Source: Pelistega ratti (GTDB taxonomy: Bacteria; Pseudomonadota; Gammaproteobacteria; Burkholderiales; Burkholderiaceae_B). Taken from it: a stretch of 64,000 bases of DNA. This document shows, in pieces, positions 1 to 64,000 of this stretch. The notes under the pieces are model-generated. The model saw nothing but the letters and a program-made list of their open reading frames with translations. It searched no databases and was not told the origin of the DNA. The stretch spans positions 496,001 through 560,000 of the forward strand of contig NZ_CP047165.1 of the NCBI RefSeq assembly GCF_009833965.1, in the 5' to 3' direction. Numbering within the stretch: position 1 is the stretch's first letter; every line of letters starts with the position of its first letter. A program made the position numbers and the translations under genes.

Positions 1-176
1 TCAACTGGCTTATCGTTTGGTAATAAAAAGGGAACGACAATTGCTGCCAACACAACGAGTACAGCCGCACCGATTAATTTACTCTTTGCTTTATAACGTA
101 AATCATTATCTTGAGCATTTCTTGGCAATGGTTTTTGTGTTGTTTGATGTCGATTAGATTGATTAAATAAACCCAT
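1..176 (-). CDS. SPOR-type cell-division/membrane protein, N-terminal part only
   Basis: Reading the minus strand from the ATG at 176 gives an open frame to the window edge. It starts MGLFNQSNRH, has a basic stretch, and then one membrane segment (LIGAAVLVVLAAIVVPFLL). A ribosome binding site (AAAAAGGAAT) lies just upstream. A short basic cytoplasmic tail followed by this type of segment, directly downstream of folC, is the usual arrangement of the DedD-like SPOR-domain protein in betaproteobacteria. These proteins bind denuded septal peptidoglycan through a C-terminal SPOR domain. That domain would lie outside the window, so the identity rests on the N-terminus and the neighbour. The gap to folC is 35 nt, so it is probably cotranscribed with it. 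Confidence 0.7.
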   Translation of the reverse strand, partial: MGLFNQSNRHQTTQKPLPRNAQDNDLRYKAKSKLIGAAVLVVLAAIVVPFLLPNDKPV

Positions 177-211
177 ATATATTCCTTTTTAAGTTAATCA
201 CACACTTAAAA

Positions 212-1507
212 TCATGATTTAGCGATATGCTCTAAAACCGCAGAAACCGTTAAGAATGAACCAAAAACAAGCAATCTATCTTTATCATCCATAACGCTAC
301 GAGCTTGCTCATAAGCACTTACAGGATTGTCAAACACATTTACGGTTGGTAGTCCATCTTTATCCGCAGGAAGTGTTGCTTTAATAAGATTGGCTAATTC
401 TTCAGCTGGACGAGCGCGTGGCCCTGATAAATCGGCAACTAACCAATAATCAACAATACCTTTAAATTTATTAATAACCTCTACCGCATCCTTATCATTT
501 AACATACCAATGACAGCATAGGTATAGGGAAAGTAGGACATACTCTGTAGATTATGTGCTAAGGTAGCCGCTGCGTGCGGATTATGGGCAACATCTAATA
601 TGATGGTTGGTTGCCCTGGTAAAATTTGAAACCGTCCTTGCCAATTTACCTGAAGTAAGCCCTCACGTACAGCCTGTAAAGGAACAGCCAAATAAGGTCT
701 TAATGCATCTATAGCTGCCAATGCTGCGGAGGCGTTTAATAATTGATTAGCCCCTCTTAATGCAGGATAGGCTAAAGCATTTTTGCGTCCGATACGACTT
801 GCAAATGCCCATTGTTGTTTGTCACCACTATAGTTAAAGTCTCGACCAAACAGCCATAAATTAGCGCCAATTTGCTCTGCATAATCTAATAAATGTTGTG
901 GTGGCTCTGGATCACTACAAATAGCAGGTTTTCCTGAACGGAAAATATGTGCTTTCTCAAAACCGATGGCTTCTCTATCCGTACCTAGCCACTCGACATG
1001 ATCAATAGCAACACTCGTGACAATCGAACAATCTGGATCAATAATATTAACGGCATCTAACCGCCCACCAAGTCCCACTTCTAAAATAGAGACATCTAAC
1101 TGTGCTTCTTTGAACAATAAAAAAGCCGCTAGTGTTGTATATTCAAAATAGCTAAGACTAATATCGGCACGGACTTGTTCGATTTGATGAAATGCAGCAA
1201 TAAGTGCCTCATCACTCACCTCTTGACCATTAATATGAATACGTTCATTAAAACGTATAAGATGAGGAGAAGTATAAAGCCCTACTTTATAACCAGCTGC
1301 TAAATAAATAGATGCCAACATGGCACAGGTCGAACCTTTACCATTAGTTCCTGCAACAACAATTTTGATGCCTTGCCATTGAGAAATTTGTAAGCGTTGG
1401 GCAACTATTTTTACCCGTTCGAGACCCAAATCAATTGTTTTGGGATGAAGTGTTTCAAGATAAGCGAGCCACTCTGCTAATGAGTGTTCAAGTGTAGGCA
1501 CTGACAT
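212..1507 (-). CDS. folC: Bifunctional folylpolyglutamate synthase / dihydrofolate synthase
   Basis: Cytoplasmic Mur-ligase-family enzyme that adds glutamate to dihydropteroate and to reduced folates. The ATP-binding loop GTNGKGST is at about residues 53-60, the family motif YTSPHLIRFNERI follows, and the C-terminal ligase domain carries DVAHNPHA. The length of about 431 residues is normal. The frame stays open to an ATG at 1537, ten codons upstream, but family members begin near MSVPTLEHSLAEWL, so the ATG at 1507 is preferred; neither start has a good ribosome binding site. The next gene downstream is the SPOR-domain gene, as in other Burkholderiales. Confidence 0.95.
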   Translation of the reverse strand: MSVPTLEHSLAEWLAYLETLHPKTIDLGLERVKIVAQRLQISQWQGIKIVVAGTNGKGSTCAMLASIYLAAGYKVGLYTSPHLIRFNERIHINGQEVSDEALIAAFHQIEQVRADISLSYFEYTTLAAFLLFKEAQLDVSILEVGLGGRLDAVNIIDPDCSIVTSVAIDHVEWLGTDREAIGFEKAHIFRSGKPAICSDPEPPQHLLDYAEQIGANLWLFGRDFNYSGDKQQWAFASRIGRKNALAYPALRGANQLLNASAALAAIDALRPYLAVPLQAVREGLLQVNWQGRFQILPGQPTIILDVAHNPHAAATLAHNLQSMSYFPYTYAVIGMLNDKDAVEVINKFKGIVDYWLVADLSGPRARPAEELANLIKATLPADKDGLPTVNVFDNPVSAYEQARSVMDDKDRLLVFGSFLTVSAVLEHIAKS

Positions 1508-1575
1508 AATACGAGTCGTGATAAATAAAGATGCCATTTTATCACAACTCGTTCATAAACACGTTAAATAATTAA

Positions 1576-2115
1576 TTACACACGCCCCAACATACGATTG
1601 AGTGTATCATCTTTTACAACACGATGATGATAAATTGCTCCAATAATATGAAGGACAATTGCTACAATCATAATGGGTAGTAAAGCACCATGAATATTGC
1701 TTGCTAGTCCTGCTAACTCAGGATTAATAGGGGTTGGTTTACCATCTACTATATTCATGGCAAATAGTTCAATACCAAAAAGACTAAGTCCACGTCCTCC
1801 CATAGCCGACATAATCATGCCGCTTAAAGGAAATAAAAATGTTCCTAGCAATAAAACAATATGCACTACCTTGGCTAATAGGTGCTGAATAAAGGGAGGA
1901 TTTCCTAAAGCACTTGGAAAGCCTTTTTGAAGACGTAATACACAACGCCATAAAATAAAAGCAAAAATAGCAATACCAATTGATTTATGCAAAGGCATCA
2001 GATGATAGGCTTGGTTAGCATCAATATACTTACCTAAAATCAGCATACCGATCATAACGATAGCAATTAACCAATGTAAAGCTATCTCAGTTTTACTTAA
2101 ACAGGATGTACTCAT
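1576..2115 (-). CDS. Cytochrome b561 family membrane protein
   Basis: A 179-residue protein with four hydrophobic segments typical of the small bacterial cytochrome b561 family, which carries two b-type hemes and moves electrons between quinol and acceptors in the inner membrane. Candidate heme ligands are His14 in the first segment (ALHWLIA), the HKS motif of segment two, the histidines of KVVHIV and NIHGALLP, and the HHR near the end. It has no partner in the immediate neighbourhood. About 280 bp of AT-rich non-coding DNA separate it from aroC upstream, so it probably has its own promoter. The exact electron partner cannot be read from sequence. Confidence 0.88.
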   Translation of the reverse strand: MSTSCLSKTEIALHWLIAIVMIGMLILGKYIDANQAYHLMPLHKSIGIAIFAFILWRCVLRLQKGFPSALGNPPFIQHLLAKVVHIVLLLGTFLFPLSGMIMSAMGGRGLSLFGIELFAMNIVDGKPTPINPELAGLASNIHGALLPIMIVAIVLHIIGAIYHHRVVKDDTLNRMLGRV

Positions 2116-2396
2116 TTTTTAACCTCTTACAAAAAATAATAATGCTTATTAAGGGTAATAGACATTTTGCCAGTCATACCAAACTATTTTTAGCCAAGTA
2201 AAAATAACAAAGTTAGTTATAGCCCCTATATAAGTTATGTACATATTAAAATATCTCCCTCTTATTATAAGAGATTAAAAATAGGGGTTATTTTTCTTAT
2301 CTAAAAACCCATAAAAATACTATTTTTTGAAAGCATTTGAAATAACTTTACACACTATGGGAATTAGCAATTCACATTGTTTTTATATGGATATGG

Positions 2397-3455
2397 TTAG
2401 GTTTGATAAGCTCTTTGTATTAAGATATGGTCAATTAATACCAAGGCAAGTAAAGCTTCTGCGATAGGTGTAGCTCGAATCCCCACACAAGGGTCATGTC
2501 GCCCTAGTGTTTGTACCATAACAGGCTCATTATCTGTGTTAATAGAACGACGTTCAATACGGATACTAGACGTTGGTTTAATCGCTAAGGATACAGTGAT
2601 ATCTTGCCCACTCGAAATCCCCCCTAAAATACCACCTGCATGATTACTTAAAAATCCTTCAGGGGTTATTTCATCACCATGCTCAGAGCCTTTTTGAGCA
2701 ATAGATTCAAAACCTGCACCAATAGAGACCCCTTTAACCGCATTTAAACCCATCATCACATAAGCAATATCCGCATCTAATCGATCATAAATTGGCTCAC
2801 CCAAGCCAATAGGTACATTTTCAGCAACTACTTCAATACGTGCACCAATAGAATCCCCCTCTTTTCTTAATGCATCCATATAACGCTCTAACTCTGGCAC
2901 TATCTCTGCATTAGGGGCAAAAAAAGGATTGGTCGGCACATCTTCCCATTGTTTAAAAGGAATATGGATAGGACCTAACTGACTCATATAACCGCGAATT
3001 TGGATACCATATTGCTCTTTTAGCCATTTTTTAGCTACAGCTCCTGCCGCTACGGTTGGTGCGGTCAATCGAGCAGAGGATCGCCCTCCTCCTCGAGGGT
3101 CTCGAATGCCAAATTTATGCCAATAGGTAAAATCTGCATGACCAGGTCGGAAAGACTGTGTAATATTATTGTAATCTTTACTACGCTGATCTTGATTTTC
3201 GATCAGTAAAGCAATAGGTGTACCTGTTGTTTTACCCTCATAGATACCCGATAGAATTTTTACAGTATCAGGCTCTTGTCGCTGTGTAACATGACGAGAA
3301 GTTCCTGGTTTACGGCGATCAAGTTCTTGCTGTATATCCGACTCTGTTAATGACATTCCTGCAGGACAACCATCAATCACACAGCCAATCGCTTTTCCAT
3401 GTGATTCACCAAAATTACTGACCGTAAATAATTTTCCTAAAGAACTTCCTGACAT
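2397..3455 (-). CDS. aroC: Chorismate synthase
   Basis: Last enzyme of the shikimate pathway; converts EPSP to chorismate using reduced FMN. The protein is 352 residues, the family length. Signature motifs are present: [10 protein letters not shown] with the catalytic-type His19, [26 protein letters not shown], and the late [11 protein letters not shown] motif. The ATG at 3455 has a good ribosome binding site (AAGGA, eight bases upstream). The DUF2069 gene lies just upstream on the same strand with a gap of about 30 nt, so the two may be cotranscribed. Confidence 0.97.
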
Positions 3456-3483
3456 ATTCGTTTCCTTGATAATAAATACTATA

Positions 3484-3888
3484 TTACTTTTTTTGATAAG
3501 ATTTTGCGTGTTGCTTTGCTGGTTTTACATATAAAATAGCGCCGAAAAAAACGATAACCGATAGGATAGTTTCTATCATACCCAATCGTTGCGATAGGAT
3601 AGATATATCAGCATACCAACGCACAACCCCCTCCATAAAGTAGAGTAATACTAGCATAGCTGTCCATTGCATGGTATAGAGATTTCCCTTAAAAACACCA
3701 TATAAAGCAAACATCAAAGGTAAGGCTTTTAAAAAATAAATACTCCCCCCTGCCACCATAGGATCTAACCATAACTCCCACAAAATACATAAGCAAAACA
3801 AGAGTAATAAGGCTATAAAGGTACCATAATGTAAATATGGATTGAGTATTACCCCTTGTGGCAATGGTTTATCGTTCTTCTGTGTCAT
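3484..3888 (-). CDS. DUF2069 family small inner-membrane protein
   Basis: With the ATG at 3888 this is a protein of 134 residues with four hydrophobic segments and little else, matching the DUF2069 family of unknown function found widely in beta- and gammaproteobacteria. A longer frame opens at 4017, but its extra residues are rich in Phe and Cys and unlike the family. Two ATGs (3897 and 3888) lie near an AATAGGT sequence, and only 3888 has suitable spacing. The polypeptide ends in a basic tail ([13 protein letters not shown]). Function unknown. Confidence 0.75.
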
Positions 3889-4073
3889 TATCGACATACC
3901 TATTGAGTATAAAGAGTAAACATTAGCATAGTTTTTAGAAAAAAAGCATTGAGAAATAGTGAATAAACAGAAAAACCTTCTATTTGTTATAATGAAGTAT
4001 CTTAAAAAGCACGACAAAGTAAGCTTTCTTCCTCTGCTTTTCCGTTTAGATACATCTATTAGTTATTAGTTAA

Positions 4074-5372
4074 ATGATAATGCAAAATAAAGAAATTTTT
4101 TATGGTATTCAAGCAGCACATGAGTTAAGTGAAGAAAACCAACTCAAACAGCATCACTCCCCTCATTTTAAACAAGCCTTATTAGACGCAGTTAAGCGTT
4201 TATCTACCGATAAACTGACACAAGTAGCCAGTAGCCTAACCTTTACAACCGTTCTTGCTATAGTACCTTTATTAGCTGTTGTGTTGTCTCTTTTTACTGC
4301 CTTTCCTATTTTTAAAGAATTACAAATAGAGTTAGAAAATTTTCTCAGTAATAATCTTATGCCAGCCACTATCTCTGCCAATATTATGCAATATCTTAAT
4401 GATTTTGCAAGTAAGGCACGCAGCCTAACCGCAGCAGGGGCAGTAGCTTTAATGGTGACATCTATCCTTCTCATGAAAACCATTGATGAGGTATTTAATA
4501 GTATCTGGCAAGTCAGAAAACAACGTCCTCTTACCATCCGTATCTTGATATATTGGATGATCTTATCTGTAGGTCCTTTTATCTTAGCCGCAAGCATTTG
4601 GGCTAGTAGCGTTGTCGCAAGAGCGCAATTGGGTATTGGGGTTGATTTAAGTATTTTTCAAAATATTTTTGCCACCCTTTTCCCTACGCTTTTATCCTTT
4701 ATTGGTTTTACTCTTCTCTATTATATAGTACCAAACCGTACGGTTTACTTACGAGATGCTATGGTAGGTGCTAGTATTGCCGCTATTTTATTTGAAGCGA
4801 TGAAATGGGGCTTTACATTCTATATTACGCAATTTCCCTCTTATACCGCTATTTACGGGGCATTTGCAATTATTCCTATTTTCCTCTTATGGATTTATTT
4901 ATCATGGTTAGTCATACTATTAGGGGCAATTATTGCATCACTAATACCCCAATTGCGTTTTGGACATATTCAAACCCATGATAAAGCAGGGGCTGATTTT
5001 GTTCAAGCCGTTCATATTCTTCGTATTTTGGCAGAAAGTTGTAATGATAATCCCCCGGGGAAAAGTACACCTTACCTTATCAAGGCATTACAAGGCGATA
5101 GTACCCATACACTTTATATATTAGAACAACTTAATATGCTTGGCTATATTGTGAATACACAAGGAAAACGTTCAGAACGCTGGGTATTAGCGAATAATCT
5201 GGATCAAAGTTTATTAACATTAGGAGAGCTATTTATACTTAATCCTGAAATTGATCAGCGAATGGGGGATAAAAATATCCGTCAAGCAATGAGTAAATTA
5301 CTTCTAAAAGAAAATGTATTTTTAAAAGATATTGTAGAATATTCGCCAAGTACATTGCCAAATGACACATAA
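4074..5372 (+). CDS. YihY/virulence factor BrkB family membrane protein
   Basis: A 432-residue inner-membrane protein of the YihY/BrkB family (older name RNase BN family, now known not to be the nuclease). Six hydrophobic segments lie between about residues 60 and 295, with the family features LTFTTVLAIVPLLAVVLS, the WQVRKQRP loop, YYIVPNR and YGAFAIIPIFLLWIY. A cytoplasmic C-terminal extension of about 130 residues looks like the winged-helix tail found in the longer Burkholderiales and Neisseria forms. In Bordetella the family member BrkB was linked to serum resistance. ATGs at 4074 and 4080 are both possible starts. Confidence 0.88.
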   Translation: MIMQNKEIFYGIQAAHELSEENQLKQHHSPHFKQALLDAVKRLSTDKLTQVASSLTFTTVLAIVPLLAVVLSLFTAFPIFKELQIELENFLSNNLMPATISANIMQYLNDFASKARSLTAAGAVALMVTSILLMKTIDEVFNSIWQVRKQRPLTIRILIYWMILSVGPFILAASIWASSVVARAQLGIGVDLSIFQNIFATLFPTLLSFIGFTLLYYIVPNRTVYLRDAMVGASIAAILFEAMKWGFTFYITQFPSYTAIYGAFAIIPIFLLWIYLSWLVILLGAIIASLIPQLRFGHIQTHDKAGADFVQAVHILRILAESCNDNPPGKSTPYLIKALQGDSTHTLYILEQLNMLGYIVNTQGKRSERWVLANNLDQSLLTLGELFILNPEIDQRMGDKNIRQAMSKLLLKENVFLKDIVEYSPSTLPNDT

Positions 5373-5420
5373 TCGTGTACATTTGATAAATCTTCGTAAA
5401 AGACAATAAAGGAAATTTCC

Positions 5421-5873
5421 ATGTTAAAAGTGAGCGAAATTTTACGCGTTAAAGGTGACGTTCTTTATACTATTAGCCCAGATGATAGTGTTGAAAATGC
5501 TATTAAGACGATGAGTGAACATGATATTGGTTCAGTAGTTGTTATCGAGCATGGTGAACTCGCTGGTATGCTCACATTCCGTGAAATTATTCGTCATATT
5601 GATAGCAAGAAAGAGCAATTTGCCCACTCTACTGTTCGTAGTATTATGGATAGCTTTCCTGTTAGTGTTACCCCTAATACAGAATTAGCTGAGGTACAAC
5701 GGCTTATGTTAGAACAACACGCACGTTATGTTCCTGTATTAGATGGTCCTACTCTCTTGGGTATTATTTCTTTCTATGATATGGCACGCGCATTGATTGA
5801 TTTAGAACAATTTGAAAATAATATGCTCAAAGCGTATATTCGTCATTGGCCTGATGATAAGGAAGAAACATAA
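5421..5873 (+). CDS. Tandem CBS-domain protein
   Basis: A 150-residue soluble protein made almost entirely of two CBS domains (about residues 10-65 and 75-135). The typical hydrophobic-Gly pattern is visible in AIKTMSEHDIGSVVVIEHGELAGMLTFREI and again in RYVPVLDGPTLLGIISFYDM. CBS pairs usually bind adenosyl nucleotides and regulate a partner; here no enzyme domain is attached. The ribosome binding site is AAAGGAAA and the gene lies 48 nt after the YihY gene, so the two may share a transcript that ends at the terminator at 5899-5929. Confidence 0.9.
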   Translation: MLKVSEILRVKGDVLYTISPDDSVENAIKTMSEHDIGSVVVIEHGELAGMLTFREIIRHIDSKKEQFAHSTVRSIMDSFPVSVTPNTELAEVQRLMLEQHARYVPVLDGPTLLGIISFYDMARALIDLEQFENNMLKAYIRHWPDDKEET

Positions 5874-5898
5874 TCAACGCATTCAATCATTTTTTAGA

Positions 5899-5929
5899 AG
5901 TCAAATACAGTAAATGTATTTGGCTTTTT
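5899..5929 (+). terminator. Rho-independent terminator after the CBS gene
   Basis: A 10-bp stem (AGTCAAATAC pairing with GTATTTGGCT, one T-G wobble) with a 7-nt loop is followed directly by a run of T. It ends the transcript from the YihY and CBS genes and isolates them from eptA. Confidence 0.85.
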
Positions 5930-5996
5930 AACTATTTAAAAAATATATCTATACAATCACCCTATTAAGGAAATATCAAAATAGATAATTATTTTT

Positions 5997-6030
5997 CTTA
6001 AGTTTTCCTTAAGTTTACTTATTCATAATG
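5997..6030 (+). promoter_or_regulatory. PmrA box and promoter of eptA-pmrAB
   Basis: Two perfect half-sites CTTAAG (5997-6002 and 6008-6013) are separated by exactly 5 nt. This is the architecture of the PmrA/BasR binding site known from enteric bacteria (YTTAAK-N5-YTTAAG). A -10-like CATAAT lies at 6024-6029, which places the repeat over the -35 region as in class II PmrA promoters. The start of eptA is 24 nt downstream. The operon encodes its own PmrAB-like pair, so the site implies positive autoregulation. Confidence 0.8.
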
Positions 6031-6053
6031 TGCTTCTTTCTTGTTTATAGATA

Positions 6054-7715
6054 ATGAATATAATGAAGCACCCTCTTCTACGTAAACTCCCTACAATTCA
6101 GCTAAAAGACAGTACATTTATTTACGGTATTGCCTTCTTTTTTCTCTTTATTCAAAATATTCCTTTTTGGAAAAAACTCTTTGAATTACAAGCAATAGAT
6201 TCTTTTATAAATATATTTTTTATTATCTCTATTGCCATTTTTCTTTTTTGTGCCTTTTGTTTTATTTTTGGTCTATTATGCTGGCGATTTACAAGCAAGC
6301 TCTTTATTATTTTTTGTATCTTAGCGAGTGCAGCGACCAATTACTATACATTAACGTACCATATTTTTATGGATAAGGTAATGATAGCTAATATTTTCCA
6401 AACGACACTAACCGAAGCAAAAGATTTACTCACCTTACGATTTCTTTTTTGGTTCATTATTTTTGGGGTTATTCCCAGTATTATTATTTTACGCATTCAA
6501 CTTATTTATACTAATCCGTGGTGGAAAAATCTTTCAAAACGTATGTTATTATTAATAAGTGTTCTATTCACCTTATTAGTAACTGGTATCCCTTTTTATA
6601 AAAATTACGCTTCTCTTATTCGTAATAATAGAGAGATTGTTAAACTTATTACACCGTCTAATTTTATCGTAGGACTTATCTCTTACAGTAAACAAATAAT
6701 TGCCAAATCCTTACCCCTAATTCCCATAGGGACAGATGCAGTCATCACACAAAAGGATAAGAAAAAAACTATTTTTATTATGGTCGTTGGCGAAACTTCT
6801 CGTGCACAGAATTTTTCATTAAACGGTTATGCTAAAGAAACCAATCCTAAACTCAAACAATACCCAGATTTAGTTAATTTTAGAAATGTTTTTTCTTGTG
6901 GTACAGTAACTGCTATCTCTGTTCCTTGTATGTTCTCTAATATGACTCGGCATGATTTTTCATCATCTACGGCTAATCGCCAAGAAAATATTTTAGATAT
7001 TATCCAACGCGTAGGCATTCATACCTATTGGCGAGATAATGATAGCGGGTGCAAAGGCGTATGTGATCGTATCGTACATGATGAGGTCGCACAGTATATG
7101 CAAGATCAAAAAATACCCAATGAAGGACTTTATTATGATCAATATTTGCTCAAAAATCTTGATACATACATCAATCAACAGTTGGAGGATAGCATGATTA
7201 TATTACATAGCAATGGTAGCCACGGACCAGCTTATTATCAGCGCTACCCCTCTACTTTAAAAGGCTTATTTCGTCCTAGTTGTGATACCAATGCTATTGA
7301 GTCATGTAGTCCAGAAGAAATTACCAATGTTTACGATAATACTATTTTAAATGTAGATGATTTCTTAGATAAAACCATTCAACTCTTACAATCTTATGCG
7401 ACAGATTATAATGTTGCCTTACTATATGTATCTGATCACGGGGAATCATTAGGAGAAAAAGGATTTTATCTACATGGTGCACCCTATATCATTGCTCCTA
7501 AAGAACAAACACATATTCCAATGATTTTCTGGGCAAATCAACAATTTTATCAAAGTCGTCAGCTTGATTTAAATTGTTTAAAACAAGTAGCTGAACAACA
7601 AGAATTTTCACATGATAATATCTTTCATAGTCTCTTATCTATATGGCATATTAAAACAACGGAATATCAAGCACAATTTGATATTTTCAATATGTGCAAA
7701 ATAAAATCAGAGTAA
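6054..7715 (+). CDS. eptA: Lipid A phosphoethanolamine transferase
   Basis: An inner-membrane enzyme of the EptA/PmrC/MCR family that moves phosphoethanolamine from phosphatidylethanolamine to lipid A on the periplasmic side, lowering negative charge and raising resistance to cationic peptides and polymyxins. The N-terminal third has five membrane segments; the rest is an alkaline-phosphatase-fold domain. The nucleophile region is VVGETSRAQNFSLNGY (Thr about residue 248). Cysteine-bearing motifs SCGTVTAISVPC and SGCKGVC, the metal-site HSNGSHGPAYY and SDHGES are all present. The length, 553 residues, is normal. Starts at 6054 and 6063 are both possible. It is first in an operon with pmrA and pmrB. 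Confidence 0.95.
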   Translation: MNIMKHPLLRKLPTIQLKDSTFIYGIAFFFLFIQNIPFWKKLFELQAIDSFINIFFIISIAIFLFCAFCFIFGLLCWRFTSKLFIIFCILASAATNYYTLTYHIFMDKVMIANIFQTTLTEAKDLLTLRFLFWFIIFGVIPSIIILRIQLIYTNPWWKNLSKRMLLLISVLFTLLVTGIPFYKNYASLIRNNREIVKLITPSNFIVGLISYSKQIIAKSLPLIPIGTDAVITQKDKKKTIFIMVVGETSRAQNFSLNGYAKETNPKLKQYPDLVNFRNVFSCGTVTAISVPCMFSNMTRHDFSSSTANRQENILDIIQRVGIHTYWRDNDSGCKGVCDRIVHDEVAQYMQDQKIPNEGLYYDQYLLKNLDTYINQQLEDSMIILHSNGSHGPAYYQRYPSTLKGLFRPSCDTNAIESCSPEEITNVYDNTILNVDDFLDKTIQLLQSYATDYNVALLYVSDHGESLGEKGFYLHGAPYIIAPKEQTHIPMIFWANQQFYQSRQLDLNCLKQVAEQQEFSHDNIFHSLLSIWHIKTTEYQAQFDIFNMCKIKSE

Positions 7716-7749
7716 TTGGCATAACAACGATAGGAATCAAAGTAACGAT

Positions 7750-8412
7750 ATGCGTATTCTATTAATAGAAGATGACCAACATATTGGTGATGGTTTATGG
7801 CATGGTCTTAAAAAAAATGGCTTTACCGTGGATTGGTTTCAGGACGGTCATGAAGGGCAGTGTGCATTAGAGCATACACCTTATGATGCTGTCATTCTTG
7901 ATTTAGGACTACCCTCTATTGATGGTATGGATATATTATTCTCTTGGCGACAAAGGCATTTAAATACACCTATATTAATCTTAACAGCAAGAGATGCGCT
8001 TCCTAATCGTGTAGCAGGACTTAATGCAGGAGCAGATGATTACTTATGTAAGCCCTTTTCTTTACATGAAGTTGTCGCACGACTTTTAGCTCTTATTCGT
8101 CGCAGTAAGGGACAGTCTAGCGCAACACTATGCTATGGGCAACTTACCCTTAATACAAGTACAAAAACTGTATTTTTACATCATACCCCCCTATTACTGA
8201 CACAGAAAGAATATCTATTAGTTGAGCTATTCTTACTACACCCTCAACAAATTTTTACTCGAGCACAGATAGAGGATAAATTATATAGTTGGGATCAAGA
8301 GGTTGATAGTAATGCAGTTGAAGTACATATTCATAATATTCGTAAAAAAATTAATAAATCCTTTGTGCTGACACGACGTAACCTTGGCTATACATTAGGA
8401 GATAAACCATGA
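7750..8412 (+). CDS. pmrA: OmpR-family response regulator, PmrA/BasR type
   Basis: A 220-residue response regulator. The receiver domain occupies residues 1-115, with the acidic pair Asp8-Asp9, phospho-acceptor Asp51 (VILDLGLP), Thr in LILTARD and Lys in LCKPF. The C-terminal winged-helix DNA-binding domain includes LLLTQKEYLLVELFL and the VHIHNIRKKI recognition region. The sequence is close to both the PmrA and QseB subgroups; the PmrA assignment comes from the operon with eptA and the CTTAAG-N5-CTTAAG site upstream. Its stop codon overlaps the start of the kinase gene by 4 nt (ATGA), so translation is probably coupled. Confidence 0.85.
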   Translation: MRILLIEDDQHIGDGLWHGLKKNGFTVDWFQDGHEGQCALEHTPYDAVILDLGLPSIDGMDILFSWRQRHLNTPILILTARDALPNRVAGLNAGADDYLCKPFSLHEVVARLLALIRRSKGQSSATLCYGQLTLNTSTKTVFLHHTPLLLTQKEYLLVELFLLHPQQIFTRAQIEDKLYSWDQEVDSNAVEVHIHNIRKKINKSFVLTRRNLGYTLGDKP

Positions 8413-9773
8413 GTTTATTCTCATTAACACCTACCTCTAGTATTCATCGCCGTTTATTACAGTATCTTAGTAGTGGGTTATTAACCTTATGGATACTAAC
8501 AACCATTATGAGTAGTATCAGTGCATTAGCCGAAATTAATGAAATCGCAGATGAACAGATGCAACAACATGCCTATACGCTTAGACAAGTATTTTCTTCT
8601 CTACCTAAAGAAGCTATATTTATTCAGAAAAATATACTCTCTGATAAATTTGCTTTAGATAATAATAAAGATACAGGTTTTATCTTATGGAATAAAAAGG
8701 GACAGCGTTTATTCTCCGATCAGGAAGGGTATCATATTCCCTTTAAACAAGATATCAATGGATTTAGTAGTAGCGGTTATATTTGGGAATCTGATAGTTG
8801 GCGTTACCTTTATATTGTAGATGATGAGCTTATTATTGCGGTTTCTCAACGATTAGAAGAACGTTTTTCCATGTTATTTAATGCATTATGGATTCAACTT
8901 CTTTTGCTATTAATCTCTTTACCTATTCTACTTTTATTAATTATTTATGGTGTTAATCATGGATTAGCACCCCTTAAAAAACTCAGTATAGAATTACAAC
9001 ACCGCCATGCCCATAGCCTAGATAAAGTTTCTGAGGATATGCCAATAGAGATAAAGCCTCTAGTACAAGAAATTAATCATTTATTAGAAAGACTTGATCA
9101 AACTATTCAGCGTGAACGGCAATTTACCTCAGATGCTGCACATGAATTACGTAGCCCACTTACCGCCCTTAAAGTACAAACTGAAGTATTAGCACTGAGT
9201 GACCATAAAGAAGATCAACTACAACGTATTATACATATTCAGTCTAGTATTGATAGAGCCTCCCGATTAGTAGAGCAGTTACTAATTCTTTCTCGACTAG
9301 ACCCTCTACAAGCAATACCAGATGCTCAAACTATTCAATGGGAAATCATTATCCCTCAACTTTTACAAAGTATTAGTCTAAACCTACGTGAAAAAAATAG
9401 TAAATTAACTTTAGAAACAAAAGGAGAACTTAAAGAAGCTTTTCCTTTACAAGGAAATCCCCTACTTATCCAAATTATGATACGAAATCTATTGGATAAT
9501 GCTATTCGCTATAGTCCAGAACACTCACGGATTATACTTTATTTAGATAAAGAAAAAATCCAAGTGATAGATGAAGGGGAAGGCATTGAATCAGCCCACC
9601 TTCCTAAAATAAAAGAACGTTTTTATCGACCTGCTGGTCAGGCAGAACACGGTAGCGGATTAGGGTTATCTATTGTGCAAAGTATTGCTCATTTACATCA
9701 ATTAGTATTAACTATACAAAATCGAGAAACACAAGGCTTATGTGTTACACTTTCTAAAATGGTGGATAGATAA
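8409..9773 (+). CDS. pmrB: Sensor histidine kinase, PmrB/BasS type
   Basis: A 454-residue inner-membrane kinase. A first membrane segment (about 19-40) and a second (about 160-185) flank a periplasmic sensor region of about 120 residues. A HAMP-like linker follows, then the HisKA phospho-acceptor motif DAAHELRSPLTAL (His about 244) and a HATPase domain with NLLDNAIRYSP (N box), DEGEGI (G1) and GSGLGLSI (G2). The periplasmic region is acidic, but no clear ExxE iron motif like that of Salmonella PmrB was identified. The paired regulator overlaps by 4 nt. The activating signal cannot be read from the sequence. Confidence 0.85.
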   Translation: MSLFSLTPTSSIHRRLLQYLSSGLLTLWILTTIMSSISALAEINEIADEQMQQHAYTLRQVFSSLPKEAIFIQKNILSDKFALDNNKDTGFILWNKKGQRLFSDQEGYHIPFKQDINGFSSSGYIWESDSWRYLYIVDDELIIAVSQRLEERFSMLFNALWIQLLLLLISLPILLLLIIYGVNHGLAPLKKLSIELQHRHAHSLDKVSEDMPIEIKPLVQEINHLLERLDQTIQRERQFTSDAAHELRSPLTALKVQTEVLALSDHKEDQLQRIIHIQSSIDRASRLVEQLLILSRLDPLQAIPDAQTIQWEIIIPQLLQSISLNLREKNSKLTLETKGELKEAFPLQGNPLLIQIMIRNLLDNAIRYSPEHSRIILYLDKEKIQVIDEGEGIESAHLPKIKERFYRPAGQAEHGSGLGLSIVQSIAHLHQLVLTIQNRETQGLCVTLSKMVDR

Positions 9774-9796
9774 AGAATATAGCTGAAAAAACCAAA

Positions 9797-10099
9797 TTAA
9801 AACCCAAAATCAGGTTCAACCGCTAGGTATGAAGGTGTATCCTCTTTTTCTGTTGCTATATCAATACTAAGTGTATCGACAGGAACACAACAACACGGTA
9901 AAACTTCACCACTAAACACATAAGCCAGTGGCTCAGTTAAATACTGTACTTCTCCACTAATTACGCGAGTACGGCATGAGCCACAATAACCCGAACGGCA
10001 TTGGTATTCCACCTGATGCCCTGTTCTTTCGAGTCCTTCTAGTAAAGTCTCACCTGTTTGTAAATTAAAACTTTTAGAACGAGTAATGACTAAACTCAT
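9797..10099 (-). CDS. yfaE: 2Fe-2S ferredoxin, class Ia RNR cofactor maintenance
   Basis: A 100-residue plant-type ferredoxin. The cluster ligands are visible in CRSGYCGSC, with a fourth cysteine in the cluster of three at LPCCCVP. In E. coli the YfaE protein supplies electrons that regenerate the diferric-tyrosyl radical of NrdB. The gene overlaps nrdB by 4 nt at its start, as expected for that role. It is last in the nrdA-nrdB-yfaE operon and converges on pmrB. Confidence 0.92.
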
Positions 10100-11229
10100 A
10101 GATCAAAATCATCAAAATCTTCTGTATTGACCTCTGCATCAATTTGACCCACCAAATAAGAAGAAATTTCAACCTCTTGAGGGGCAACTTGAACATTATC
10201 AGAGGTTAGCCAAGCATTAATCCAAGGGATAGGATTTTGAGTAGCGCCAGGGAAAGCCGGTTGTAATCCAACGGCTTGCATGCGAATATTGGTAATATAT
10301 TCAACATATTGCACCAAAATATCTTTATTTAAACCAATCATTGAACCATCACGGAATAAATAAGCCGCCCACTCTTTTTCTTGTTCCGCCGCCACTTTAA
10401 ATAAATCAAAGCATGCTTGTTCCAATTCTTTCGCTACAATAGCCATTTCTGGATCATCTGTCCCACTACGCATAATATTTAACATATGCTGTGTGCCTGT
10501 TAGGTGTAAAGCTTCATCTCGCGCAATTAATTTGATGATTTTAGCATTCCCTTCCATTAATTTACGCTCAGCAAAGGCAAAAGAGCAAGCAAAACTCACA
10601 TAAAAACGAATAGCTTCTAAGGCATTAACTGCCATTAAACAAAGATAAAGTTTTTTCTTTAATTCATAAAGACTAACCTTTACTTCTTTACCATTGATAA
10701 GGTGTTTACCCTCACCAAATTGATCATAAAGCTGGGTTAAATGAATTAAATCATCATAGTAGCAAGAAATATCTCTTGCTCGTGCAAGGATATGCTCATT
10801 TGTCACAATATCATCAAACACTATCCCCGGATTATTTGTAATATTACGAATAATATGTGTGTAAGAGCGTGAATGAATCGTTTCTGAGAATGCCCATGTT
10901 TCAATCCATGTTTCTAATTCAGGAAGAGAAACTAATGGTAAAAGTGCCACATTAGGGCTACGTCCTTGAATAGAATCTAATAAGGTTTGATATTTAAGGT
11001 TACTGATAAAAATATGTTTCTCATGATCAGGTAATCCTGCGTAATCAATACGATCTTGTGAAACATCAATCTCTTCTGGTCGCCAAAAAAAAGATAATTG
11101 TTTTTCAATTAATTTTTCAAAAGTTTCATATTTTTGTTGATCATAACGAGCCACATTCACACTTTGCCCAAAAAACATGGGTTCTTTTAGTGGATCATTG
11201 GGGGTTTGGCAAAAAGTACTATATGACAT
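10096..11229 (-). CDS. nrdB: Ribonucleoside-diphosphate reductase class Ia, beta subunit
   Basis: The 377-residue small subunit that carries the diiron-tyrosyl radical cofactor. The radical tyrosine lies in the conserved [11 protein letters not shown] segment. Iron-ligand helices are seen at [32 protein letters not shown] and [15 protein letters not shown]. The acidic C-terminal tail ([10 protein letters not shown]) is the part that docks onto NrdA. It follows nrdA by 26 nt and precedes yfaE with a 4-nt overlap. Confidence 0.97.
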
Positions 11230-11255
11230 AATGAACTCTCCATCCTACTATACTA

Positions 11256-13544
11256 TTAAATTTTGCAAGCACCGCCAGCACAATCTTCATCCTCTTGTGC
11301 AACAACGGCAATATCATCTTGCGTATCATCAGCACCATCACGTGTATTATGGTAGTAAAGTGTTTTGATACCATATTTATAGGCTGTCAATAAATCTTTG
11401 AGCAATTGTTTCATAGAAACACGACCACCCTCAAAGCGTTTAGGGTCATAGCATGTATTAGCAGAAATAGACTGATCAACAAACTTTTGCATAATACCGA
11501 CTAATTGTAAATACCCCTCCATATTAGGCATTTCCCATAGTGTTTCGTACTGATGCTTTAATTGCTCATACTCTGGCACAACTTGTTTTAAGATACCATC
11601 TTTAGAGGCTTTGACTGTTACTAACCCTCGAGGAGGCTCAATCCCATTAGTAGCATTAGAAATCTGGCTGGATGTTTCTGATGGCATTAAAGCAGTTAAG
11701 GTAGAGTTACGTAAACCATACTTCACAATATCCGCACGCAAGGCTTCCCAATCAAGGTGTAAAGGTTCAGTACAAATAGCATCTATCGCTTGCTTATACG
11801 TATCAATTGGTAAGATACCTTTTGCATAAACAGTTTCATTAAAACCTAAGCAAGGTCCTACTTCTTTTGCCAAATTCATTGACGCTTTTAATAAATAATA
11901 TTGGATTGCTTCAAAGGTACGATGTGTTAAAGCATTACCACTACCATCTGAATATTTCGCACCATTTTTTGCTAAGTAATAGGCATAATTAATCACCCCA
12001 ATACCCAATGCTCGGCGCTTCATACTACCTAAATAAGCTGCTTTAATAGGATAATCTTGATAGTCTAATAAGGCATCTAAAGCACGTACGACTAAATCTG
12101 CCAAATGCTCTAATTCATTCAGATTATCTAAAGCACCTAGATTAAAGGCAGATAACGTACATAAGGCAATTTCACCTTCCTCATCATTAATATCATTTAA
12201 GGGCTTAGTAGGTAAGGTAATCTCTAAACATAAATTACTTTGGCGAACAGGTGCTACTTTAGAATCAAAGGCACTATGTGTATTACTATGATCAACATTA
12301 TGAATATATATCCGCCCGGTACTTGCTCGCTCCTGCATCATTAATGAGAAAAGATCTACTGCTTTTACAGAACGCTTACGAATAGTAGGATCATTTTCAT
12401 ATTGAAGATACAGTTTTTCAAAAAGTGCTTGATCTTCAAAGAAAGCATCATATAAACCCGGAACATCAGAAGGTGAAAATAAAGTAATATTCTCCCCTTT
12501 GATAAAACGTTTATACATTAATTGATTAAGCTGTACCCCATAATCCATATGGCGAACACGGTTTTCTTCAACACCACGGTTATTTTTGAGGACTAATAGG
12601 GACTCAACCTCTAAATGCCAAATAGGATAGAATAAAGTCGCCGCTCCTCCACGAACACCGCCTTGAGAACAACATTTAACCGCTGTTTGAAAGTGCTTAT
12701 AAAAAGGAATACATCCTGTATGCTGTGCTTCCCCCCCACGAATAGGACTACCTACCGCACGAATACGTCCTGCATTAACACCAATTCCTGCACGTTGAGA
12801 CACATAGCGAACAATAGCAGAGCTAGTCGCATTAATAGAATTTAAACTATCATCACATTCAATCAGTACGCATGAACTAAATTGACGCGTTGGTGTACGC
12901 ACACCAGCCATAATCGGTGTTGGTAATGAAATTTTGAAAGTTGAGACAGCATCATAGAAATCTTTTACATAATTCAGACGTGTCTCTGCTGGATATTTAG
13001 CAAATAAACACGCAGCAACTAAAATATACAAAAATTGAGGACTTTCATAAATCTCATTTGTCACCCGATTTTGTACTAAATACTTTCCCTCTAATTGCTT
13101 CACTGCTGCATAAGAAAAAGTCATATCACGGCTATGATCAATATAGCTATCCAGTTGGTCTAATTCTACTTCGGTATAATCTTCAAGAATATGTGCATCA
13201 TATTTTTTCTTTTCAACCATTTTGATCACATGATCATATAAACGAGGTGGATCATATTGACCAAATGCTTTTTTACGAAGATGGAAAATAGCTAAACGAG
13301 CTGCTAAGAACTGATAATCTGGTGTATTAGGTGAAATAAGATCAGCTGCTGCTTTAATAATCGTTTCATGAATATGCTCTGTACGCATACCATCATAAAA
13401 TTGGATTTGAGATTTTAGCTCTACTTGTGAAACAGAAACATTATTAAGCCCTTCTGCTGCCCATGTAATCACACGGTGAATTTTGTCTAAATTCAATGGT
13501 TCTGTTGATCCATTACGTTTAACAACAGATAATTTTGTATTCAT
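11256..13544 (-). CDS. nrdA: Ribonucleoside-diphosphate reductase class Ia, alpha subunit
   Basis: The 762-residue catalytic subunit that reduces NDPs to dNDPs. An N-terminal ATP cone (VVKRNGSTEPLNLDKIHRVI) gives overall allosteric control by ATP/dATP. Active-site cysteines are visible in FSSCVLIEC, NLCLEITLPT and IALCTLSAFNLG. The C-terminus ends EDCAGGACKI, where the Cys-x4-Cys pair matches the swinging redox cysteines of the E. coli enzyme (CESGACKI). An upstream ATG at 13556 is in frame, but the family N-terminus fits the ATG at 13544. Candidate NrdR-like boxes lie about 30-100 bp upstream. Confidence 0.97.
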   Translation of the reverse strand: MNTKLSVVKRNGSTEPLNLDKIHRVITWAAEGLNNVSVSQVELKSQIQFYDGMRTEHIHETIIKAAADLISPNTPDYQFLAARLAIFHLRKKAFGQYDPPRLYDHVIKMVEKKKYDAHILEDYTEVELDQLDSYIDHSRDMTFSYAAVKQLEGKYLVQNRVTNEIYESPQFLYILVAACLFAKYPAETRLNYVKDFYDAVSTFKISLPTPIMAGVRTPTRQFSSCVLIECDDSLNSINATSSAIVRYVSQRAGIGVNAGRIRAVGSPIRGGEAQHTGCIPFYKHFQTAVKCCSQGGVRGGAATLFYPIWHLEVESLLVLKNNRGVEENRVRHMDYGVQLNQLMYKRFIKGENITLFSPSDVPGLYDAFFEDQALFEKLYLQYENDPTIRKRSVKAVDLFSLMMQERASTGRIYIHNVDHSNTHSAFDSKVAPVRQSNLCLEITLPTKPLNDINDEEGEIALCTLSAFNLGALDNLNELEHLADLVVRALDALLDYQDYPIKAAYLGSMKRRALGIGVINYAYYLAKNGAKYSDGSGNALTHRTFEAIQYYLLKASMNLAKEVGPCLGFNETVYAKGILPIDTYKQAIDAICTEPLHLDWEALRADIVKYGLRNSTLTALMPSETSSQISNATNGIEPPRGLVTVKASKDGILKQVVPEYEQLKHQYETLWEMPNMEGYLQLVGIMQKFVDQSISANTCYDPKRFEGGRVSMKQLLKDLLTAYKYGIKTLYYHNTRDGADDTQDDIAVVAQEDEDCAGGACKI

Positions 13545-13569
13545 ATAGTAGTCCATTTAATCGTTAACA

Positions 13570-13642
13570 GGACTAAATATAATTTTTTGTTAAAAACTAT
13601 ATTTAGTATTGCAAAGCTTGTTTCAAATACAAGATATGGTGT
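13570..13642 (-). promoter_or_regulatory. Candidate NrdR-box region upstream of nrdA
   Basis: The best match is at 13594-13609 (core CTATATTTAG, 9 of 10 to the NrdR core CwAtATaTwG). A weaker match at 13570-13585 (core CTAAATATAA) forms a 10-bp inverted repeat with it, and another weak match is at 13627-13642. NrdR normally binds two boxes with centres about 31-32 bp apart. Here the distances are 24 and 33, so the arrangement is not ideal and the call is tentative. Confidence 0.4.
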
Positions 13643-14023
13643 AAGTATAGTATAAAAATACAATTACTGCTACCACATGGAAAGCAAGGAAAATAAATCT
13701 AACGTATTGAACAAGCAAATATTTTTAGAGAAAAAAGCGATGTTTAAGAATTTGTAAATATCGCTTTATATCGCTATGATTCGTAAGATACTTATAACTA
13801 TCAATTATAAAACAGAATGATGAAATCCTAATGAACATTAAAACTTACCCCCCTTTTTCTATTTGTATCATCCGTTCATTGATATAAGTAGTATAAAAAT
13901 AGCCTTCAATCTGTTTTTAAGGAATCATATTTTTTGTGTAATATAAACGATTGGTTACCCTCTTTTTATACCCTATTTTGATTACTTATCTGGAGGTAAT
14001 AACTATTTTATTACCAACAAAGA
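13643..14023. other. Non-coding AT-rich stretch between the Nudix gene and nrdA
   Basis: No credible reading frame was found. An 8-bp inverted repeat (AAAGCGAT at 13734-13741 and ATCGCTTT at 13760-13767) is present without a T run. It probably holds the distal part of the nrdA promoter region; nothing else is recognisable. Confidence 0.4.
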
Positions 14024-14737
14024 TTAGACAGAACGATAAAGCATTTCACATTGTAAATAAAACTGCCTAATAATCATCGCTGTAATTCCCCAAATGAAAT
14101 GATTTTGCCATGTCATCGAAAAATAATGTCGCTGTAAATTATGCCCCATCTCTACTTCGTGGATATAATGATTATCAGGATTTAATAAAAAGTGTAAAGG
14201 CACTGAAAACACCATTTCAACTTCTTCTCTATTAATAGATAAGGTATAATGTTCATCAACTATAGCCACAAAAGGCGTAACACTAAACCCTGTCCCCGTT
14301 ATCACGGAAGGTAATTGACCCATAACATGAATATGGGAAGCTGTAATTCCTATTTCTTCAAAAGTTTCTCTTAGCGCAGTTTCCTCAAGATTTTTATCCT
14401 CTATATCTTGCTTTCCCCCCGGAAAACTAATCTGTCCTCGATGTTTTTCAAGCAGTAATGACCGTTGTGTTAATAATAATTCTAACTGATGATTTTTTTG
14501 AATAATTGGTACTAATACAGCCGCCTTGGTATAGTTTGCAGATAAGGCTTGAGGGTATTTTTCTTGTTGAACTTTTGACATGAAAAAATCATGCTTAATT
14601 TCACCTTGTGCTAAAGCCCTTTTTATATTCCCTACATTGATCCATACTTCTGGAATAGCAAACAATTGATGATTCGCTTGTATGGCTTTTTGGATACGCG
14701 GATCAAATAAAGGATTACCAGATAACTGTTGTTGCAT
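14024..14737 (-). CDS. CoA pyrophosphatase-type Nudix hydrolase
   Basis: A 237-residue protein with a Nudix fold. The sequence LLLTQRSLLLEKHRGQISFPGGK is the extra signature of the NudL/coenzyme A diphosphatase subgroup and runs into the Nudix box (ETALRETFEEIGI, with the REx2EE metal-binding core). These enzymes cleave CoA and its derivatives to phosphopantetheine and 3',5'-ADP. It is a single gene between the nrdA upstream region and the terminator of rplS. The substrate is inferred from the signature only. Confidence 0.88.
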   Translation of the reverse strand: MQQQLSGNPLFDPRIQKAIQANHQLFAIPEVWINVGNIKRALAQGEIKHDFFMSKVQQEKYPQALSANYTKAAVLVPIIQKNHQLELLLTQRSLLLEKHRGQISFPGGKQDIEDKNLEETALRETFEEIGITASHIHVMGQLPSVITGTGFSVTPFVAIVDEHYTLSINREEVEMVFSVPLHFLLNPDNHYIHEVEMGHNLQRHYFSMTWQNHFIWGITAMIIRQFYLQCEMLYRSV

Positions 14738-14761
14738 ACGATACTACATTATTTTTATGAT

Positions 14762-14793
14762 AAAAAAAGCACCTACATAAAATGCAGATGCTT
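14762..14793 (-). terminator. Rho-independent terminator of rplS
   Basis: On the minus strand AAGCATCTGCAT pairs with ATGTAGGTGCTT (12 bp, two G-U wobbles) around a short loop, followed by a run of seven T. It lies just after the rplS stop codon. Confidence 0.85.
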
Positions 14794-14819
14794 TCTTTTT
14801 GTCTATTAAAGCGTCAAAA

Positions 14820-15194
14820 TTAAGCTGCCTTACGTGCAGGTAATTTTTCTTTAATACGAGCAGCCTTACCAGAACGGTTGCGTAAGTAGTATAACTTAGC
14901 ACGACGCACAGCACCACGGCGTTTTACTTCGATAGAAGCAATTTGTGGAGAATATAATTGGAAAGTACGCTCTACGGCTTCACCAGAAGAAATCTTACGA
15001 ACGATAAACGCTGAGTTTAAACCACGATTACGTTTTGCGATAACAACGCCTTCATAAGCTTGCTGACGTTTACGGTTACCCTCAACAACGTTAACATTAA
15101 CAACAACTGTATCACCAGGTGCAAACTCAACAACTGCTTTACCGCCTGTTAAGCGCGCAATCTCTTCTTGCTCTAAAGTTTGAATTAAGTTCAT
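14820..15194 (-). CDS. rplS: 50S ribosomal protein L19
   Basis: The protein (124 residues from the ATG at 15194) shows the L19 hallmarks: [51 protein letters not shown], and the basic [14 protein letters not shown] near the end. An in-frame upstream start at 15221 is rejected because a good ribosome binding site (AAGGA) sits six bases before 15194. In many relatives rplS follows rpsP-rimM-trmD, but here it stands alone with its own promoter and terminator. Confidence 0.97.
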
Positions 15195-15310
15195 GTTTTT
15201 CCTTAAAACCATCATACGCAACCCTAAATTGATATAAAAGACAAAAGTCCTTAATAACTACACCTACCATTAAGCGTAGTAGTTGCCAGAGGATGAAAAC
15301 TAAGTCTCAA

Positions 15311-15339
15311 ATTATAAAAAAAATAGATAAAAACATCAA
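15311..15339 (-). promoter_or_regulatory. Sigma-70-type promoter of rplS
   Basis: Read on the minus strand, TTGATG (15334-15339) and a perfect TATAAT (15311-15316) are separated by 17 bp, about 115 bp upstream of the rplS start. Because this promoter lies downstream of the hairpins at 15475-15570 with respect to rplS, those hairpins are not part of the rplS leader. Confidence 0.65.
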
Positions 15340-15449
15340 GACTTGATTAAAAACAATGATAAATACAAAAAAATTTATCAAAAAACAAGCTATCAAAGAG
15401 GTAAAAAAACCACAAGAGATAAAAAGAAAGTAAAAAAGCTTGCAAAAAA

Positions 15450-15469
15450 TACTGTATAAATGTACAGTA
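15450..15469 (+). promoter_or_regulatory. LexA (SOS) operator
   Basis: The site is TACTGT-N8-ACAGTA, a perfect palindrome in its outer 6 bp. It contains the CTGT-N8-ACAG core and matches the E. coli consensus at 18 of 20 positions. A TATAAA at 15468-15473 could be a -10 element, so LexA bound here would block transcription toward the gene at 15681. Betaproteobacterial LexA is known to use the E. coli-type operator. Confidence 0.8.
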
Positions 15470-15474
15470 TAAAT

Positions 15475-15680
15475 GTCGTTGGCATAGTAACGACAATCAG
15501 GTGTAGGGTCCTGATTTCCATCTACCTGTTACTTATATGATAGCAGGTAGATGGGCCTCTCTGTAGAGAGATAAAGATAATGATTTTAATACTGTATGTT
15601 AGATAATCACTACCGCTATATATTATATAGGATGTTGTTTAGGGAAAGGAATATCTAACATTTTAATAAGGGTAATTAGA
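15475..15680 (+). ncRNA. Highly structured 5' leader of an SOS-box gene
   Basis: Four perfect consecutive hairpins begin directly after the LexA box: 15475-15494 (6 bp), 15495-15516 (7 bp), 15518-15554 (11 bp, extendable to about 14) and 15557-15570 (5 bp, 4-nt loop). Downstream, TGTTAGATA at about 15598 pairs perfectly with TATCTAACA at about 15650. It encloses a small palindrome and a GGGAAAGGAA sequence shortly before the ribosome binding site of the gene at 15681. No long T run follows any hairpin, so these are not ordinary terminators. Structured leaders that delay translation are known for SOS-induced membrane toxins such as TisB; this case is inference. It could also be a separate small RNA. 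Confidence 0.6.
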
Positions 15681-16028
15681 ATGACAAACACATACTATCA
15701 TCATACTAACATTATGCCTACTTTTACAGGCACTCATTATAATTGGTCTATATCAGCAGCACCCCAACAAAAATCAGCTAAAACAACGCAGCCCAAAACC
15801 ATATTTACACATACACTACCACAGAATACCTTACCTCAGCCCTCTTACCGTCCTGTACAAGACTGGGTAAATATGCCTATGATACGCACGAGAGGGTTAC
15901 GCAGTGATTTACGCTATATCAAAGCTTATATCGGTAGAGCATTATCCTCATTCTGGGGTGATTTACTCATGGTACTTATCTGGGCAGCTATGATTCCATC
16001 ATTAAGTATGCTATCACTTTGGGTATAA
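15681..16028 (+). CDS. Small tail-anchored membrane protein under apparent SOS control
   Basis: Not recognised. The 115-residue protein has a polar, Thr/Gln/Pro-rich N-terminal half with no signal peptide. A basic amphipathic stretch follows (about 70-90, containing RTRGLRSDLRYIKAY), then a single hydrophobic segment at about 94-114 that ends the protein (LSLWV). This layout suggests a cytoplasmic N-terminus anchored in the inner membrane by its tail. A ribosome binding site (TAAGGG) is correctly spaced. The LexA box and structured leader upstream suggest expression only after DNA damage. Roles consistent with that are a division inhibitor (compare the small membrane inhibitors of Caulobacter) or a TisB-like membrane toxin; neither is shown by sequence homology. 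Confidence 0.7.
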   Translation: MTNTYYHHTNIMPTFTGTHYNWSISAAPQQKSAKTTQPKTIFTHTLPQNTLPQPSYRPVQDWVNMPMIRTRGLRSDLRYIKAYIGRALSSFWGDLLMVLIWAAMIPSLSMLSLWV

Positions 16029-16087
16029 AGTCATCTTTTATAGACATTATGAGGCATTGTCTTAATCACTAGGTATATACAAAAACA

Positions 16088-16498
16088 TTACGATAATGTA
16101 TGCATATATTCAAAAATAGCTTGCTGTAAGTCCTTCTGAACAGAAAATAAATCCTTTTGCTGTAGTAATGCCTCATAATGTCGAGCATCAAACTCATAAA
16201 TACCACTTGCTTTAAAACAAAAAGCAATTGACCATGGTTTCACCGAGGGTATTAGCTTAATAATCTGCCCTTTCTTATTACAAAACACTACTAAAATAGG
16301 CATACGCATAAACATTGTATGTACTATCTTACACCGTGGAAAATACATTCCCTTATCCTTTGGTAAAGATGGCATACCTATTAATCCACGCAAGCGTTGC
16401 CAAAAACTATCTGCCATTATTATTGTCATGCGATTAAATTTATATAAAACGATTAGAAGTTGTTCCCAAAGTGGGTCTGTTAATGCTATTCTCGTCAT
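16088..16498 (-). CDS. DUF192 family protein
   Basis: A 136-residue protein of the DUF192 family (function unknown, a small beta-rich fold often found near Tad pilus genes). Family features are WQRLRGLIGMPSL, the GMYFPRCKIVHTMFM segment and the VPF-like PILVVFCNKKGQIIKLIPSVKPW. Most relatives carry a signal peptide, but none is apparent here and no strong ribosome binding site precedes the ATG at 16498. It lies downstream of the Tad operon but beyond two terminators, so it is probably transcribed on its own. Confidence 0.7.
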   Translation of the reverse strand: MTRIALTDPLWEQLLIVLYKFNRMTIIMADSFWQRLRGLIGMPSLPKDKGMYFPRCKIVHTMFMRMPILVVFCNKKGQIIKLIPSVKPWSIAFCFKASGIYEFDARHYEALLQQKDLFSVQKDLQQAIFEYMHTLS

Positions 16499-16560
16499 TA
16501 TCTACAAAATAGGTAATATTTATGATGGTTTTTTGCTTATTTTCAAATTGAGAACATAGC

Positions 16561-16590
16561 CTAAAAACACGATACCTTTTTAAATGGTAT
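16561..16590 (-). terminator. Second, weaker terminator after the Tad operon
   Basis: On the minus strand an ATACC/GGTAT hairpin with a TTT/AAA inner stem is followed by GTGTTTTTAG, the same flank as in the terminator at 16620-16656. The two look like a duplicated element. Confidence 0.5.
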
Positions 16591-16619
16591 AACTTTTAAT
16601 ATTAAACCCAGATAATATG

Positions 16620-16656
16620 CTAAAAACACTATACCTATTTAAACAAATAGGTATAG
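16620..16656 (-). terminator. Terminator of the Tad operon
   Basis: A perfect 12-bp stem (CTATACCTATTT with AAATAGGTATAG) and a 4-nt loop are followed on the minus strand by TGTTTTTAG. It lies about 70 nt after the tadC stop codon. Confidence 0.75.
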
Positions 16657-16727
16657 TAATCATAAGAAACCTATCGTTGTATCCTATAGCACTATATACA
16701 ATCCCCTGCACTACTATCTATGTTCAA

Positions 16728-17600
16728 TTAAAAGAAACCAATATCTGAGATTTGTGATACCAAGGGAAAAGCAATCACAATAAATGTACATGGAAAAATA
16801 AATAGTACCAATGGAAATAACATTTTGACAGGGGCAGTGGCAGCTTTCTTTTCTGCTCGTAAAAAACGCTCTCCCCTAAATTGATCGGCTTGTGTTCTTA
16901 ATACTGGCCCTAAACTCATCCCCAGCTTATCCGCCTGTATTAAACTACTCACCCATTGTTTTACTTCATTTAAACCTATCCGTTGAGATAAACCTTTCAA
17001 TGCTTCCATACGATTTACCCCTGTACGCATATCATTTAAAGTATGCCTTAACTCTTGTCGTAAAGGGCTATCAGGTAATGCTTGAGAAGCTTGTAATAAA
17101 GCACCATGTAAGTTTAAGCCTGACTCAACACATAGAGTGGTCATATCTAAGAAAAAGGGAAATACTTTCAGAATAGATTGCTTTCTCTCTCGTGCCTTTC
17201 GCTGTAAAAATACGAGAGGAAGTTGAAACCCCAATACCATACTAAGCAATAAAACACCCAGAAGCCCAAAATAATTATTAATCATATTCAAGATTGATAA
17301 TACACCTAGAACACCTACGACAATACTACATAAGCCTTGTAACCCTGCTATATCCTTAGTAGAAACATCACCCTTATAACCAGCTAGCTCAATATTATGT
17401 TGTAATTTTCGTTGATATGTCCATGATAAAAAAGGCATAACTACTGTACTGGATACGGTTACCCACGGCCAAACCCATGCTAAACGTCTTAAAGATATTG
17501 TCGGTTTTTCTTGTACTGTTTTAAGGCCAGGACTAAGTATGACATAAAAAATAGCACATAAAGAAATACCTGTTAATAGTAAACTCAAACCAAACCACAT
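16728..17600 (-). CDS. tadC: Tad pilus inner-membrane platform protein TadC
   Basis: A T2SS-F family platform protein of about 290 residues with N-terminal membrane segments, a cytoplasmic helical domain (LKVFPFFLDMTTLCVESGLNLHGAL, LRQELRHTLNDMRTGVNR) and C-terminal membrane segments (MLFPLVLFIFPCTFIVIAF). With TadB it forms the inner-membrane base on which the ATPase TadA acts. An earlier in-frame ATG at 17624 would overlap tadB by 11 nt; the ATG at 17600 has a good site (GAGGG, six bases upstream) and clears the tadB stop. It is last in the operon. Confidence 0.92.
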   Translation of the reverse strand: MWFGLSLLLTGISLCAIFYVILSPGLKTVQEKPTISLRRLAWVWPWVTVSSTVVMPFLSWTYQRKLQHNIELAGYKGDVSTKDIAGLQGLCSIVVGVLGVLSILNMINNYFGLLGVLLLSMVLGFQLPLVFLQRKARERKQSILKVFPFFLDMTTLCVESGLNLHGALLQASQALPDSPLRQELRHTLNDMRTGVNRMEALKGLSQRIGLNEVKQWVSSLIQADKLGMSLGPVLRTQADQFRGERFLRAEKKAATAPVKMLFPLVLFIFPCTFIVIAFPLVSQISDIGFF

Positions 17601-17613
17601 AATTACCCTCTTT

Positions 17614-18456
17614 CTACACATCAATATTAATAATACGGCGAATAAAAAAGATACCGCATATTTCTAAAAATATAATCAATGCCAATACTAACCACCCTGT
17701 TTGACTAGAGAGAAAAAGTGATAAGGTATTCACTTCTCCAAAATTCATAACAAGCATAAGTACAATCGGTACTCCTACCATTGCTTTCATTTGCATACGT
17801 CCTTGACTGGTTAAAGCATCAATTTTTCCTCTAATTTGCTGAATATCACGTAATGTTTGAGCGACACGTTCTAGTGCCTCAGCTAAATTTCCCCCCGTTT
17901 GAGCTGAGATTTTTAGAGAAGCAACCACTAATTGAGTAGATTCTGCTGGCATACGACTTAATAAATTATCCAATGCCTGCTCTAGTGATAATCCTAATCG
18001 TTGCTCCCTAAGCATTAGTCCAAATTCTTGTGATAAAGGAGCTTCTGACTCTTGCACCACTAACTTTAAAGCAGATTGAACACCAGACCCAGCCTTTAAA
18101 GCACCAGATAATGCCGTTAGCATGTGAGGTAATTGCATTTCAAACCGATGTAATCGTTGTTTTTTCAGACGATGAAATATAAAAGGTGGTAAAAATAAAA
18201 ATATCCCACCAACTATTAATGAAATAAAAAGATGAGATGTAACAAACCATACACCCATCATACACACAAGACAGCATAAAAATGCAGCACTCCATAATTG
18301 CACAGGATCTAAAAATAAAAAGATTTCTGTTAAATTATGCTTTGCCTGCCCTTTAAAGTGTGCCTCATACCGTTTTAGTGCAATATTAAACATTTTTATA
18401 AATAGAAAAGACAACAGACTTAAACAAACACTCATCAATATAAATGTCAAGATCAT
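17614..18456 (-). CDS. tadB: Tad pilus inner-membrane platform protein TadB
   Basis: A T2SS-F family protein of 280 residues: one N-terminal membrane segment, a pair at about residues 55-95, a cytoplasmic core with the family pattern FEMQLPHMLTALSGALKAGSGVQSAL and ISAQTGGNLAEALERVAQTLRD, and two C-terminal segments. It pairs with TadC. The ATG at 18456 has a strong ribosome binding site (AAGGAG). A gap of about 70 nt separates it from tadA. Confidence 0.93.
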   Translation of the reverse strand: MILTFILMSVCLSLLSFLFIKMFNIALKRYEAHFKGQAKHNLTEIFLFLDPVQLWSAAFLCCLVCMMGVWFVTSHLFISLIVGGIFLFLPPFIFHRLKKQRLHRFEMQLPHMLTALSGALKAGSGVQSALKLVVQESEAPLSQEFGLMLREQRLGLSLEQALDNLLSRMPAESTQLVVASLKISAQTGGNLAEALERVAQTLRDIQQIRGKIDALTSQGRMQMKAMVGVPIVLMLVMNFGEVNTLSLFLSSQTGWLVLALIIFLEICGIFFIRRIINIDV

Positions 18457-18526
18457 AAAGTCTCCTTTTCCGTGTATAGGATAAATAGATTGAATATAAG
18501 CAATAATCTCCCCATAAGATTTCCTT

Positions 18527-20188
18527 TTAAAGCATAGCAGTAGTCGCTTGTTTTATAGGGGTATATTGATTAAAAAGCTCTGGGGAAATTTGCTCTATTC
18601 CACTTTGCTTTAATACCTCAAAGTGATGAGGCATAATACCTCGCCCTACAAACGCACCCTTACGATCATAATGGAACAGCTCCTGCGTTTTAATTACCCC
18701 ACTTTCTAACCCATCTACTTCAGCAATAGAAGCAATAACTCGCCGACCATTGGATAAACGTGTTTGCTGTACAATAAAATGAATACTACTCGCAATATGC
18801 TCCCGAATAGCCGATAACGGTAAATCCATATTTGCCATCATAATCATTGTTTCTAGTCGTGATAATGCATCTCTCGTTGAATTCGCATGTAAGGTTGTTA
18901 ATGATCCCGCATGACCCGTATTCATTGCCACTAAGGTATCAAAAGCTTCTGCCCCTCGACACTCTCCCACAATAATACGATCAGGTCGCATACGTAATGC
19001 ATTTCGTACAAGATCACGTATTGAAACCATTCCTTTGCCCTCTACATTGGCAGGTCTTGCCTCTAAGCAAACAAGATGAGCATGATTAAGTTTTAATTCA
19101 GCTGCATCTTCTATCGTGACTAATCGTTCATTTTCTGGAATACAGTTTGACAAAATATTTAATAATGTTGTTTTTCCTGAACCTGTTCCTCCTGAAACAA
19201 TCATATTCATCCGATGTTTTACACATAAATTAAGAAATGTTGCCATTGCTTCATCTAAAGAATCCAACTGGATAAGCTCCTGCATTTTCGGTCTATGCTG
19301 AGCAAACTTACGAATCGTGATACTTGCTCCCTTAATAGCAATCGGTGGAATAACCGCATTCACTCGAGAACCATCTAATAAACGCGCATCTACCATAGGG
19401 GAACTTTCATCAATACGTCTTCCTATCGGTGCAACTATCCTATCAATCACACCAATCACTGCTTTTTCACTACTAAAGATAGTATCTGTTTTTTCTAATA
19501 GTCCTTTTTTCTCTACATAGATTTCATCAAACCGATTAACCATAATCTCTGTTACAGTAGCATCTTTAAGTAAAGGTTCTAAAGGTCCTAATCCTACCGC
19601 TTCATCAAGCACCTGTTGCCGTAATACTTCTTTATCAAAACTAAGTCCAATTTCGGTATCATCATCAATAATTTTTCGTAATAAACTATCTACTTCTGCA
19701 CGTAACACCTGATCACTCATGCTCGCAATATCTCGGCGGCGTAAATCTAAAGCCTCTAACAATAAAGCATGTAATCGTTGTCGATGATAAAGCTCTCGCT
19801 CTCGTAAGCAATCTTCTTTAACTGTTTGATTAACGTTATGATGTTCTTGAAGTTCATCGGTAGATAGTAATGGTGCTGTTTCTACGGGTATAGAAATAGG
19901 ATCATGGATAGATTTAATTATCATAAGACATGGTCCCATAATAATTTCATCACCTACTTTTAAAGGGCCTCCTAAATGGATACGTTCACCATTTAATAAA
20001 GTGCCGGCAAGAGAACCAAAATCCTCAATAAAAACCTCTCCCTCTTTCATTATTATACTGGCATGATGTTTACCAATCCGCCAAGAACGTATCACCAATT
20101 GCATTTCTTTCGTACGTCCAATATGATAAGGAAAACAAATATTTTCATACTGAACAGTACCATCTTCAAAACGAATTTCAACTTGCAT
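18527..20188 (-). CDS. tadA: Tad pilus ATPase TadA/CpaF with N-terminal FHA domain
   Basis: A hexameric secretion ATPase that powers Flp pilus assembly. Residues 1-95 form an FHA phosphothreonine-binding domain (GRTKEMQLVI, RIGKHHASI, DFGSLAGTLLNGERI). A helical linker and a CpaF core follow. The core has Walker A SGGTGSGKTTLLN at about 330-342, the aspartate box (LVTIEDAAELKL) and the GHAGSLTTLHANS histidine-box region. Classical TadA proteins lack FHA; the fused form suggests control by Ser/Thr phosphorylation, which is inference. Its ATG overlaps the rcpA stop (TAATG), giving coupled translation. Confidence 0.95.
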   Translation of the reverse strand: MQVEIRFEDGTVQYENICFPYHIGRTKEMQLVIRSWRIGKHHASIIMKEGEVFIEDFGSLAGTLLNGERIHLGGPLKVGDEIIMGPCLMIIKSIHDPISIPVETAPLLSTDELQEHHNVNQTVKEDCLRERELYHRQRLHALLLEALDLRRRDIASMSDQVLRAEVDSLLRKIIDDDTEIGLSFDKEVLRQQVLDEAVGLGPLEPLLKDATVTEIMVNRFDEIYVEKKGLLEKTDTIFSSEKAVIGVIDRIVAPIGRRIDESSPMVDARLLDGSRVNAVIPPIAIKGASITIRKFAQHRPKMQELIQLDSLDEAMATFLNLCVKHRMNMIVSGGTGSGKTTLLNILSNCIPENERLVTIEDAAELKLNHAHLVCLEARPANVEGKGMVSIRDLVRNALRMRPDRIIVGECRGAEAFDTLVAMNTGHAGSLTTLHANSTRDALSRLETMIMMANMDLPLSAIREHIASSIHFIVQQTRLSNGRRVIASIAEVDGLESGVIKTQELFHYDRKGAFVGRGIMPHHFEVLKQSGIEQISPELFNQYTPIKQATTAML

Positions 20189-21570
20189 TATGATTTCCCC
20201 TTTTTAGAGATAGTCGGTGTTTTTATTGAGGAAAAAGGAATACCATTAATGGGTGGAATACTCACTTTTTGATCTATAGTTAGCTGTAAATGTTGAGGTA
20301 AAATATCCACATTAATGATTGCACTCTCTTCAAAACTACTATCAATAACTGCTTTTGTCCGTTGAATGCGTGTTTGCATTTGAGGATTATCTGAAGAAAC
20401 CACAACAGGTCTTACAATAATGACAAGCTCTGTTTCATTTTGCTGAAATTTTCTTGAACGGAATAATTCTCCTAAGATAGGAACATCCCCCATACCTGGC
20501 ATTTTTTCCATACCCTGCATTTGGTCACGCGAAATAAATCCCGACAATACTAATGGCTCTCCTGATCGAACATTAAATTCTGTTGCTGTTCTTCTGGTTT
20601 TTAAGGCAGGCCCTCCATTTAAACTTAAAGAACTATCAACTGAACTGACTTCCACATGGATTTTAGAGCGAATAGTGCCATTCTTTTCAATGCGAGGGGT
20701 AATAAATAAACTCACCCCATAAGGTTTAAAAACAGTTTGAGCATTACCATTTGCATCAACAACAGAATAAGGAACTTCCCCACCCGCTAAAAATTCAGCC
20801 GTTGCACCACTTCTTGCCATTAACTGGGGTTGTGCTAATACGACTGCTCTTCCTTGTATCGTTAGTGCCTGTATAGAAGAACTTAAAACTGCATTTAATC
20901 CTGCATAACCTACCCTAGAACCTAAGGCTGCATTGACAAAAGATTCCCCAGGACGTGCTAATAAAGCTGTATTTTTTGTCTCTAATAATCCCCCAATCTG
21001 AAAGCCACCTTGAGTGGTATTTGCCCATTTAACACCAAGCTCTTGTACATAATTACGGGGTAATTCAAGCACCTGCACATCAAGCATCACCATCTCATCC
21101 CAGCCTATTTGGCTTGTCATATCAACAATTTGTGGATAATGACTTGCCAGTTTTTGTACTTTTTCACGATCTGCGTCTGTTAGTCTATCCCCTTCTACAA
21201 TTATTTTTTCACCTACAATAGTAGCCTTTACATGGGGAATACGGTTAAGCATTCGCCGAATATCTTCTTTGACTTCTCGCTCTTTTGCTGAACGCACATC
21301 AATCATAAAACTAGTACGTTGCCCTGCTTCATCCCATACTTCTAAGGTTGTCTGCCCCTCTTCCCGGGCAAAAATGACAATTTCCTTATCATCATCTGTA
21401 TTCGCATTTACAATTTTGCTATCGCCTACTGCAACCCTTGCTATTTTTTCAATTGGGACAACTTTAATCTCTCCCATTTGCATAGATAATTTTGTTTGCC
21501 CCCATGCGACTGTATGGGATAAAAGTAAGCTAAAACTCATTAATACAGGTATTAATTTACGATTCATCAT
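20188..21570 (-). CDS. rcpA: Tad pilus outer-membrane secretin RcpA/CpaC
   Basis: A 460-residue secretin with a signal peptide (PVLMSFSLLLSHTVAWG), an N-terminal pilotin-like/BON region (IPHVKATIVGEKIIVEGDRL), the secretin repeat region (VMLDVQVLELPRNYVQELGVKW) and the C-terminal secretin core ending in MGDVPILGELFRSRKF and ELVIIVRPVVV. It forms the outer-membrane ring for the Flp pilus. The ribosome binding site is AAAGGAA. Confidence 0.93.
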   Translation of the reverse strand: MMNRKLIPVLMSFSLLLSHTVAWGQTKLSMQMGEIKVVPIEKIARVAVGDSKIVNANTDDDKEIVIFAREEGQTTLEVWDEAGQRTSFMIDVRSAKEREVKEDIRRMLNRIPHVKATIVGEKIIVEGDRLTDADREKVQKLASHYPQIVDMTSQIGWDEMVMLDVQVLELPRNYVQELGVKWANTTQGGFQIGGLLETKNTALLARPGESFVNAALGSRVGYAGLNAVLSSSIQALTIQGRAVVLAQPQLMARSGATAEFLAGGEVPYSVVDANGNAQTVFKPYGVSLFITPRIEKNGTIRSKIHVEVSSVDSSLSLNGGPALKTRRTATEFNVRSGEPLVLSGFISRDQMQGMEKMPGMGDVPILGELFRSRKFQQNETELVIIVRPVVVSSDNPQMQTRIQRTKAVIDSSFEESAIINVDILPQHLQLTIDQKVSIPPINGIPFSSIKTPTISKKGKS

Positions 21571-21591
21571 AAATTCCTTTGATAAATAATG

Positions 21592-22533
21592 TTATTCAAA
21601 TGCTTTCATCTGTTCTGCGGATGGTGTTGGCAAAGAATTAATCCAAGCACTGACAATATTTTCTTGTCCAGGAATATCAATCATTCCTCTTTCCTGATTG
21701 ACTTTCTGTTCACCTTTTTCTTTATTAACCGCTAAATTAGGTAACTTTCTATGACCTTGATCACCATAGACAACGGCTGGTTTTTTCTTGATTGTCGGTG
21801 GTGGTGTTGCAATCCCTAGGATAGTTGCTAAATCCCCTCTGACTGCTTTATGAGAAGATTTATCATCTGTCGGATTACGAAGTAAAGCCGTAATTGTACC
21901 CGCCTGTCTAGCCGCGACTAATTTAGCGGCTTCTTCTGGTGCGGTATCTAGTGTTACGGTAGAAAAAGTGTTTTCCTCTCCCTCTTCATTATGACGACTT
22001 TGCTTACCTGTTGCCATCACTAAAACCCCTTGTAATAAGGGTGCTGTTATTTGACGTTGCCGATATTCAAATGATACATACAAATCAATTAAATCACCTG
22101 GTACTAACATTCCTGACACAGAATTAATACTATCAACAGGCATCGTAATCGCCCGGCGACCTATATTAATCTTTTCAGAAAAGGGTCGTTTACTTACTGT
22201 TGCAGTATTTGCCCATAATAAAGGATCTCCTCTTTTTAAGGCTACCGTAATCACTTGCCCTTCAATATGGATAAAATCTTCTGGTGTTAAGCTACCACTT
22301 AACACCCATTCTCGTGGTATTTCTCTTACTGCTACATGAGTAGATTCTATTTTTGTCCCTACAGGTAAATCATAAGCAGCAACGATACGAGATACCATCT
22401 CTACTTTTGACTTATCCTCTATCTCTTGAATACGTTCATGTATATATTGTTGTGCAGAAAAGGCGGCAAATATCCCTGCAGCAACAGCTAAACCAATCAG
22501 AATAATTGTTTTTCTATTCAATTTAATACGCAT
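21592..22533 (-). CDS. rcpC: Tad pilus assembly protein RcpC/CpaB (SAF domain)
   Basis: About 313 residues. One N-terminal membrane segment (IILIGLAVAAGIFAAFSA) is followed by a SAF domain (IVAAYDLPVGTKIESTHVAVREIPREW) and a beta-rich RcpC domain (GRRAITMPVDSINSVSGMLVPGDLIDLYVSF). It is a periplasmic partner of the secretin. A GTG at 22548 is in frame, but the ATG at 22533 has GAGAGG eight bases before it and is chosen. The C-terminal 70 residues are polar and probably disordered. Confidence 0.9.
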   Translation of the reverse strand: MRIKLNRKTIILIGLAVAAGIFAAFSAQQYIHERIQEIEDKSKVEMVSRIVAAYDLPVGTKIESTHVAVREIPREWVLSGSLTPEDFIHIEGQVITVALKRGDPLLWANTATVSKRPFSEKINIGRRAITMPVDSINSVSGMLVPGDLIDLYVSFEYRQRQITAPLLQGVLVMATGKQSRHNEEGEENTFSTVTLDTAPEEAAKLVAARQAGTITALLRNPTDDKSSHKAVRGDLATILGIATPPPTIKKKPAVVYGDQGHRKLPNLAVNKEKGEQKVNQERGMIDIPGQENIVSAWINSLPTPSAEQMKAFE

Positions 22534-22548
22534 ACTATTACCTCTCAC

Positions 22549-23316
22549 TTAATGATTTGTTGATATTCTTTTTTTGACAAGATACAGACTAGTAGTACCA
22601 TTAATCTGTGCAATGTAGTACATCAATTGCTCTTGTGATTTTTGCCAAGTAGATAAAGGAGAATCTGATGATATTACTTGTTCCCACTGATGTTGCTGTA
22701 ATTGTTCTTGCATAAAATGATTAGCCTCTTCAACAGAAAACGGTAGGGTATAAATCCACTGATGAATGACTTCTGGTTTTTGTTGTTCAATATCCAGTAA
22801 CACCACCGCTTGATCTGGCAACCATAATAGCGGCATCATTATTGGTTTCATTTTTTTGTTACTAAATAAACTCAGACTTCCTGAATATGCTTGCTGATGA
22901 TGTCGCTTAATCCAGAGTATGGCTTGCGCATCCTTAATCTCTGCTTGTAAATATAATTGCTGCGGCAAAATATTAATTTGTGTAAAGGGGTGCTTACCTT
23001 TTTCAAAAAAACGTAATAAACGATCAAATCCACTCTTTTCATCAAATAGCCATACCGCTGTTGGCAAACCAAAAACAGTATTTTCTTGCCATAATACCGT
23101 ATGCGATAAGGAAAGTTGTTGCAATAATTGTTCACCCTGTTGTCGTAATAAAGTAGCAGTATCACTGGGGTTATACCCTATGTTCTGCATATCTCCATTA
23201 TGTACAGATATATAGTGCTTTTGCTCATATCTATCTGTATCAGTAGCACTAGTTATCAGTGTATTTGCCATTAAAACCTTACCCCATAATAGTAAAAAAA
23301 TAATAAGTATTGGCAT
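22549..23316 (-). CDS. Exported protein of unknown function in the Tad operon
   Basis: Not recognised. 255 residues with an N-terminal hydrophobic segment (MPILIIFLLLWGKVLMA) that may be a signal peptide or anchor. The rest is soluble and rich in Gln, His and Leu, with no clear repeats. It lies between the tadE-like gene (2-nt gap) and rcpC, with an AAAGG ribosome binding site, so it is an integral member of the operon and probably acts in the periplasm. Its position resembles that of accessory minor-pilin or TadF-like genes in other loci, but no type IVb prepilin motif (G followed by E at +5) is present. Confidence 0.7.
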   Translation of the reverse strand: MPILIIFLLLWGKVLMANTLITSATDTDRYEQKHYISVHNGDMQNIGYNPSDTATLLRQQGEQLLQQLSLSHTVLWQENTVFGLPTAVWLFDEKSGFDRLLRFFEKGKHPFTQINILPQQLYLQAEIKDAQAILWIKRHHQQAYSGSLSLFSNKKMKPIMMPLLWLPDQAVVLLDIEQQKPEVIHQWIYTLPFSVEEANHFMQEQLQQHQWEQVISSDSPLSTWQKSQEQLMYYIAQINGTTSLYLVKKRISTNH

Positions 23317-23317
23317 A

Positions 23318-24054
23318 TCAAGGCCTTTCTTTTAAATGATGCTTAGGTAATTTACCCGTCCAAGGCAATAACCAATCAAAAACTGGCTTAGCTCGATTAA
23401 AACCAGCATCAACAGGTTCAGCATAACGCTGAATATGTTCACCCAGTGCATAAGAAGATTTCGCTACATCATGCCATGCGAGAGCAGATTCTCCTGTACG
23501 TTTATGTGCTGTCGTGTCTGAATCTGAATGCCCTGCATCTTGTAAAATTGACAGATGACGTTGAAGTCGTATAGTTTGTTGGTCAAAAAATCCTAAATAT
23601 AATCCCAGTGCAGTAGAGGCTTTGCCTATTTGGGTATAACGTGGTTGAACGGTTACATCTACTCGGACTATACCTTTATCCTGTAACTGCCAACCCTCTC
23701 TTAGTGCTTTCGCTTGCCCTACCTGCATACCCGCTTGCCTATCATCACCCAATTGTTCGGTTTGATTCGACTGTATCTCAACATCCTCCGCATTTACTAT
23801 GCGATGATGTTGCCTATCTCGCCATTGGTGTGTTTTCCCCAGAAAAAATTTCTGTTTTATATCTTCTTGATTTAACATAGTGATAGTTCTTGTTAATTGA
23901 AATCCACCATAACGACTAGCATTTTGCTGCTGTAAACTAATATCTATTAAGCGACCCAACCAAGGAATAGCAATAAAAAACTTAATAGCACCAACATCAA
24001 TACTAAAGACTCTGCTAAAGCCTGTCCCTTTTGATGGTTTACCTTTTTAGTCAT
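23318..24054 (-). CDS. tadE: TadE-like minor pseudopilin, frameshifted at a T6 run
   Basis: The true start is the ATG at 24054, with a strong ribosome binding site (AAGGGG, seven bases upstream). It opens MTKKVNHQKGQALAESL, a type IVb prepilin leader (G10 then Glu at +5), but this frame stops at 23947 after 35 residues. The -1 frame continues from exactly the same spot as FIAIPWLGRLIDISLQQQNASRYGGFQL, the expected rest of a TadE protein, to 23318. The change happens at 23974-23980, which in mRNA reads U UUU UUA with zero-frame phasing. One extra T would also restore one frame. The downstream part alone would have only a TTG at 23959 without a ribosome binding site. It may be programmed frameshifting, a phase-variable run, a broken gene or a read error. 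Confidence 0.75.
23974..23980 (-). other. U UUU UUA heptamer, candidate -1 frameshift site
   Basis: On the minus strand this is TTTTTTA, positioned in the zero frame as T TTT TTA (codons AGT TTT TTA). It has the X XXY YYZ form of a classical -1 slippery site and leads exactly into the open -1 frame. A GGTG lies about 8-10 nt upstream and could act as a weak internal Shine-Dalgarno; only a short CTATT/AATAG pairing is seen downstream. Confidence 0.5.
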
Positions 24055-24080
24055 TTACTTACCCCTTACCTGCAAATTAC

Positions 24081-25472
24081 TTACTCTGGTAAACTCACTA
24101 AGCGAGCTTTCCAATAGGGATGCCAAAAATTTGCCATTTCTTTTTTTCTATCTCGCCGTAATGTAGGGCGTTCAAAAAAAGTTTCTGCTGCTCCTTTTAT
24201 AGTGAGAGTATGATCAAGTACATCTTTTTGTTTTACACTTAAAACAAATAACAAATTATCTTGTTTATTAGCATTTTTTATATCGACATAAGGGACTAAA
24301 CCACCACCTGCCCAACGATGTCGTTCACTCACGGCTTTAGAATTAGCCAAAGGATTAGACGAACCTGAAAGAATATTCCATGATGTCGCATTATTAACCC
24401 ATCGCCAAAAGTCCTCACTTGAAAAATCATCTGGTGGATTTTGTGTATATTCAATATCCTCTGGTACAGAGTCTGATTGCCCTGGTACCCATCCCCAGCC
24501 CATAGGATATTCTCGATAATAGCAACCAATCCATCTATTTGACCGCAACGCATGATAGGACTGTGTATCCATAGACTGCCAATTTCCTTGATCATTTAAA
24601 ATAGTATGCCCCCTACGGCGTAACTCATGCCGTTTATGTGGGCAACGGCGACTAACAGGGAGTAAGCTTTTTTTCGTATAATTACGTTCCCCTAAAAACT
24701 GATAAATACGGGCAACATCACTAATTAAGGAACGATAATTTGCTCTAGGTTTAAATAAAGCACTAAGTTTTTCTTTGGTATGATTATCAACTGCCCAAAT
24801 AATATCTATACCCTTTTGAGAAGAGGCTTGTGTTTCTTCATAAGGACGAATATAGTGTTCTGTAGAAAGTAAATCCTTATTTGTTGAAGAAAACGTTGAT
24901 TCTTGAAGAATATTTTTATGTGGATAATTACTTTCCAGAATTTTCTGAATTATTTTATCCCTTGATGTTTCTAATGTACGGTGAATAGCATAGCTTACTT
25001 TTGCTAATACTTTTTCCACAATTTCATCATGTTTAGCAAACTGTTGATGGAGTATATTTTGCTGATGTGCAATAGAGGATAATGCCATCGCTCTACTAGA
25101 GGATAGATAGGCTTTACCATGTGAAGCCCCAAAATGTGTAGCAATTACCCATGAAGGCGGATTTCTTCGTGATAAAGATCGAGCTTCTGTACTTGCCCAC
25201 TTTGCCCAAGAACCCAAGGTAACTAAATGTGCCATTGCCATTTGATGTGCAACTTGAGCAATATTAATATAGGCTTGCATATTGAATGCTCGTGCCTGTA
25301 TTAACGCACCCGAATAAGCTGCCGCATCCACTGCATTGGTTTGACGGAGTTTTTCACCCATTAATCGCCCATTGGAATACATTCCCAATAAGGCAAGGAT
25401 AAGAATTGCCATCAATGATAACCCCAGTACAAGAGATTGCCCTTTATGCAAATGGATACGGCTTGTACACAT
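24081..25472 (-). CDS. TadG-like pilus assembly protein
   Basis: About 463 residues with an N-terminal membrane segment (KGQSLVLGLSLMAILILALLGMY) followed by the TadG-type segment KLRQTNAVDAAAYSGALIQARAFNMQAYINIAQVAHQMAMAHL. This pattern, hydrophobic anchor then an Ala-rich helix, is the hallmark of TadE/TadG-like pseudopilin family proteins. The rest is a large periplasmic domain without a recognised fold; a von Willebrand domain of larger TadG proteins is not apparent. The ATG at 25472 follows the flp stop immediately (GTG at 25475 also possible). Confidence 0.8.
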   Translation of the reverse strand: MCTSRIHLHKGQSLVLGLSLMAILILALLGMYSNGRLMGEKLRQTNAVDAAAYSGALIQARAFNMQAYINIAQVAHQMAMAHLVTLGSWAKWASTEARSLSRRNPPSWVIATHFGASHGKAYLSSSRAMALSSIAHQQNILHQQFAKHDEIVEKVLAKVSYAIHRTLETSRDKIIQKILESNYPHKNILQESTFSSTNKDLLSTEHYIRPYEETQASSQKGIDIIWAVDNHTKEKLSALFKPRANYRSLISDVARIYQFLGERNYTKKSLLPVSRRCPHKRHELRRRGHTILNDQGNWQSMDTQSYHALRSNRWIGCYYREYPMGWGWVPGQSDSVPEDIEYTQNPPDDFSSEDFWRWVNNATSWNILSGSSNPLANSKAVSERHRWAGGGLVPYVDIKNANKQDNLLFVLSVKQKDVLDHTLTIKGAAETFFERPTLRRDRKKEMANFWHPYWKARLVSLPE

Positions 25473-25475
25473 CAC

Positions 25476-25754
25476 CTATTCCCCAGCAGAAGCATTACCC
25501 GTAAAGCTCTTTAAGGATTTTGCTGCGGTTTGTGCAGAAGCATTCTGTGCGGCAGACTGTGCATTTTGAGACTCAGCAGAACCATCTTCACCCGCCAGTT
25601 CTTTTGCCATAGCTGCCGTTTGTGATCGAACAACCTGACCAAATAATTGATAAACACCGATTGCTGCGATGGCAACCAGAGCAACAACAATAATATATTC
25701 TGTCATGCCTTGTCCCAATCGCTGTTTAAGGGATTTCAAACGTTTAATATTCAT
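25476..25754 (-). CDS. flp: Flp-type (type IVb) major pilin
   Basis: A 92-residue prepilin. The leader ends at Gly14 and the mature protein starts QGMTEY, with Glu at +5 and Tyr at +6, the type IVb rule. A hydrophobic helix follows (IIVVALVAIAAIGVYQLF). The C-terminal 40 residues are low-complexity Ala/Gln/Ser/Gly, longer than in most Flp pilins and probably surface-exposed. The ribosome binding site AAGGAG is the strongest in the locus, as expected for the major subunit. It is first in the operon. Confidence 0.93.
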   Translation of the reverse strand: MNIKRLKSLKQRLGQGMTEYIIVVALVAIAAIGVYQLFGQVVRSQTAAMAKELAGEDGSAESQNAQSAAQNASAQTAAKSLKSFTGNASAGE

Positions 25755-26081
25755 AAAAACTCCTTATATCAAAGAGTTTTTAGTATCTATGTTTTCTTTC
25801 TTAAAAACTATCCTCTAAAATGAGATTAGCTTGTTTTATCCTAGTAATTTTTGGGGTAATCATATTGAATTTGTTCTATTTTATTCAGTAAATATTTTTA
25901 TTTTTTCGTGTTGTTTTATGGTGAAAGATAAAATAAAGTTATTTTTTAATTAGGCGAGAAAGTAGAAGTTATCATTAATTTTTAAGATAAATATACATAA
26001 ATCTACCTTAAATTTTTATAGGATAGTATGATAGCAAATATTACATTGATTTTATTTTTATTACATTAGGGAGAGCATATA
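25755..26081. other. Divergent intergenic region between flp and the Sel1 genes
   Basis: Very AT-rich and without a credible gene. It must hold the Tad operon promoter (minus) and the promoter of the first Sel1 gene (plus), but no convincing -35/-10 pair or sigma-54 site could be picked out by eye. Confidence 0.4.
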
Positions 26082-26969
26082 ATGAATAAAACAAAGACTC
26101 TATTTTACGCCGTTCTTTTTGGTTTATCTACCTTAATTATCCATACGCTTACATACGCAGCTCAGCCACATAAAAAAGAATATATTTCACAAATTCAACC
26201 TGCTGTTAATGCCTATCAAAGGGGTAATTATCAAAAGGCTTTCCAGCTATTACTACCTTTAGCAAAACAAGGTAATTATCCTGCACAATCTATTCTGGCT
26301 CAATTATATTATGAAGGAAAAGGTGTCAGACAAGACTATCAACAAGCCTTTGAATGGATACAAAAAGCAGCAATGCATGGTGATTCAGAGGATCAATATA
26401 AGCTAGCACTGCTATATCTTAATGGTCAAGGTATAAAACAAGATTACCATCAAGCCTTTCAATGGTTTCAAAAAGCAGCTGAACAAGGTGATGCAATGGC
26501 ACAGCATAATATAGGTGTTATGTATGAGGATGGTCAAGGTGTCAAACAAAATCTTCAAAAAGCGATTGAATGGTATCAAAAAGCCGCCAAGCAAGGGGAT
26601 ATAAGATCACAATATAATTTAGGATATCTATACGAAAACGGAAAAGGCGTTAAACAAGATTATCATCAAGCGTTTATGTGGTATCAGAAAGCGGCTGATC
26701 AAGGTGATCCAATGGCACAAAATAACTTGGGATATCTATATAACCAAGGGCAAGGTGTAAAACAAGATTACCATCAAGCCTTTAAATGGTATCAAAAAGC
26801 TGCTAAACAAGGTAATGCAGAAGCACAAACAAATTTAGGCTCAATGTATTTTAGAGGTGACAGCATTAAAAAAGATATAGAAAAAGCTAAACATTGGTTT
26901 GGAAAAGCATGTGAAAATAGTATTCAGATAGCTTGTGATAATTATCGTATATTAAATGAAAAACGATAG
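26082..26969 (+). CDS. Exported Sel1-repeat protein
   Basis: A 295-residue protein with a signal peptide (LFYAVLFGLSTLIIHTLTYAA) and six to seven Sel1-like repeats of 36 residues, each with the pattern AQxNLGxxYxxGxGVKQDYxQAFxWYQKAAxQG. Sel1 solenoids are protein-binding scaffolds; exported ones act in the periplasm or at the host interface. The protein ends ACENSIQIACDNYRIL, a cap shared with the second paralogue. A ribosome binding site (GGGAGAG) precedes the ATG. It is the first of three tandem paralogues. Confidence 0.9.
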   Translation: MNKTKTLFYAVLFGLSTLIIHTLTYAAQPHKKEYISQIQPAVNAYQRGNYQKAFQLLLPLAKQGNYPAQSILAQLYYEGKGVRQDYQQAFEWIQKAAMHGDSEDQYKLALLYLNGQGIKQDYHQAFQWFQKAAEQGDAMAQHNIGVMYEDGQGVKQNLQKAIEWYQKAAKQGDIRSQYNLGYLYENGKGVKQDYHQAFMWYQKAADQGDPMAQNNLGYLYNQGQGVKQDYHQAFKWYQKAAKQGNAEAQTNLGSMYFRGDSIKKDIEKAKHWFGKACENSIQIACDNYRILNEKR

Positions 26970-27001
26970 TCTATAGAAAATATTTAATAAGAAAACATAG
27001 T

Positions 27002-27661
27002 ATGAAATTAACAAAGAAGCTATTATGCTCTACCCTTTTTATCTTATCTTCCTTACTGATAAGTCCCTTAGGCTATGCTGACGATATACAAAAAATCAGT
27101 GAAGAGTATATCCAACAACTTACATCTGCCGTTGAAGCCTATAAAAATAAGGATTATCAAACTGCATTTAAATTATTACTACCTCTGGCAGAAAAAAATC
27201 ATATAAAAGCTCAATACAGTATAGGAATGTTATATGAGAATGGATTTGGCACTAATCAAGATTACCAAAAGGCAATTCTATGGTATCAAAAAGCCGCTAA
27301 TCAAGGACATCCAATAGCTCAATATAATTTAGGATATATGTATTATGAAGGGTTAGGTACAGAAAAAGATTATCATCAAGCTCATCAATGGTATCAAAAG
27401 GCAGCAAATCAAGAATATGCAGATGCTCAGTATAATTTAGGCATTATGTATGAAAATGGTCAAGGAGTAGCACAAGATTTATATCAAGCCATTCAATGGT
27501 TTAAAAAAGCGGCTAATCAAGGACATATAATGGCACAGAATAATTTAGCTCTAATATACACAAGAGGAGAAGGAATACAACAAGACTATCAGCAAGCTTT
27601 TAAATGGCTTCAAAAAGCAGCAGAGCAAGGGCATGCACCTGCTCAATATAATTTAGCATAA
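27002..27661 (+). CDS. Exported Sel1-repeat protein, N-terminal part, truncated by a 1-nt deletion
   Basis: A 219-residue product with a signal peptide (LLCSTLFILSSLLISPLGYA) and four to five Sel1 repeats. It ends abruptly inside a repeat at AQYNLA because GCATAATG replaces the GCATTAATG seen in the duplicated copy 216 nt downstream: one T is missing, creating a TAA at 27659-27661. The following frame continues the same repeats and the conserved C-terminal cap, so the intact gene was 27002-28110. Confidence 0.8.
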   Translation: MKLTKKLLCSTLFILSSLLISPLGYADDIQKISEEYIQQLTSAVEAYKNKDYQTAFKLLLPLAEKNHIKAQYSIGMLYENGFGTNQDYQKAILWYQKAANQGHPIAQYNLGYMYYEGLGTEKDYHQAHQWYQKAANQEYADAQYNLGIMYENGQGVAQDLYQAIQWFKKAANQGHIMAQNNLALIYTRGEGIQQDYQQAFKWLQKAAEQGHAPAQYNLA

Positions 27662-27914
27662 TGTATTATCATGGAAAAAGCATTAAACAAGATTATCTTC
27701 AAGCCATTCAATGGTTTAAAAAAGCGGCTAATCAAGGACATATAATGGCACAGAATAATTTAGCTCTAATATACACAAGAGGAGAAGGAATACAACAAGA
27801 CTATCAGCAAGCTTTTAAATGGCTTCAAAAAGCAGCAGAGCAAGGGCATGCACCTGCTCAATATAATTTAGCATTAATGTATTATCATGGAAAAAGCATT
27901 AAACAAGATTATCT
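27484..27914 (+). repeat. 216-bp tandem duplication in the second Sel1 gene
   Basis: Copy A (27484-27698) and copy B (27699-27914) appear identical by eye except for the missing T at about 27659 and a C/T difference at the end. The unit encodes exactly two 36-residue Sel1 repeats (72 codons). The near identity at DNA level, where other Sel1 repeats in the gene have diverged, shows a recent duplication followed by the deletion. Confidence 0.9.
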
Positions 27915-28110
27915 TCAAGCTATTCAATGGTTTGAAAAAGCCGCTAATCAAGGGGGTGCCTTTGCTCAATATAATCTAGGAGTTATTTATGCTAATGGAG
28001 AAGGTATTCAACAAGATTATTATCAAGCAATGAAATGGTTTCAAAAAGCATGTGAAAATGGCATTCAAATGGCTTGTGATAATTACCGTGTGCTAGAAAC
28101 AGCACAATAA
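27661..28110 (+). CDS. Sel1-repeat protein, C-terminal part detached by frameshift
   Basis: 149 residues of pure Sel1 repeats (about four) ending in the conserved cap ACENGIQMACDNYRVL. It starts at an ATG that overlaps the stop of the preceding frame (TAATG), so reinitiation could produce it, but it has no signal peptide and no ribosome binding site of its own. Best read as the detached second half of the gene that starts at 27002. Confidence 0.65.
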   Translation: MYYHGKSIKQDYLQAIQWFKKAANQGHIMAQNNLALIYTRGEGIQQDYQQAFKWLQKAAEQGHAPAQYNLALMYYHGKSIKQDYLQAIQWFEKAANQGGAFAQYNLGVIYANGEGIQQDYYQAMKWFQKACENGIQMACDNYRVLETAQ

Positions 28111-28151
28111 TTTATAGTATACTTTTAAAGCTTCAACAGAAAAACCATAGA

Positions 28152-28499
28152 ATGAAATTAACAAAAGCACTTTTTTACTCTACTCTCTTAGTTTTTTCTA
28201 CATTAACGCTAAATACAACTATTTATGCAGAAAACTCTCAGCAATATAGTGAAGAATATATTCAACAACAAATCAAAAAAGCCTTTGATGCATATGAGAA
28301 AGAAGACTATCAAACTATGCTTGACATATTATTACCTTTAGCAGAACAAGGTGACTCTCTTACACAAGCAATTATTGGTGATATATATCATTATGGAAAA
28401 GGTGCAAAACAAGACTACCAACAAGCCTTCCAATGGTATGAAAAAGCAGCTAGACAAGGTAATGCCTATGCACAGCATAATTTAGGATTTATGAAATAA
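28152..28499 (+). CDS. Short exported Sel1-repeat protein
   Basis: A 115-residue paralogue with a signal peptide (LFYSTLLVFSTLTLNTTIYA) and only two repeats, ending at AQHNLGFMK where relatives continue with a YENG-type loop. No further Sel1 coding sequence follows in any frame, so it is either a truncated remnant or a minimal form. It lacks the ACDNYR cap of the other two paralogues. Confidence 0.75.
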   Translation: MKLTKALFYSTLLVFSTLTLNTTIYAENSQQYSEEYIQQQIKKAFDAYEKEDYQTMLDILLPLAEQGDSLTQAIIGDIYHYGKGAKQDYQQAFQWYEKAARQGNAYAQHNLGFMK

Positions 28500-28525
28500 T
28501 TAATTTTTCTTAAAAATTATAATAA

Positions 28526-29188
28526 CTACACCTGCCAATCAATCGGGGCTTTACCTTGTGCCAGTAAATAATCATTTGTTTTAGAAAAGGGTTTACTACC
28601 AAAAAAACCTCGATAAGCCGATAAGGGTGATGGGTGAGTGCTTCGTAACACTAGGTGTTTCTGCGTATCAATAAAAGCCCCTTTTCGCTGAGCATAGCTA
28701 CCCCATAGGATAAATACTAAGCCCTCTCGCTCTTCATTTAAGACTTTTATCACATTATCCGTAAAGGTTTCCCACCCCCAACCAGCATGAGCATTAGCTT
28801 GTCCAGCCTGTACAGTTAAAACCGCATTTAATAATAAAACACCTTGTTCTGCCCATTTGGATAAGCAACCATGTGTTGGTAGATAAAAATGGGGAATATC
28901 GTTTTCTAATTCTTTATAAATATTCTTCAATGAGGGAGGAATATCAATCCCCTCTCTAACTGAAAAAGCCAAGCCATGCGCTTGTCCTACCCCATGATAA
29001 GGGTCTTGCCCTAAAATAACGACTTTAACCTGATTAAACTCAGTTAGACGAAAAGCATTAAAGACATCCGCTTCTGGGGGGTAAATTGTATATCGCTCTC
29101 GTGCTTGCTTTACTCTTTGCATTACCTGAATAAAATAATCTTTTGTCTTTTCTTCCCCTATTGCTTCTCGCCATGTTTGCATCATCAT
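28526..29188 (-). CDS. ung: Uracil-DNA glycosylase
   Basis: Family 1 uracil-DNA glycosylase that removes uracil from DNA to start base-excision repair. The water-activating loop [18 protein letters not shown], the LLLNAVLTV segment and the DNA-intercalation motif [13 protein letters not shown] are intact. Length about 220 residues, normal. Three ATGs in a row (29188, 29185, 29182) follow a GTGGAA; any may be used. Single gene. Confidence 0.97.
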
Positions 29189-29419
29189 TTCCACTATTCA
29201 TTAAAAGTTATACTATGCTATATCATACCCGATTAAGCCTAGTAGGGTACTAGAAAACACTATTCTTATATCGTTAATATTTTTGTTAGTGTGAAACCTG
29301 TATCATCTCCACTTTCATAGTGATTAACATCATCTATCAAGCCGTTAAATTTTTAAACAAATCCATAATTTCATGTAAAATATCAGTTCTACTGATAAGC
29401 TCGGAATATAAGGATACCT

Positions 29420-30091
29420 ATGATCACTCTTTATCATATCAATACAGTAAATGCTTATAAAATCATCTATTTACTAGAAGAATTACAGCTCACTTATCAT
29501 ATTAGTAATGAACAAACCCTACCCGAAACAGTCAATATTCCCTGTTATCAAACACAAGCTATTCTTATTGAGCATCAGCATACCATTGTTGGTTTCTTGG
29601 CTATTACCGATTACTTGCTTAATCAATACGATAGAAAGGGATTAAGACCCCCTATTACCTCTACCGCTTACCTTACTTACCAACAATGGAATAGCTATAT
29701 TGAAACCGTACTACAACCACTATTACTCCAATATGAAGCAGGTAAAAAACTTGCCAATGCAAGAGTGCCTTTCTTTGCCCGTTCTATTATCAAAAAGACC
29801 GTTTCTAGTACACTACAGCACCCTATTGAAACTGAATTTGAACAACACCTTAATTATATTGAACAGCATTTGAGCCAATATCGTTGGGTCTGTGATAATT
29901 ATTTCTCTTTAATTGATATTCAGCTAAGTGAGGTACTTGATGCTGTACCACAATGGATTCAAGAAGAAAAACACCCTAATATCATTCATTTCCTCAATAG
30001 CATGAAAGAAAGACCTGCTTATAGTACGACAAAGGATAAACTTTCTTTCAGTACCCACATTAATAATGAAGAAACGATCGAGCAAGCATAG
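29420..30091 (+). CDS. Glutathione S-transferase-like protein
   Basis: A 223-residue protein that looks like a two-domain GST: an N-terminal thioredoxin-fold domain (MITLYHINTVNAYKIIYLLEEL) and a C-terminal helical domain with SLIDIQLSEVLDAV, resembling the ADI-type N-capping box of GSTs, and a final RPAY. The usual proline and PxxxVP region are poorly conserved and the catalytic Ser/Tyr/Cys is not obvious, so it may be a divergent or non-catalytic member. The ribosome binding site is AAGGAT. Confidence 0.65.
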   Translation: MITLYHINTVNAYKIIYLLEELQLTYHISNEQTLPETVNIPCYQTQAILIEHQHTIVGFLAITDYLLNQYDRKGLRPPITSTAYLTYQQWNSYIETVLQPLLLQYEAGKKLANARVPFFARSIIKKTVSSTLQHPIETEFEQHLNYIEQHLSQYRWVCDNYFSLIDIQLSEVLDAVPQWIQEEKHPNIIHFLNSMKERPAYSTTKDKLSFSTHINNEETIEQA

Positions 30092-30142
30092 TTTTTAAAA
30101 TAGCTATAAAAAGTACATAAAAATACTTTTATTTAGGTAATA

Positions 30143-30181
30143 TATCCGTTATGGTGAAAAGAGAGGAAACAGTAACGGATA
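30143..30181. repeat. Perfect 9-bp inverted repeat
   Basis: TATCCGTTA (30143-30151) and TAACGGATA (30173-30181) flank 21 nt. There is no T run. It lies in the 330-bp gene-free stretch between the GST-like gene and hflC; apart from this and the terminator at 30375-30408 nothing is recognised there. It could be an mRNA 3' hairpin or a regulator site. Confidence 0.4.
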
Positions 30182-30374
30182 AGCTTAGTTTTCTAGGGTA
30201 AAAATCGGTTGAATAGCTACATACTTACTATATGTTATAGTCTTAATTTTATGTAACAAGATAGATATAAATTATTTTTTATTTTAGATAGATCAAAGCT
30301 AAAACACTCTATTTCTTCTTACTCTAACTATTTATCACTTAAAATATTATCTTCTATTATTTTAAAGTTAAACA

Positions 30375-30408
30375 ACAAAAAAGACGAGTATCTCTACTCG
30401 TCTTTTTA
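30375..30408 (-). terminator. Bidirectional terminator after hflC
   Basis: A perfect 10-bp stem (AAGACGAGTA with TACTCGTCTT) and a TCTC loop are flanked by A on one side and T on the other, so it can stop transcription from both directions. It lies 13 nt after the hflC stop. Confidence 0.85.
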
Positions 30409-30420
30409 TTCACTATTTTT

Positions 30421-31290
30421 TTAAGGTTGAACGGTTTTGAAGTAACGGAAGAAATCACTATCTGGATCGACTACTAACAAATCATTTTTACCCGAAAAAA
30501 CATTTTTATATGCATTCATACTATTGTAAAAACGATAAAAATCAGGATTTTTACTATAAGCATCTGCATAAATTTTAGCAGCAATCGCATCACCCTCACC
30601 GCGAATAGCTTGGGCTTTAGCATTGGCTTGTGCTAATACTTCCTGTACTTGGCGGTCTGCATCTGCTCGAATGGTTTCACTTTCAGCCGCACCATTCGCA
30701 CGAAGACTATTTGCTTCTTGCTTACGTTCTGCTTGCATACGCGTATAAACAGAATCAGAGACCTCTTGTGAGAACTCAATACGTTTTAATCGTACATCGA
30801 CCACTTGAATACCAAGAGGTTTGGCTCTTGCTTCTACATTTTGAAGGATTTCTGCCATAACAATATCACGCTCTTGCGAAATTACCGCACGCACAGTACG
30901 CGTATTAACTGAGGCATTTAAAGCATCACGAATTTGCGCATTTAAACGATTTTGTGCCGCTGTTGCATTCGCACCAAAAGAGATATAAAACTGTCTTGGA
31001 TCTTGAATACGCCATTTGATATAAGAATCAATAATCAAGTTTTTCTTTTCAGAGGTTTGAATACGCTCTGTATCACCTGATTCAATCGTTTGGATACGCT
31101 TATCTAAAAAGACCACATTTTGTAGAGGCGATGGTAATTTAAAATAAAGTCCGGGCTCGGAAATAGTTCTTTGCCACTCCCCTAGTTTAAAGACAACAGC
31201 ATAATTACGCTCACCCACAATAAAGATAGAAGATGACGCTAGCCAAGCTAATACGGCTAAAACAATAACACCAAACATAGAACGATTCAC
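30421..31290 (-). CDS. hflC: HflC, subunit of the HflKC membrane complex
   Basis: A 289-residue SPFH/prohibitin-family protein with a single N-terminal membrane segment (MFGVIVLAVLAWLASSSIFIV) and periplasmic SPFH and coiled-coil regions (ERNYAVVFKLGEW, YIKWRIQDPRQFYISFG, ANAKAQAIRGEGDAIAAKIYADAY). With HflK it forms a large cage around FtsH and regulates its proteolysis. It follows hflK by 11 nt. Confidence 0.95.
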   Translation of the reverse strand: MNRSMFGVIVLAVLAWLASSSIFIVGERNYAVVFKLGEWQRTISEPGLYFKLPSPLQNVVFLDKRIQTIESGDTERIQTSEKKNLIIDSYIKWRIQDPRQFYISFGANATAAQNRLNAQIRDALNASVNTRTVRAVISQERDIVMAEILQNVEARAKPLGIQVVDVRLKRIEFSQEVSDSVYTRMQAERKQEANSLRANGAAESETIRADADRQVQEVLAQANAKAQAIRGEGDAIAAKIYADAYSKNPDFYRFYNSMNAYKNVFSGKNDLLVVDPDSDFFRYFKTVQP

Positions 31291-31301
31291 TTCTTAGCTC
31301 C

Positions 31302-32654
31302 TTATTGTGTTGAACGTGTGCGTGGGAGTGCTTGACGACTATTGCGTGCAGCCTCATTGTTAATCGTAGGTGTCAAACTCACTTCACTTACCGTTGGATT
31401 AACAAGACGGTTTTCTGTAGTTGTTGGTGCGGTAGCATGAGGTTGTACCGATGTACTATTCTGTTCGATAATTTTATCAATAGGTAAGTACATCATATTA
31501 TTGCTATCCTTAGTATCTATCATTACTTTAGAAGCATTACTAAAGACCCCTTCCATTGTCGTAATATACATACGTTCACGTGTAATAGCAGGTGCTTGTG
31601 CATATTCTTTCTCAATACTCACAAAACGCTCTGCCGCACCCTGTGCCTGCCCTACGACAGCTGCTTTATAACCCTCAGCATCTTGTAAAATACGAGATGC
31701 CTGTCCTCGAGCTTCAGGGATAACTTTGCTCGCATAAGCATTACCTTCATTTTTTTGACGCTCATTATCTTGCCCTGCTTTAATCGCATCTTCAAAGGCT
31801 GCCTGAACTTGTTCTGGTGGTTGTACGTTTTGGATAGCAACCGTAATAACCTCTATCCCTGTTTGGTAACGATCAAGAATACTTTGCATTAATTTACGCA
31901 CATCCGAAGCGGCTTGTGTACGGCTTTCATATAAGATTTTGTTCATTGATTGTTTACCCACGATCTCTCGCATTGCCGTTTCAGCAGCTTGGCGAACAGC
32001 TTCATCAGGTAGTACCGTTTTAAAGAGATAATCTGCGGCGGCAGAAGGCTCTCCGCTATTGCCCATATCTGCTTTTAAGCGATATTGAACATCAAACTGC
32101 ACATCAACGATATTTTCATCTTCTGTTAGCATAAGTGCTTCAGGTAAAACTTTATTACGCGCATTTTCACGATAACCTACTGAAAATGAACGAACCGTTG
32201 CCACATCTACCACTTGTACTTTTTCAATAGGTGCAGGGATATGCCATTGGAAACCCGGAGATACTGTACGGTCATATTTACCAAAATGCGTGATAACACC
32301 TAATTGTCCTTCTCGAACAATAAAAAAACCACTTGCCAACCAAATCCCTAAAGCAACAACACCAATAGTGACAGCACCAACCTTAAACACTTTAGGAGAA
32401 GGCTCTGGTGTACGGCGCCCCCCTCCCTGTTGATTAGGTGATTTTCCTCGACCTCCACCACCAAAAACAGACGAAAGTCGTTTAGAAAAATCGTTAAAAA
32501 TTTGATCTAAATCAGGGGGTGCATCTTCTTTAGAACGAGGTGGTGGTGTATGCGTATCTTGAGGACGATTGTCCTTATTATTATCCTGATCAGACGGAGG
32601 TGACGGATTACCTCGTCCCCAACCAGAATCATTTAAGTTAAAAATGTTCATCAT
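31302..32654 (-). CDS. hflK: HflK, subunit of the HflKC membrane complex
   Basis: About 450 residues. A Gly/Pro-rich disordered N-terminal region (FNLNDSGWGRGNPSPPSDQ and a GGGGRGKSPNQQGGGRR stretch) precedes a membrane segment (TIGVVALGIWLASGFFIV), the SPFH domain (EGQLGVITHFGKYDRTVSPGFQWHIP) and a coiled coil. The N-terminus overlaps the end of hflX by about 17 nt; ATGs at 32654 and 32651 are the likely starts, a TTG at 32660 less so. Confidence 0.93.
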   Translation of the reverse strand: MMNIFNLNDSGWGRGNPSPPSDQDNNKDNRPQDTHTPPPRSKEDAPPDLDQIFNDFSKRLSSVFGGGGRGKSPNQQGGGRRTPEPSPKVFKVGAVTIGVVALGIWLASGFFIVREGQLGVITHFGKYDRTVSPGFQWHIPAPIEKVQVVDVATVRSFSVGYRENARNKVLPEALMLTEDENIVDVQFDVQYRLKADMGNSGEPSAAADYLFKTVLPDEAVRQAAETAMREIVGKQSMNKILYESRTQAASDVRKLMQSILDRYQTGIEVITVAIQNVQPPEQVQAAFEDAIKAGQDNERQKNEGNAYASKVIPEARGQASRILQDAEGYKAAVVGQAQGAAERFVSIEKEYAQAPAITRERMYITTMEGVFSNASKVMIDTKDSNNMMYLPIDKIIEQNSTSVQPHATAPTTTENRLVNPTVSEVSLTPTINNEAARNSRQALPRTRSTQ

Positions 32655-33741
32655 ATTCAATGTTAGTATTTCCTAAAATAAGTGTTTTAGCTTCTGCCAT
32701 TGCTTGGCGTAAACCATCTAAACCTGTTCTTTCCTGTGCACTGACAAAAACACGCTTAATACTACCTGTTTCATCTCTATCGATTTTAGGGTCTAACCCT
32801 ATTCGATCTATTTTATTGTAAACGAGAATAGTAGGAATGTCTTGAGCCCCGATTTCTTTTAGCACTTTATTCACTTCAAGCAATTGTTCATCACGTTGCG
32901 GACTTGATGCATCAATAACATGAAGCAATAAATCCGCATGAACAGTTTCTTCAAGTGTCGCTTTAAATGCAGCAATTAATGTCGTGGGTAAATCACGGAT
33001 AAAACCTACAGTATCAGATACAGTAATCTGCCCTGCTCCCTCTAGCCAAATACGGCGAGTAGTCGTATCTAATGTTGCAAAGAGTTGATCTGCCGCATAA
33101 GCTCCAGCACGTGTTAACGCATTAAAAAGCGTTGATTTACCCGCATTGGTATAACCGACTAATGAGACGGATAAAGTGTTTGAACGCTCACGAGAACGTC
33201 TTTGTGTTGCCCGTTGTTTCTCAACTTTGGCAAGACGCTCTTTAAGCGCCCTTACTTTATCGCCAATCATTCGTTTATCCATCTCTAATTGAGATTCACC
33301 CGGGCCTCGTAAACCAATACCCCCACGTTGTCGCTCTAAGTGTGTCCATAAACGAGTTAATCGAGTCACAAGATGCTGTAACTGTGCTAATTCAACTTGT
33401 AATTTACCTTCATGACTTTTAGCCCGTAGTGCAAAAATATCAAGAATTAACGTTACCCTATCTACAACCCGAATACCAAAAACACGTTCCAGATTACGCT
33501 GTTGAGCAGGACTTAGCGGTTGATCAAACAAAATAATATCTGGCTGAGTGCTTTGTATCATTAATGCCACTTCATCAACCTTACCAGATCCAATAAAAAA
33601 CTTAGCATCAGGACGATCTCTTTTGGCAACAACTGTCGCCACAATCTCTGCTCCTGCACCTGTTGCTAACATCGCAAATTCCTGTGCATGCGCTTGATAA
33701 TCTATATCGCCAAAATTAACACTAATGACAATTGCTCGCAT
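32638..33741 (-). CDS. hflX: GTPase HflX
   Basis: A ribosome-associated GTPase that splits stalled 70S ribosomes under stress. It has the N-terminal HflX domain (IILFDQPLSPAQQRNLE), the glycine-rich linker GGIGLRGPGESQLEMD, and the G domain with GYTNAGKSTLFN (G1), DTVGFIRDLP (G3) and NKID (G4). From the ATG at 33741 it is 367 residues. An in-frame TTG seven codons upstream is less likely. Confidence 0.95.
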   Translation of the reverse strand: MRAIVISVNFGDIDYQAHAQEFAMLATGAGAEIVATVVAKRDRPDAKFFIGSGKVDEVALMIQSTQPDIILFDQPLSPAQQRNLERVFGIRVVDRVTLILDIFALRAKSHEGKLQVELAQLQHLVTRLTRLWTHLERQRGGIGLRGPGESQLEMDKRMIGDKVRALKERLAKVEKQRATQRRSRERSNTLSVSLVGYTNAGKSTLFNALTRAGAYAADQLFATLDTTTRRIWLEGAGQITVSDTVGFIRDLPTTLIAAFKATLEETVHADLLLHVIDASSPQRDEQLLEVNKVLKEIGAQDIPTILVYNKIDRIGLDPKIDRDETGSIKRVFVSAQERTGLDGLRQAMAEAKTLILGNTNIEYDEHF

Positions 33742-33766
33742 AATCTTACAAAGCTTCAACAAAGAA

Positions 33767-33798
33767 AATGCCCGCTCATTCTACAATGAGTAGGCATT
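33767..33798 (-). terminator. Hairpin between hfq and hflX (partial terminator)
   Basis: On the minus strand AATGCC-x2-CTCAT pairs with ATGAG-x2-GGCATT, followed by TTTCTTTG, an imperfect T tract. It could attenuate hfq transcripts before hflX while allowing read-through. Confidence 0.5.
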
Positions 33799-33837
33799 TA
33801 ATGAAAAAGGATTAAAATTTTAGTGAAACCAATAAAA

Positions 33838-34077
33838 TTATTCTTCTTCAGCTGTTTCTGACGGGAAATTCACAGCGCGAGCTGGAACAACTGTAGAAAT
33901 AGCGTGTTTATAGACCATTTGGGTAACAGTGTTGCGTAATAACACAACATACTGGTCAAAAGACTCAATCTGCCCTTGTAGTTTGATACCATTCACTAAA
34001 TAGATAGATACAGGTACATGTTCCTTACGTAAAGCATTTAAGAAAGGATCTTGTAGTGATTGCCCTTTAGTACTCAT
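33838..34077 (-). CDS. hfq: RNA chaperone Hfq
   Basis: A 79-residue Sm-like protein. The Sm1 motif ([27 protein letters not shown]) and the Sm2 segment [12 protein letters not shown], with the invariant YKHA, are complete; Gln8-type and Phe residues of the proximal face are present in [12 protein letters not shown]. The frame opens five codons earlier, but the ATG at 34077 has GGAG at the right distance and gives the standard [14 protein letters not shown] start. It is followed by hflX-hflK-hflC. Confidence 0.97.
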
Positions 34078-34177
34078 TGATAAAAGCTCCATATTTTAAT
34101 TTTGTATAAAATAAATTTTAATTTTAAATGAAATAGACTACATCATCTTTTGCAAAAATCAATAATCCATAACTACA

Positions 34178-35263
34178 CTACATCATACCCTTAGAAACGA
34201 TTTCACACAAGGCATTTACCAATTTTTCGCAATTTTTTTGTGTTCCAATTGTTACACGTAAGAATTGTTCAATCGGTTTTTGCTTGAAATGACGCACTAA
34301 AATCCCCTTTTCACGCAAGGAAAATGCGAGTTGTGCTGCTTCTAATTGAGAATGACGCATAAAAATAAAGTTCGTACTAGAAGGCAGTACCTCAAAACCC
34401 ATTTGTTGTACCGCTTGGCTCAAGTACGTTCGTGAATCTATAATCATCTGACGTGTCTGATTAAAATAGGCTTCATCCTCAAAAGCACCAATAGCACCTG
34501 CTTGTGCAATACGGTCAATAGGATAGGAATTAAAGCTATTTTTAACACGAATCAGTGCTTCTATCAAAGAAGCCTGCCCAAATGCAAAACCAACACGGAT
34601 ACCCGCTAAAGAGCGTGATTTAGAGAGGGTTTGAGTTACCAATAAATTAGGGTACTTGGCAATTAATGCAACTGCTGTTTCAGCCCCAAAATCCACATAA
34701 GCCTCATCGACAACGATTAAAATATTAGGTTGTGCATTGAGTAACTGCTCTATCTGCGACAAACTAAGTGCTATACCTGTTGGTGCATTAGGATTAGCAA
34801 AAATAATGGCACTTACTTCTTCGCTATTAGCTTGAAGGTAAGGATTTAAATCTATTGAATAATCTACCGCAAGAGGTACTTCACGATAGGCTACTTGGTA
34901 AAGCTTTGCATAGACAGGATAAAAGCTATAAGTAATGCTAGGAAAAAGAATATGCTTACCCTGATGACAAAATAAACCATGAAAGATATGGGCTAATACT
35001 TCATCCGAACCATTTCCCACAAATACTTGTTGCGGTTCAATCGCATAATACTGTGCAACAGCTTCTCGTACAGGAGTCGCCTCTGCATCAGGATATAAGG
35101 CTAAAGACCCATAAAGTGCTTTTTCCATCAGCGCAACCGCATGAGGAGAAGGTGGAAAAGGCGATTCATTACTATTTAATTTAATAAATTGCCCTTCTTT
35201 GGGTTGCTCTCCAGGAACATAGGGTTGTAGTTCCTTAACAATATCACTCCAGAATTGACTCAT
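34178..35263 (-). CDS. hisC: Histidinol-phosphate aminotransferase
   Basis: A 361-residue PLP-dependent class I/II aminotransferase of histidine biosynthesis. [11 protein letters not shown] near the N-terminus, [20 protein letters not shown] and the PLP-lysine segment [19 protein letters not shown] are all present. The start overlaps the der stop by 4 nt (ATGA), so it is translationally coupled to der rather than to other his genes, none of which is in the window apart from hisS (a tRNA synthetase). Confidence 0.93.
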
Positions 35264-36693
35264 TTCTCACTGTCCTTATAGGGATTAGTAGAAGATTTAA
35301 ATTCAATCCGCATTGGTGTTCCCTCTAACTTAAACACTTTACGGAATCGTGATTCCAAATAGCGTTTATACGAATCATTAATCGCATCTAAGGCATTACC
35401 ATGAATAATCACTAAAGGTGGATTCTGTCCCCCTTGGTGAGCATAACGCATCTTGGGTCTAAAAATACCTTTACGAGGAGGGGGCTGTTGTTCAACGGCT
35501 GCTCGCAATTCTCGTGTTAATTTAGGTGTTGCCAGTTTACGGAAAGCGGCTGCATGTGCTTCATTAACCGATTTTAAGAGAGCTTTAACACCTTGCCCTT
35601 TAAGGGCTGAAATATAATGAATCTTAGCGAATGATAAAAACCGCATCTTACGCTCGAATTCTCGTATAATCCAATCCCGTTTATCTTGATCTAAACCGTC
35701 CCATTTATTAATAGCAACGACTAATGCACGACCACTCTCCAGAATAAATCCTGCAATATGTGCATCTTGTTCTGAAATTTCACTTTGCGCATCTAAGACA
35801 AGCACCACTACATTACACGCTTCAATAGCTTGTAAGGTCTTAATAACTGAAAACTTCTCTATAGACTCAAAAACCTTACCTCGTTTACGCAATCCTGCGG
35901 TATCAATAATGGTATATTTTTTGTCGCCTTGTTCAAATTCAATTTCAATGGCATCACGTGTGGTACCGGGCATATCAAAGGCGATAACGCGTTGTTCACC
36001 AATTAATGTATTAATCAAAGTAGATTTACCCACATTAGGTCGCCCTACAATGGCTAATTTAATACGGTGATCCGTAAACAACTCTTGAGAAACTTCCTCA
36101 CCCTCTTCTGTGGCTAAAGCCTGCTCTAGTGCCTCTTCATCCATCTCCGTCATTGAAGTCTCTTCTGACGATTCCACCACAGGATTGACTAAAGAAGCAA
36201 GCGCATTTTCAATTAAATCTGCCACACCATCGCCATGCGCAGAAGAAATAGGTACAGGCTCACCTAAACCAAGCTCATGAAACTCAGCCGTTGCTTGTAC
36301 CTTATTCATCCCTTCTGCTTTATTAACCGCAAGGATAATTTTGGGCCCAGCACGGCGCAGCATAGTCGCAATTTCATGATCATGTGCGTTTACACCTGCT
36401 CGTGCATCAACCAAGAAAATAACCACATCTGATTCAGCAATAGCTTGTTCTGTCTGACGTGCCATTTCTTTGAGGATACCTGATTTAACCACAGGTTCAA
36501 AACCACCTGTATCAATAACCAAAAAGGGATACGTACCTACTCGCCCTTCACCATAATGACGATCACGCGTTAATCCAGAATAATCTGCCACTAGCGCATT
36601 ACGCGAACGTGTTAGACGATTAAATAGAGTCGATTTACCCACATTGGGTCGTCCAACCAGTGCGACAACAGGTTTAAATTGTATTTTTTTCAC
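35260..36693 (-). CDS. der: Ribosome biogenesis GTPase Der (EngA)
   Basis: A tandem-G-domain GTPase for 50S assembly, 477 residues. [14 protein letters not shown] (residues 14-27) and [14 protein letters not shown] mark the two G1 loops; DTGGF and [10 protein letters not shown] the G3 loops; NKAEG and NKWDG the G4 motifs. An acidic linker of about 45 residues lies between the G domains and a KH-like domain ends the protein. It starts directly after the bamB stop. Confidence 0.97.
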
Positions 36694-37851
36694 TTAGTTT
36701 GCACCAAATAAAACTAATTTACCATCACCTGTCTGAGCAATAATACCCCCAGGGATAGCAATTAGAGGAGAAACAACAGGATCACTATCACCAAGATAGA
36801 TACGTCCTTCTAATTTACCCGTATTAAAATCATAAAAATGAGCATAACCCTCATAGTCTGCTACAACCGCATGATTGTTATATACGATAGGATTTGTTAA
36901 ACCACGATTACGCAACGTATTATCTGACCATAACTCTTGACCGTCTTGGCGAGAAAAGGCTTTGACTGAACCATCTGTTTCTGCACCAACAATTGCCGAT
37001 GGTGTCGCATCAATACCCACTGCGGTTGAAAAGGGTTGTGCCCATTTAGCATTTAACCCTTGTGCCGTTGCTGCATAGCACACAATATTTCCCTGATAAC
37101 TTGCTAGGCATACTTCGTTACCTAGAACTATAGGTGAGCCAACAACATCGGTAACACCATCTAAATCACTCATTCCCTTAGCTGTCGCAGCGACAACTTC
37201 CCAAATGACACGACCACTATTTGTATTTAATGCCACAAGGCGGCCTGTTGGTACAGCTGCCAATACGGTTTGTGCATCAGCAAATACCATACGAGAATTT
37301 GTTTTTAATGATAAGTCTGGATTTTTACGGATATAACTCCATAATAATGCACCATCAGCAAGGTTATAGCCTTGTACTCTAAAATCATCTGATCGTACTA
37401 CCACTACCCCTGAAGCAATAGCTGCAGGCGTACTTGATGTGGTTGAAGCCGTATTATCCCATAAGGTTTTACCTGTTGCTGCTTCTAATGCCAATACATG
37501 ACCATCTCGTGTTGTCACAACAACAACACCCTCATTGACACCAACACCTGCAGCCAAATCACGGTCTAAATCAATACGCCAAACGATTGCCCCATTACTC
37601 GCATTGACACGAGCAACTTGTCCATCTGGTGTAGCAGCATATACAGAACCATCAAAAAAGGCAGGTGTAAAACCATATCCACTACCATTACCGATAGAAA
37701 TAGACCAATTAATACGTGGCGTAACAGTCGCGGTATAATCGGTTAAATCAACTGGTTCAAAACGCTCATCAGCACTAAAGATACTGCAAGCGGATAAGAC
37801 AACCGAAGCACCTAGTGCTAATGCCCATGTTTTTATCTGACGTGATTTCAT
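36694..37851 (-). CDS. bamB: Outer-membrane assembly lipoprotein BamB
   Basis: A beta-propeller lipoprotein of the BAM complex, about 385 residues from the ATG at 37851. The lipobox is LSAC after a short signal peptide, and several PQQ-type repeats are visible (GAIVWRIDLD, GKTLWDN, GALLWSY, GRVIWEV, GQELWSD). The frame opens 8 codons earlier inside yfgM, but GGAGAG seven bases before 37851 marks the real start, 4 nt after the yfgM stop. Confidence 0.95.
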   Translation of the reverse strand: MKSRQIKTWALALGASVVLSACSIFSADERFEPVDLTDYTATVTPRINWSISIGNGSGYGFTPAFFDGSVYAATPDGQVARVNASNGAIVWRIDLDRDLAAGVGVNEGVVVVTTRDGHVLALEAATGKTLWDNTASTTSSTPAAIASGVVVVRSDDFRVQGYNLADGALLWSYIRKNPDLSLKTNSRMVFADAQTVLAAVPTGRLVALNTNSGRVIWEVVAATAKGMSDLDGVTDVVGSPIVLGNEVCLASYQGNIVCYAATAQGLNAKWAQPFSTAVGIDATPSAIVGAETDGSVKAFSRQDGQELWSDNTLRNRGLTNPIVYNNHAVVADYEGYAHFYDFNTGKLEGRIYLGDSDPVVSPLIAIPGGIIAQTGDGKLVLFGAN

Positions 37852-37855
37852 TTGA

Positions 37856-38500
37856 TTACTCTCCACCCAAAACATTTAACTTCATTTGAATTAAACGAAC
37901 AAAATTTTGATCAATATCTTTATCATTCAACGCTTCTTTCCATGCTTTTACTGCACCAGCTTTATCCCCTTTAGCGAATAAAATATCGCCCTGACGGTCT
38001 AAAAAAGCAGCAACAAAATGTTCAGCAGGTTTACTTACCTGTGCAAAAGCCTCATCGAATTTTTCTTGATCCATTAAAATAGCCGATAATTGTAAGCGAG
38101 CTACTGGAAGTATTTCTGTTTCTTTACTTTCATCAATAATCCATTGTACCGCTTGTTGTGCGGCGGCCAAATCATTTTGTTGGATAAAATATTTAGAAGC
38201 AACAAGACTGGCACGTGCAGGATAAGCAGTACCCACATAATCTTTTTGTAGCACAGCTAATGCTTCTTGAATACGAAGTTTATCATTGGCATCTGGATTG
38301 GTTTTACTAGTGCTTGCATACACGATGTCGTAGTACCCCAATGCTTGATTTGCTTTACTATTTTGGTACCATTGCCATGCATAATAACCTGCTATACATA
38401 ATAAGATAACAATTAAAATACCTGTCACTAAACCGCCAAATCTATTCCACCAAGCCTTAACCTGATCAATCTTTTCCTGTTCTTCTAAATCAAATGCCAT
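37856..38500 (-). CDS. yfgM: YfgM family TPR membrane protein
   Basis: A 214-residue protein with a cytoplasmic N-terminus (MAFDLEEQEKIDQVKAWWNRFG), one membrane segment (LVTGILIVILLCIAGYYAW) and a periplasmic TPR domain. In E. coli YfgM works with PpiD near the Sec translocon and is linked to envelope stress. It lies between hisS and bamB, as in most proteobacteria. Confidence 0.93.
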   Translation of the reverse strand: MAFDLEEQEKIDQVKAWWNRFGGLVTGILIVILLCIAGYYAWQWYQNSKANQALGYYDIVYASTSKTNPDANDKLRIQEALAVLQKDYVGTAYPARASLVASKYFIQQNDLAAAQQAVQWIIDESKETEILPVARLQLSAILMDQEKFDEAFAQVSKPAEHFVAAFLDRQGDILFAKGDKAGAVKAWKEALNDKDIDQNFVRLIQMKLNVLGGE

Positions 38501-38506
38501 AATATA

Positions 38507-39793
38507 TTAAATCCTTTGTTGTAATACGGTAATTATATTCTCTTGAGCAACTGTTATTTGCTCTGACATCATACCATTATCTGTACGCAATGGCTTAATT
38601 CCTATCGTTCCATCTTGAATTTCTGACTCACCTAGGACTAAAGCGATTTTAGCACCACTACTATCCGCTCGTTTAAACTGATTCTTAAAGGCACTACTCC
38701 CTGCATGTGTCAATACGCGCCAACCTTGATCTCGGCAGAGTTCGGCAATTTGTAAAGCACGGCGACTTGCCGCCTCCCCTTGATGGATAATATAAATATC
38801 CGTTTCACTAGGAGTTTGTTGTTGCGCTGAAAGTTCCATTAACAATAAGAGACGCTCTAAACCAATCGCAAAACCAACAGCAGGTGTAGGTTTACCCCCT
38901 AAAAGCTCGCATAAACCATCATAACGACCACCACCACATACGGTTGCTTGTGCACCAAGGCTACCTGTTACCCATTCAAAGACCGTTAAATTGTAGTAAT
39001 CCAAACCTCGCACTAAGCGTGGATTTACCGTATAAGCAATGCCTGCTTGTTCTAGTCGCGTACAAATTTCCTGAAAATGTGCTTTTGATGCCTCACCTAA
39101 GAAATCAAATAATTTAGGTGCATTATTTGCCATTTCTTGCATTGCTGGATTTTTGGTATCTAACACACGCAAAGGATTACTATACATACGGCGTTTACCA
39201 TCATCATCCAGTATGTCTATATGGGCTTCAAGGTACTTAATCAATGCCTCACGGTGGGCTTTACGCTCTTCAATTTGCCCTAGAGAGTTTAACTCTAAAT
39301 GAATATCTTTTAATCCTAAAATTTTCCAAAGACGGGCTAGCATAATAATTTGCTCGGCATCAATATCTGGCCCATTAAACCCTAATGCTTCAATAGATAG
39401 TTGATGAAACTGACGATACCTACCCTTTTGAGGCCGCTCATGACGAAAAACAGGCCCTATAGAAAATAATCGTTGAGGTCGTTCATACGTTATATTATGT
39501 TCAATCGCTGCTCTGATAATACCTGCTGTAAACTCAGGACGCATCGTTAATTGTTCGGTATCTTCTGACATACGGAAAGTGTACATTTCTTTTTCAACAA
39601 TATCCGTTACCTCACCAATACCCCGTGCAAATAAGCGTGTTTCTTCTAGTATAGGGGTACGCACATTTACATAACCATATTGTGCTAACCATGCTTTTAG
39701 GATACTTTCTAATTGCTCCCAACGCCAGCTTTCAGCAGGAAGAATATCATTCATTCCTCGAATAGCCATTACTTTTTTAAAAGATTTACTCAT
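38507..39793 (-). CDS. hisS: Histidyl-tRNA synthetase
   Basis: Class II aminoacyl-tRNA synthetase, 428 residues. Motif 1 region RGMNDILPAESWRWEQLE, motif 2 FRHERPQKGRYRQFHQLSIE, the histidine-binding motif LVRGLDYYNLTVFEW and motif 3 GFAIGLERLLL are present, with the anticodon-binding domain at the C-terminus. It lies between ispG and yfgM. Confidence 0.97.
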   Translation of the reverse strand: MSKSFKKVMAIRGMNDILPAESWRWEQLESILKAWLAQYGYVNVRTPILEETRLFARGIGEVTDIVEKEMYTFRMSEDTEQLTMRPEFTAGIIRAAIEHNITYERPQRLFSIGPVFRHERPQKGRYRQFHQLSIEALGFNGPDIDAEQIIMLARLWKILGLKDIHLELNSLGQIEERKAHREALIKYLEAHIDILDDDGKRRMYSNPLRVLDTKNPAMQEMANNAPKLFDFLGEASKAHFQEICTRLEQAGIAYTVNPRLVRGLDYYNLTVFEWVTGSLGAQATVCGGGRYDGLCELLGGKPTPAVGFAIGLERLLLLMELSAQQQTPSETDIYIIHQGEAASRRALQIAELCRDQGWRVLTHAGSSAFKNQFKRADSSGAKIALVLGESEIQDGTIGIKPLRTDNGMMSEQITVAQENIITVLQQRI

Positions 39794-39836
39794 AATTATT
39801 TTGAATATAAACTATTAAATAATAAACTTTGTCTGG

Positions 39837-41111
39837 TTATGATGGCTGACCATACCGCTTTTCAACGTAATCCAATACAATTTGCTGAAATTCTTGTGCA
39901 ATCGTCTCACCTTTTAAGGTAACTGTTCGCTCACCATCAATAAATACAGGGGCAGTCGGTACTTCACCAGTCCCAGGTAGACTAATCCCAATATCCGCAT
40001 GACGACTTTCACCCGGGCCATTCACAACACAGCCCATAACAGCAACATTCATACGCTCTACACCGGGGTATTTTGTACGCCAAATCGGCATTTGCTCCCG
40101 TAAAAAGCGTTGAATATCATCAGCTAACTCTTGGAAAAAAGTGCTACTTGTTCTTCCACAACCAGGACAGGAAACCACCATAGGCGTAAAAGCACGTAAC
40201 CCCATTGATTGTAAAATTTCTTGTGCTACCACGACTTCTTTGCGGCGATCACCACCAGGTTTTGGTGTTAAAGAGATACGAATAGTATCGCCAATACCTT
40301 CTTGTAATAAAACCGATAATGCTGCGGTAGAAGCGACAATACCCTTACTCCCCATACCTGCCTCAGTAAGGCCAAGATGTAAGGGATAATCACAACGACT
40401 GGATAGATTTCGATAAACAGAAATTAAATCTTGAACATGACTCACTTTGCAAGAAAGGACTATTTTATCGCCTGCTAAACCTAAGGTTTCAGCACGTTGT
40501 GCATTACTAATAGCCGAGATAACTAAGGCCTCTCGCATGACGGCTTGTGCCGACCACGGTATAGGACGCGCATTATTTTCGTCCATCATACGCGCCATTA
40601 AATCTTGATCCAAACTCCCCCAGTTCACACCAATACGAATAGCTTTATCATACTTAGCCGCTACCTCAATCATCTGAGCAAAATTATCTTCTCGCTTTTT
40701 GCCACCCCCCATATTACCGGGGTTAATGCGGTATTTAGATAAAGCCTGCGCACATTCTGGAAAACTGGTGAGTAATTTATGACCATTGTAATGAAAATCA
40801 CCGACTAATGGGACATCTACTCCCATCGCATCTAATTGTTCTCTGATTTTAGGTACTTCTGCCGCTGCTTCTGGCGTATTGACTGTAATACGCACCAATT
40901 CAGAACCTGCTAGGGCTAGTTCTTTGACTTGAATAGCGGTCGCAATGGCATCAGCGGTATCGGTATTGGTCATAGACTGCACAACAATCGGTGCTCCACC
41001 CCCTATCTGCACCTGCTTTGTGCCACATTTAACAATTACTCCCCTTGTTGAGCGTCTTTCTTGATGACCAACAGGATAGGGTTCATTCTGATTTATTTCT
41101 ACACTACTCAT
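39837..41111 (-). CDS. ispG: 4-hydroxy-3-methylbut-2-en-1-yl diphosphate synthase
   Basis: The MEP-pathway 4Fe-4S enzyme that forms HMBPP. The TIM-barrel part carries [12 protein letters not shown] and the cluster cysteines are in the C-terminal [10 protein letters not shown] and GCVVNGPGE. Length about 424 residues, the longer form normal in Burkholderiales. The ATG at 41111 overlaps the rodZ stop by 4 nt; an upstream GTG at 41123 is less likely. Confidence 0.96.
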
Positions 41112-41593
41112 TGTGGAAACCACTTTCTAAAAAACGCCATCATATCTGCTAGCCACGTATCTTGTACCACTAGCACATATACAATCGCAATGGCTATCAA
41201 AGTGAAAATAATGATTTTTAACCACCATACCCATGAACTCCCCTCTTCATATTGTTCATTGATTGGCGTATCAAATCGAGCAGCAATATTACGTCGTGTA
41301 GAAGGGGCGCTATTATTTGTCTCTCCTGCTAATTTACTCAGTGCTATTTCAGGATCTGCCCCCACCGCTATCGCATACTGCTTAACAATACTCCGCAAAA
41401 CAAACCCAGACGGCAATGCTGACCATTTATGTTCTTCTAAAGCGGCTAATTGATGTACATTATATTTAATCACATCACTCACATCAGACAAAGTCATCCC
41501 ACGCGCTTGGCGAGCCTTTTGTAAGTACTCCCCTACGGTTTCATGACTACTATTTGTCGATACATTTGCCAAATCTGGTGTTTCTATACTCAC
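41108..41593 (-). CDS. rodZ: Short RodZ-like cytoskeletal protein
   Basis: 161 residues: an N-terminal HTH domain of the RodZ type ([38 protein letters not shown]) that in E. coli binds MreB, a Ser/Asn linker and a single membrane segment ([21 protein letters not shown]). The periplasmic DUF4115 domain of full-length RodZ (about 330 residues) is missing; only about 17 residues follow the membrane segment. The position between rlmN and ispG is the standard one for rodZ. Both ends overlap neighbours by 4 nt. Confidence 0.85.
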
Positions 41594-42732
41594 GATATGA
41601 CCTCTTTAATAGGAATCATCTTGCGTGCCTGCATTTTGGCACTAATTTTGGTACGATCTTTTACTTCACCGGCTAACTGACCACAGGCAGCATCAATATC
41701 ATCGCCTCGTGTCTTGCGAACAGTGGTAACAACACCGGCATTCATTAAAATCTGTGCAAATTGTTTTACTCTTTCTGCACTTGAACGTTTTAGTCCCGAC
41801 TCAGGGAAGGGATTAAACGGAATAAGATTAATCTTACAACGCACTTCTTTCGCAATATCAATCAACTCTTTGGCATGTTTATCCAAATCGTTAATTTGAT
41901 CAAGCATAATATACTCAAAGGTAATAAAATCTCGAGGGGCATATTCCAAATATCGATTACAAGCGGCTAGTAATTCAGCCAATGGATACTTTTTATTTAA
42001 AGGAATAAGCTGATCTCTTAACTCATCATTAGGTGCGTGTAAAGATACCGCTAAGGCAACGGGACAGTCTTGAGAAAGACGATCCATCATCGGCACAACA
42101 CCTGATGTTGATACCGTAACACGACGACGAGATAAACCATAAGCATTATCATCTAGCATCAGTTTTAAGGCTGGTACAACTTGATGGTAATTGAGTAAAG
42201 GTTCACCCATACCCATCATCACCACATTACTGATAATTCTATCATGCTCATTTAATTCTGTATTTAAACGGGCAGCCCCTTGATCCGCTAAAATGTCGGC
42301 TCTTGCACTCCAAAGCTGACCAATAATCTCTGCAGTTGTTAGATTACGGTTAAAACCTTGATGGCCTGTTGAGCAAAATCGACAGGCAACCGCACAGCCT
42401 GCTTGGCTAGAAATACAAAGTGTTCCTCGGTCATCTTCAGGAATAAATACAGTTTCAATCGCATTATGATTACCCACATCGAATAACCATTTGCGCGTAC
42501 CATCAGAAGAGACTTTTTTGGTAATAACATCGGCTAACTGAATCGTACACTGACGTTCTAGCTGTGCACGGAAATCTTTTGCCAAATCAGTCATTTGAGC
42601 AAAATCACTCACCCCACGTTGATGTATCCAACGTAGTAATTGCTTGGCGCGAAAAGGCTTATGCCCCCACTCAGCAACTTGCTGAGTGAGTGCTTCATTG
42701 TCTAAGCCTAATAAATTAAGACTTTCTGTCAT
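41590..42732 (-). CDS. rlmN: 23S rRNA/tRNA adenine-C2 methyltransferase
   Basis: A radical-SAM enzyme that methylates A2503 of 23S rRNA and A37 of some tRNAs. The cluster motif CAVACRFC, the GMGEPLLNY motif, and the substrate cysteine near [16 protein letters not shown] are present. 380 residues. It follows ndk by 12 nt and overlaps rodZ by 4 nt; pilF, often found between them, is absent. Confidence 0.97.
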
Positions 42733-42744
42733 TATATAAAATGA

Positions 42745-43152
42745 TTATTTACCGAAGAAATAAGCAATTTCAACTGCGGCTGTTTCAGGCGCATCTGAAC
42801 CATGAACAGCATTAGCGTCAATACTTTCAGCAAAATCAGCACGGATAGTACCTGGTTCTGCTTTTTTAGGATCAGTCGCACCCATTAATTCACGGTTTTT
42901 AGCAATCGCATTTTCACCTTCTAGCACTTGAATAAATACAGGACCAGAAATCATGAAATTTACTAAATCATTAAAGAATGGACGCTCTTTGTGAACAGCG
43001 TAAAAACCTTCTGCTTCTTCACGTGTTAATTGTTGTAAACGGGCATTTACTACTTTAAGATTTGCTTTTTCAAAGCGAGTAATGATCTCACCAATAACGT
43101 TTTTAGCAACCGCATCAGGTTTGATAATAGAAAGTGTACGTTCGATAGCCAT
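42745..43152 (-). CDS. ndk: Nucleoside diphosphate kinase
   Basis: A 135-residue NDP kinase that balances NTP pools. The active-site histidine is in [12 protein letters not shown], and [12 protein letters not shown] is the family start. The ribosome binding site is AGGAGC. It is the first gene of the large minus-strand block. Confidence 0.98.
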
Positions 43153-43471
43153 GTAAAGCTCCTAAATTTAAGTTTTTAAAAAATGGATAAATAATTAAAT
43201 TTTTTAAGTAAATCTTCATCTACTCAAAATAATCTGTGATTTTACCATATAAGCAGATATACAGGGCTTTCAACGACATGATACCTATAATATTCTACAC
43301 CTTGATAAATCATACAAACACCCTCAAATAAGTAAGATACCAACACGGCTATTTATTTCCCTTTTTCTTTCTTAAATAGCTAAATTTCCCTTTTAAATCC
43401 GATAGAATATAGGTTTTATCAAAATTTGACACTTCAACAAACAGGTATAGCACTTCTGTGCCAAAAAACGT
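43153..43471. other. Divergent promoter region between ndk and valS
   Basis: About 320 bp, AT-rich, no gene. A TTGACA (43426-43431) faces valS, but no -10 box is seen at normal spacing. A small GCAC-TTCT-GTGC hairpin lies just before the valS start. No other recognisable signal. Confidence 0.4.
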
Positions 43472-46312
43472 ATGACTACTCAAACAACAGACAATAAGCA
43501 ATTTGCCAAAAATTTTGAACCAACCGCATTAGAAGCCTACTGGTACAAAAAGTGGGATTCATTAGGTGCTTTTAAAGCAGGGCAACACGTCAAAACCGAT
43601 TCTCCACTATCAGGGACACCTTATATCATTCAATTCCCTCCTCCTAATGTAACGGGTACACTCCATATGGGACACGCCTTTAACCAAACCATTATGGATG
43701 GATTAATCCGCTATCACCGTATGAATGGGTGTGATACAGTATTTGTACCAGGGTCAGATCATGCCGGTATTGCGACACAGATTGTTGTAGAACGTCAATT
43801 AGATGCACAAAATATTTCTCGTCATGACCTTGGTCGTGAAGCCTTTCTTGAAAAAGTTTGGCAATGGAAAGAATACTCAGGCGGTACAATTCAATCACAA
43901 GTTCGCCGTTTAGGTAGCTCGGCTGACTGGTCTCGTGAATATTTCACAATGGACGAACAAATGTCTGCTGGTGTGATTGAAACCTTTGTCCGTCTCTATG
44001 AACAAGGGCTTATCTATCGTGGTAAGCGTTTAGTGAATTGGGATCCTATCCTTGGCACAGCCGTATCAGATTTAGAAGTAGAAAGTGTCGAAGAAGATGG
44101 TAGCTTATGGCATATCCGTTATCCATTGCTTGAGCCAGTGGGAGATTTACAGTATTTAGTTGTCGCAACGACTCGACCAGAAACCATGCTGGGGGACGTA
44201 GCGGTGATGGTACACCCCGAAGATGAGCGCTATAAACACCTTATCGGTAAAAAAGTTAAACTCCCCCTTGTTAATCGTGAAATCCCAATTATTGCTGATG
44301 ATTATGTCGATTTAACATTCGGTACAGGAGTGGTTAAGGTAACACCAGCACATGATTTTAATGACTATGCTGTTGGTCAACGTCATCAACTTGAGATGAT
44401 TTGCATTCTTTCTTTAGATGCCAAGATTAACGAAAATGCTCCTTCTCAATATCAAGGTCTTGATCGTTTTGAAGCACGTAAACAAATTGTGGCTGATTTA
44501 GAGCAACAAGGCTTATTAGATTCTATCAAACCACATAAACTGATGGTTCCACGTGGTGATCGTACAAAAACCGTGATTGAACCTATGCTGACGGATCAAT
44601 GGTTCGTTGCTATGAGCAAGCCTGCCCCTGAAGGTACATATAATCCGGGAAAAAGCATTACAGAAATGGCACTTGAAGTTGTTCGTAATGGTCAAGTAAG
44701 TTTTTACCCTGAAAACTGGTCGAACACCTATTATCAATGGTTAGAAAAAATCCAAGACTGGTGTATTTCTCGCCAATTATGGTGGGGACATCAAATTCCT
44801 GCATGGTTTAGTGAAGATGGTCAAATTTTCGTAGCTCGTAACGAAGCAGAAGCCTATGAAAAAGCAAAAGCCGCCAGTGTAACAGGTACATTACGCCGTG
44901 ATGAAGATGTGTTAGATACATGGTTCTCTTCAGCACTTGTTCCTTTTACCACAATGGGTTGGCCTGCTGTAACACCAGACTATGAACGGTATATGCCATC
45001 TAATGTATTAGTAACAGGATTTGATATTATTTTCTTCTGGGTTGCTCGTATGATTATGATGAGTATGCACCTGACAGGACAAGTCCCCTTTAAGGTAGTA
45101 TATGTTCATGGCTTGATTCTTGATGCGCAAGGTCAAAAAATGAGTAAATCAAAAGGTAATACCCTAGACCCTGTTGATTTGATTGACGGTATTGAATTAG
45201 AACCCCTTGTGGCTAAACGTACTACAGGACTAATGAATCCTAAACAAGCTGCCAAGATTGAAAAAGATACTCGAAAAGAGTTCCCTAATGGTATCAGTAG
45301 CTACGGTGCTGATGCACTACGTTTTACCATGGCAGCCTACGCTACCCTTGGTCGTAATATGAACTTTGATCTTAAACGTTGTGAGGGGTACCGTAATTTC
45401 TGCAATAAATTATGGAATGCCACTCGCTTTATTATGATGAATGTTGAGGGTCATCAAATTCAGTCAGATAATATCGTCCTTTCTACGGTTGACAAATGGA
45501 TTATCAGCCAGTATGAACGTTTCGTTGCTGAGGTTCATAAAGGTTTCCAAGAATACCGTTTTGATATGGTTGCTAATGCCATTTACCGCTTTGTATGGGA
45601 TGAATATTGCGATTGGTATGTAGAATTAGCTAAGGTACAACTACAAACAGGTACACCAGAACAGCAACAAGGAACTCGTCATACCCTCATTACGGTATTA
45701 GAAGGGATTTTGCGTGTAGCACACCCCATTATTCCTTTTATTACGGAAGAATTATGGCAACACGTTGCTGTATTAGCAGGTAAACGTCAATCCGATGAAG
45801 AGATTTTACTTAGCAATCAAGCCTACCCTCTTGCACATTTAGAACGTGTAGATGAGGCAGCCGAGGCAGATATTACGCATTTAAAACAAACCATTGAGGC
45901 AATTCGTGCCTTACGCGGTGAAATGAATATCTCTCCTGCTGAAAAAGTCGGTATCTATATGGTGGGAGAAGCGCAATTAGTGGATCATCATCTTCCCTAT
46001 ATCAAAGCATTGGGTAAAATAGATGAAATTCAACGTGTTGAACAATTACCTGATGTTGGCGCACCTAGCCAAATTCTTGGGCATTGTGAGTTAATGCTTA
46101 ATGTTAAGATTGATGTTGCTGCTGAAACAGCTCGTCTTAATAAAGAGATTAAACGTCTTGAGGGTGAAATTGCCAAAGCAAATGGTAAATTGAACAATGA
46201 GAATTTTGTTCAAAAAGCACCTGCCGCTGTCATTGAGCAAGAAAAACAACGTGTAGCTGATTTTACGGCTTTACTCAATAAAGTCCAAGAGCAGTTAAGT
46301 AAACTCAAATAA
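43472..46312 (+). CDS. valS: Valyl-tRNA synthetase
   Basis: A class I synthetase of 946 residues with an editing domain. The HIGH-type motif is HMGH in [14 protein letters not shown]; the KMSKS loop is [13 protein letters not shown]. The C-terminal coiled coil that contacts tRNA is present (about 880-946, [18 protein letters not shown]). No good ribosome binding site precedes the ATG at 43472, but the N-terminus fits the family. Confidence 0.97.
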
Positions 46313-46336
46313 CGATATAGTTTATATATCAATAAA

Positions 46337-46374
46337 AAAGCCTTACTTTAAGTATGAAGTAAGGCTTTATTTTT
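46337..46374 (+). terminator. Terminator of valS
   Basis: AAAGCCTTACTT pairs perfectly with AAGTAAGGCTTT (12 bp, 8-nt loop) and is followed by ATTTTT, 24 nt after the valS stop. Confidence 0.85.
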
Positions 46375-46519
46375 GAAGTAATATAGCTAAAAAATAGTGT
46401 ATATTTTCCTAAAGTTATTTTTCTTCAGTAATATCATAAACAACCTATAGTAAGTAGAATATCCATTCTACTAAAAATATGGTAAGCAGTTACTTGAGAA
46501 TTTTTATGTTATATCCAAC

Positions 46520-46553
46520 AAAAAACCCGACTTTAGCATATTTAAAGTCGGGT
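46520..46553 (-). terminator. Terminator of the repeat lipoprotein gene
   Basis: On the minus strand ACCCGACTTTA pairs perfectly with its complement (11 bp, 7-nt loop) and is followed by a run of T (positions 46525 down to 46520). Confidence 0.85.
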
Positions 46554-46586
46554 AGGTATTGAAATACACTCAATAATTGTGACTAA

Positions 46587-47300
46587 TTATTTAACAGAAA
46601 ATTTCTCTTGTAATTCTGTTTGAAGCGCTTGAAGTTCATTCGCTTGTTTTACTGTTTTATCAATAGCCGCTTGGAGTAATTGAATATTCTCTTCTGTACG
46701 GTTACGAATAGTTTCGGCACTACGTTTCATCACTTCTTCTGATGATACTAATGTCTCTTCTAATTTCGTTTTAAGTGGTTTAATCACATCGCTTTTAATA
46801 TCAACAGATGCCAAGCTTTGTTTCATCTCTTCAATAGAAGCAGAGTATTTTTGAATCATTTCTTGAATTTTTGATTCATCTTGGCTTTCAAAAGCAGCTT
46901 GTGCTTGTTGTTGTAGTGTTTGTTGTTCAGCTTGTTTTTCATTGCCCCACTCTAATAATTTCTTCAAATCAGCAGCAGGATCACCAGTTACTTCAGCAAT
47001 TTTATCTTTTACCCCTTCAGTTACAGATGAAACAGCTTCTTTTGCCTCATCAGCCGCATTAGAAACAGCCTCTTTTACTTCTTCAGTTGCATTAGAAACG
47101 GCTTCTTTAGCGCTTTCTGTTGCATTAGAAACCGCCTCTTTAGCGCTTTCTGTTGCATTAGATACAGCTTCTTTAGCATCTTGTGTTACGGCTGAAACTT
47201 TTTCTTTGGCATCTTTAACTGGATCTGATTCTTGTGAGCAAGCCACCAATAATAAAGCAAGTGCTGCACCAGATGTTACTTTTAATAAGTTTTTCATCAT
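46587..47300 (-). CDS. Lipoprotein with 11-residue LEA-like repeats
   Basis: A 237-residue lipoprotein: signal peptide and lipobox LLVAC (Cys21), then about seven tandem 11-residue repeats of the type AKEAVSNATES (residues 27-105), predicted as a long amphipathic helix like those of LEA-3 or apolipoprotein-type proteins. The C-terminal half is a second, charged coiled-coil region (KKLLEWGNEKQAEQQTLQQQAQ onward). Function unknown; such proteins are often stress or membrane-interacting proteins. The ribosome binding site is AAGGAAA. Single gene with its own terminator. Confidence 0.85.
   Translation of the reverse strand: MMKNLLKVTSGAALALLLVACSQESDPVKDAKEKVSAVTQDAKEAVSNATESAKEAVSNATESAKEAVSNATEEVKEAVSNAADEAKEAVSSVTEGVKDKIAEVTGDPAADLKKLLEWGNEKQAEQQTLQQQAQAAFESQDESKIQEMIQKYSASIEEMKQSLASVDIKSDVIKPLKTKLEETLVSSEEVMKRSAETIRNRTEENIQLLQAAIDKTVKQANELQALQTELQEKFSVK
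47027..47190 (-). repeat. 33-bp tandem repeats in the lipoprotein gene
   Basis: About five imperfect to perfect copies of a 33-bp unit encode the 11-residue helical repeat. The two central copies are nearly identical in DNA, so copy number may vary by slippage. Confidence 0.8.
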
Positions 47301-47504
47301 ATTTTCCTTTAAGTTAATGTAGAAATACTGTCATTTTTATTAACATACATTACGTTAATTCCGCCATTCTACCCTATTTTGTACTATTTACATAGTCTTT
47401 TTTAGTGAGTGACTTTACTTTGTCTTATTTCTTGACACAGTTAGATCATCATAAAGTAGCTAAATAGTGTCACACACCATCGTTTTACACTATTATCCAT
47501 GGGA

Positions 47505-48623
47505 TTATAATTTTCCTAATAAAATACACAACATTCTACGCAAAGGCTCTGCCGCCCCCCAAAGTAGCTGATCACCAACAGTAAATACCGAATAAATAGG
47601 CATATCACCAAATCCCATTGGTTTGTAGCGACCAACTGCTACTTGTAAAGAACCACTTACGGAAGCAGGCATTAGCCTAGACAGCGTATCTGGTAAATTA
47701 TTAGGAATATATTGAACCCACGGATTATTTTCTGTAATAAGTTCTATCAATCTCTTTTCTGGTATATGATGTGTTAATTTCATGGTAATAGCAGCACTAT
47801 GACAACGAATGACACCTACCCTAACACATAGACCATTAACAGCAATCGTTTTGGCTGATAACCCTAAAATCTTATTCAACTCAACTTCACCTTTCCATTC
47901 TTCTCTACTATTACCATTATGTAAATCCGTATCAATCCAAGGAATAATATTTCCCACTAGAGGTACACCAAATGCCTCTTTAGGAAGATCTTGATGATTA
48001 ATAAGCATATTTGTTTTTTCGATAAGCGGTAAAATAGCAGCGTTATGATTAAGTTCTTTTGGTTGAATCTGATCGGCAACAAATTTATTTTGTGCAAGCA
48101 ATTCCTTAACTTGTTTTGCCCCTGCTCCTGAGGCAGATTGATACGTCATCAGACTCATCCACTCAACGACATTTTCTTTGAGTAATCCTGCTAATCCCAT
48201 CATACTTAACGTGATTGAACAATTACCCCCCACAAAGGTTTTAATCCCCTTTTGTAAAGCATGATCAATAACTGAGCGATTCACAGGATCTAATACAATA
48301 CAAGCCTCCTCATTCATTCTCAAAGCAGATGCCGCATCAATCCAATAACCTTTCCAATTTAATGCCCTTAATCGTGGATAGATAGCTTTTGTATAATCGC
48401 CACCTTGGCAAGTTACAATAATATCCATTTCTGCCAGTTCATGAAGATTATTAGCATCTTTTAATGTGTGAACACTATGATTAATTTCAGGCCCCTGTCC
48501 GCCTATAGTTGAAGTGCTATAAAAACTTGCCTGAATATCGTGGAAATCATTTTCTTGTCGCATTCTATTTAACAAAACAGAACCTACCATACCTCGCCAA
48601 CCCACAAAACCTACTTTCTTCAT
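47505..48623 (-). CDS. asd: Aspartate-semialdehyde dehydrogenase
   Basis: Second step of the aspartate pathway (lysine/DAP, threonine, methionine). NADP-binding GWRGMVGSVL at the N-terminus, catalytic cysteine in GGNCSITLSM, and SASGAGAKQVKELL. 372 residues, the gammaproteobacterial-type long form. The ribosome binding site is AAGGAT. Single gene, not next to other pathway genes. Confidence 0.96.
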   Translation of the reverse strand: MKKVGFVGWRGMVGSVLLNRMRQENDFHDIQASFYSTSTIGGQGPEINHSVHTLKDANNLHELAEMDIIVTCQGGDYTKAIYPRLRALNWKGYWIDAASALRMNEEACIVLDPVNRSVIDHALQKGIKTFVGGNCSITLSMMGLAGLLKENVVEWMSLMTYQSASGAGAKQVKELLAQNKFVADQIQPKELNHNAAILPLIEKTNMLINHQDLPKEAFGVPLVGNIIPWIDTDLHNGNSREEWKGEVELNKILGLSAKTIAVNGLCVRVGVIRCHSAAITMKLTHHIPEKRLIELITENNPWVQYIPNNLPDTLSRLMPASVSGSLQVAVGRYKPMGFGDMPIYSVFTVGDQLLWGAAEPLRRMLCILLGKL

Positions 48624-48739
48624 AATTTATCCTTTAAGAATAAAACTACCCAAAGCCTAATTAGAAAGGATTAACCGTACTATTTTTTTATGACAAATTA
48701 ATGAAATCAATATAATGACAATTTACTCTCTTTATTTTT

Positions 48740-48751
48740 AAAAGGAGGTGA
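48740..48751 (+). other. Perfect Shine-Dalgarno sequence without an obvious gene
   Basis: AAAAGGAGGTGA matches the 3' end of 16S rRNA over ten bases, far better than any real gene here. The only frames behind it are a TTG frame of 17 codons and a GTG frame of 13 codons, both ending within 55 nt. It lies between asd and dadA on the opposite strand. It may be a tiny leader peptide, a regulatory site or chance. Confidence 0.3.
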
Positions 48752-48912
48752 GTTGCAATTTAACTTTGGAACACCAAAAGAGCGGTTAAAAATACTGAGA
48801 AAATGATGTGAAATTTAGAGCTAATCTAATACTGCTCCAAAAATTTAATGGCAAGAAATAGTTAAAACTACGCTTGCCATCTACACAATTAATTATAAAA
48901 CGGGTATTTAAT

Positions 48913-50172
48913 TTATCGTTTGATATAACGTGATATATCAAGCCCTTCTGTACTAATTTCTGGTTTTTCTCCAGCAATTAAATCAGCTAAATAATTTGCT
49001 GCACCGCAACTCATTGTCCAGCCTAATGTACCATGCCCCGAATTAATCCATAAATTAGGGTAACGTGTTCCTCCTACAATCGGTGTACCATCTGGTGTCG
49101 CTGGACGTAACCCTGTCCAGAAAGTAGCTTCTTGAAGATTACCCGAATTAGGAAAGACATGGTTAAAGATTTTATGCATGGTCTTGAGGTATTTATCCTT
49201 TAAACTTAAATCAAAACCATTAACCCCTGCCATACCACCCATACGGATACGTTGGTCAAATCGAGTCAGTGCAACTTTATAGGTTTCATCAAGAACGGTT
49301 GATTGTGGGGCTTTGCTTTCATCGGTAATAGGAACAGTTAATGAAAACCCTTTTAGGGGATAAATAGGTACATCAATACCCACCTGTTTTAGTAAAGCTG
49401 TGCTATAAGAGCCTAGTGCTACTACATAGGCATCTGCTGTGACTAATTCACCATTAACCCAGATACCTTTAATTTCTCCATTTTGATCATCAAATCGTTC
49501 AATATGTTGAGCAAACTGAAAGCGTACACCTAAGGCTTTTGCTAATTCTACTAAACGCTCTGAAAAAATAAAACAGTCCCCTGTTTCATCTAAGGGTAAA
49601 CGTAACGCCCCTACAAATTCATTAATCGTCTCTTTTAGTCCCGGTTCATAACGTAGAATACCCGCTCGGTCTAATACTTCAAATGGTGTTCCCATTTCTT
49701 TTAGCACTTGGATATCTTTTGCTGAATCATCTAGTTGTTGCTGTGTACGGAATAATTGGATTGTCCCTCTCTGACGGTCTTCATAACGAATACCTGTTTC
49801 TTGACGTAATCGATCAAAACAAAGGCGACTATATTCTGATAAACGCACCATTCTTTCTTTATTGATCGCATAGTTTTTCGCTGTACAGTTTCTAAGAAGA
49901 GACCATAGCCAACGATATTGTGCTATGTCTAAGGTAGGTTTCATAATGAGAGGCGCATCTTCTTGGAAAAGCCACTTGATTGCTTTTAACGGTATCCCCG
50001 GTGCTGCCCAAGGCGAAGCGTATCCTGGTGAAATTTGACCTGCATTAGCAAAACTTGTCTCTAATGCAGGTCCATCTTGGCGGTCAAGAACAGTAACTTC
50101 AAAACCTTTTTTCGCTAAATAATAAGCAGTTGTAACGCCTACAATGCCACTACCTAATACATAAATGTGCAC
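48913..50172 (-). CDS. dadA: D-amino acid dehydrogenase small subunit
   Basis: FAD-dependent enzyme that oxidises D-alanine and other D-amino acids to keto acids, passing electrons to the quinone pool. The FAD-binding start [22 protein letters not shown], the [15 protein letters not shown] motif and the C-terminal [18 protein letters not shown] are present. The GTG at 50172 is chosen because an ideal ribosome binding site (AGGAGG) lies six bases upstream; the frame opens ten codons earlier. About 419 residues. The usual partner alanine racemase dadX is not adjacent. Confidence 0.95.
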
Positions 50173-50434
50173 AATATACCTCCTAAAACACACAATATAC
50201 AAGATATACTGTCAGCATATCGCATTTAACAAAAAATAACAAATTTTTATGATTTTTTGGTGCTTTTCTAGTAGATTTACGAGAGTAAATAGCAACACTT
50301 TTTGGCTAATGTTCTTTTTTACTCTCTTCTATACTATTTCTCTTTTAATAACCACTCCTTTTCTTACTAAAACAAACTACTTAGTAAAATCATTTTTAAA
50401 ACATAACAATTCACTTCAGAATAAAATTTTCAGA

Positions 50435-50463
50435 TTGCACCGCTGTCAAAGATAGATTAAAAT
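50435..50463 (+). promoter_or_regulatory. Sigma-70-type promoter
   Basis: TTGCAC (50435-50440) and TAAAAT (50458-50463) are separated by 17 bp, about 40 bp before the start of the exported protein gene at 50504. The rest of the 330-bp space up to dadA shows no gene. Confidence 0.55.
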
Positions 50464-50503
50464 TTCCTATTGTTTTCTCATTGGTATTTCTGAGAGTCCG
50501 TAT

Positions 50504-51037
50504 ATGCAGCTTAGCAATAACTCTAAAAAATTGATTATTGCCATTATGGCAATGACTGGATTAGGTGTATTATTAACCAGCCCAAACCCAACTGAACCTG
50601 CTCACGAATCTATCGCTACTGCCAGTGATCAAAGTATCCATCAAGCCAATGTGCTAGATCCTACTACTATCAAATCCCTTACGAATCTAACACAGCATAT
50701 TACCATTGATACAGCAGGAATGCCTTTACGGTATCGGGGCTATATTCAAGGGGTAGGCTATTCTTCTTACCAATTCTTGGGTGAAAAGGGACAAAAAATC
50801 CTCTTCTCTCTGGAAGCACCGTCTAACATGGAAATGATTCTCTATGGGACAACGATTGTACCTATTAGCAATAATATGGAATACACACTACCTGAGAATG
50901 GCTCATATGATTTACGTATTCTCTATAAACCCTCTATTGAACTTCAACAGACTAAAAAATCATCAGATCCTGAAGCCTACTATATTACCTTTACACTTCA
51001 AGCATCGCCTACTACTCCCCCAGTAGAACAGCCATAA
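50504..51037 (+). CDS. Exported beta-sandwich protein of unknown function
   Basis: 177 residues with an N-terminal hydrophobic segment (LIIAIMAMTGLGVLLT) that is a signal peptide or anchor. The rest reads like a pre-peptidase C-terminal-type beta sandwich: RYRGYIQGVGYSSYQFLGEKGQKILFSLE, then YTLPENGSYDLRIL and a final AYYITFTLQ strand. Related folds occur in periplasmic lysozyme inhibitors and in secreted enzymes, but no catalytic motif is visible. Single gene behind its own promoter. Confidence 0.65.
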   Translation: MQLSNNSKKLIIAIMAMTGLGVLLTSPNPTEPAHESIATASDQSIHQANVLDPTTIKSLTNLTQHITIDTAGMPLRYRGYIQGVGYSSYQFLGEKGQKILFSLEAPSNMEMILYGTTIVPISNNMEYTLPENGSYDLRILYKPSIELQQTKKSSDPEAYYITFTLQASPTTPPVEQP

Positions 51038-51330
51038 GTAACACTTATAAATACACTCGCACAACTTACTGTCTCACTGTCTCTATATACCTAGCCAAGA
51101 CTATTGATAAAAAACTACTTGGTAATAGCACATCTTAGTCTATAGTCAATAAAATCATTATTATTTTATTTATAAACCATCTGTCATCATATAGTGAGAT
51201 AAGCAAAGCCAATGTGTAGCGTGGTATATTTTACCTCATCAACTCAGTTTTTAAAACGTTGCACTTCTATCTTGAATTTAAGATTTAAAATATAACACTT
51301 TTCTTTTAAATATAAGCTATTCATATTTCC
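51038..51330. other. Non-coding stretch upstream of the norB terminator
   Basis: No gene or clear signal was seen in these 290 bp between the exported protein gene and the norB terminator; it is AT-rich throughout. Confidence 0.4.
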
Positions 51331-51333
51331 CCC

Positions 51334-51374
51334 AAAAAACTACCCCCATAGAAATGAATCTATGAGGGTAGTTT
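51334..51374 (-). terminator. Terminator of norB
   Basis: A 16-bp stem (AAACTACCCCCATAGA with TCTATGAGGGTAGTTT, one mismatch) and a 6-nt loop are followed on the minus strand by a run of six T, 47 nt after the norB stop. Confidence 0.85.
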
Positions 51375-51420
51375 AATAGGCTTTCTTTCGAGAAAGGATT
51401 TTATTAACTATTCATTCAGA

Positions 51421-53661
51421 TTATGAACGGCTAAATAAACCTTTAACGACTTGTAGGCTTACACCTAAACCACCTAATAAGAAGCACACGTCAGGTAGTG
51501 TTCTGATCCAACGTAAGTTTTCTAAGAAATCTTGTTGTAGGAACGCTTCACCACGAGCAGACCACATACCAACGCTTACGCTTTCATGGAATTGGAATAA
51601 ACCAATTGGGAATAAGCTAATGCTAATCATACCGAGTAAGCCGATATTTAATGCCCAGAAAGAGAAGCGCATTAATTTTTCGCTAAATACAAGGTTTGGA
51701 CGGATATAGCGTAATACTAAAAGTACGAAACCTAGTGCTAAGAAACCGTACACACCGAATAAAGCTGTATGTGCGTGAACCGCTGTTGTATTTAAACCTT
51801 GTAAGTAGAATAAAGATACTGGCGTATTGATCATGAAACCGAATACACCTGCACCAAGCATATTCCAGAAAGCAACGGCAATGAAGAAGAATAAAGGCCA
51901 ACGAACATTTGCCATCCAAGATGCACGAGTACGTAAGCTCCAGTGTTCATACGCTTCATAACCTAATACCACTAAAGGCACAACCTCTAATGCAGAGAAG
52001 CTAGCACCCACTGCAACGATAGGTGTTGTTGCACCAGTGAAGTATAAGTGGTGGAAAGTACCGGGTACACCACCTAGCATGAATAAACAAGCTGATGCTA
52101 ATGAAGCAGCTGTTGCTGAACGAAGTGATACAAGACCCATTGAGCTGAAGATAAAGGCTAATGCAGCTGTTGCAAATACCTCGAAGAAACCTTCTACCCA
52201 TAGGTGAACCACCCACCAACGCCAGTATTCCATTACGGCAATATTAGAACGTTCACCGTAGAATAAACCACTACCGTAGAACAAACCAATTGCAACAACA
52301 GAAGCGGTAAATAACGCTAGTAAGTTTTTGTCGCCACCTTGTTTGAACGCACCTACTAAGCAACGTGCCATTAGGAATAACCAGAAAGCAATACCTAAGA
52401 ATAACGCAAATTGCCATACACGACCTAAGTCGAGATACTCATAACCTTGGTGACCTAACATAAAGTTATATTCAGCTGGCATTTGACCTGCAATCGCAAG
52501 GTAGTTACCAACGAACGCACCAACAGTAACCACTAATAAGGCAAGGAATAGAACATTAACCCCTAGACGTTGGTATTTAGGATCTTTACCACCGTTTACA
52601 ACAGGCGCTAAGAAAAGACCAGCGGTTAAGAAACCTGCGGCAATCCATAGAATTGCACTTTGTAAGTGCCATGTACGGAGTAAAGAGTAAGGGAACCATT
52701 TTGATAACTCAATACCATAGAAAGTATGACCTTCAACAGTATAGTGAGCTACTGCACCCCCCATAAACATTTGGAAAGCAAATAATGCAACGGTTAAGAA
52801 AGCATATTTACCTAATGCTTTTTGAGAAGGTGTTAATTTAAAGGTTGTAATTGGGTCAACATGAGGTGCTGGAGGATCTTCTTCATCATGTTTTGTTAAG
52901 AAAGCCCAACCCCATACTAATAAACCAATACCAGCAATCAGTACAACGATACTGATGATAGACCACATAATGTTTTCAGTAGATGGAACATTATCGATAA
53001 TTGGTTCATGTGGCCAGTTATTGGTATAAGTTACGTCAGAACCAGGGCGGTTTGCTGAAGCAACCCAAGAACTCCAGAAGAAGAAATTCACTAATTTATC
53101 ACGACGAGCAGGATCCGCTAGGGTATTTGTTTTCATCGCGAAACTTTCACGAGTACTTTCATATTGAGGATCATCACCATAAACACCTTTGTAGTATTCG
53201 GCAATTTCTTTGATCGCTTTAGCACGCGTTTCAGAAATAGTCACAACATCATTTTCATCAATAGTGTTGGTACGATATTCTTTTTTAGCGGCAGCTTCTA
53301 AAATCGCTTTTTGCTCTTCAGTCGCTTGCTCATAAGATACGCCAAAACGCTCTTGAGAAGTGATGTTCATCCAAGCAATAAGCTCTCTATGTAGCCAATC
53401 TGCTGTCCAGTCAGGGGCTTGATAAGCACCATGACCAAAAATAGAACCGTTTTGCATACCGCCTGTACCTTGCCAAGCAGATTGACCTTGATAGATATCT
53501 TCTGATGTCATCAAGACTTCACCTGTTGAGGCAACTTTTACTTGTGCAGGAATAGGTGGTGCATTACGATATACATCGACCCCAAGATAGCCTAGGATCG
53601 TAAAAGTAACGAGTAGGATACCAAATAACCAGTACCACAGCTTTTTATAATTTCCCATCAT
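51421..53661 (-). CDS. norB: Quinol-dependent nitric oxide reductase (qNOR)
   Basis: A single-subunit NO reductase of 746 residues that reduces 2 NO to N2O with electrons from quinol. The N-terminal 220 residues form the periplasmic cytochrome-c-like domain without a heme motif (QSAWQGTGGMQNGSIFGHGAY), which separates qNOR from the cytochrome-dependent form. The rest has about 13 membrane segments of the heme-copper oxidase family, with candidate metal-ligand histidines in RTWHLQSAILWIAAG, HLWVEGFFEVFA, GTFHHLYF and AVHAHTALFGVYGF. It is transcribed divergently from norR under a sigma-54 promoter and functions in NO detoxification or denitrification. Confidence 0.96.
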   Translation of the reverse strand: MMGNYKKLWYWLFGILLVTFTILGYLGVDVYRNAPPIPAQVKVASTGEVLMTSEDIYQGQSAWQGTGGMQNGSIFGHGAYQAPDWTADWLHRELIAWMNITSQERFGVSYEQATEEQKAILEAAAKKEYRTNTIDENDVVTISETRAKAIKEIAEYYKGVYGDDPQYESTRESFAMKTNTLADPARRDKLVNFFFWSSWVASANRPGSDVTYTNNWPHEPIIDNVPSTENIMWSIISIVVLIAGIGLLVWGWAFLTKHDEEDPPAPHVDPITTFKLTPSQKALGKYAFLTVALFAFQMFMGGAVAHYTVEGHTFYGIELSKWFPYSLLRTWHLQSAILWIAAGFLTAGLFLAPVVNGGKDPKYQRLGVNVLFLALLVVTVGAFVGNYLAIAGQMPAEYNFMLGHQGYEYLDLGRVWQFALFLGIAFWLFLMARCLVGAFKQGGDKNLLALFTASVVAIGLFYGSGLFYGERSNIAVMEYWRWWVVHLWVEGFFEVFATAALAFIFSSMGLVSLRSATAASLASACLFMLGGVPGTFHHLYFTGATTPIVAVGASFSALEVVPLVVLGYEAYEHWSLRTRASWMANVRWPLFFFIAVAFWNMLGAGVFGFMINTPVSLFYLQGLNTTAVHAHTALFGVYGFLALGFVLLVLRYIRPNLVFSEKLMRFSFWALNIGLLGMISISLFPIGLFQFHESVSVGMWSARGEAFLQQDFLENLRWIRTLPDVCFLLGGLGVSLQVVKGLFSRS

Positions 53662-53820
53662 TTTTTCCTAAAACATTGAAATGATTTACCAATATACCTA
53701 ATGGTCTATTAGTAGCTTTTGAGCAAGTAGAATAATTCAACATTAATCTGTATCTGCTACAATGAGAGATGACATGGATTAATCTATGGATTACGATACA
53801 TACACTCTCATTTAATTATA

Positions 53821-53838
53821 TAGCAAAAATCGTGCCAA
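53821..53838 (-). promoter_or_regulatory. Sigma-54 promoter of norB
   Basis: On the minus strand TTGGCACG-N4-TTGCTA is a perfect -24/-12 element (consensus TGGCACG-N4-TTGCW). It lies 160 bp before the norB start and needs an enhancer-binding protein, here NorR. Confidence 0.9.
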
Positions 53839-53878
53839 CTTATTTTCTGCTTAGAAAGGATAGAATTTTTGCTCAAAA

Positions 53879-53936
53879 GGTAAAAAATACCTTATACTAC
53901 TAAGGTATTTTTTACCCTAATCAGGTTTTTTTTACC
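53879..53936. promoter_or_regulatory. Three NorR enhancer sites
   Basis: GGT-N7-ACC occurs three times: 53879-53891, 53904-53916 and 53924-53936 (start distances 25 and 20 bp). This is the known NorR half-site pattern, and three sites are typical of norR-regulated promoters. The third abuts the norR start codon, so bound NorR would also repress its own gene. The sites are about 40-100 bp upstream of the -24 element. Confidence 0.85.
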
Positions 53937-55463
53937 ATGAGCCATCATCTCATTATTGAAGACCTCAATAAAGAACTTTCACCCACCCAACGTTTAGCAC
54001 GTTTAGCCACAACCATTAAAACAGAATTTGGCTGTAGTGCGGTGGGATTACTTCGACTTCATCATGACACTCTCTTGATGGAAGCCGCGGCAGGTCTTAG
54101 TCCAGATACCTTGGGCAGACAATTTAAATTAGCAGAACACCCTCGACTACAAACCATTGTCAATGACTCTGCTCCTGTTCATTTTGATCAAAACTCTTCT
54201 CTACCCGATCCTTATGATGGGTTAGTAGATGAATCGCTTGGTGAAAATCTACACGTACATGATTGCCTAGGCTGTAAATTATTTGTTAATGGTCAATTAT
54301 GGGGGATTATCACGCTAGATGCGATGAAAGATACCTTTACCAAAGCAAATAAAGAAAAGTTATTTCAATCTATTCACTTATTTGAAGCCAGTATCCGTAT
54401 GGCACAAATCGAAAAGCAACTTGCAGAACAACAACTGTTCACCCCCATAGATGCACAATCAGAAATCAAAAATAATCGTAAAGTTATTGGGGATAGCCCT
54501 GCTATTTTGCATCTGACAGAAGAGATTCGGCTGATTTCAGACTCTGACTTACCGCTATTAATTACGGGTGAAACAGGGGTGGGAAAAGATGTTTTTGCCC
54601 ACTATGCACATGCTTACTCTAAACGCCATGCACGCCCTCTTATTATTGTGAATTGTGCTGCCCTACCCGATGCTTTAGCGGAAAGTGAATTATTTGGCCA
54701 TGTTAAAGGGGCTTTCTCTGGTGCAACGCATGAAAGGATAGGTCGATTTGAAGCGGCAGATAATGGCACTCTTTTTTTAGATGAGATTGGTGAGCTAAGT
54801 CTCAGTATTCAATCTAAGCTACTACGCGCTATCCAAAACGGAGAAATCCAGCGTTTAGGCTCTGATAAGTTGCATTATGTTAATGTGCGTATTATTGCAG
54901 CAAGCAATCGTGATTTAAAAAAAGAGGTTGAAGAAGGTAATTTTAGAAAAGACCTTTATCATCGCCTCTCTGTTTATCCACTTCACATTCCTCCCCTACG
55001 CGAGCGAGGAAATGATATTTTATTATTAGCAGGTTATTTTTTAGAACTCAATCGTTCGCGATTAGGGTTAAGAGGATTACGACTTAGTCCATCTGCTAGC
55101 CAGGCACTCTTACACTACCATTGGCCGGGTAATGTACGTGAGCTAGAACATATTATTAGTCGTGCCTCATTAAAAGCAAGAGGGGCAAGCCATAGTCGCC
55201 ATGATATTGTGACGATAGAGTCTTATCAATTAGATATTGATAATTTATCGGAGCAACCACACCCTATACAGGATACTCATACCGCTCCTGCTATCCCTAT
55301 TGATACTTCCCTACCCCTAAAAGTATTAATTCAAAATTTTGAGAAAGAAGTAATTCAGCAAACACTTGAACAAACGCATTATCGGTGGACAGAAGCAGGC
55401 AAAAGACTGGGGATTGATACCAGTAATTTACACAAATTAGCAAAGAAATTAGGATTAAAGTAA
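53937..55463 (+). CDS. norR: NO-responsive sigma-54 activator NorR
   Basis: 508 residues in three domains: an N-terminal GAF domain (about 20-160) whose non-heme iron senses NO, a AAA+ domain (about 187-420) with Walker [16 protein letters not shown], Walker [12 protein letters not shown] and the sigma-54 contact loop, and a C-terminal Fis-type HTH ([20 protein letters not shown]). The contact loop reads GAFSGA instead of the usual GAFTGA, a conservative Thr-to-Ser change. It is divergent from its target norB. Confidence 0.95.
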
Positions 55464-55480
55464 TAACACGAGAGGATACT

Positions 55481-56065
55481 ATGCCATATAGAAAATATAG
55501 TGAATTAGCGGAATCGGTTGAGATGATGTCTATGGCGGTCACATCTGGTCGATTTATGAATAAACTTGATGATGGCACATACTATAACCTACAGGATAGT
55601 TATGAGACATTTCCAGTTAAAAAATTTGAAAATGCCAAAAAATCCTACGCTCAAGGAATAGAAGAAGATGAAGAATTATTATTTCTTTTTGATATTACCT
55701 TATTTGGTAGTGCAACAGACGGCATGATAATCACCAACAAAAAGATATACTTTAAAGATTTTCTTGAAGATCCTGAATGTATTGATTATGTAGAAATAGA
55801 TAAAATTATTGATCGAAAAATATCTGATGAAGAATGTGAAATGACCCTTTGTCATAAGGGAAAAGCGACTAAGATTAAAATTCCTCGATTTCAGTTCTTT
55901 GATCATCATTTTATCCAGTTTATCGCTGGGTACGCTGAGATTCTTCAACAAAATAACCATTTATTAGCACAGGGAAAAGCAGCACTAAAAGATGGGGTTG
56001 ATAATATCACTGATATTATTTTTGATGCCTTTTGGAATGGCAAAAAAGTCGAAAAAATCCGATAA
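55481..56065 (+). CDS. PH-like domain protein of unknown function
   Basis: A 194-residue cytoplasmic protein without signal or membrane segments. The middle (about 65-150) resembles bacterial PH-like/YokE-type modules: LLFLFDITLFGSATDGMIITNKKIYFKDFLEDPECIDYVEIDKI followed by a beta strand with a KGKATKIKIP turn. It starts 18 nt after norR with a good ribosome binding site (GAGAGG), so it may be read from the norR transcript, but a link to NO response is not evident. Confidence 0.65.
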   Translation: MPYRKYSELAESVEMMSMAVTSGRFMNKLDDGTYYNLQDSYETFPVKKFENAKKSYAQGIEEDEELLFLFDITLFGSATDGMIITNKKIYFKDFLEDPECIDYVEIDKIIDRKISDEECEMTLCHKGKATKIKIPRFQFFDHHFIQFIAGYAEILQQNNHLLAQGKAALKDGVDNITDIIFDAFWNGKKVEKIR

Positions 56066-56190
56066 AACTCAATACTCACTTATGCTTATAAAAAGGATAG
56101 GTGGTCAGCATATGCCAACCACCTATCACATGGGAACTATCCTCCCTCGTAGAGAGAGGATATTACCTACTTACAAACAGGATTTATTCA

Positions 56191-59100
56191 TTACACTACC
56201 TGAATATTTGCCTGCACATACACTAGTGTATCGTCTTGGTGGTTAAATTCATAACCCTCATAACGTACACCGTCTTTTATGGTAGAACCCACTTTGTGCC
56301 AGCTTCCTTTATTACCTTCTCTCAAGTTAGCACGAGCTGGGCTGACATTACCAAAGTCCACTTTGTCATCAAAGCCACCTTTAACAAATACTGTCGTACG
56401 ATCAGCACGTGCAGCATCTGAAGTAACTCGTAATGTGTTGCTACCAGAGCCTGAAATGTCAATGGTTTCTACTTCAATAAAGTCTTTTAAGTGTAAAACA
56501 GCGTTTTTACCCGTGATTTTAACGGTATCATGGCCAGAACCACCATTGATTTTACCTGTACCTTGTACATAGGTAACAGAGTCATCACCTGCACCTAGTT
56601 CCATCTTACCGTTAAAGCGACCACCAATTTCTACGATGTCTTTACCTTTGCCACCATAGATTTTGGCACCCGGATCAACATTCACCGCAATGCGTAGATG
56701 ATTAACATCAAAAACGCTGTCGGTATTGTGATCGTTACCGAGGCTACGACCTGTACCATCTTGGTAAGTATGTAAATAAACCGCTGGCATTGGTTTACCA
56801 CTACCTAAATCAATAATCGTACTACCCACTAAGCTACCGCCACCTAAAGCACCAAAACCAATATTGATGTTGTCACTACCACTACCACCAGAAATGATAG
56901 AGTTATGGATACTACCACCAATATTGATAATATCATCACCTGACTCACCAAAAATAGCAGAAACTGCTTGATTTTGATTGCTTGATGCTCCCGCTGTATT
57001 AACAGCTGAAGTTACTTTTAAGCGGATATCCACTTGGTCATTACCTTCACCAAGGTAAATACGAGTTTGTTGATTTTCATCACCACGGATACGTACATAG
57101 TCATTACCTGCGCCCATATCAATCGTAGAAATACTCTTATTACCATCTGTTTTTAGACCATATTGGGTATTGTTATCCCCCCAGTTAGATACACTGCCAG
57201 CCTGACCTTTACGGAATTCTTGACCGTTAGCATAGTAACCGATAAAGACTTTATCATCACCATCTGTGGTAGTGTAAGCGTCTGCCCCTTTAGGTACGGT
57301 AAAGCTCACATCTGCTGAACCGTTTTTAGACCCTGATTTACTAACACCATAGTATAAAGTGAGATCACCGTTTAAGGCACGTAACTCAATAGTTTGACCC
57401 TTAGGAGCAACAGGTTCTACTGGTTTAACAGGTTCTACTGGCTTAATTGGCGCTACTGGTCTAGCGGGTTCTACAGGATTAATCGGTTCAACTGGTTTGA
57501 TCGGTTCTACAGGTTTAACCGGCTCAACTGGTTTAGCTGGTTCTACAGGATTAATAGGCTCTACAGGTTTTGTTGTATCAACTAATTTGTTATATACAAA
57601 TTTCTCGGCTTCTTCTCGTGTTAATGGATCAACGGGTTTATCTTTACCGCCAACACCTATCCAGAAGTGTCTTCCACCACCAATACCACTATGGAAATAC
57701 CCTGGTTTTACTGTTTGAACACTAAATTTCACCGCATTTGAAATTTCTGCACTATTACCTACTGTATCGGTTGTCGTTAATACGGCTGATACAAGTTTAT
57801 CGGCATCTTGTGCTAACTTACTACCGTGAACAGTCGCACTAAAGTTACCCTCTACATCCACTTGGCGAGTATAGTAAGTATCTTTATCTAAGAAAATACG
57901 AACTTGATCACCCTCATTAAATTCACCACTCACTTTACCTGAAATGGTGTATTCACGATCTTTGCGAACGCTACCGATTTCATTAAGCTGTATTTGTGCA
58001 TCTACAGTCGTATCAACACCATATTGTTTATCGGTACGAATAGTACCGGTATTGCCTGCTGCATCCGTGGTGGTTAATACGGCATAAACCGTTTTATCTG
58101 CATCATTGACTAAGGAATCCGCTGATACCTCTGTGGCAAAACGACCATTTTCATCCACATAGCGTGTATAGAAAGTATTTTCATCAACAAAAATACGCAC
58201 TTGATCGCCTGTGTTAAACTCACCACGCACTTGACCAGAAACCGTTACGGTACCTTGTGCTTCTGCGGCATTAATCACGTTATCTGCCGTGATGTTGTCT
58301 AAAGATAATTGGGTGGTTTCTGCATTTGGTGCAACGGTATCTACGCCATATTGTTTTTCTGCACGGATTGTTCCTGTGTTGCCTGCCGCATCTGTGGTAG
58401 TTAATACCGCATAAACGGTTTTATCTGCATCATTGATGAGCATATTTGCCGGTACTTCTGCTGAGAAACGACCGTTTTCATCCACATAGCGTGTATAGAA
58501 AGTATTTTCATCAAGGAAAATACGCACTTGATCGCCTGTGTTAAACTCACCACGCACTTGACCTGAAACAGTCACACTGCCTTGTGCTTCTTGGGCATTA
58601 ATCACGTTATCTGCTGTGATATTGTCTAGGGAAATACGGGTGCTATCAGCATTAGGGGCTACGGTATCAACGGCATATTGTTTCTCACCACGGATAGTGC
58701 CGGTATTGCCTGCCGCATCCGTGGTGGTTAATACCGCATAAACGGTTTTATCCGCATCATTGACTAATTGACTTGCTGGTACAGTTGCTTGGAAGTAACC
58801 GTTTTCATCTACATAGCGAGTATAGAAAGTATTTTCATCAACAAAAATACGCACTTGATCGCCTGTGTTAAACTCACCACGCACTTGACCTGAAATCACC
58901 ACATTACCTTGTGCTTCTTGGGCATTAATTACGTTATCTGCTGTGATATTGTCTAGGGAAATACGGGTGCTATCAGCATTAGGGGCTACGGTATCAACGG
59001 CATATTGTTTCTCACCACGGATAGTGCCGGTATTGCCTGCCGCATCCGTGGTGGTTAATACCGCATAAACGGTTTTATCCGCATCATTGACTAATTGACT

Positions 59101-60276
59101 TGCTGGTACAGTTGCTTGGAAGTAACCGTTTTCATCCACATAGCGAGTATAGAAAGTATTTTCATCAACAAAAATACGCACTTGATCGCCTGTGTTAAAC
59201 TCACCACGCACTTGACCTGAAATCACCACATTACCTTGTGCTTCTTGGGCATTAATCACGTTATCTGGAGTGATATTGTCTAATGTAATCGTAGCAGTCT
59301 TAGCATTAGGTGCTATCGTGTCAACAGAATATGTTTTTTCCGCTTCAAAAATAAAAGGTTTGGTATTTTTGTAAGCAACCAATACCGCCTTGATAGTCTT
59401 ATCTGCATCATTGACTAATTGTCTAGTTGGTATAGATGCAAAGAAATTACCTTCCGCATCAACGGTACGGGTGTAGTAAGTATCGTCATCAAGGAAAATA
59501 CGCACATGATCGCTCTCCTTAAAATCACCTTTAACTTTACCGCTAATACGGGTATAGTTTTCTTGTGCTTCTTCGGCATTAATCACATTGTCTTCTGTTA
59601 CATTATATAATTCAATCGTTACTTCTGGATCTTTCTCATGTAAAAGATAAACTTGCTCTTTTACTGCAGAACCATTACCGTGTTTATCAACAACGTAAGC
59701 AGATACCAGTAACTCACTATTCTCACCACCTTCTGGAACCTCCATTTTGACTTCAATTTGATCTTGTTGATAGCGATCTCTATCTAATGGTATAGAGATA
59801 CCTTCACCTTGATTGGTTTCAACCACCAGTTCATCAGTTGGCAACAGCCCTTTTGGTAGTGTTACGGTAATAGTTACCTTACCCTCTGCATCAATTTCAT
59901 CTGGGGTTAAAAGATCGTCTCCATTACCGATCACCACAGCTGCTGGTTGTTTGGTTTTATCAGCACGAGCAACTGTATCAATGTAAATATTCTCATTACC
60001 AGGGCTTTTGGGACGTTTTAGATCATAAGTCACTGCAATTTTTTCACCCGGAACAGGAGCATCAAAGCCAAAGACAAGAGTTTTACCTATATCCTCTTTT
60101 TGTAGGCGATAATGAATTGGGGTCCCCTCTGTACTTGAGTTACGTTCACCTGTTCCCTCATAATAGGGGCGAATAGTTAACCGATCGCCTAAACGAAATA
60201 ACCCTTGCTTAACTTCTAAGGTAATTTTAGCGATTTGCTTTGGGTTGGTTACATCACTTGCATAAATAATTGTCAT
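56191..60276 (-). CDS. Giant surface/secreted protein with Ig-like repeats and an acidic C-terminal repeat module
   Basis: About 1361 residues from the ATG at 60276, which has GAGG six bases upstream; the frame opens 18 codons earlier with a Phe-rich stretch that is not a convincing signal peptide. The order is: N-terminal beta-rich region (1-210), seven Ig-like repeats of about 109 residues (about 214-854; pattern [10 protein letters not shown]...[32 protein letters not shown]), a Pro-Val-Glu-Pro hinge (about 900-957), and an acidic Gly/Asp/Asn-rich module resembling RTX repeats (957-1361). Lack of a Sec signal and the acidic repeats suggest type I secretion of an adhesin; no transporter genes are in view. 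The C-terminal module is shared with the next gene. Confidence 0.8.
57405..57575 (-). repeat. Pro-Val-Glu-Pro hinge repeats
   Basis: About 18-bp units encode VEPxKP/VEPxNP hexapeptides, a rigid spacer between the Ig-like stalk and the C-terminal module. Confidence 0.85.
57715..59635 (-). repeat. 327-bp tandem repeats encoding Ig-like domains
   Basis: Seven copies of a unit of about 109 codons. Two central copies are almost identical in DNA (the same 20-base string recurs at 58621 and 58948, exactly 327 bp apart), while the outer ones have diverged. Recombination between the central copies could change stalk length. Confidence 0.9.
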
Positions 60277-60655
60277 ACAATCCTCATTAAAAAACAAAAA
60301 TAAAAAAATAAAAAATGATACCAAACGCACATCATATACCCCTTAACACATTTATCTATAAAGGGATAATGATGTCGATAACATGACTATCTGTTTAGCA
60401 TCTTATGGTAATAATGGCTGATAAGTATCAATTGACATTAATACCCATAAACCACCTCAATACCTCAAATATATCTATCGCCTAAAACGGTACTGATTTC
60501 AGCAAAATGCATGATACAGATACACATAAGGTATCCGTACCATTAACGCTCTTTGCCGTATCATGGCTTTAGGTGCTTGATACATTAGGTTTACTACATC
60601 ACAAGTTAAGACTTGCTTTTTTTGACCGCTTATCACAACAGCATAAGCAATCTTG
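60277..60655. other. Intergenic stretch between the two giant repeat genes
   Basis: No credible gene; a 60-codon minus-strand frame at 60499-60681 has no ribosome binding site and overlaps the terminator. It should contain the promoter of the gene starting at 60276, but no clear box could be chosen. Confidence 0.4.
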
Positions 60656-60688
60656 CTATAAAAGAGGTGAATGAGATTCACCCCCTTT
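60656..60688 (-). terminator. Terminator of the second giant repeat gene
   Basis: On the minus strand GGTGAAT-CTC-ATTCACC with an AAAG/CTTT extension is followed by a short T run, 35 nt after the stop. The two giant genes therefore probably form separate transcripts. Confidence 0.65.
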
Positions 60689-60722
60689 ATTCACTCTATT
60701 GTCGAATCGCTTTATTTAATCA

Positions 60723-63700
60723 TTAAATGACTTCGACTCCTTGTTGAATATAGATCGTTGATGAGCCATCACCTAGAGACCATGTGTCGTAGCTAATGCC
60801 ATCTTTCTCAACAGTAGCCCCTTTCGACCATGTTTTGGCAGCAGTTGAAATGAGAGTTTCTCCTAACCCATTAGGGGTCAATTGATAACCGATATTCACT
60901 TTATCGTCTGCACCACCTTTAATATAAATAGGATCTGCGGATTTATTTACATTAGCGGCATTTACATTCGTTAAAGTATTTGCACCGCTGCCGTTAAGAT
61001 CAATGGTTTCAACATTTAGAATGTTTGCGAAGTTAATGGTTCTGCCCGCACCTGTAACAGTAAGCGTATCATTACCTTCACCGCCATTAAATGTACCATT
61101 AAAGTCTCCACCAACGGTTACAGTATCGTTACCAGCACCAGTTTCGATTTTACTGTTACCGACAACATTACCTTCAATGGTAATTTGGTCATTACCATCA
61201 CCTGTTTTAATCGTACCGCCATCAGCAGCAGTACCTAGGTTATCCTTGATGGTTACCTTATTATCACCATTAGCAAGATCCATATCGCCAACATACGAAC
61301 CTTTTTCAATAGAAATAATATCTTTACCTGCACCACCGTAAATAGTTGAGCCATGACCTATTGTGTCGATAGTGCCAGTACCTGTTATTACTAAAACATT
61401 CTCATGTGTCGCTAAATCGGTATTGTTATCATTACCGAGGCTACGACCTGAACCATCTTGGTAAGTTGGTAGGTAGGTACTTGGCATTGTTCTACCGCTA
61501 CCTAGATCAATATCACCATTGGCAATACCACCTACTGTAACTGTATCGCTACCACTGCCGGTATAGAGATAGCCATTTGAATGAGTACCAATTTTAATCG
61601 TATCATCTCCTGCCTCAGCAAAAATATACGCATCCTTGATGTCTTTCGTATCAGCAAAATCATCACCTAACTCGTAGGTATCATTACCTTCACCAAGATA
61701 AAGTCTGGTTTTAGAAAGTTGTTTACCACGAATCTTAACAATATCATCACCTTTACCAGTATCAATAGTCGATAGTGATTTATCACCATCAGCTTTCTCT
61801 CTTGAGCTACCCGTATCGGCCCAGTTAGCAAAATTACCTGCTGTACTTGATGCTGCAGCATTTGAATAATAACCGATGTATAGTTTATCGCCACGGTCGG
61901 TCATAATAATGGCATCACCAAAGTCTTTAGCTCCATCTTTACCAGAGTCAGTACTCACTGTTTTTGCTGTATTAGATACGGCAAGTGTCTTGTTGTAGGT
62001 TTTCTCTAAATGAGAGGCTGATTCACCATACGCCAGTGACATATCACCATTTAAATGAGGTAATGCCACAGGGTTTGCATCTAAAATTAAACCAATCGCA
62101 CGTTCTCCACTATTATTGGCATTGTCTAATGCCCCTACGGTATATTTGTCATCCGTACTCGCTTGGATAGTAGCGATAACAGTTTCAGATCCTTCAAAGT
62201 TAAAGGTATCACTATCTTCTTCACGAATTGGATTAACGATAAAGCTTGCAGATGTTTGTCCTGCCGGTACTTTAACCTCAATCACTTTATAAGTAACGTC
62301 TTTAGTTTCATCACCTTCACCAATGGTTTCTGTTACCTCTTGTTGATTGATGATGTTTTCACCCGTAACCGTATAATCCTCTGCTGTGGCTTTACCGGTT
62401 AGTTTTACTTTCACCACCGTATCGGTTGCTTTCGGTTGATCGACACTAACAGTATAGGTTAGCCCTGTACTTGCTTGTGTATCTTCTTCCGTTGCTGGAT
62501 ACAGTACATCTTCCGTAATATCACCTTTAACAGTGATACTCACGGTTGGAGGTGTTTGTTCTACTTCTGCAATAGCTGCCTTGGTTGAGATATTCTCACC
62601 TAGTACATAGAAATTACCATTACCACCCGTTTTGCCTTGCGCTTCACCAAATTCAAATGCCGCTCTAGCAATCCTTGCTTCAATCACTTCTGTACCTTCG
62701 GTAGTATTATCTTCCTTAGGTGTTAAAGTAAAGTGAGCAGAATCCTCCCCTCTGAATACGGTAACGACAACAATAGATCCCTCCTGATCAACTCTTGCAC
62801 CATCATTAGTAGTCATACCGTTTGGATACCACTTCGCATTTGCACCTTCTTCAATGGTGTATTCATTGGTTGTTGCACCTGTTAATTGAATAGCGACTTT
62901 GTAGTCTTTCTGTGCCACTTCACTTAAACTAACGGTATAAGTGAGTTGACTTCCCACAAGCCCTTCATAAGCCGTTGCTAATTGTTCACCATTAACTTCT
63001 TTGGTGTCGTTAGCATTGACACTTAATTCAAGTATTGCTGGATTACCCGGTAGCTCTGCACTCGTATCTGCATAACCCAAACGATTTCTTACAGCAGATT
63101 CAGTTGCTTCACCGACATTACCCAGTGCATCGGTTAAAGTCACTTTTACATCAATTGCTCTACCACCAGTACGAGGAGCCGTTACAAGGACATCTACCGA
63201 ACCTTTCGCAATATCTATTGCATCTAAAACCTTACTGCCAGACTCTGCAAGAGTATGTGGTTCACTTAACTCATCAAAAATGTAGTTATCATCCTCGTCA
63301 TACCCAACTTCTCTGAAACCACCACTATTTACTTCATAGCTTAAGGTTTCCCCTACTTTGGCATCCTTCGGTAGATCAAAGGTAAGGCGCATTTTGCCTT
63401 CTTTATTGACTTCTCCTGAATAAATTTCTTGCTCAATATCATCAATCAAGTCTCTTTTTGAGCCAGAGAACATCTGCTGTAAATCCTCAGAGACCGACAC
63501 TGAAAAATAAACGCCATTATCTTCTGAGTCTAAATGCTCTTTAAAGTAGTCAGGTCCACCAATGGTAATACCGATCGCTGCTGAGGTATCTCGGGTCGCT
63601 TCTGCTTTACCTGCTGTACTCATCACTGATGCATCATCTGCTGCGGTTATGGTCGCAGACACGTTGAGTTTTGCTCCATCTGCTGGGGCAGTTACAGACT

Positions 63701-64000
63701 GCGTAATGGTTTGACCAATATCGGCTGCTTGTACTGTATAGGTAATTGGCGCAGTATCTGTATTAGTCGTTAGTGTTAAGGTATCGCCAGCTTGTGCATC
63801 AGCAGGAATAGCGATTTTAACGCTAACTTTTTCAACCGCACTTTCACCGCTACCGGTAGTTGTGATCTCATCTTTGGTGAGGTATTCCACATTATCACCA
63901 TAAGGTGAATCTTCTTTTGTACCAATGATTACGGTTGGTGCAGAACGACCTGATCCAACTTCGTATGGTTTTGGTGCTGATACGATGTCACCTTTGTTGC
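60723..64000 (-). CDS. Giant surface/secreted protein with Calx-beta-like domains, N-terminus outside the window
   Basis: The frame is open from the window edge to 60723, giving at least 1091 residues; a GTG at 63890 is internal, since the reading frame upstream of it encodes matching sequence. From the N-terminal side: Ig-like/beta-sandwich regions, two or more Calx-beta-like domains (about 62100-63030; TVSVDQPKATDTVVKVKLTGKATAEDYTV, VPAGQTSASFIVNPI), then the C-terminal module (60723 to about 62070) shared with the neighbouring gene, including acidic GxGDDxV repeats. It ends GSSTIYIQQGVEVI, parallel to the neighbour's [13 protein letters not shown]. Probably an adhesin or biofilm-type protein exported by type I secretion. 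Confidence 0.8.
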   Translation of the reverse strand, partial: NKGDIVSAPKPYEVGSGRSAPTVIIGTKEDSPYGDNVEYLTKDEITTTGSGESAVEKVSVKIAIPADAQAGDTLTLTTNTDTAPITYTVQAADIGQTITQSVTAPADGAKLNVSATITAADDASVMSTAGKAEATRDTSAAIGITIGGPDYFKEHLDSEDNGVYFSVSVSEDLQQMFSGSKRDLIDDIEQEIYSGEVNKEGKMRLTFDLPKDAKVGETLSYEVNSGGFREVGYDEDDNYIFDELSEPHTLAESGSKVLDAIDIAKGSVDVLVTAPRTGGRAIDVKVTLTDALGNVGEATESAVRNRLGYADTSAELPGNPAILELSVNANDTKEVNGEQLATAYEGLVGSQLTYTVSLSEVAQKDYKVAIQLTGATTNEYTIEEGANAKWYPNGMTTNDGARVDQEGSIVVVTVFRGEDSAHFTLTPKEDNTTEGTEVIEARIARAAFEFGEAQGKTGGNGNFYVLGENISTKAAIAEVEQTPPTVSITVKGDITEDVLYPATEEDTQASTGLTYTVSVDQPKATDTVVKVKLTGKATAEDYTVTGENIINQQEVTETIGEGDETKDVTYKVIEVKVPAGQTSASFIVNPIREEDSDTFNFEGSETVIATIQASTDDKYTVGALDNANNSGERAIGLILDANPVALPHLNGDMSLAYGESASHLEKTYNKTLAVSNTAKTVSTDSGKDGAKDFGDAIIMTDRGDKLYIGYYSNAAASSTAGNFANWADTGSSREKADGDKSLSTIDTGKGDDIVKIRGKQLSKTRLYLGEGNDTYELGDDFADTKDIKDAYIFAEAGDDTIKIGTHSNGYLYTGSGSDTVTVGGIANGDIDLGSGRTMPSTYLPTYQDGSGRSLGNDNNTDLATHENVLVITGTGTIDTIGHGSTIYGGAGKDIISIEKGSYVGDMDLANGDNKVTIKDNLGTAADGGTIKTGDGNDQITIEGNVVGNSKIETGAGNDTVTVGGDFNGTFNGGEGNDTLTVTGAGRTINFANILNVETIDLNGSGANTLTNVNAANVNKSADPIYIKGGADDKVNIGYQLTPNGLGETLISTAAKTWSKGATVEKDGISYDTWSLGDGSSTIYIQQGVEVI

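Follow-up and report, generated by a model that had tools for sequence, protein, structure and literature searches.

Introduction

Outside the bacteria that use SulA, small single-pass membrane proteins that inhibit late steps of division are described as the more widespread SOS inhibitors, with SidA, YneA, ChiZ and SosA as examples (PMC13396833, PMC6851548, PMC4211646). SidA of Caulobacter crescentus, a protein of 29 amino acids (PMC4211646), binds FtsW. YneA is reported to act on FtsW through its transmembrane segment (PMC13396833). Published accounts place the transmembrane segment of YneA and SosA near the N-terminus, together with an extracellular part, and state that the known small SOS inhibitors share little homology, SosA and DivS lacking a LysM domain (PMC13396833, PMC6851548). 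Because the known members share so little, homology and a LysM domain, neither of which we found in the members tested, define YneA and ChiZ only.

Here we describe a locus of Pelistega, a genus placed in the Alcaligenaceae, from a genome of 2.33 Mb; the window, by which we mean the whole stretch of DNA analyzed, is 64 kb long. The product would resemble SidA as an SOS-induced, tiny, single inner-membrane protein unlike SulA, and the shortest relatives (about 44 amino acids by predicted start) are nearly all helix, as is the 29-residue SidA. It differs from SidA in that no sequence relation was found, and in that the family combines a variable cytoplasmic part with a C-terminal helix bearing a fixed D-W-P-G-F/Y pattern. 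With YneA, ChiZ, SosA and DivS it shares the predicted character of an SOS-controlled single-pass membrane protein, but the family has no LysM or other extracytoplasmic domain, and its transmembrane segment lies at the opposite end of the protein from that of YneA and SosA. A further likeness is to TisB/IstR-1 of E. coli, likewise a LexA-controlled small membrane protein with a structured leader, although in the family the leader was seen in three genera only.

Results

The operator and the small gene

The LexA operator TACTGTATAAATGTACAGTA (15450-15469, + strand) overlaps the spacer and the -10 element of a promoter read by eye (15440-15468, +), composed of TTGCAA (15440-15445), a 17-nt spacer and TACAGT (15463-15468), and from this overlap transcription would be expected to start near 15470. 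The arrangement TTGCAA-N17-TACAGT also occurs at L002, L003, L004 and L045, and was not among the entries of a consensus promoter scan of the window. With two mismatches to the consensus TACTGTATATATATACAGTA, TACTGTATAAATGTACAGTA agrees at 18 of 20 bases, as the first-pass annotation had stated, and it is the sole site with three or fewer mismatches in a consensus scan of the 64-kb window; none of 100 dinucleotide shuffles of the window gave a comparable site. The recA and lexA genes of the Pelistega genome, which we named from their sequence, carry CTGT-N8-ACAG boxes like that at 15450-15469, and while exact CTGT-N8-ACAG sites number 11 in this genome, the form CTGTA-N6-TACAG is present only at recA, lexA and the small gene. 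The operator is real, and goes beyond what chance would provide.

Downstream of it, a probable Shine-Dalgarno sequence read from the DNA (AAGGGT, 15668-15673, +) lies 7 nt 5' of the ATG at 15681, where an open reading frame for 115 amino acids begins (15681-16028, +); its homologues, the selection on its tail and a predicted helix all point to an SOS-controlled, tail-anchored membrane protein. A conserved neighbor on the opposite strand (14820-15221, -) is, judging from its translation, presumably rplS, which encodes ribosomal protein L19, and the rplS motif was present in 94 of 108 family loci.

Neither the 115-residue protein nor the members of its family that were tested matched Pfam, NCBIfam, PHROGs or PADLOC over cut-off, weak lines to encapsulin 4B (0.051) and PEPxxWA-CTERM (0.24) falling far below it. 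The AlphaFold2 model shows hardly any structure ahead of residue 58 and a single long helix spanning residues 73-114 (mean pLDDT 62.7, about 80 over the helix), and a Foldseek search of the PDB with this low-confidence model as query returned no match. On the strength of the model the protein is predicted to be a small single-pass inner-membrane protein. An unannotated membrane protein with one C-terminal segment, unlike TisB or the small division inhibitors, had been proposed from the DNA alone, and this description holds. The domain and structure searches made revealed no kinship in sequence or fold with any known division inhibitor.

A family with a conserved C-terminal tail

A single-sequence query matched 4 of 61 genomes, the window's own included, and all four Pelistega matches have the box (with 2-4 mismatches), the promoter, the leader hairpins P2 and P3 described below, and the rplS neighbor. 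G002, a further genome of the genus and the fifth with the gene, encodes a 205-residue form with a box of one mismatch at the same place, and two of the seven genus genomes gave no match to the diverse profile A8. A protein search returned 13 proteins, counting that of the window, none of them functionally named. With a threshold of E up to 1, profile A5, to which the longer form and a sequence from another genus had been added, had matches in 110 of the taxonomic family's 268 genomes, chiefly over the C-terminal helix alone. Profile A8 gave matches in 213 of the 268 genomes and in 36 of 43 genera, leaving 55 genomes without a match. The gene is mostly single-copy, with two family matches each in G268, G067 and G288. 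An order-wide sample of 399 genomes yielded 25 matches at E up to 0.1, nine of them within the taxonomic family; among the 16 outside it, 10 were inspected and rejected as members, since their loci held no LexA core box, and six of these 10 were one and the same 35-residue shadow frame. No convincing member outside the taxonomic family was therefore found among the 10 of 16 outside matches inspected. Taken together, the searches suggest that the gene belongs to an unnamed, previously undescribed protein family that matches no annotated one.

Two sets of loci were used for counting. The first comprises the 108 loci kept, with G268 counted twice; L091 (G100) was dropped as a false positive in a transporter frame, and profile A8 does match in G100, while L077 (G086), with an uncertain tail and LexA-like boxes, was left out, as were G015 and three weak second matches. 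The second set comprises 64 loci from 62 genomes, new among the profile A8 matches listed.

The C-terminal tail of the family follows the motif D-x6-W-x4-P-x5-G-x4-F/Y. On the rows kept in the first set, W (position 0) and P (+5) were each present in 108 of 108, D (-7) in 103 and G (+11) in 106, and W stands exactly 17 residues before the C-terminus in 99; in the second set the W-x4-P tail was found in 63 of 64 loci. The last 20 residues are free of charge in 106 of the 108 first-set loci, and the net charge just N-terminal of this uncharged stretch is never negative (mean +2.4). The 108 stretches coding for the tail are all distinct, and 90% of single-base codon differences between them are synonymous against 25% expected, a share taken from 454 close pairs that are not independent; these values indicate that the tail is under strong purifying selection. 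Member sizes by predicted start run from about 44 to 205 residues, the shortest amounting to hardly more than the helix. A cytoplasmic part of variable length, joined to a fixed, uncharged terminal helix with a positive flank, suggests that the helix acts in the membrane.

The window copy carries the motif residues D94, W101 and P106. Its tip (15990-16028) departs from the family norm, with S112 where 106 of 108 loci have G and an end reading LSLWV rather than AGY or AGF.

LexA control across the family

In the first set, a search of each open frame together with the 350 bp 5' of it found a LexA box in 68 of 108 loci, against 0 of 108 for equal lengths downstream; the 68 include L131, whose box belongs to a radical SAM gene, so that 67 of 108 have a box of their own. 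Two or more boxes were present in 38 first-set loci, with 23 pairs spaced exactly 18 bp apart. Of the 40 loci with no direct box, 3 were cut by contig ends and 37 were traced further upstream, and in 36 of these 37 a box lies just before a radical SAM gene (37 of 38 when L131 is included); G116 showed no clear box even further upstream. In the second set 42 of 64 loci were of the direct type and 18 of the operon type, 2 were cut by contig ends and 2 had no box (G148 and G248), and the downstream controls gave 0 of 64. Over both sets LexA control was found in 164 of 172 loci (110 direct, 54 behind the radical SAM gene) and in 0 of 172 downstream controls, counts that are uncorrected for relatedness; the other eight comprise five untestable loci and three lacking a clear box (G116, G148 and G248). 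The first-pass annotation had named loss of conservation of operator and protein in relatives as a ground for rejecting its proposal, and the two are instead kept together in these 164 loci. The position, match and conservation of the operator place the gene, in all probability, in the LexA (SOS) regulon, with induction and LexA binding as predictions.

In the 37 operon-type loci, the small gene begins 11-153 nt past the stop codon of the radical SAM gene (median 62), and because of this spacing the two would form an operon. In 37 of 37 loci the radical SAM box lies wholly 5' of the next in-frame start codon (5-6 nt away in the 12 loci listed), and that start precedes the motif; 7 of the 37 boxes have one core mismatch. 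The one radical SAM protein tested falls in the PA0069 family (NF033668; 453 bits against a cut-off of 360), the others having been assigned by motif. The enzyme shares with the small gene a LexA-boxed gene pair, yet it is of another family, and in the Pelistega loci read no PA0069-type gene lies beside the small gene.

At 37 of the 38 loci traced upstream (L162-L199), a LexA box closely precedes the start of the PA0069-type radical SAM gene, and the PA0069-type family in Alcaligenaceae appears from these positions to be an SOS gene. A separate LexA-like site, TACTGTTTTTCTATACAGTG, was noted at L019 (G000:C1, about 650993; box at 1499), approximately 100 bp 5' of a 99-residue open frame followed by a second one; we take the first to be RelE/HigB-like and the second antitoxin-like, which would make them a possible SOS-linked type II toxin-antitoxin pair. 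Four copies of CTGTCTTAAATAACAG at L012-L015 (G000:C1:74333-76880) were rejected as operators, being repeats inside a very long repetitive open frame.

The structured leader

The window leader from 15472 to 15700 folds with -67.5 kcal/mol (z -4.96). Its hairpins, all on the + strand, are P1 (15474-15495; TGTCGTT paired with AACGACA, loop containing GCATAG), P2 (15496-15515; stem ATCAGG/CCTGAT, loop TGTAGGGT), P3 (15518-15554; a long perfect stem, CCATCTACCTG/CAGGTAGATGG) and P4 (15557-15570; CTCTC/GAGAG). Four hairpins directly behind the operator had been described before, and all four do fold; P1 to P3 recur in relatives, whereas P4, seen in the window fold only, is absent from the folds of L002-L004. 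The earlier proposal of a long-range pairing (about 15596-15605 with 15651-15661, near the ribosome-binding site) did not survive comparison: this part of the leader cannot be aligned among the four Pelistega species, and L053 leaves only about 40 nt between the end of P3 and the start codon, so that neither the pairing nor P4 is conserved.

Three genera supply 20 direct leaders (five from g1, Pelistega, five from g23 and ten from g64; first set), and every one has UAGGGU in the P2 loop, against 0 of the remaining 47 direct leaders of that set. Both sides of the P2 stem change between groups (C-G/T-A, T-A/C-G, A-T/G-C) with 110 of 120 cells paired, although, with cross-group pairing already at 81%, the covariation comes down to few changed pairs. 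On inspection of folds, with no statistic attached, the P1 stem has an altered sequence and retained pairing in L003, L045, g64 and some g23 leaders. Counted from the initial T of TAGGGT, the P3 stem, of 9-15 bp, starts 13-17 nt further on in each of the 20 leaders, and its sequences are unrelated across groups, each arm still pairing with its own partner; as the arms were picked as best stems, the 180 of 180 paired cells arise by construction, and the informative features are the fixed position and a cross-group pairing of 39%. In six g64 leaders the 9-bp P3 taken by itself is unremarkable (65-92 of 200 shuffles). A covariance model built from four Pelistega leaders matched, beyond those four, only G181 (E 7e-4; 250 genomes) and missed G002, though the element is visible there on inspection; an Rfam scan of 15200-16100 at E up to 1 gave no match.

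Of the 20 leaders that bear the RNA element, 2 have at least two LexA boxes, versus 36 of the 47 direct leaders that lack it, in a comparison uncorrected for kinship. Two or more boxes in 36 of 47 element-free leaders argue for tight repression, as expected of a harmful product, and we read the structured leader and the paired boxes as what may be alternative ways of locking one gene. The combination of LexA site, long structured leader and small membrane protein, which the first-pass annotation likened to the logic of TisB-type toxins and small division inhibitors, is not the usual plan of the family: the leader was seen in three genera only, most of the remaining direct members have two boxes, and many members follow a LexA-boxed radical SAM gene.

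A scan of the 64-kb window for the complement of the P2 loop, allowing up to two mismatches, gave no further site, and within the transcript a complement of the loop, matching TAGGGTC, was present in L003 alone of six transcripts. In Pelistega the rplS leader contains UUAGGGU, as does the P2 loop, although that of the window reads UGUAGGGU; the idea of a link between the two was dropped when TAGGGT was found in 0 of 66 rplS leaders recovered by start pattern from the 108 loci, a pattern that missed those of Pelistega, which we read directly. Ahead of the rplS start codon, CATCCTCTG ... GATGAT(G) is common to many leaders of the family (in the window, 15210-15310, - strand), with no Rfam match in the window, and this shared sequence is possibly an L19 autoregulatory leader.

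Discussion

We consider it about an even bet (probability near 0.5) that the family is an SOS-induced division inhibitor that works like SidA or YneA and is unrelated to them in sequence. As we envisage it, DNA damage would lead RecA to trigger cleavage of LexA, and the protein, otherwise repressed by LexA, would be made and would insert in the membrane through its C-terminal helix. It would then span the inner membrane once, with a cytoplasmic N-terminus and a C-terminus that lies at the membrane or just outside it, and would halt growth, most likely by binding of the W-P-G face of the helix to the late division machinery (FtsW, FtsI or FtsN). In Pelistega and two further genera the leader P1-P2-P3, with its invariant UAGGGU loop, would add a post-transcriptional brake, and most other direct members have two LexA boxes in its place.

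The protein would thereby serve as the SOS division inhibitor of the Alcaligenaceae, a family that seems to lack a recognizable SulA. The SulA domain PF03846 exceeded its cut-off in 1 of 268 family genomes, in a frame that we take from its sequence to be ImuA-like, beside what is presumably lexA; two weaker matches were rejected, as they contain stops and overlap other open frames. SulA was found in none of the seven genus genomes, the 115-residue protein did not match PF03846, and we regard no candidate SulA in the 268 genomes as convincing. Among the literature matches listed, no SulA substitute for the Alcaligenaceae was found, nor, judged by title and abstract opening in a search confined to non-subscription literature, any paper on the gene or on an SOS division inhibitor of the Alcaligenaceae. 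Several findings speak against a division inhibitor: the transmembrane segment is C-terminal with nothing beyond it, unlike that of YneA and SosA; co-transcription with the radical SAM gene could mean a role linked to repair; and 55 of the 268 genomes gave no match, two of the seven from the genus among them, a clear LexA box is lacking at three loci, and the window copy is atypical at its tip.

The helix of TisB is charged, that of the family is uncharged over its last 20 residues in 106 of 108 loci, and because of this missing charge a TisB-like depolarizer is less likely than a division inhibitor. If the protein acted as a TisB-like type I toxin, its helix would depolarize the inner membrane and bring on dormancy in damaged cells, the leader would block translation of the primary mRNA, and an antisense RNA would pair with the UAGGGU loop, a scheme favored by LexA control, the structured leader and a loop invariant in 20 of 20 leaders. 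The same layers of control restrict tisB (PMC8145889), but here the leader is not general, having been seen in three genera only, and no antisense site to the loop was found at two or fewer mismatches in the 64-kb window. The predicted proteins, at about 44-205 residues, are moreover mostly larger than TisB and often exceed the "typically under 60" given for type I toxins (PMC11264685), and we consider this scheme unlikely. Somewhat less probable still is an accessory role in repair, in which the protein would tether to the membrane, or otherwise partner, the PA0069-family radical SAM protein, itself distantly like spore photoproduct lyase. The small gene does lie downstream of a radical SAM gene whose box it shares in 37 first-set and 18 second-set loci, but 67 of the 108 first-set loci and 42 of the 64 in the second set have a LexA box of the small gene's own, and within the short flanks no more than 30 of 108 loci show the PA0069 motif on the same strand. 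A reading in which the leader does the work, as a regulatory RNA induced in the SOS response, and the small protein is a passenger is very improbable, for although P2 and P3 are better conserved than the protein N-terminus among Pelistega species and a T-rich sequence follows P3 in L002, no T-run lies past P3 in the window, L004 or L053, and the protein is under strong purifying selection and present far beyond the leader-bearing genera.

Returning to the division inhibitor, we offer a broader version more tentatively: a minimal tail-anchored helix may be the general SOS checkpoint effector that stops division in the Alcaligenaceae, and in three genera a new regulatory element of the mRNA, P1-P2-P3 with its invariant UAGGGU loop, read by some sRNA or protein, may replace the second LexA operator as the lock. 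The LexA-boxed gene, matched in 213 of 268 genomes, is a testable candidate for the factor that stops division in the Alcaligenaceae during DNA repair, and, if this is true, the replacement of paired operators by a structured leader in particular lineages would show the same safety lock rebuilt at the level of the transcript.
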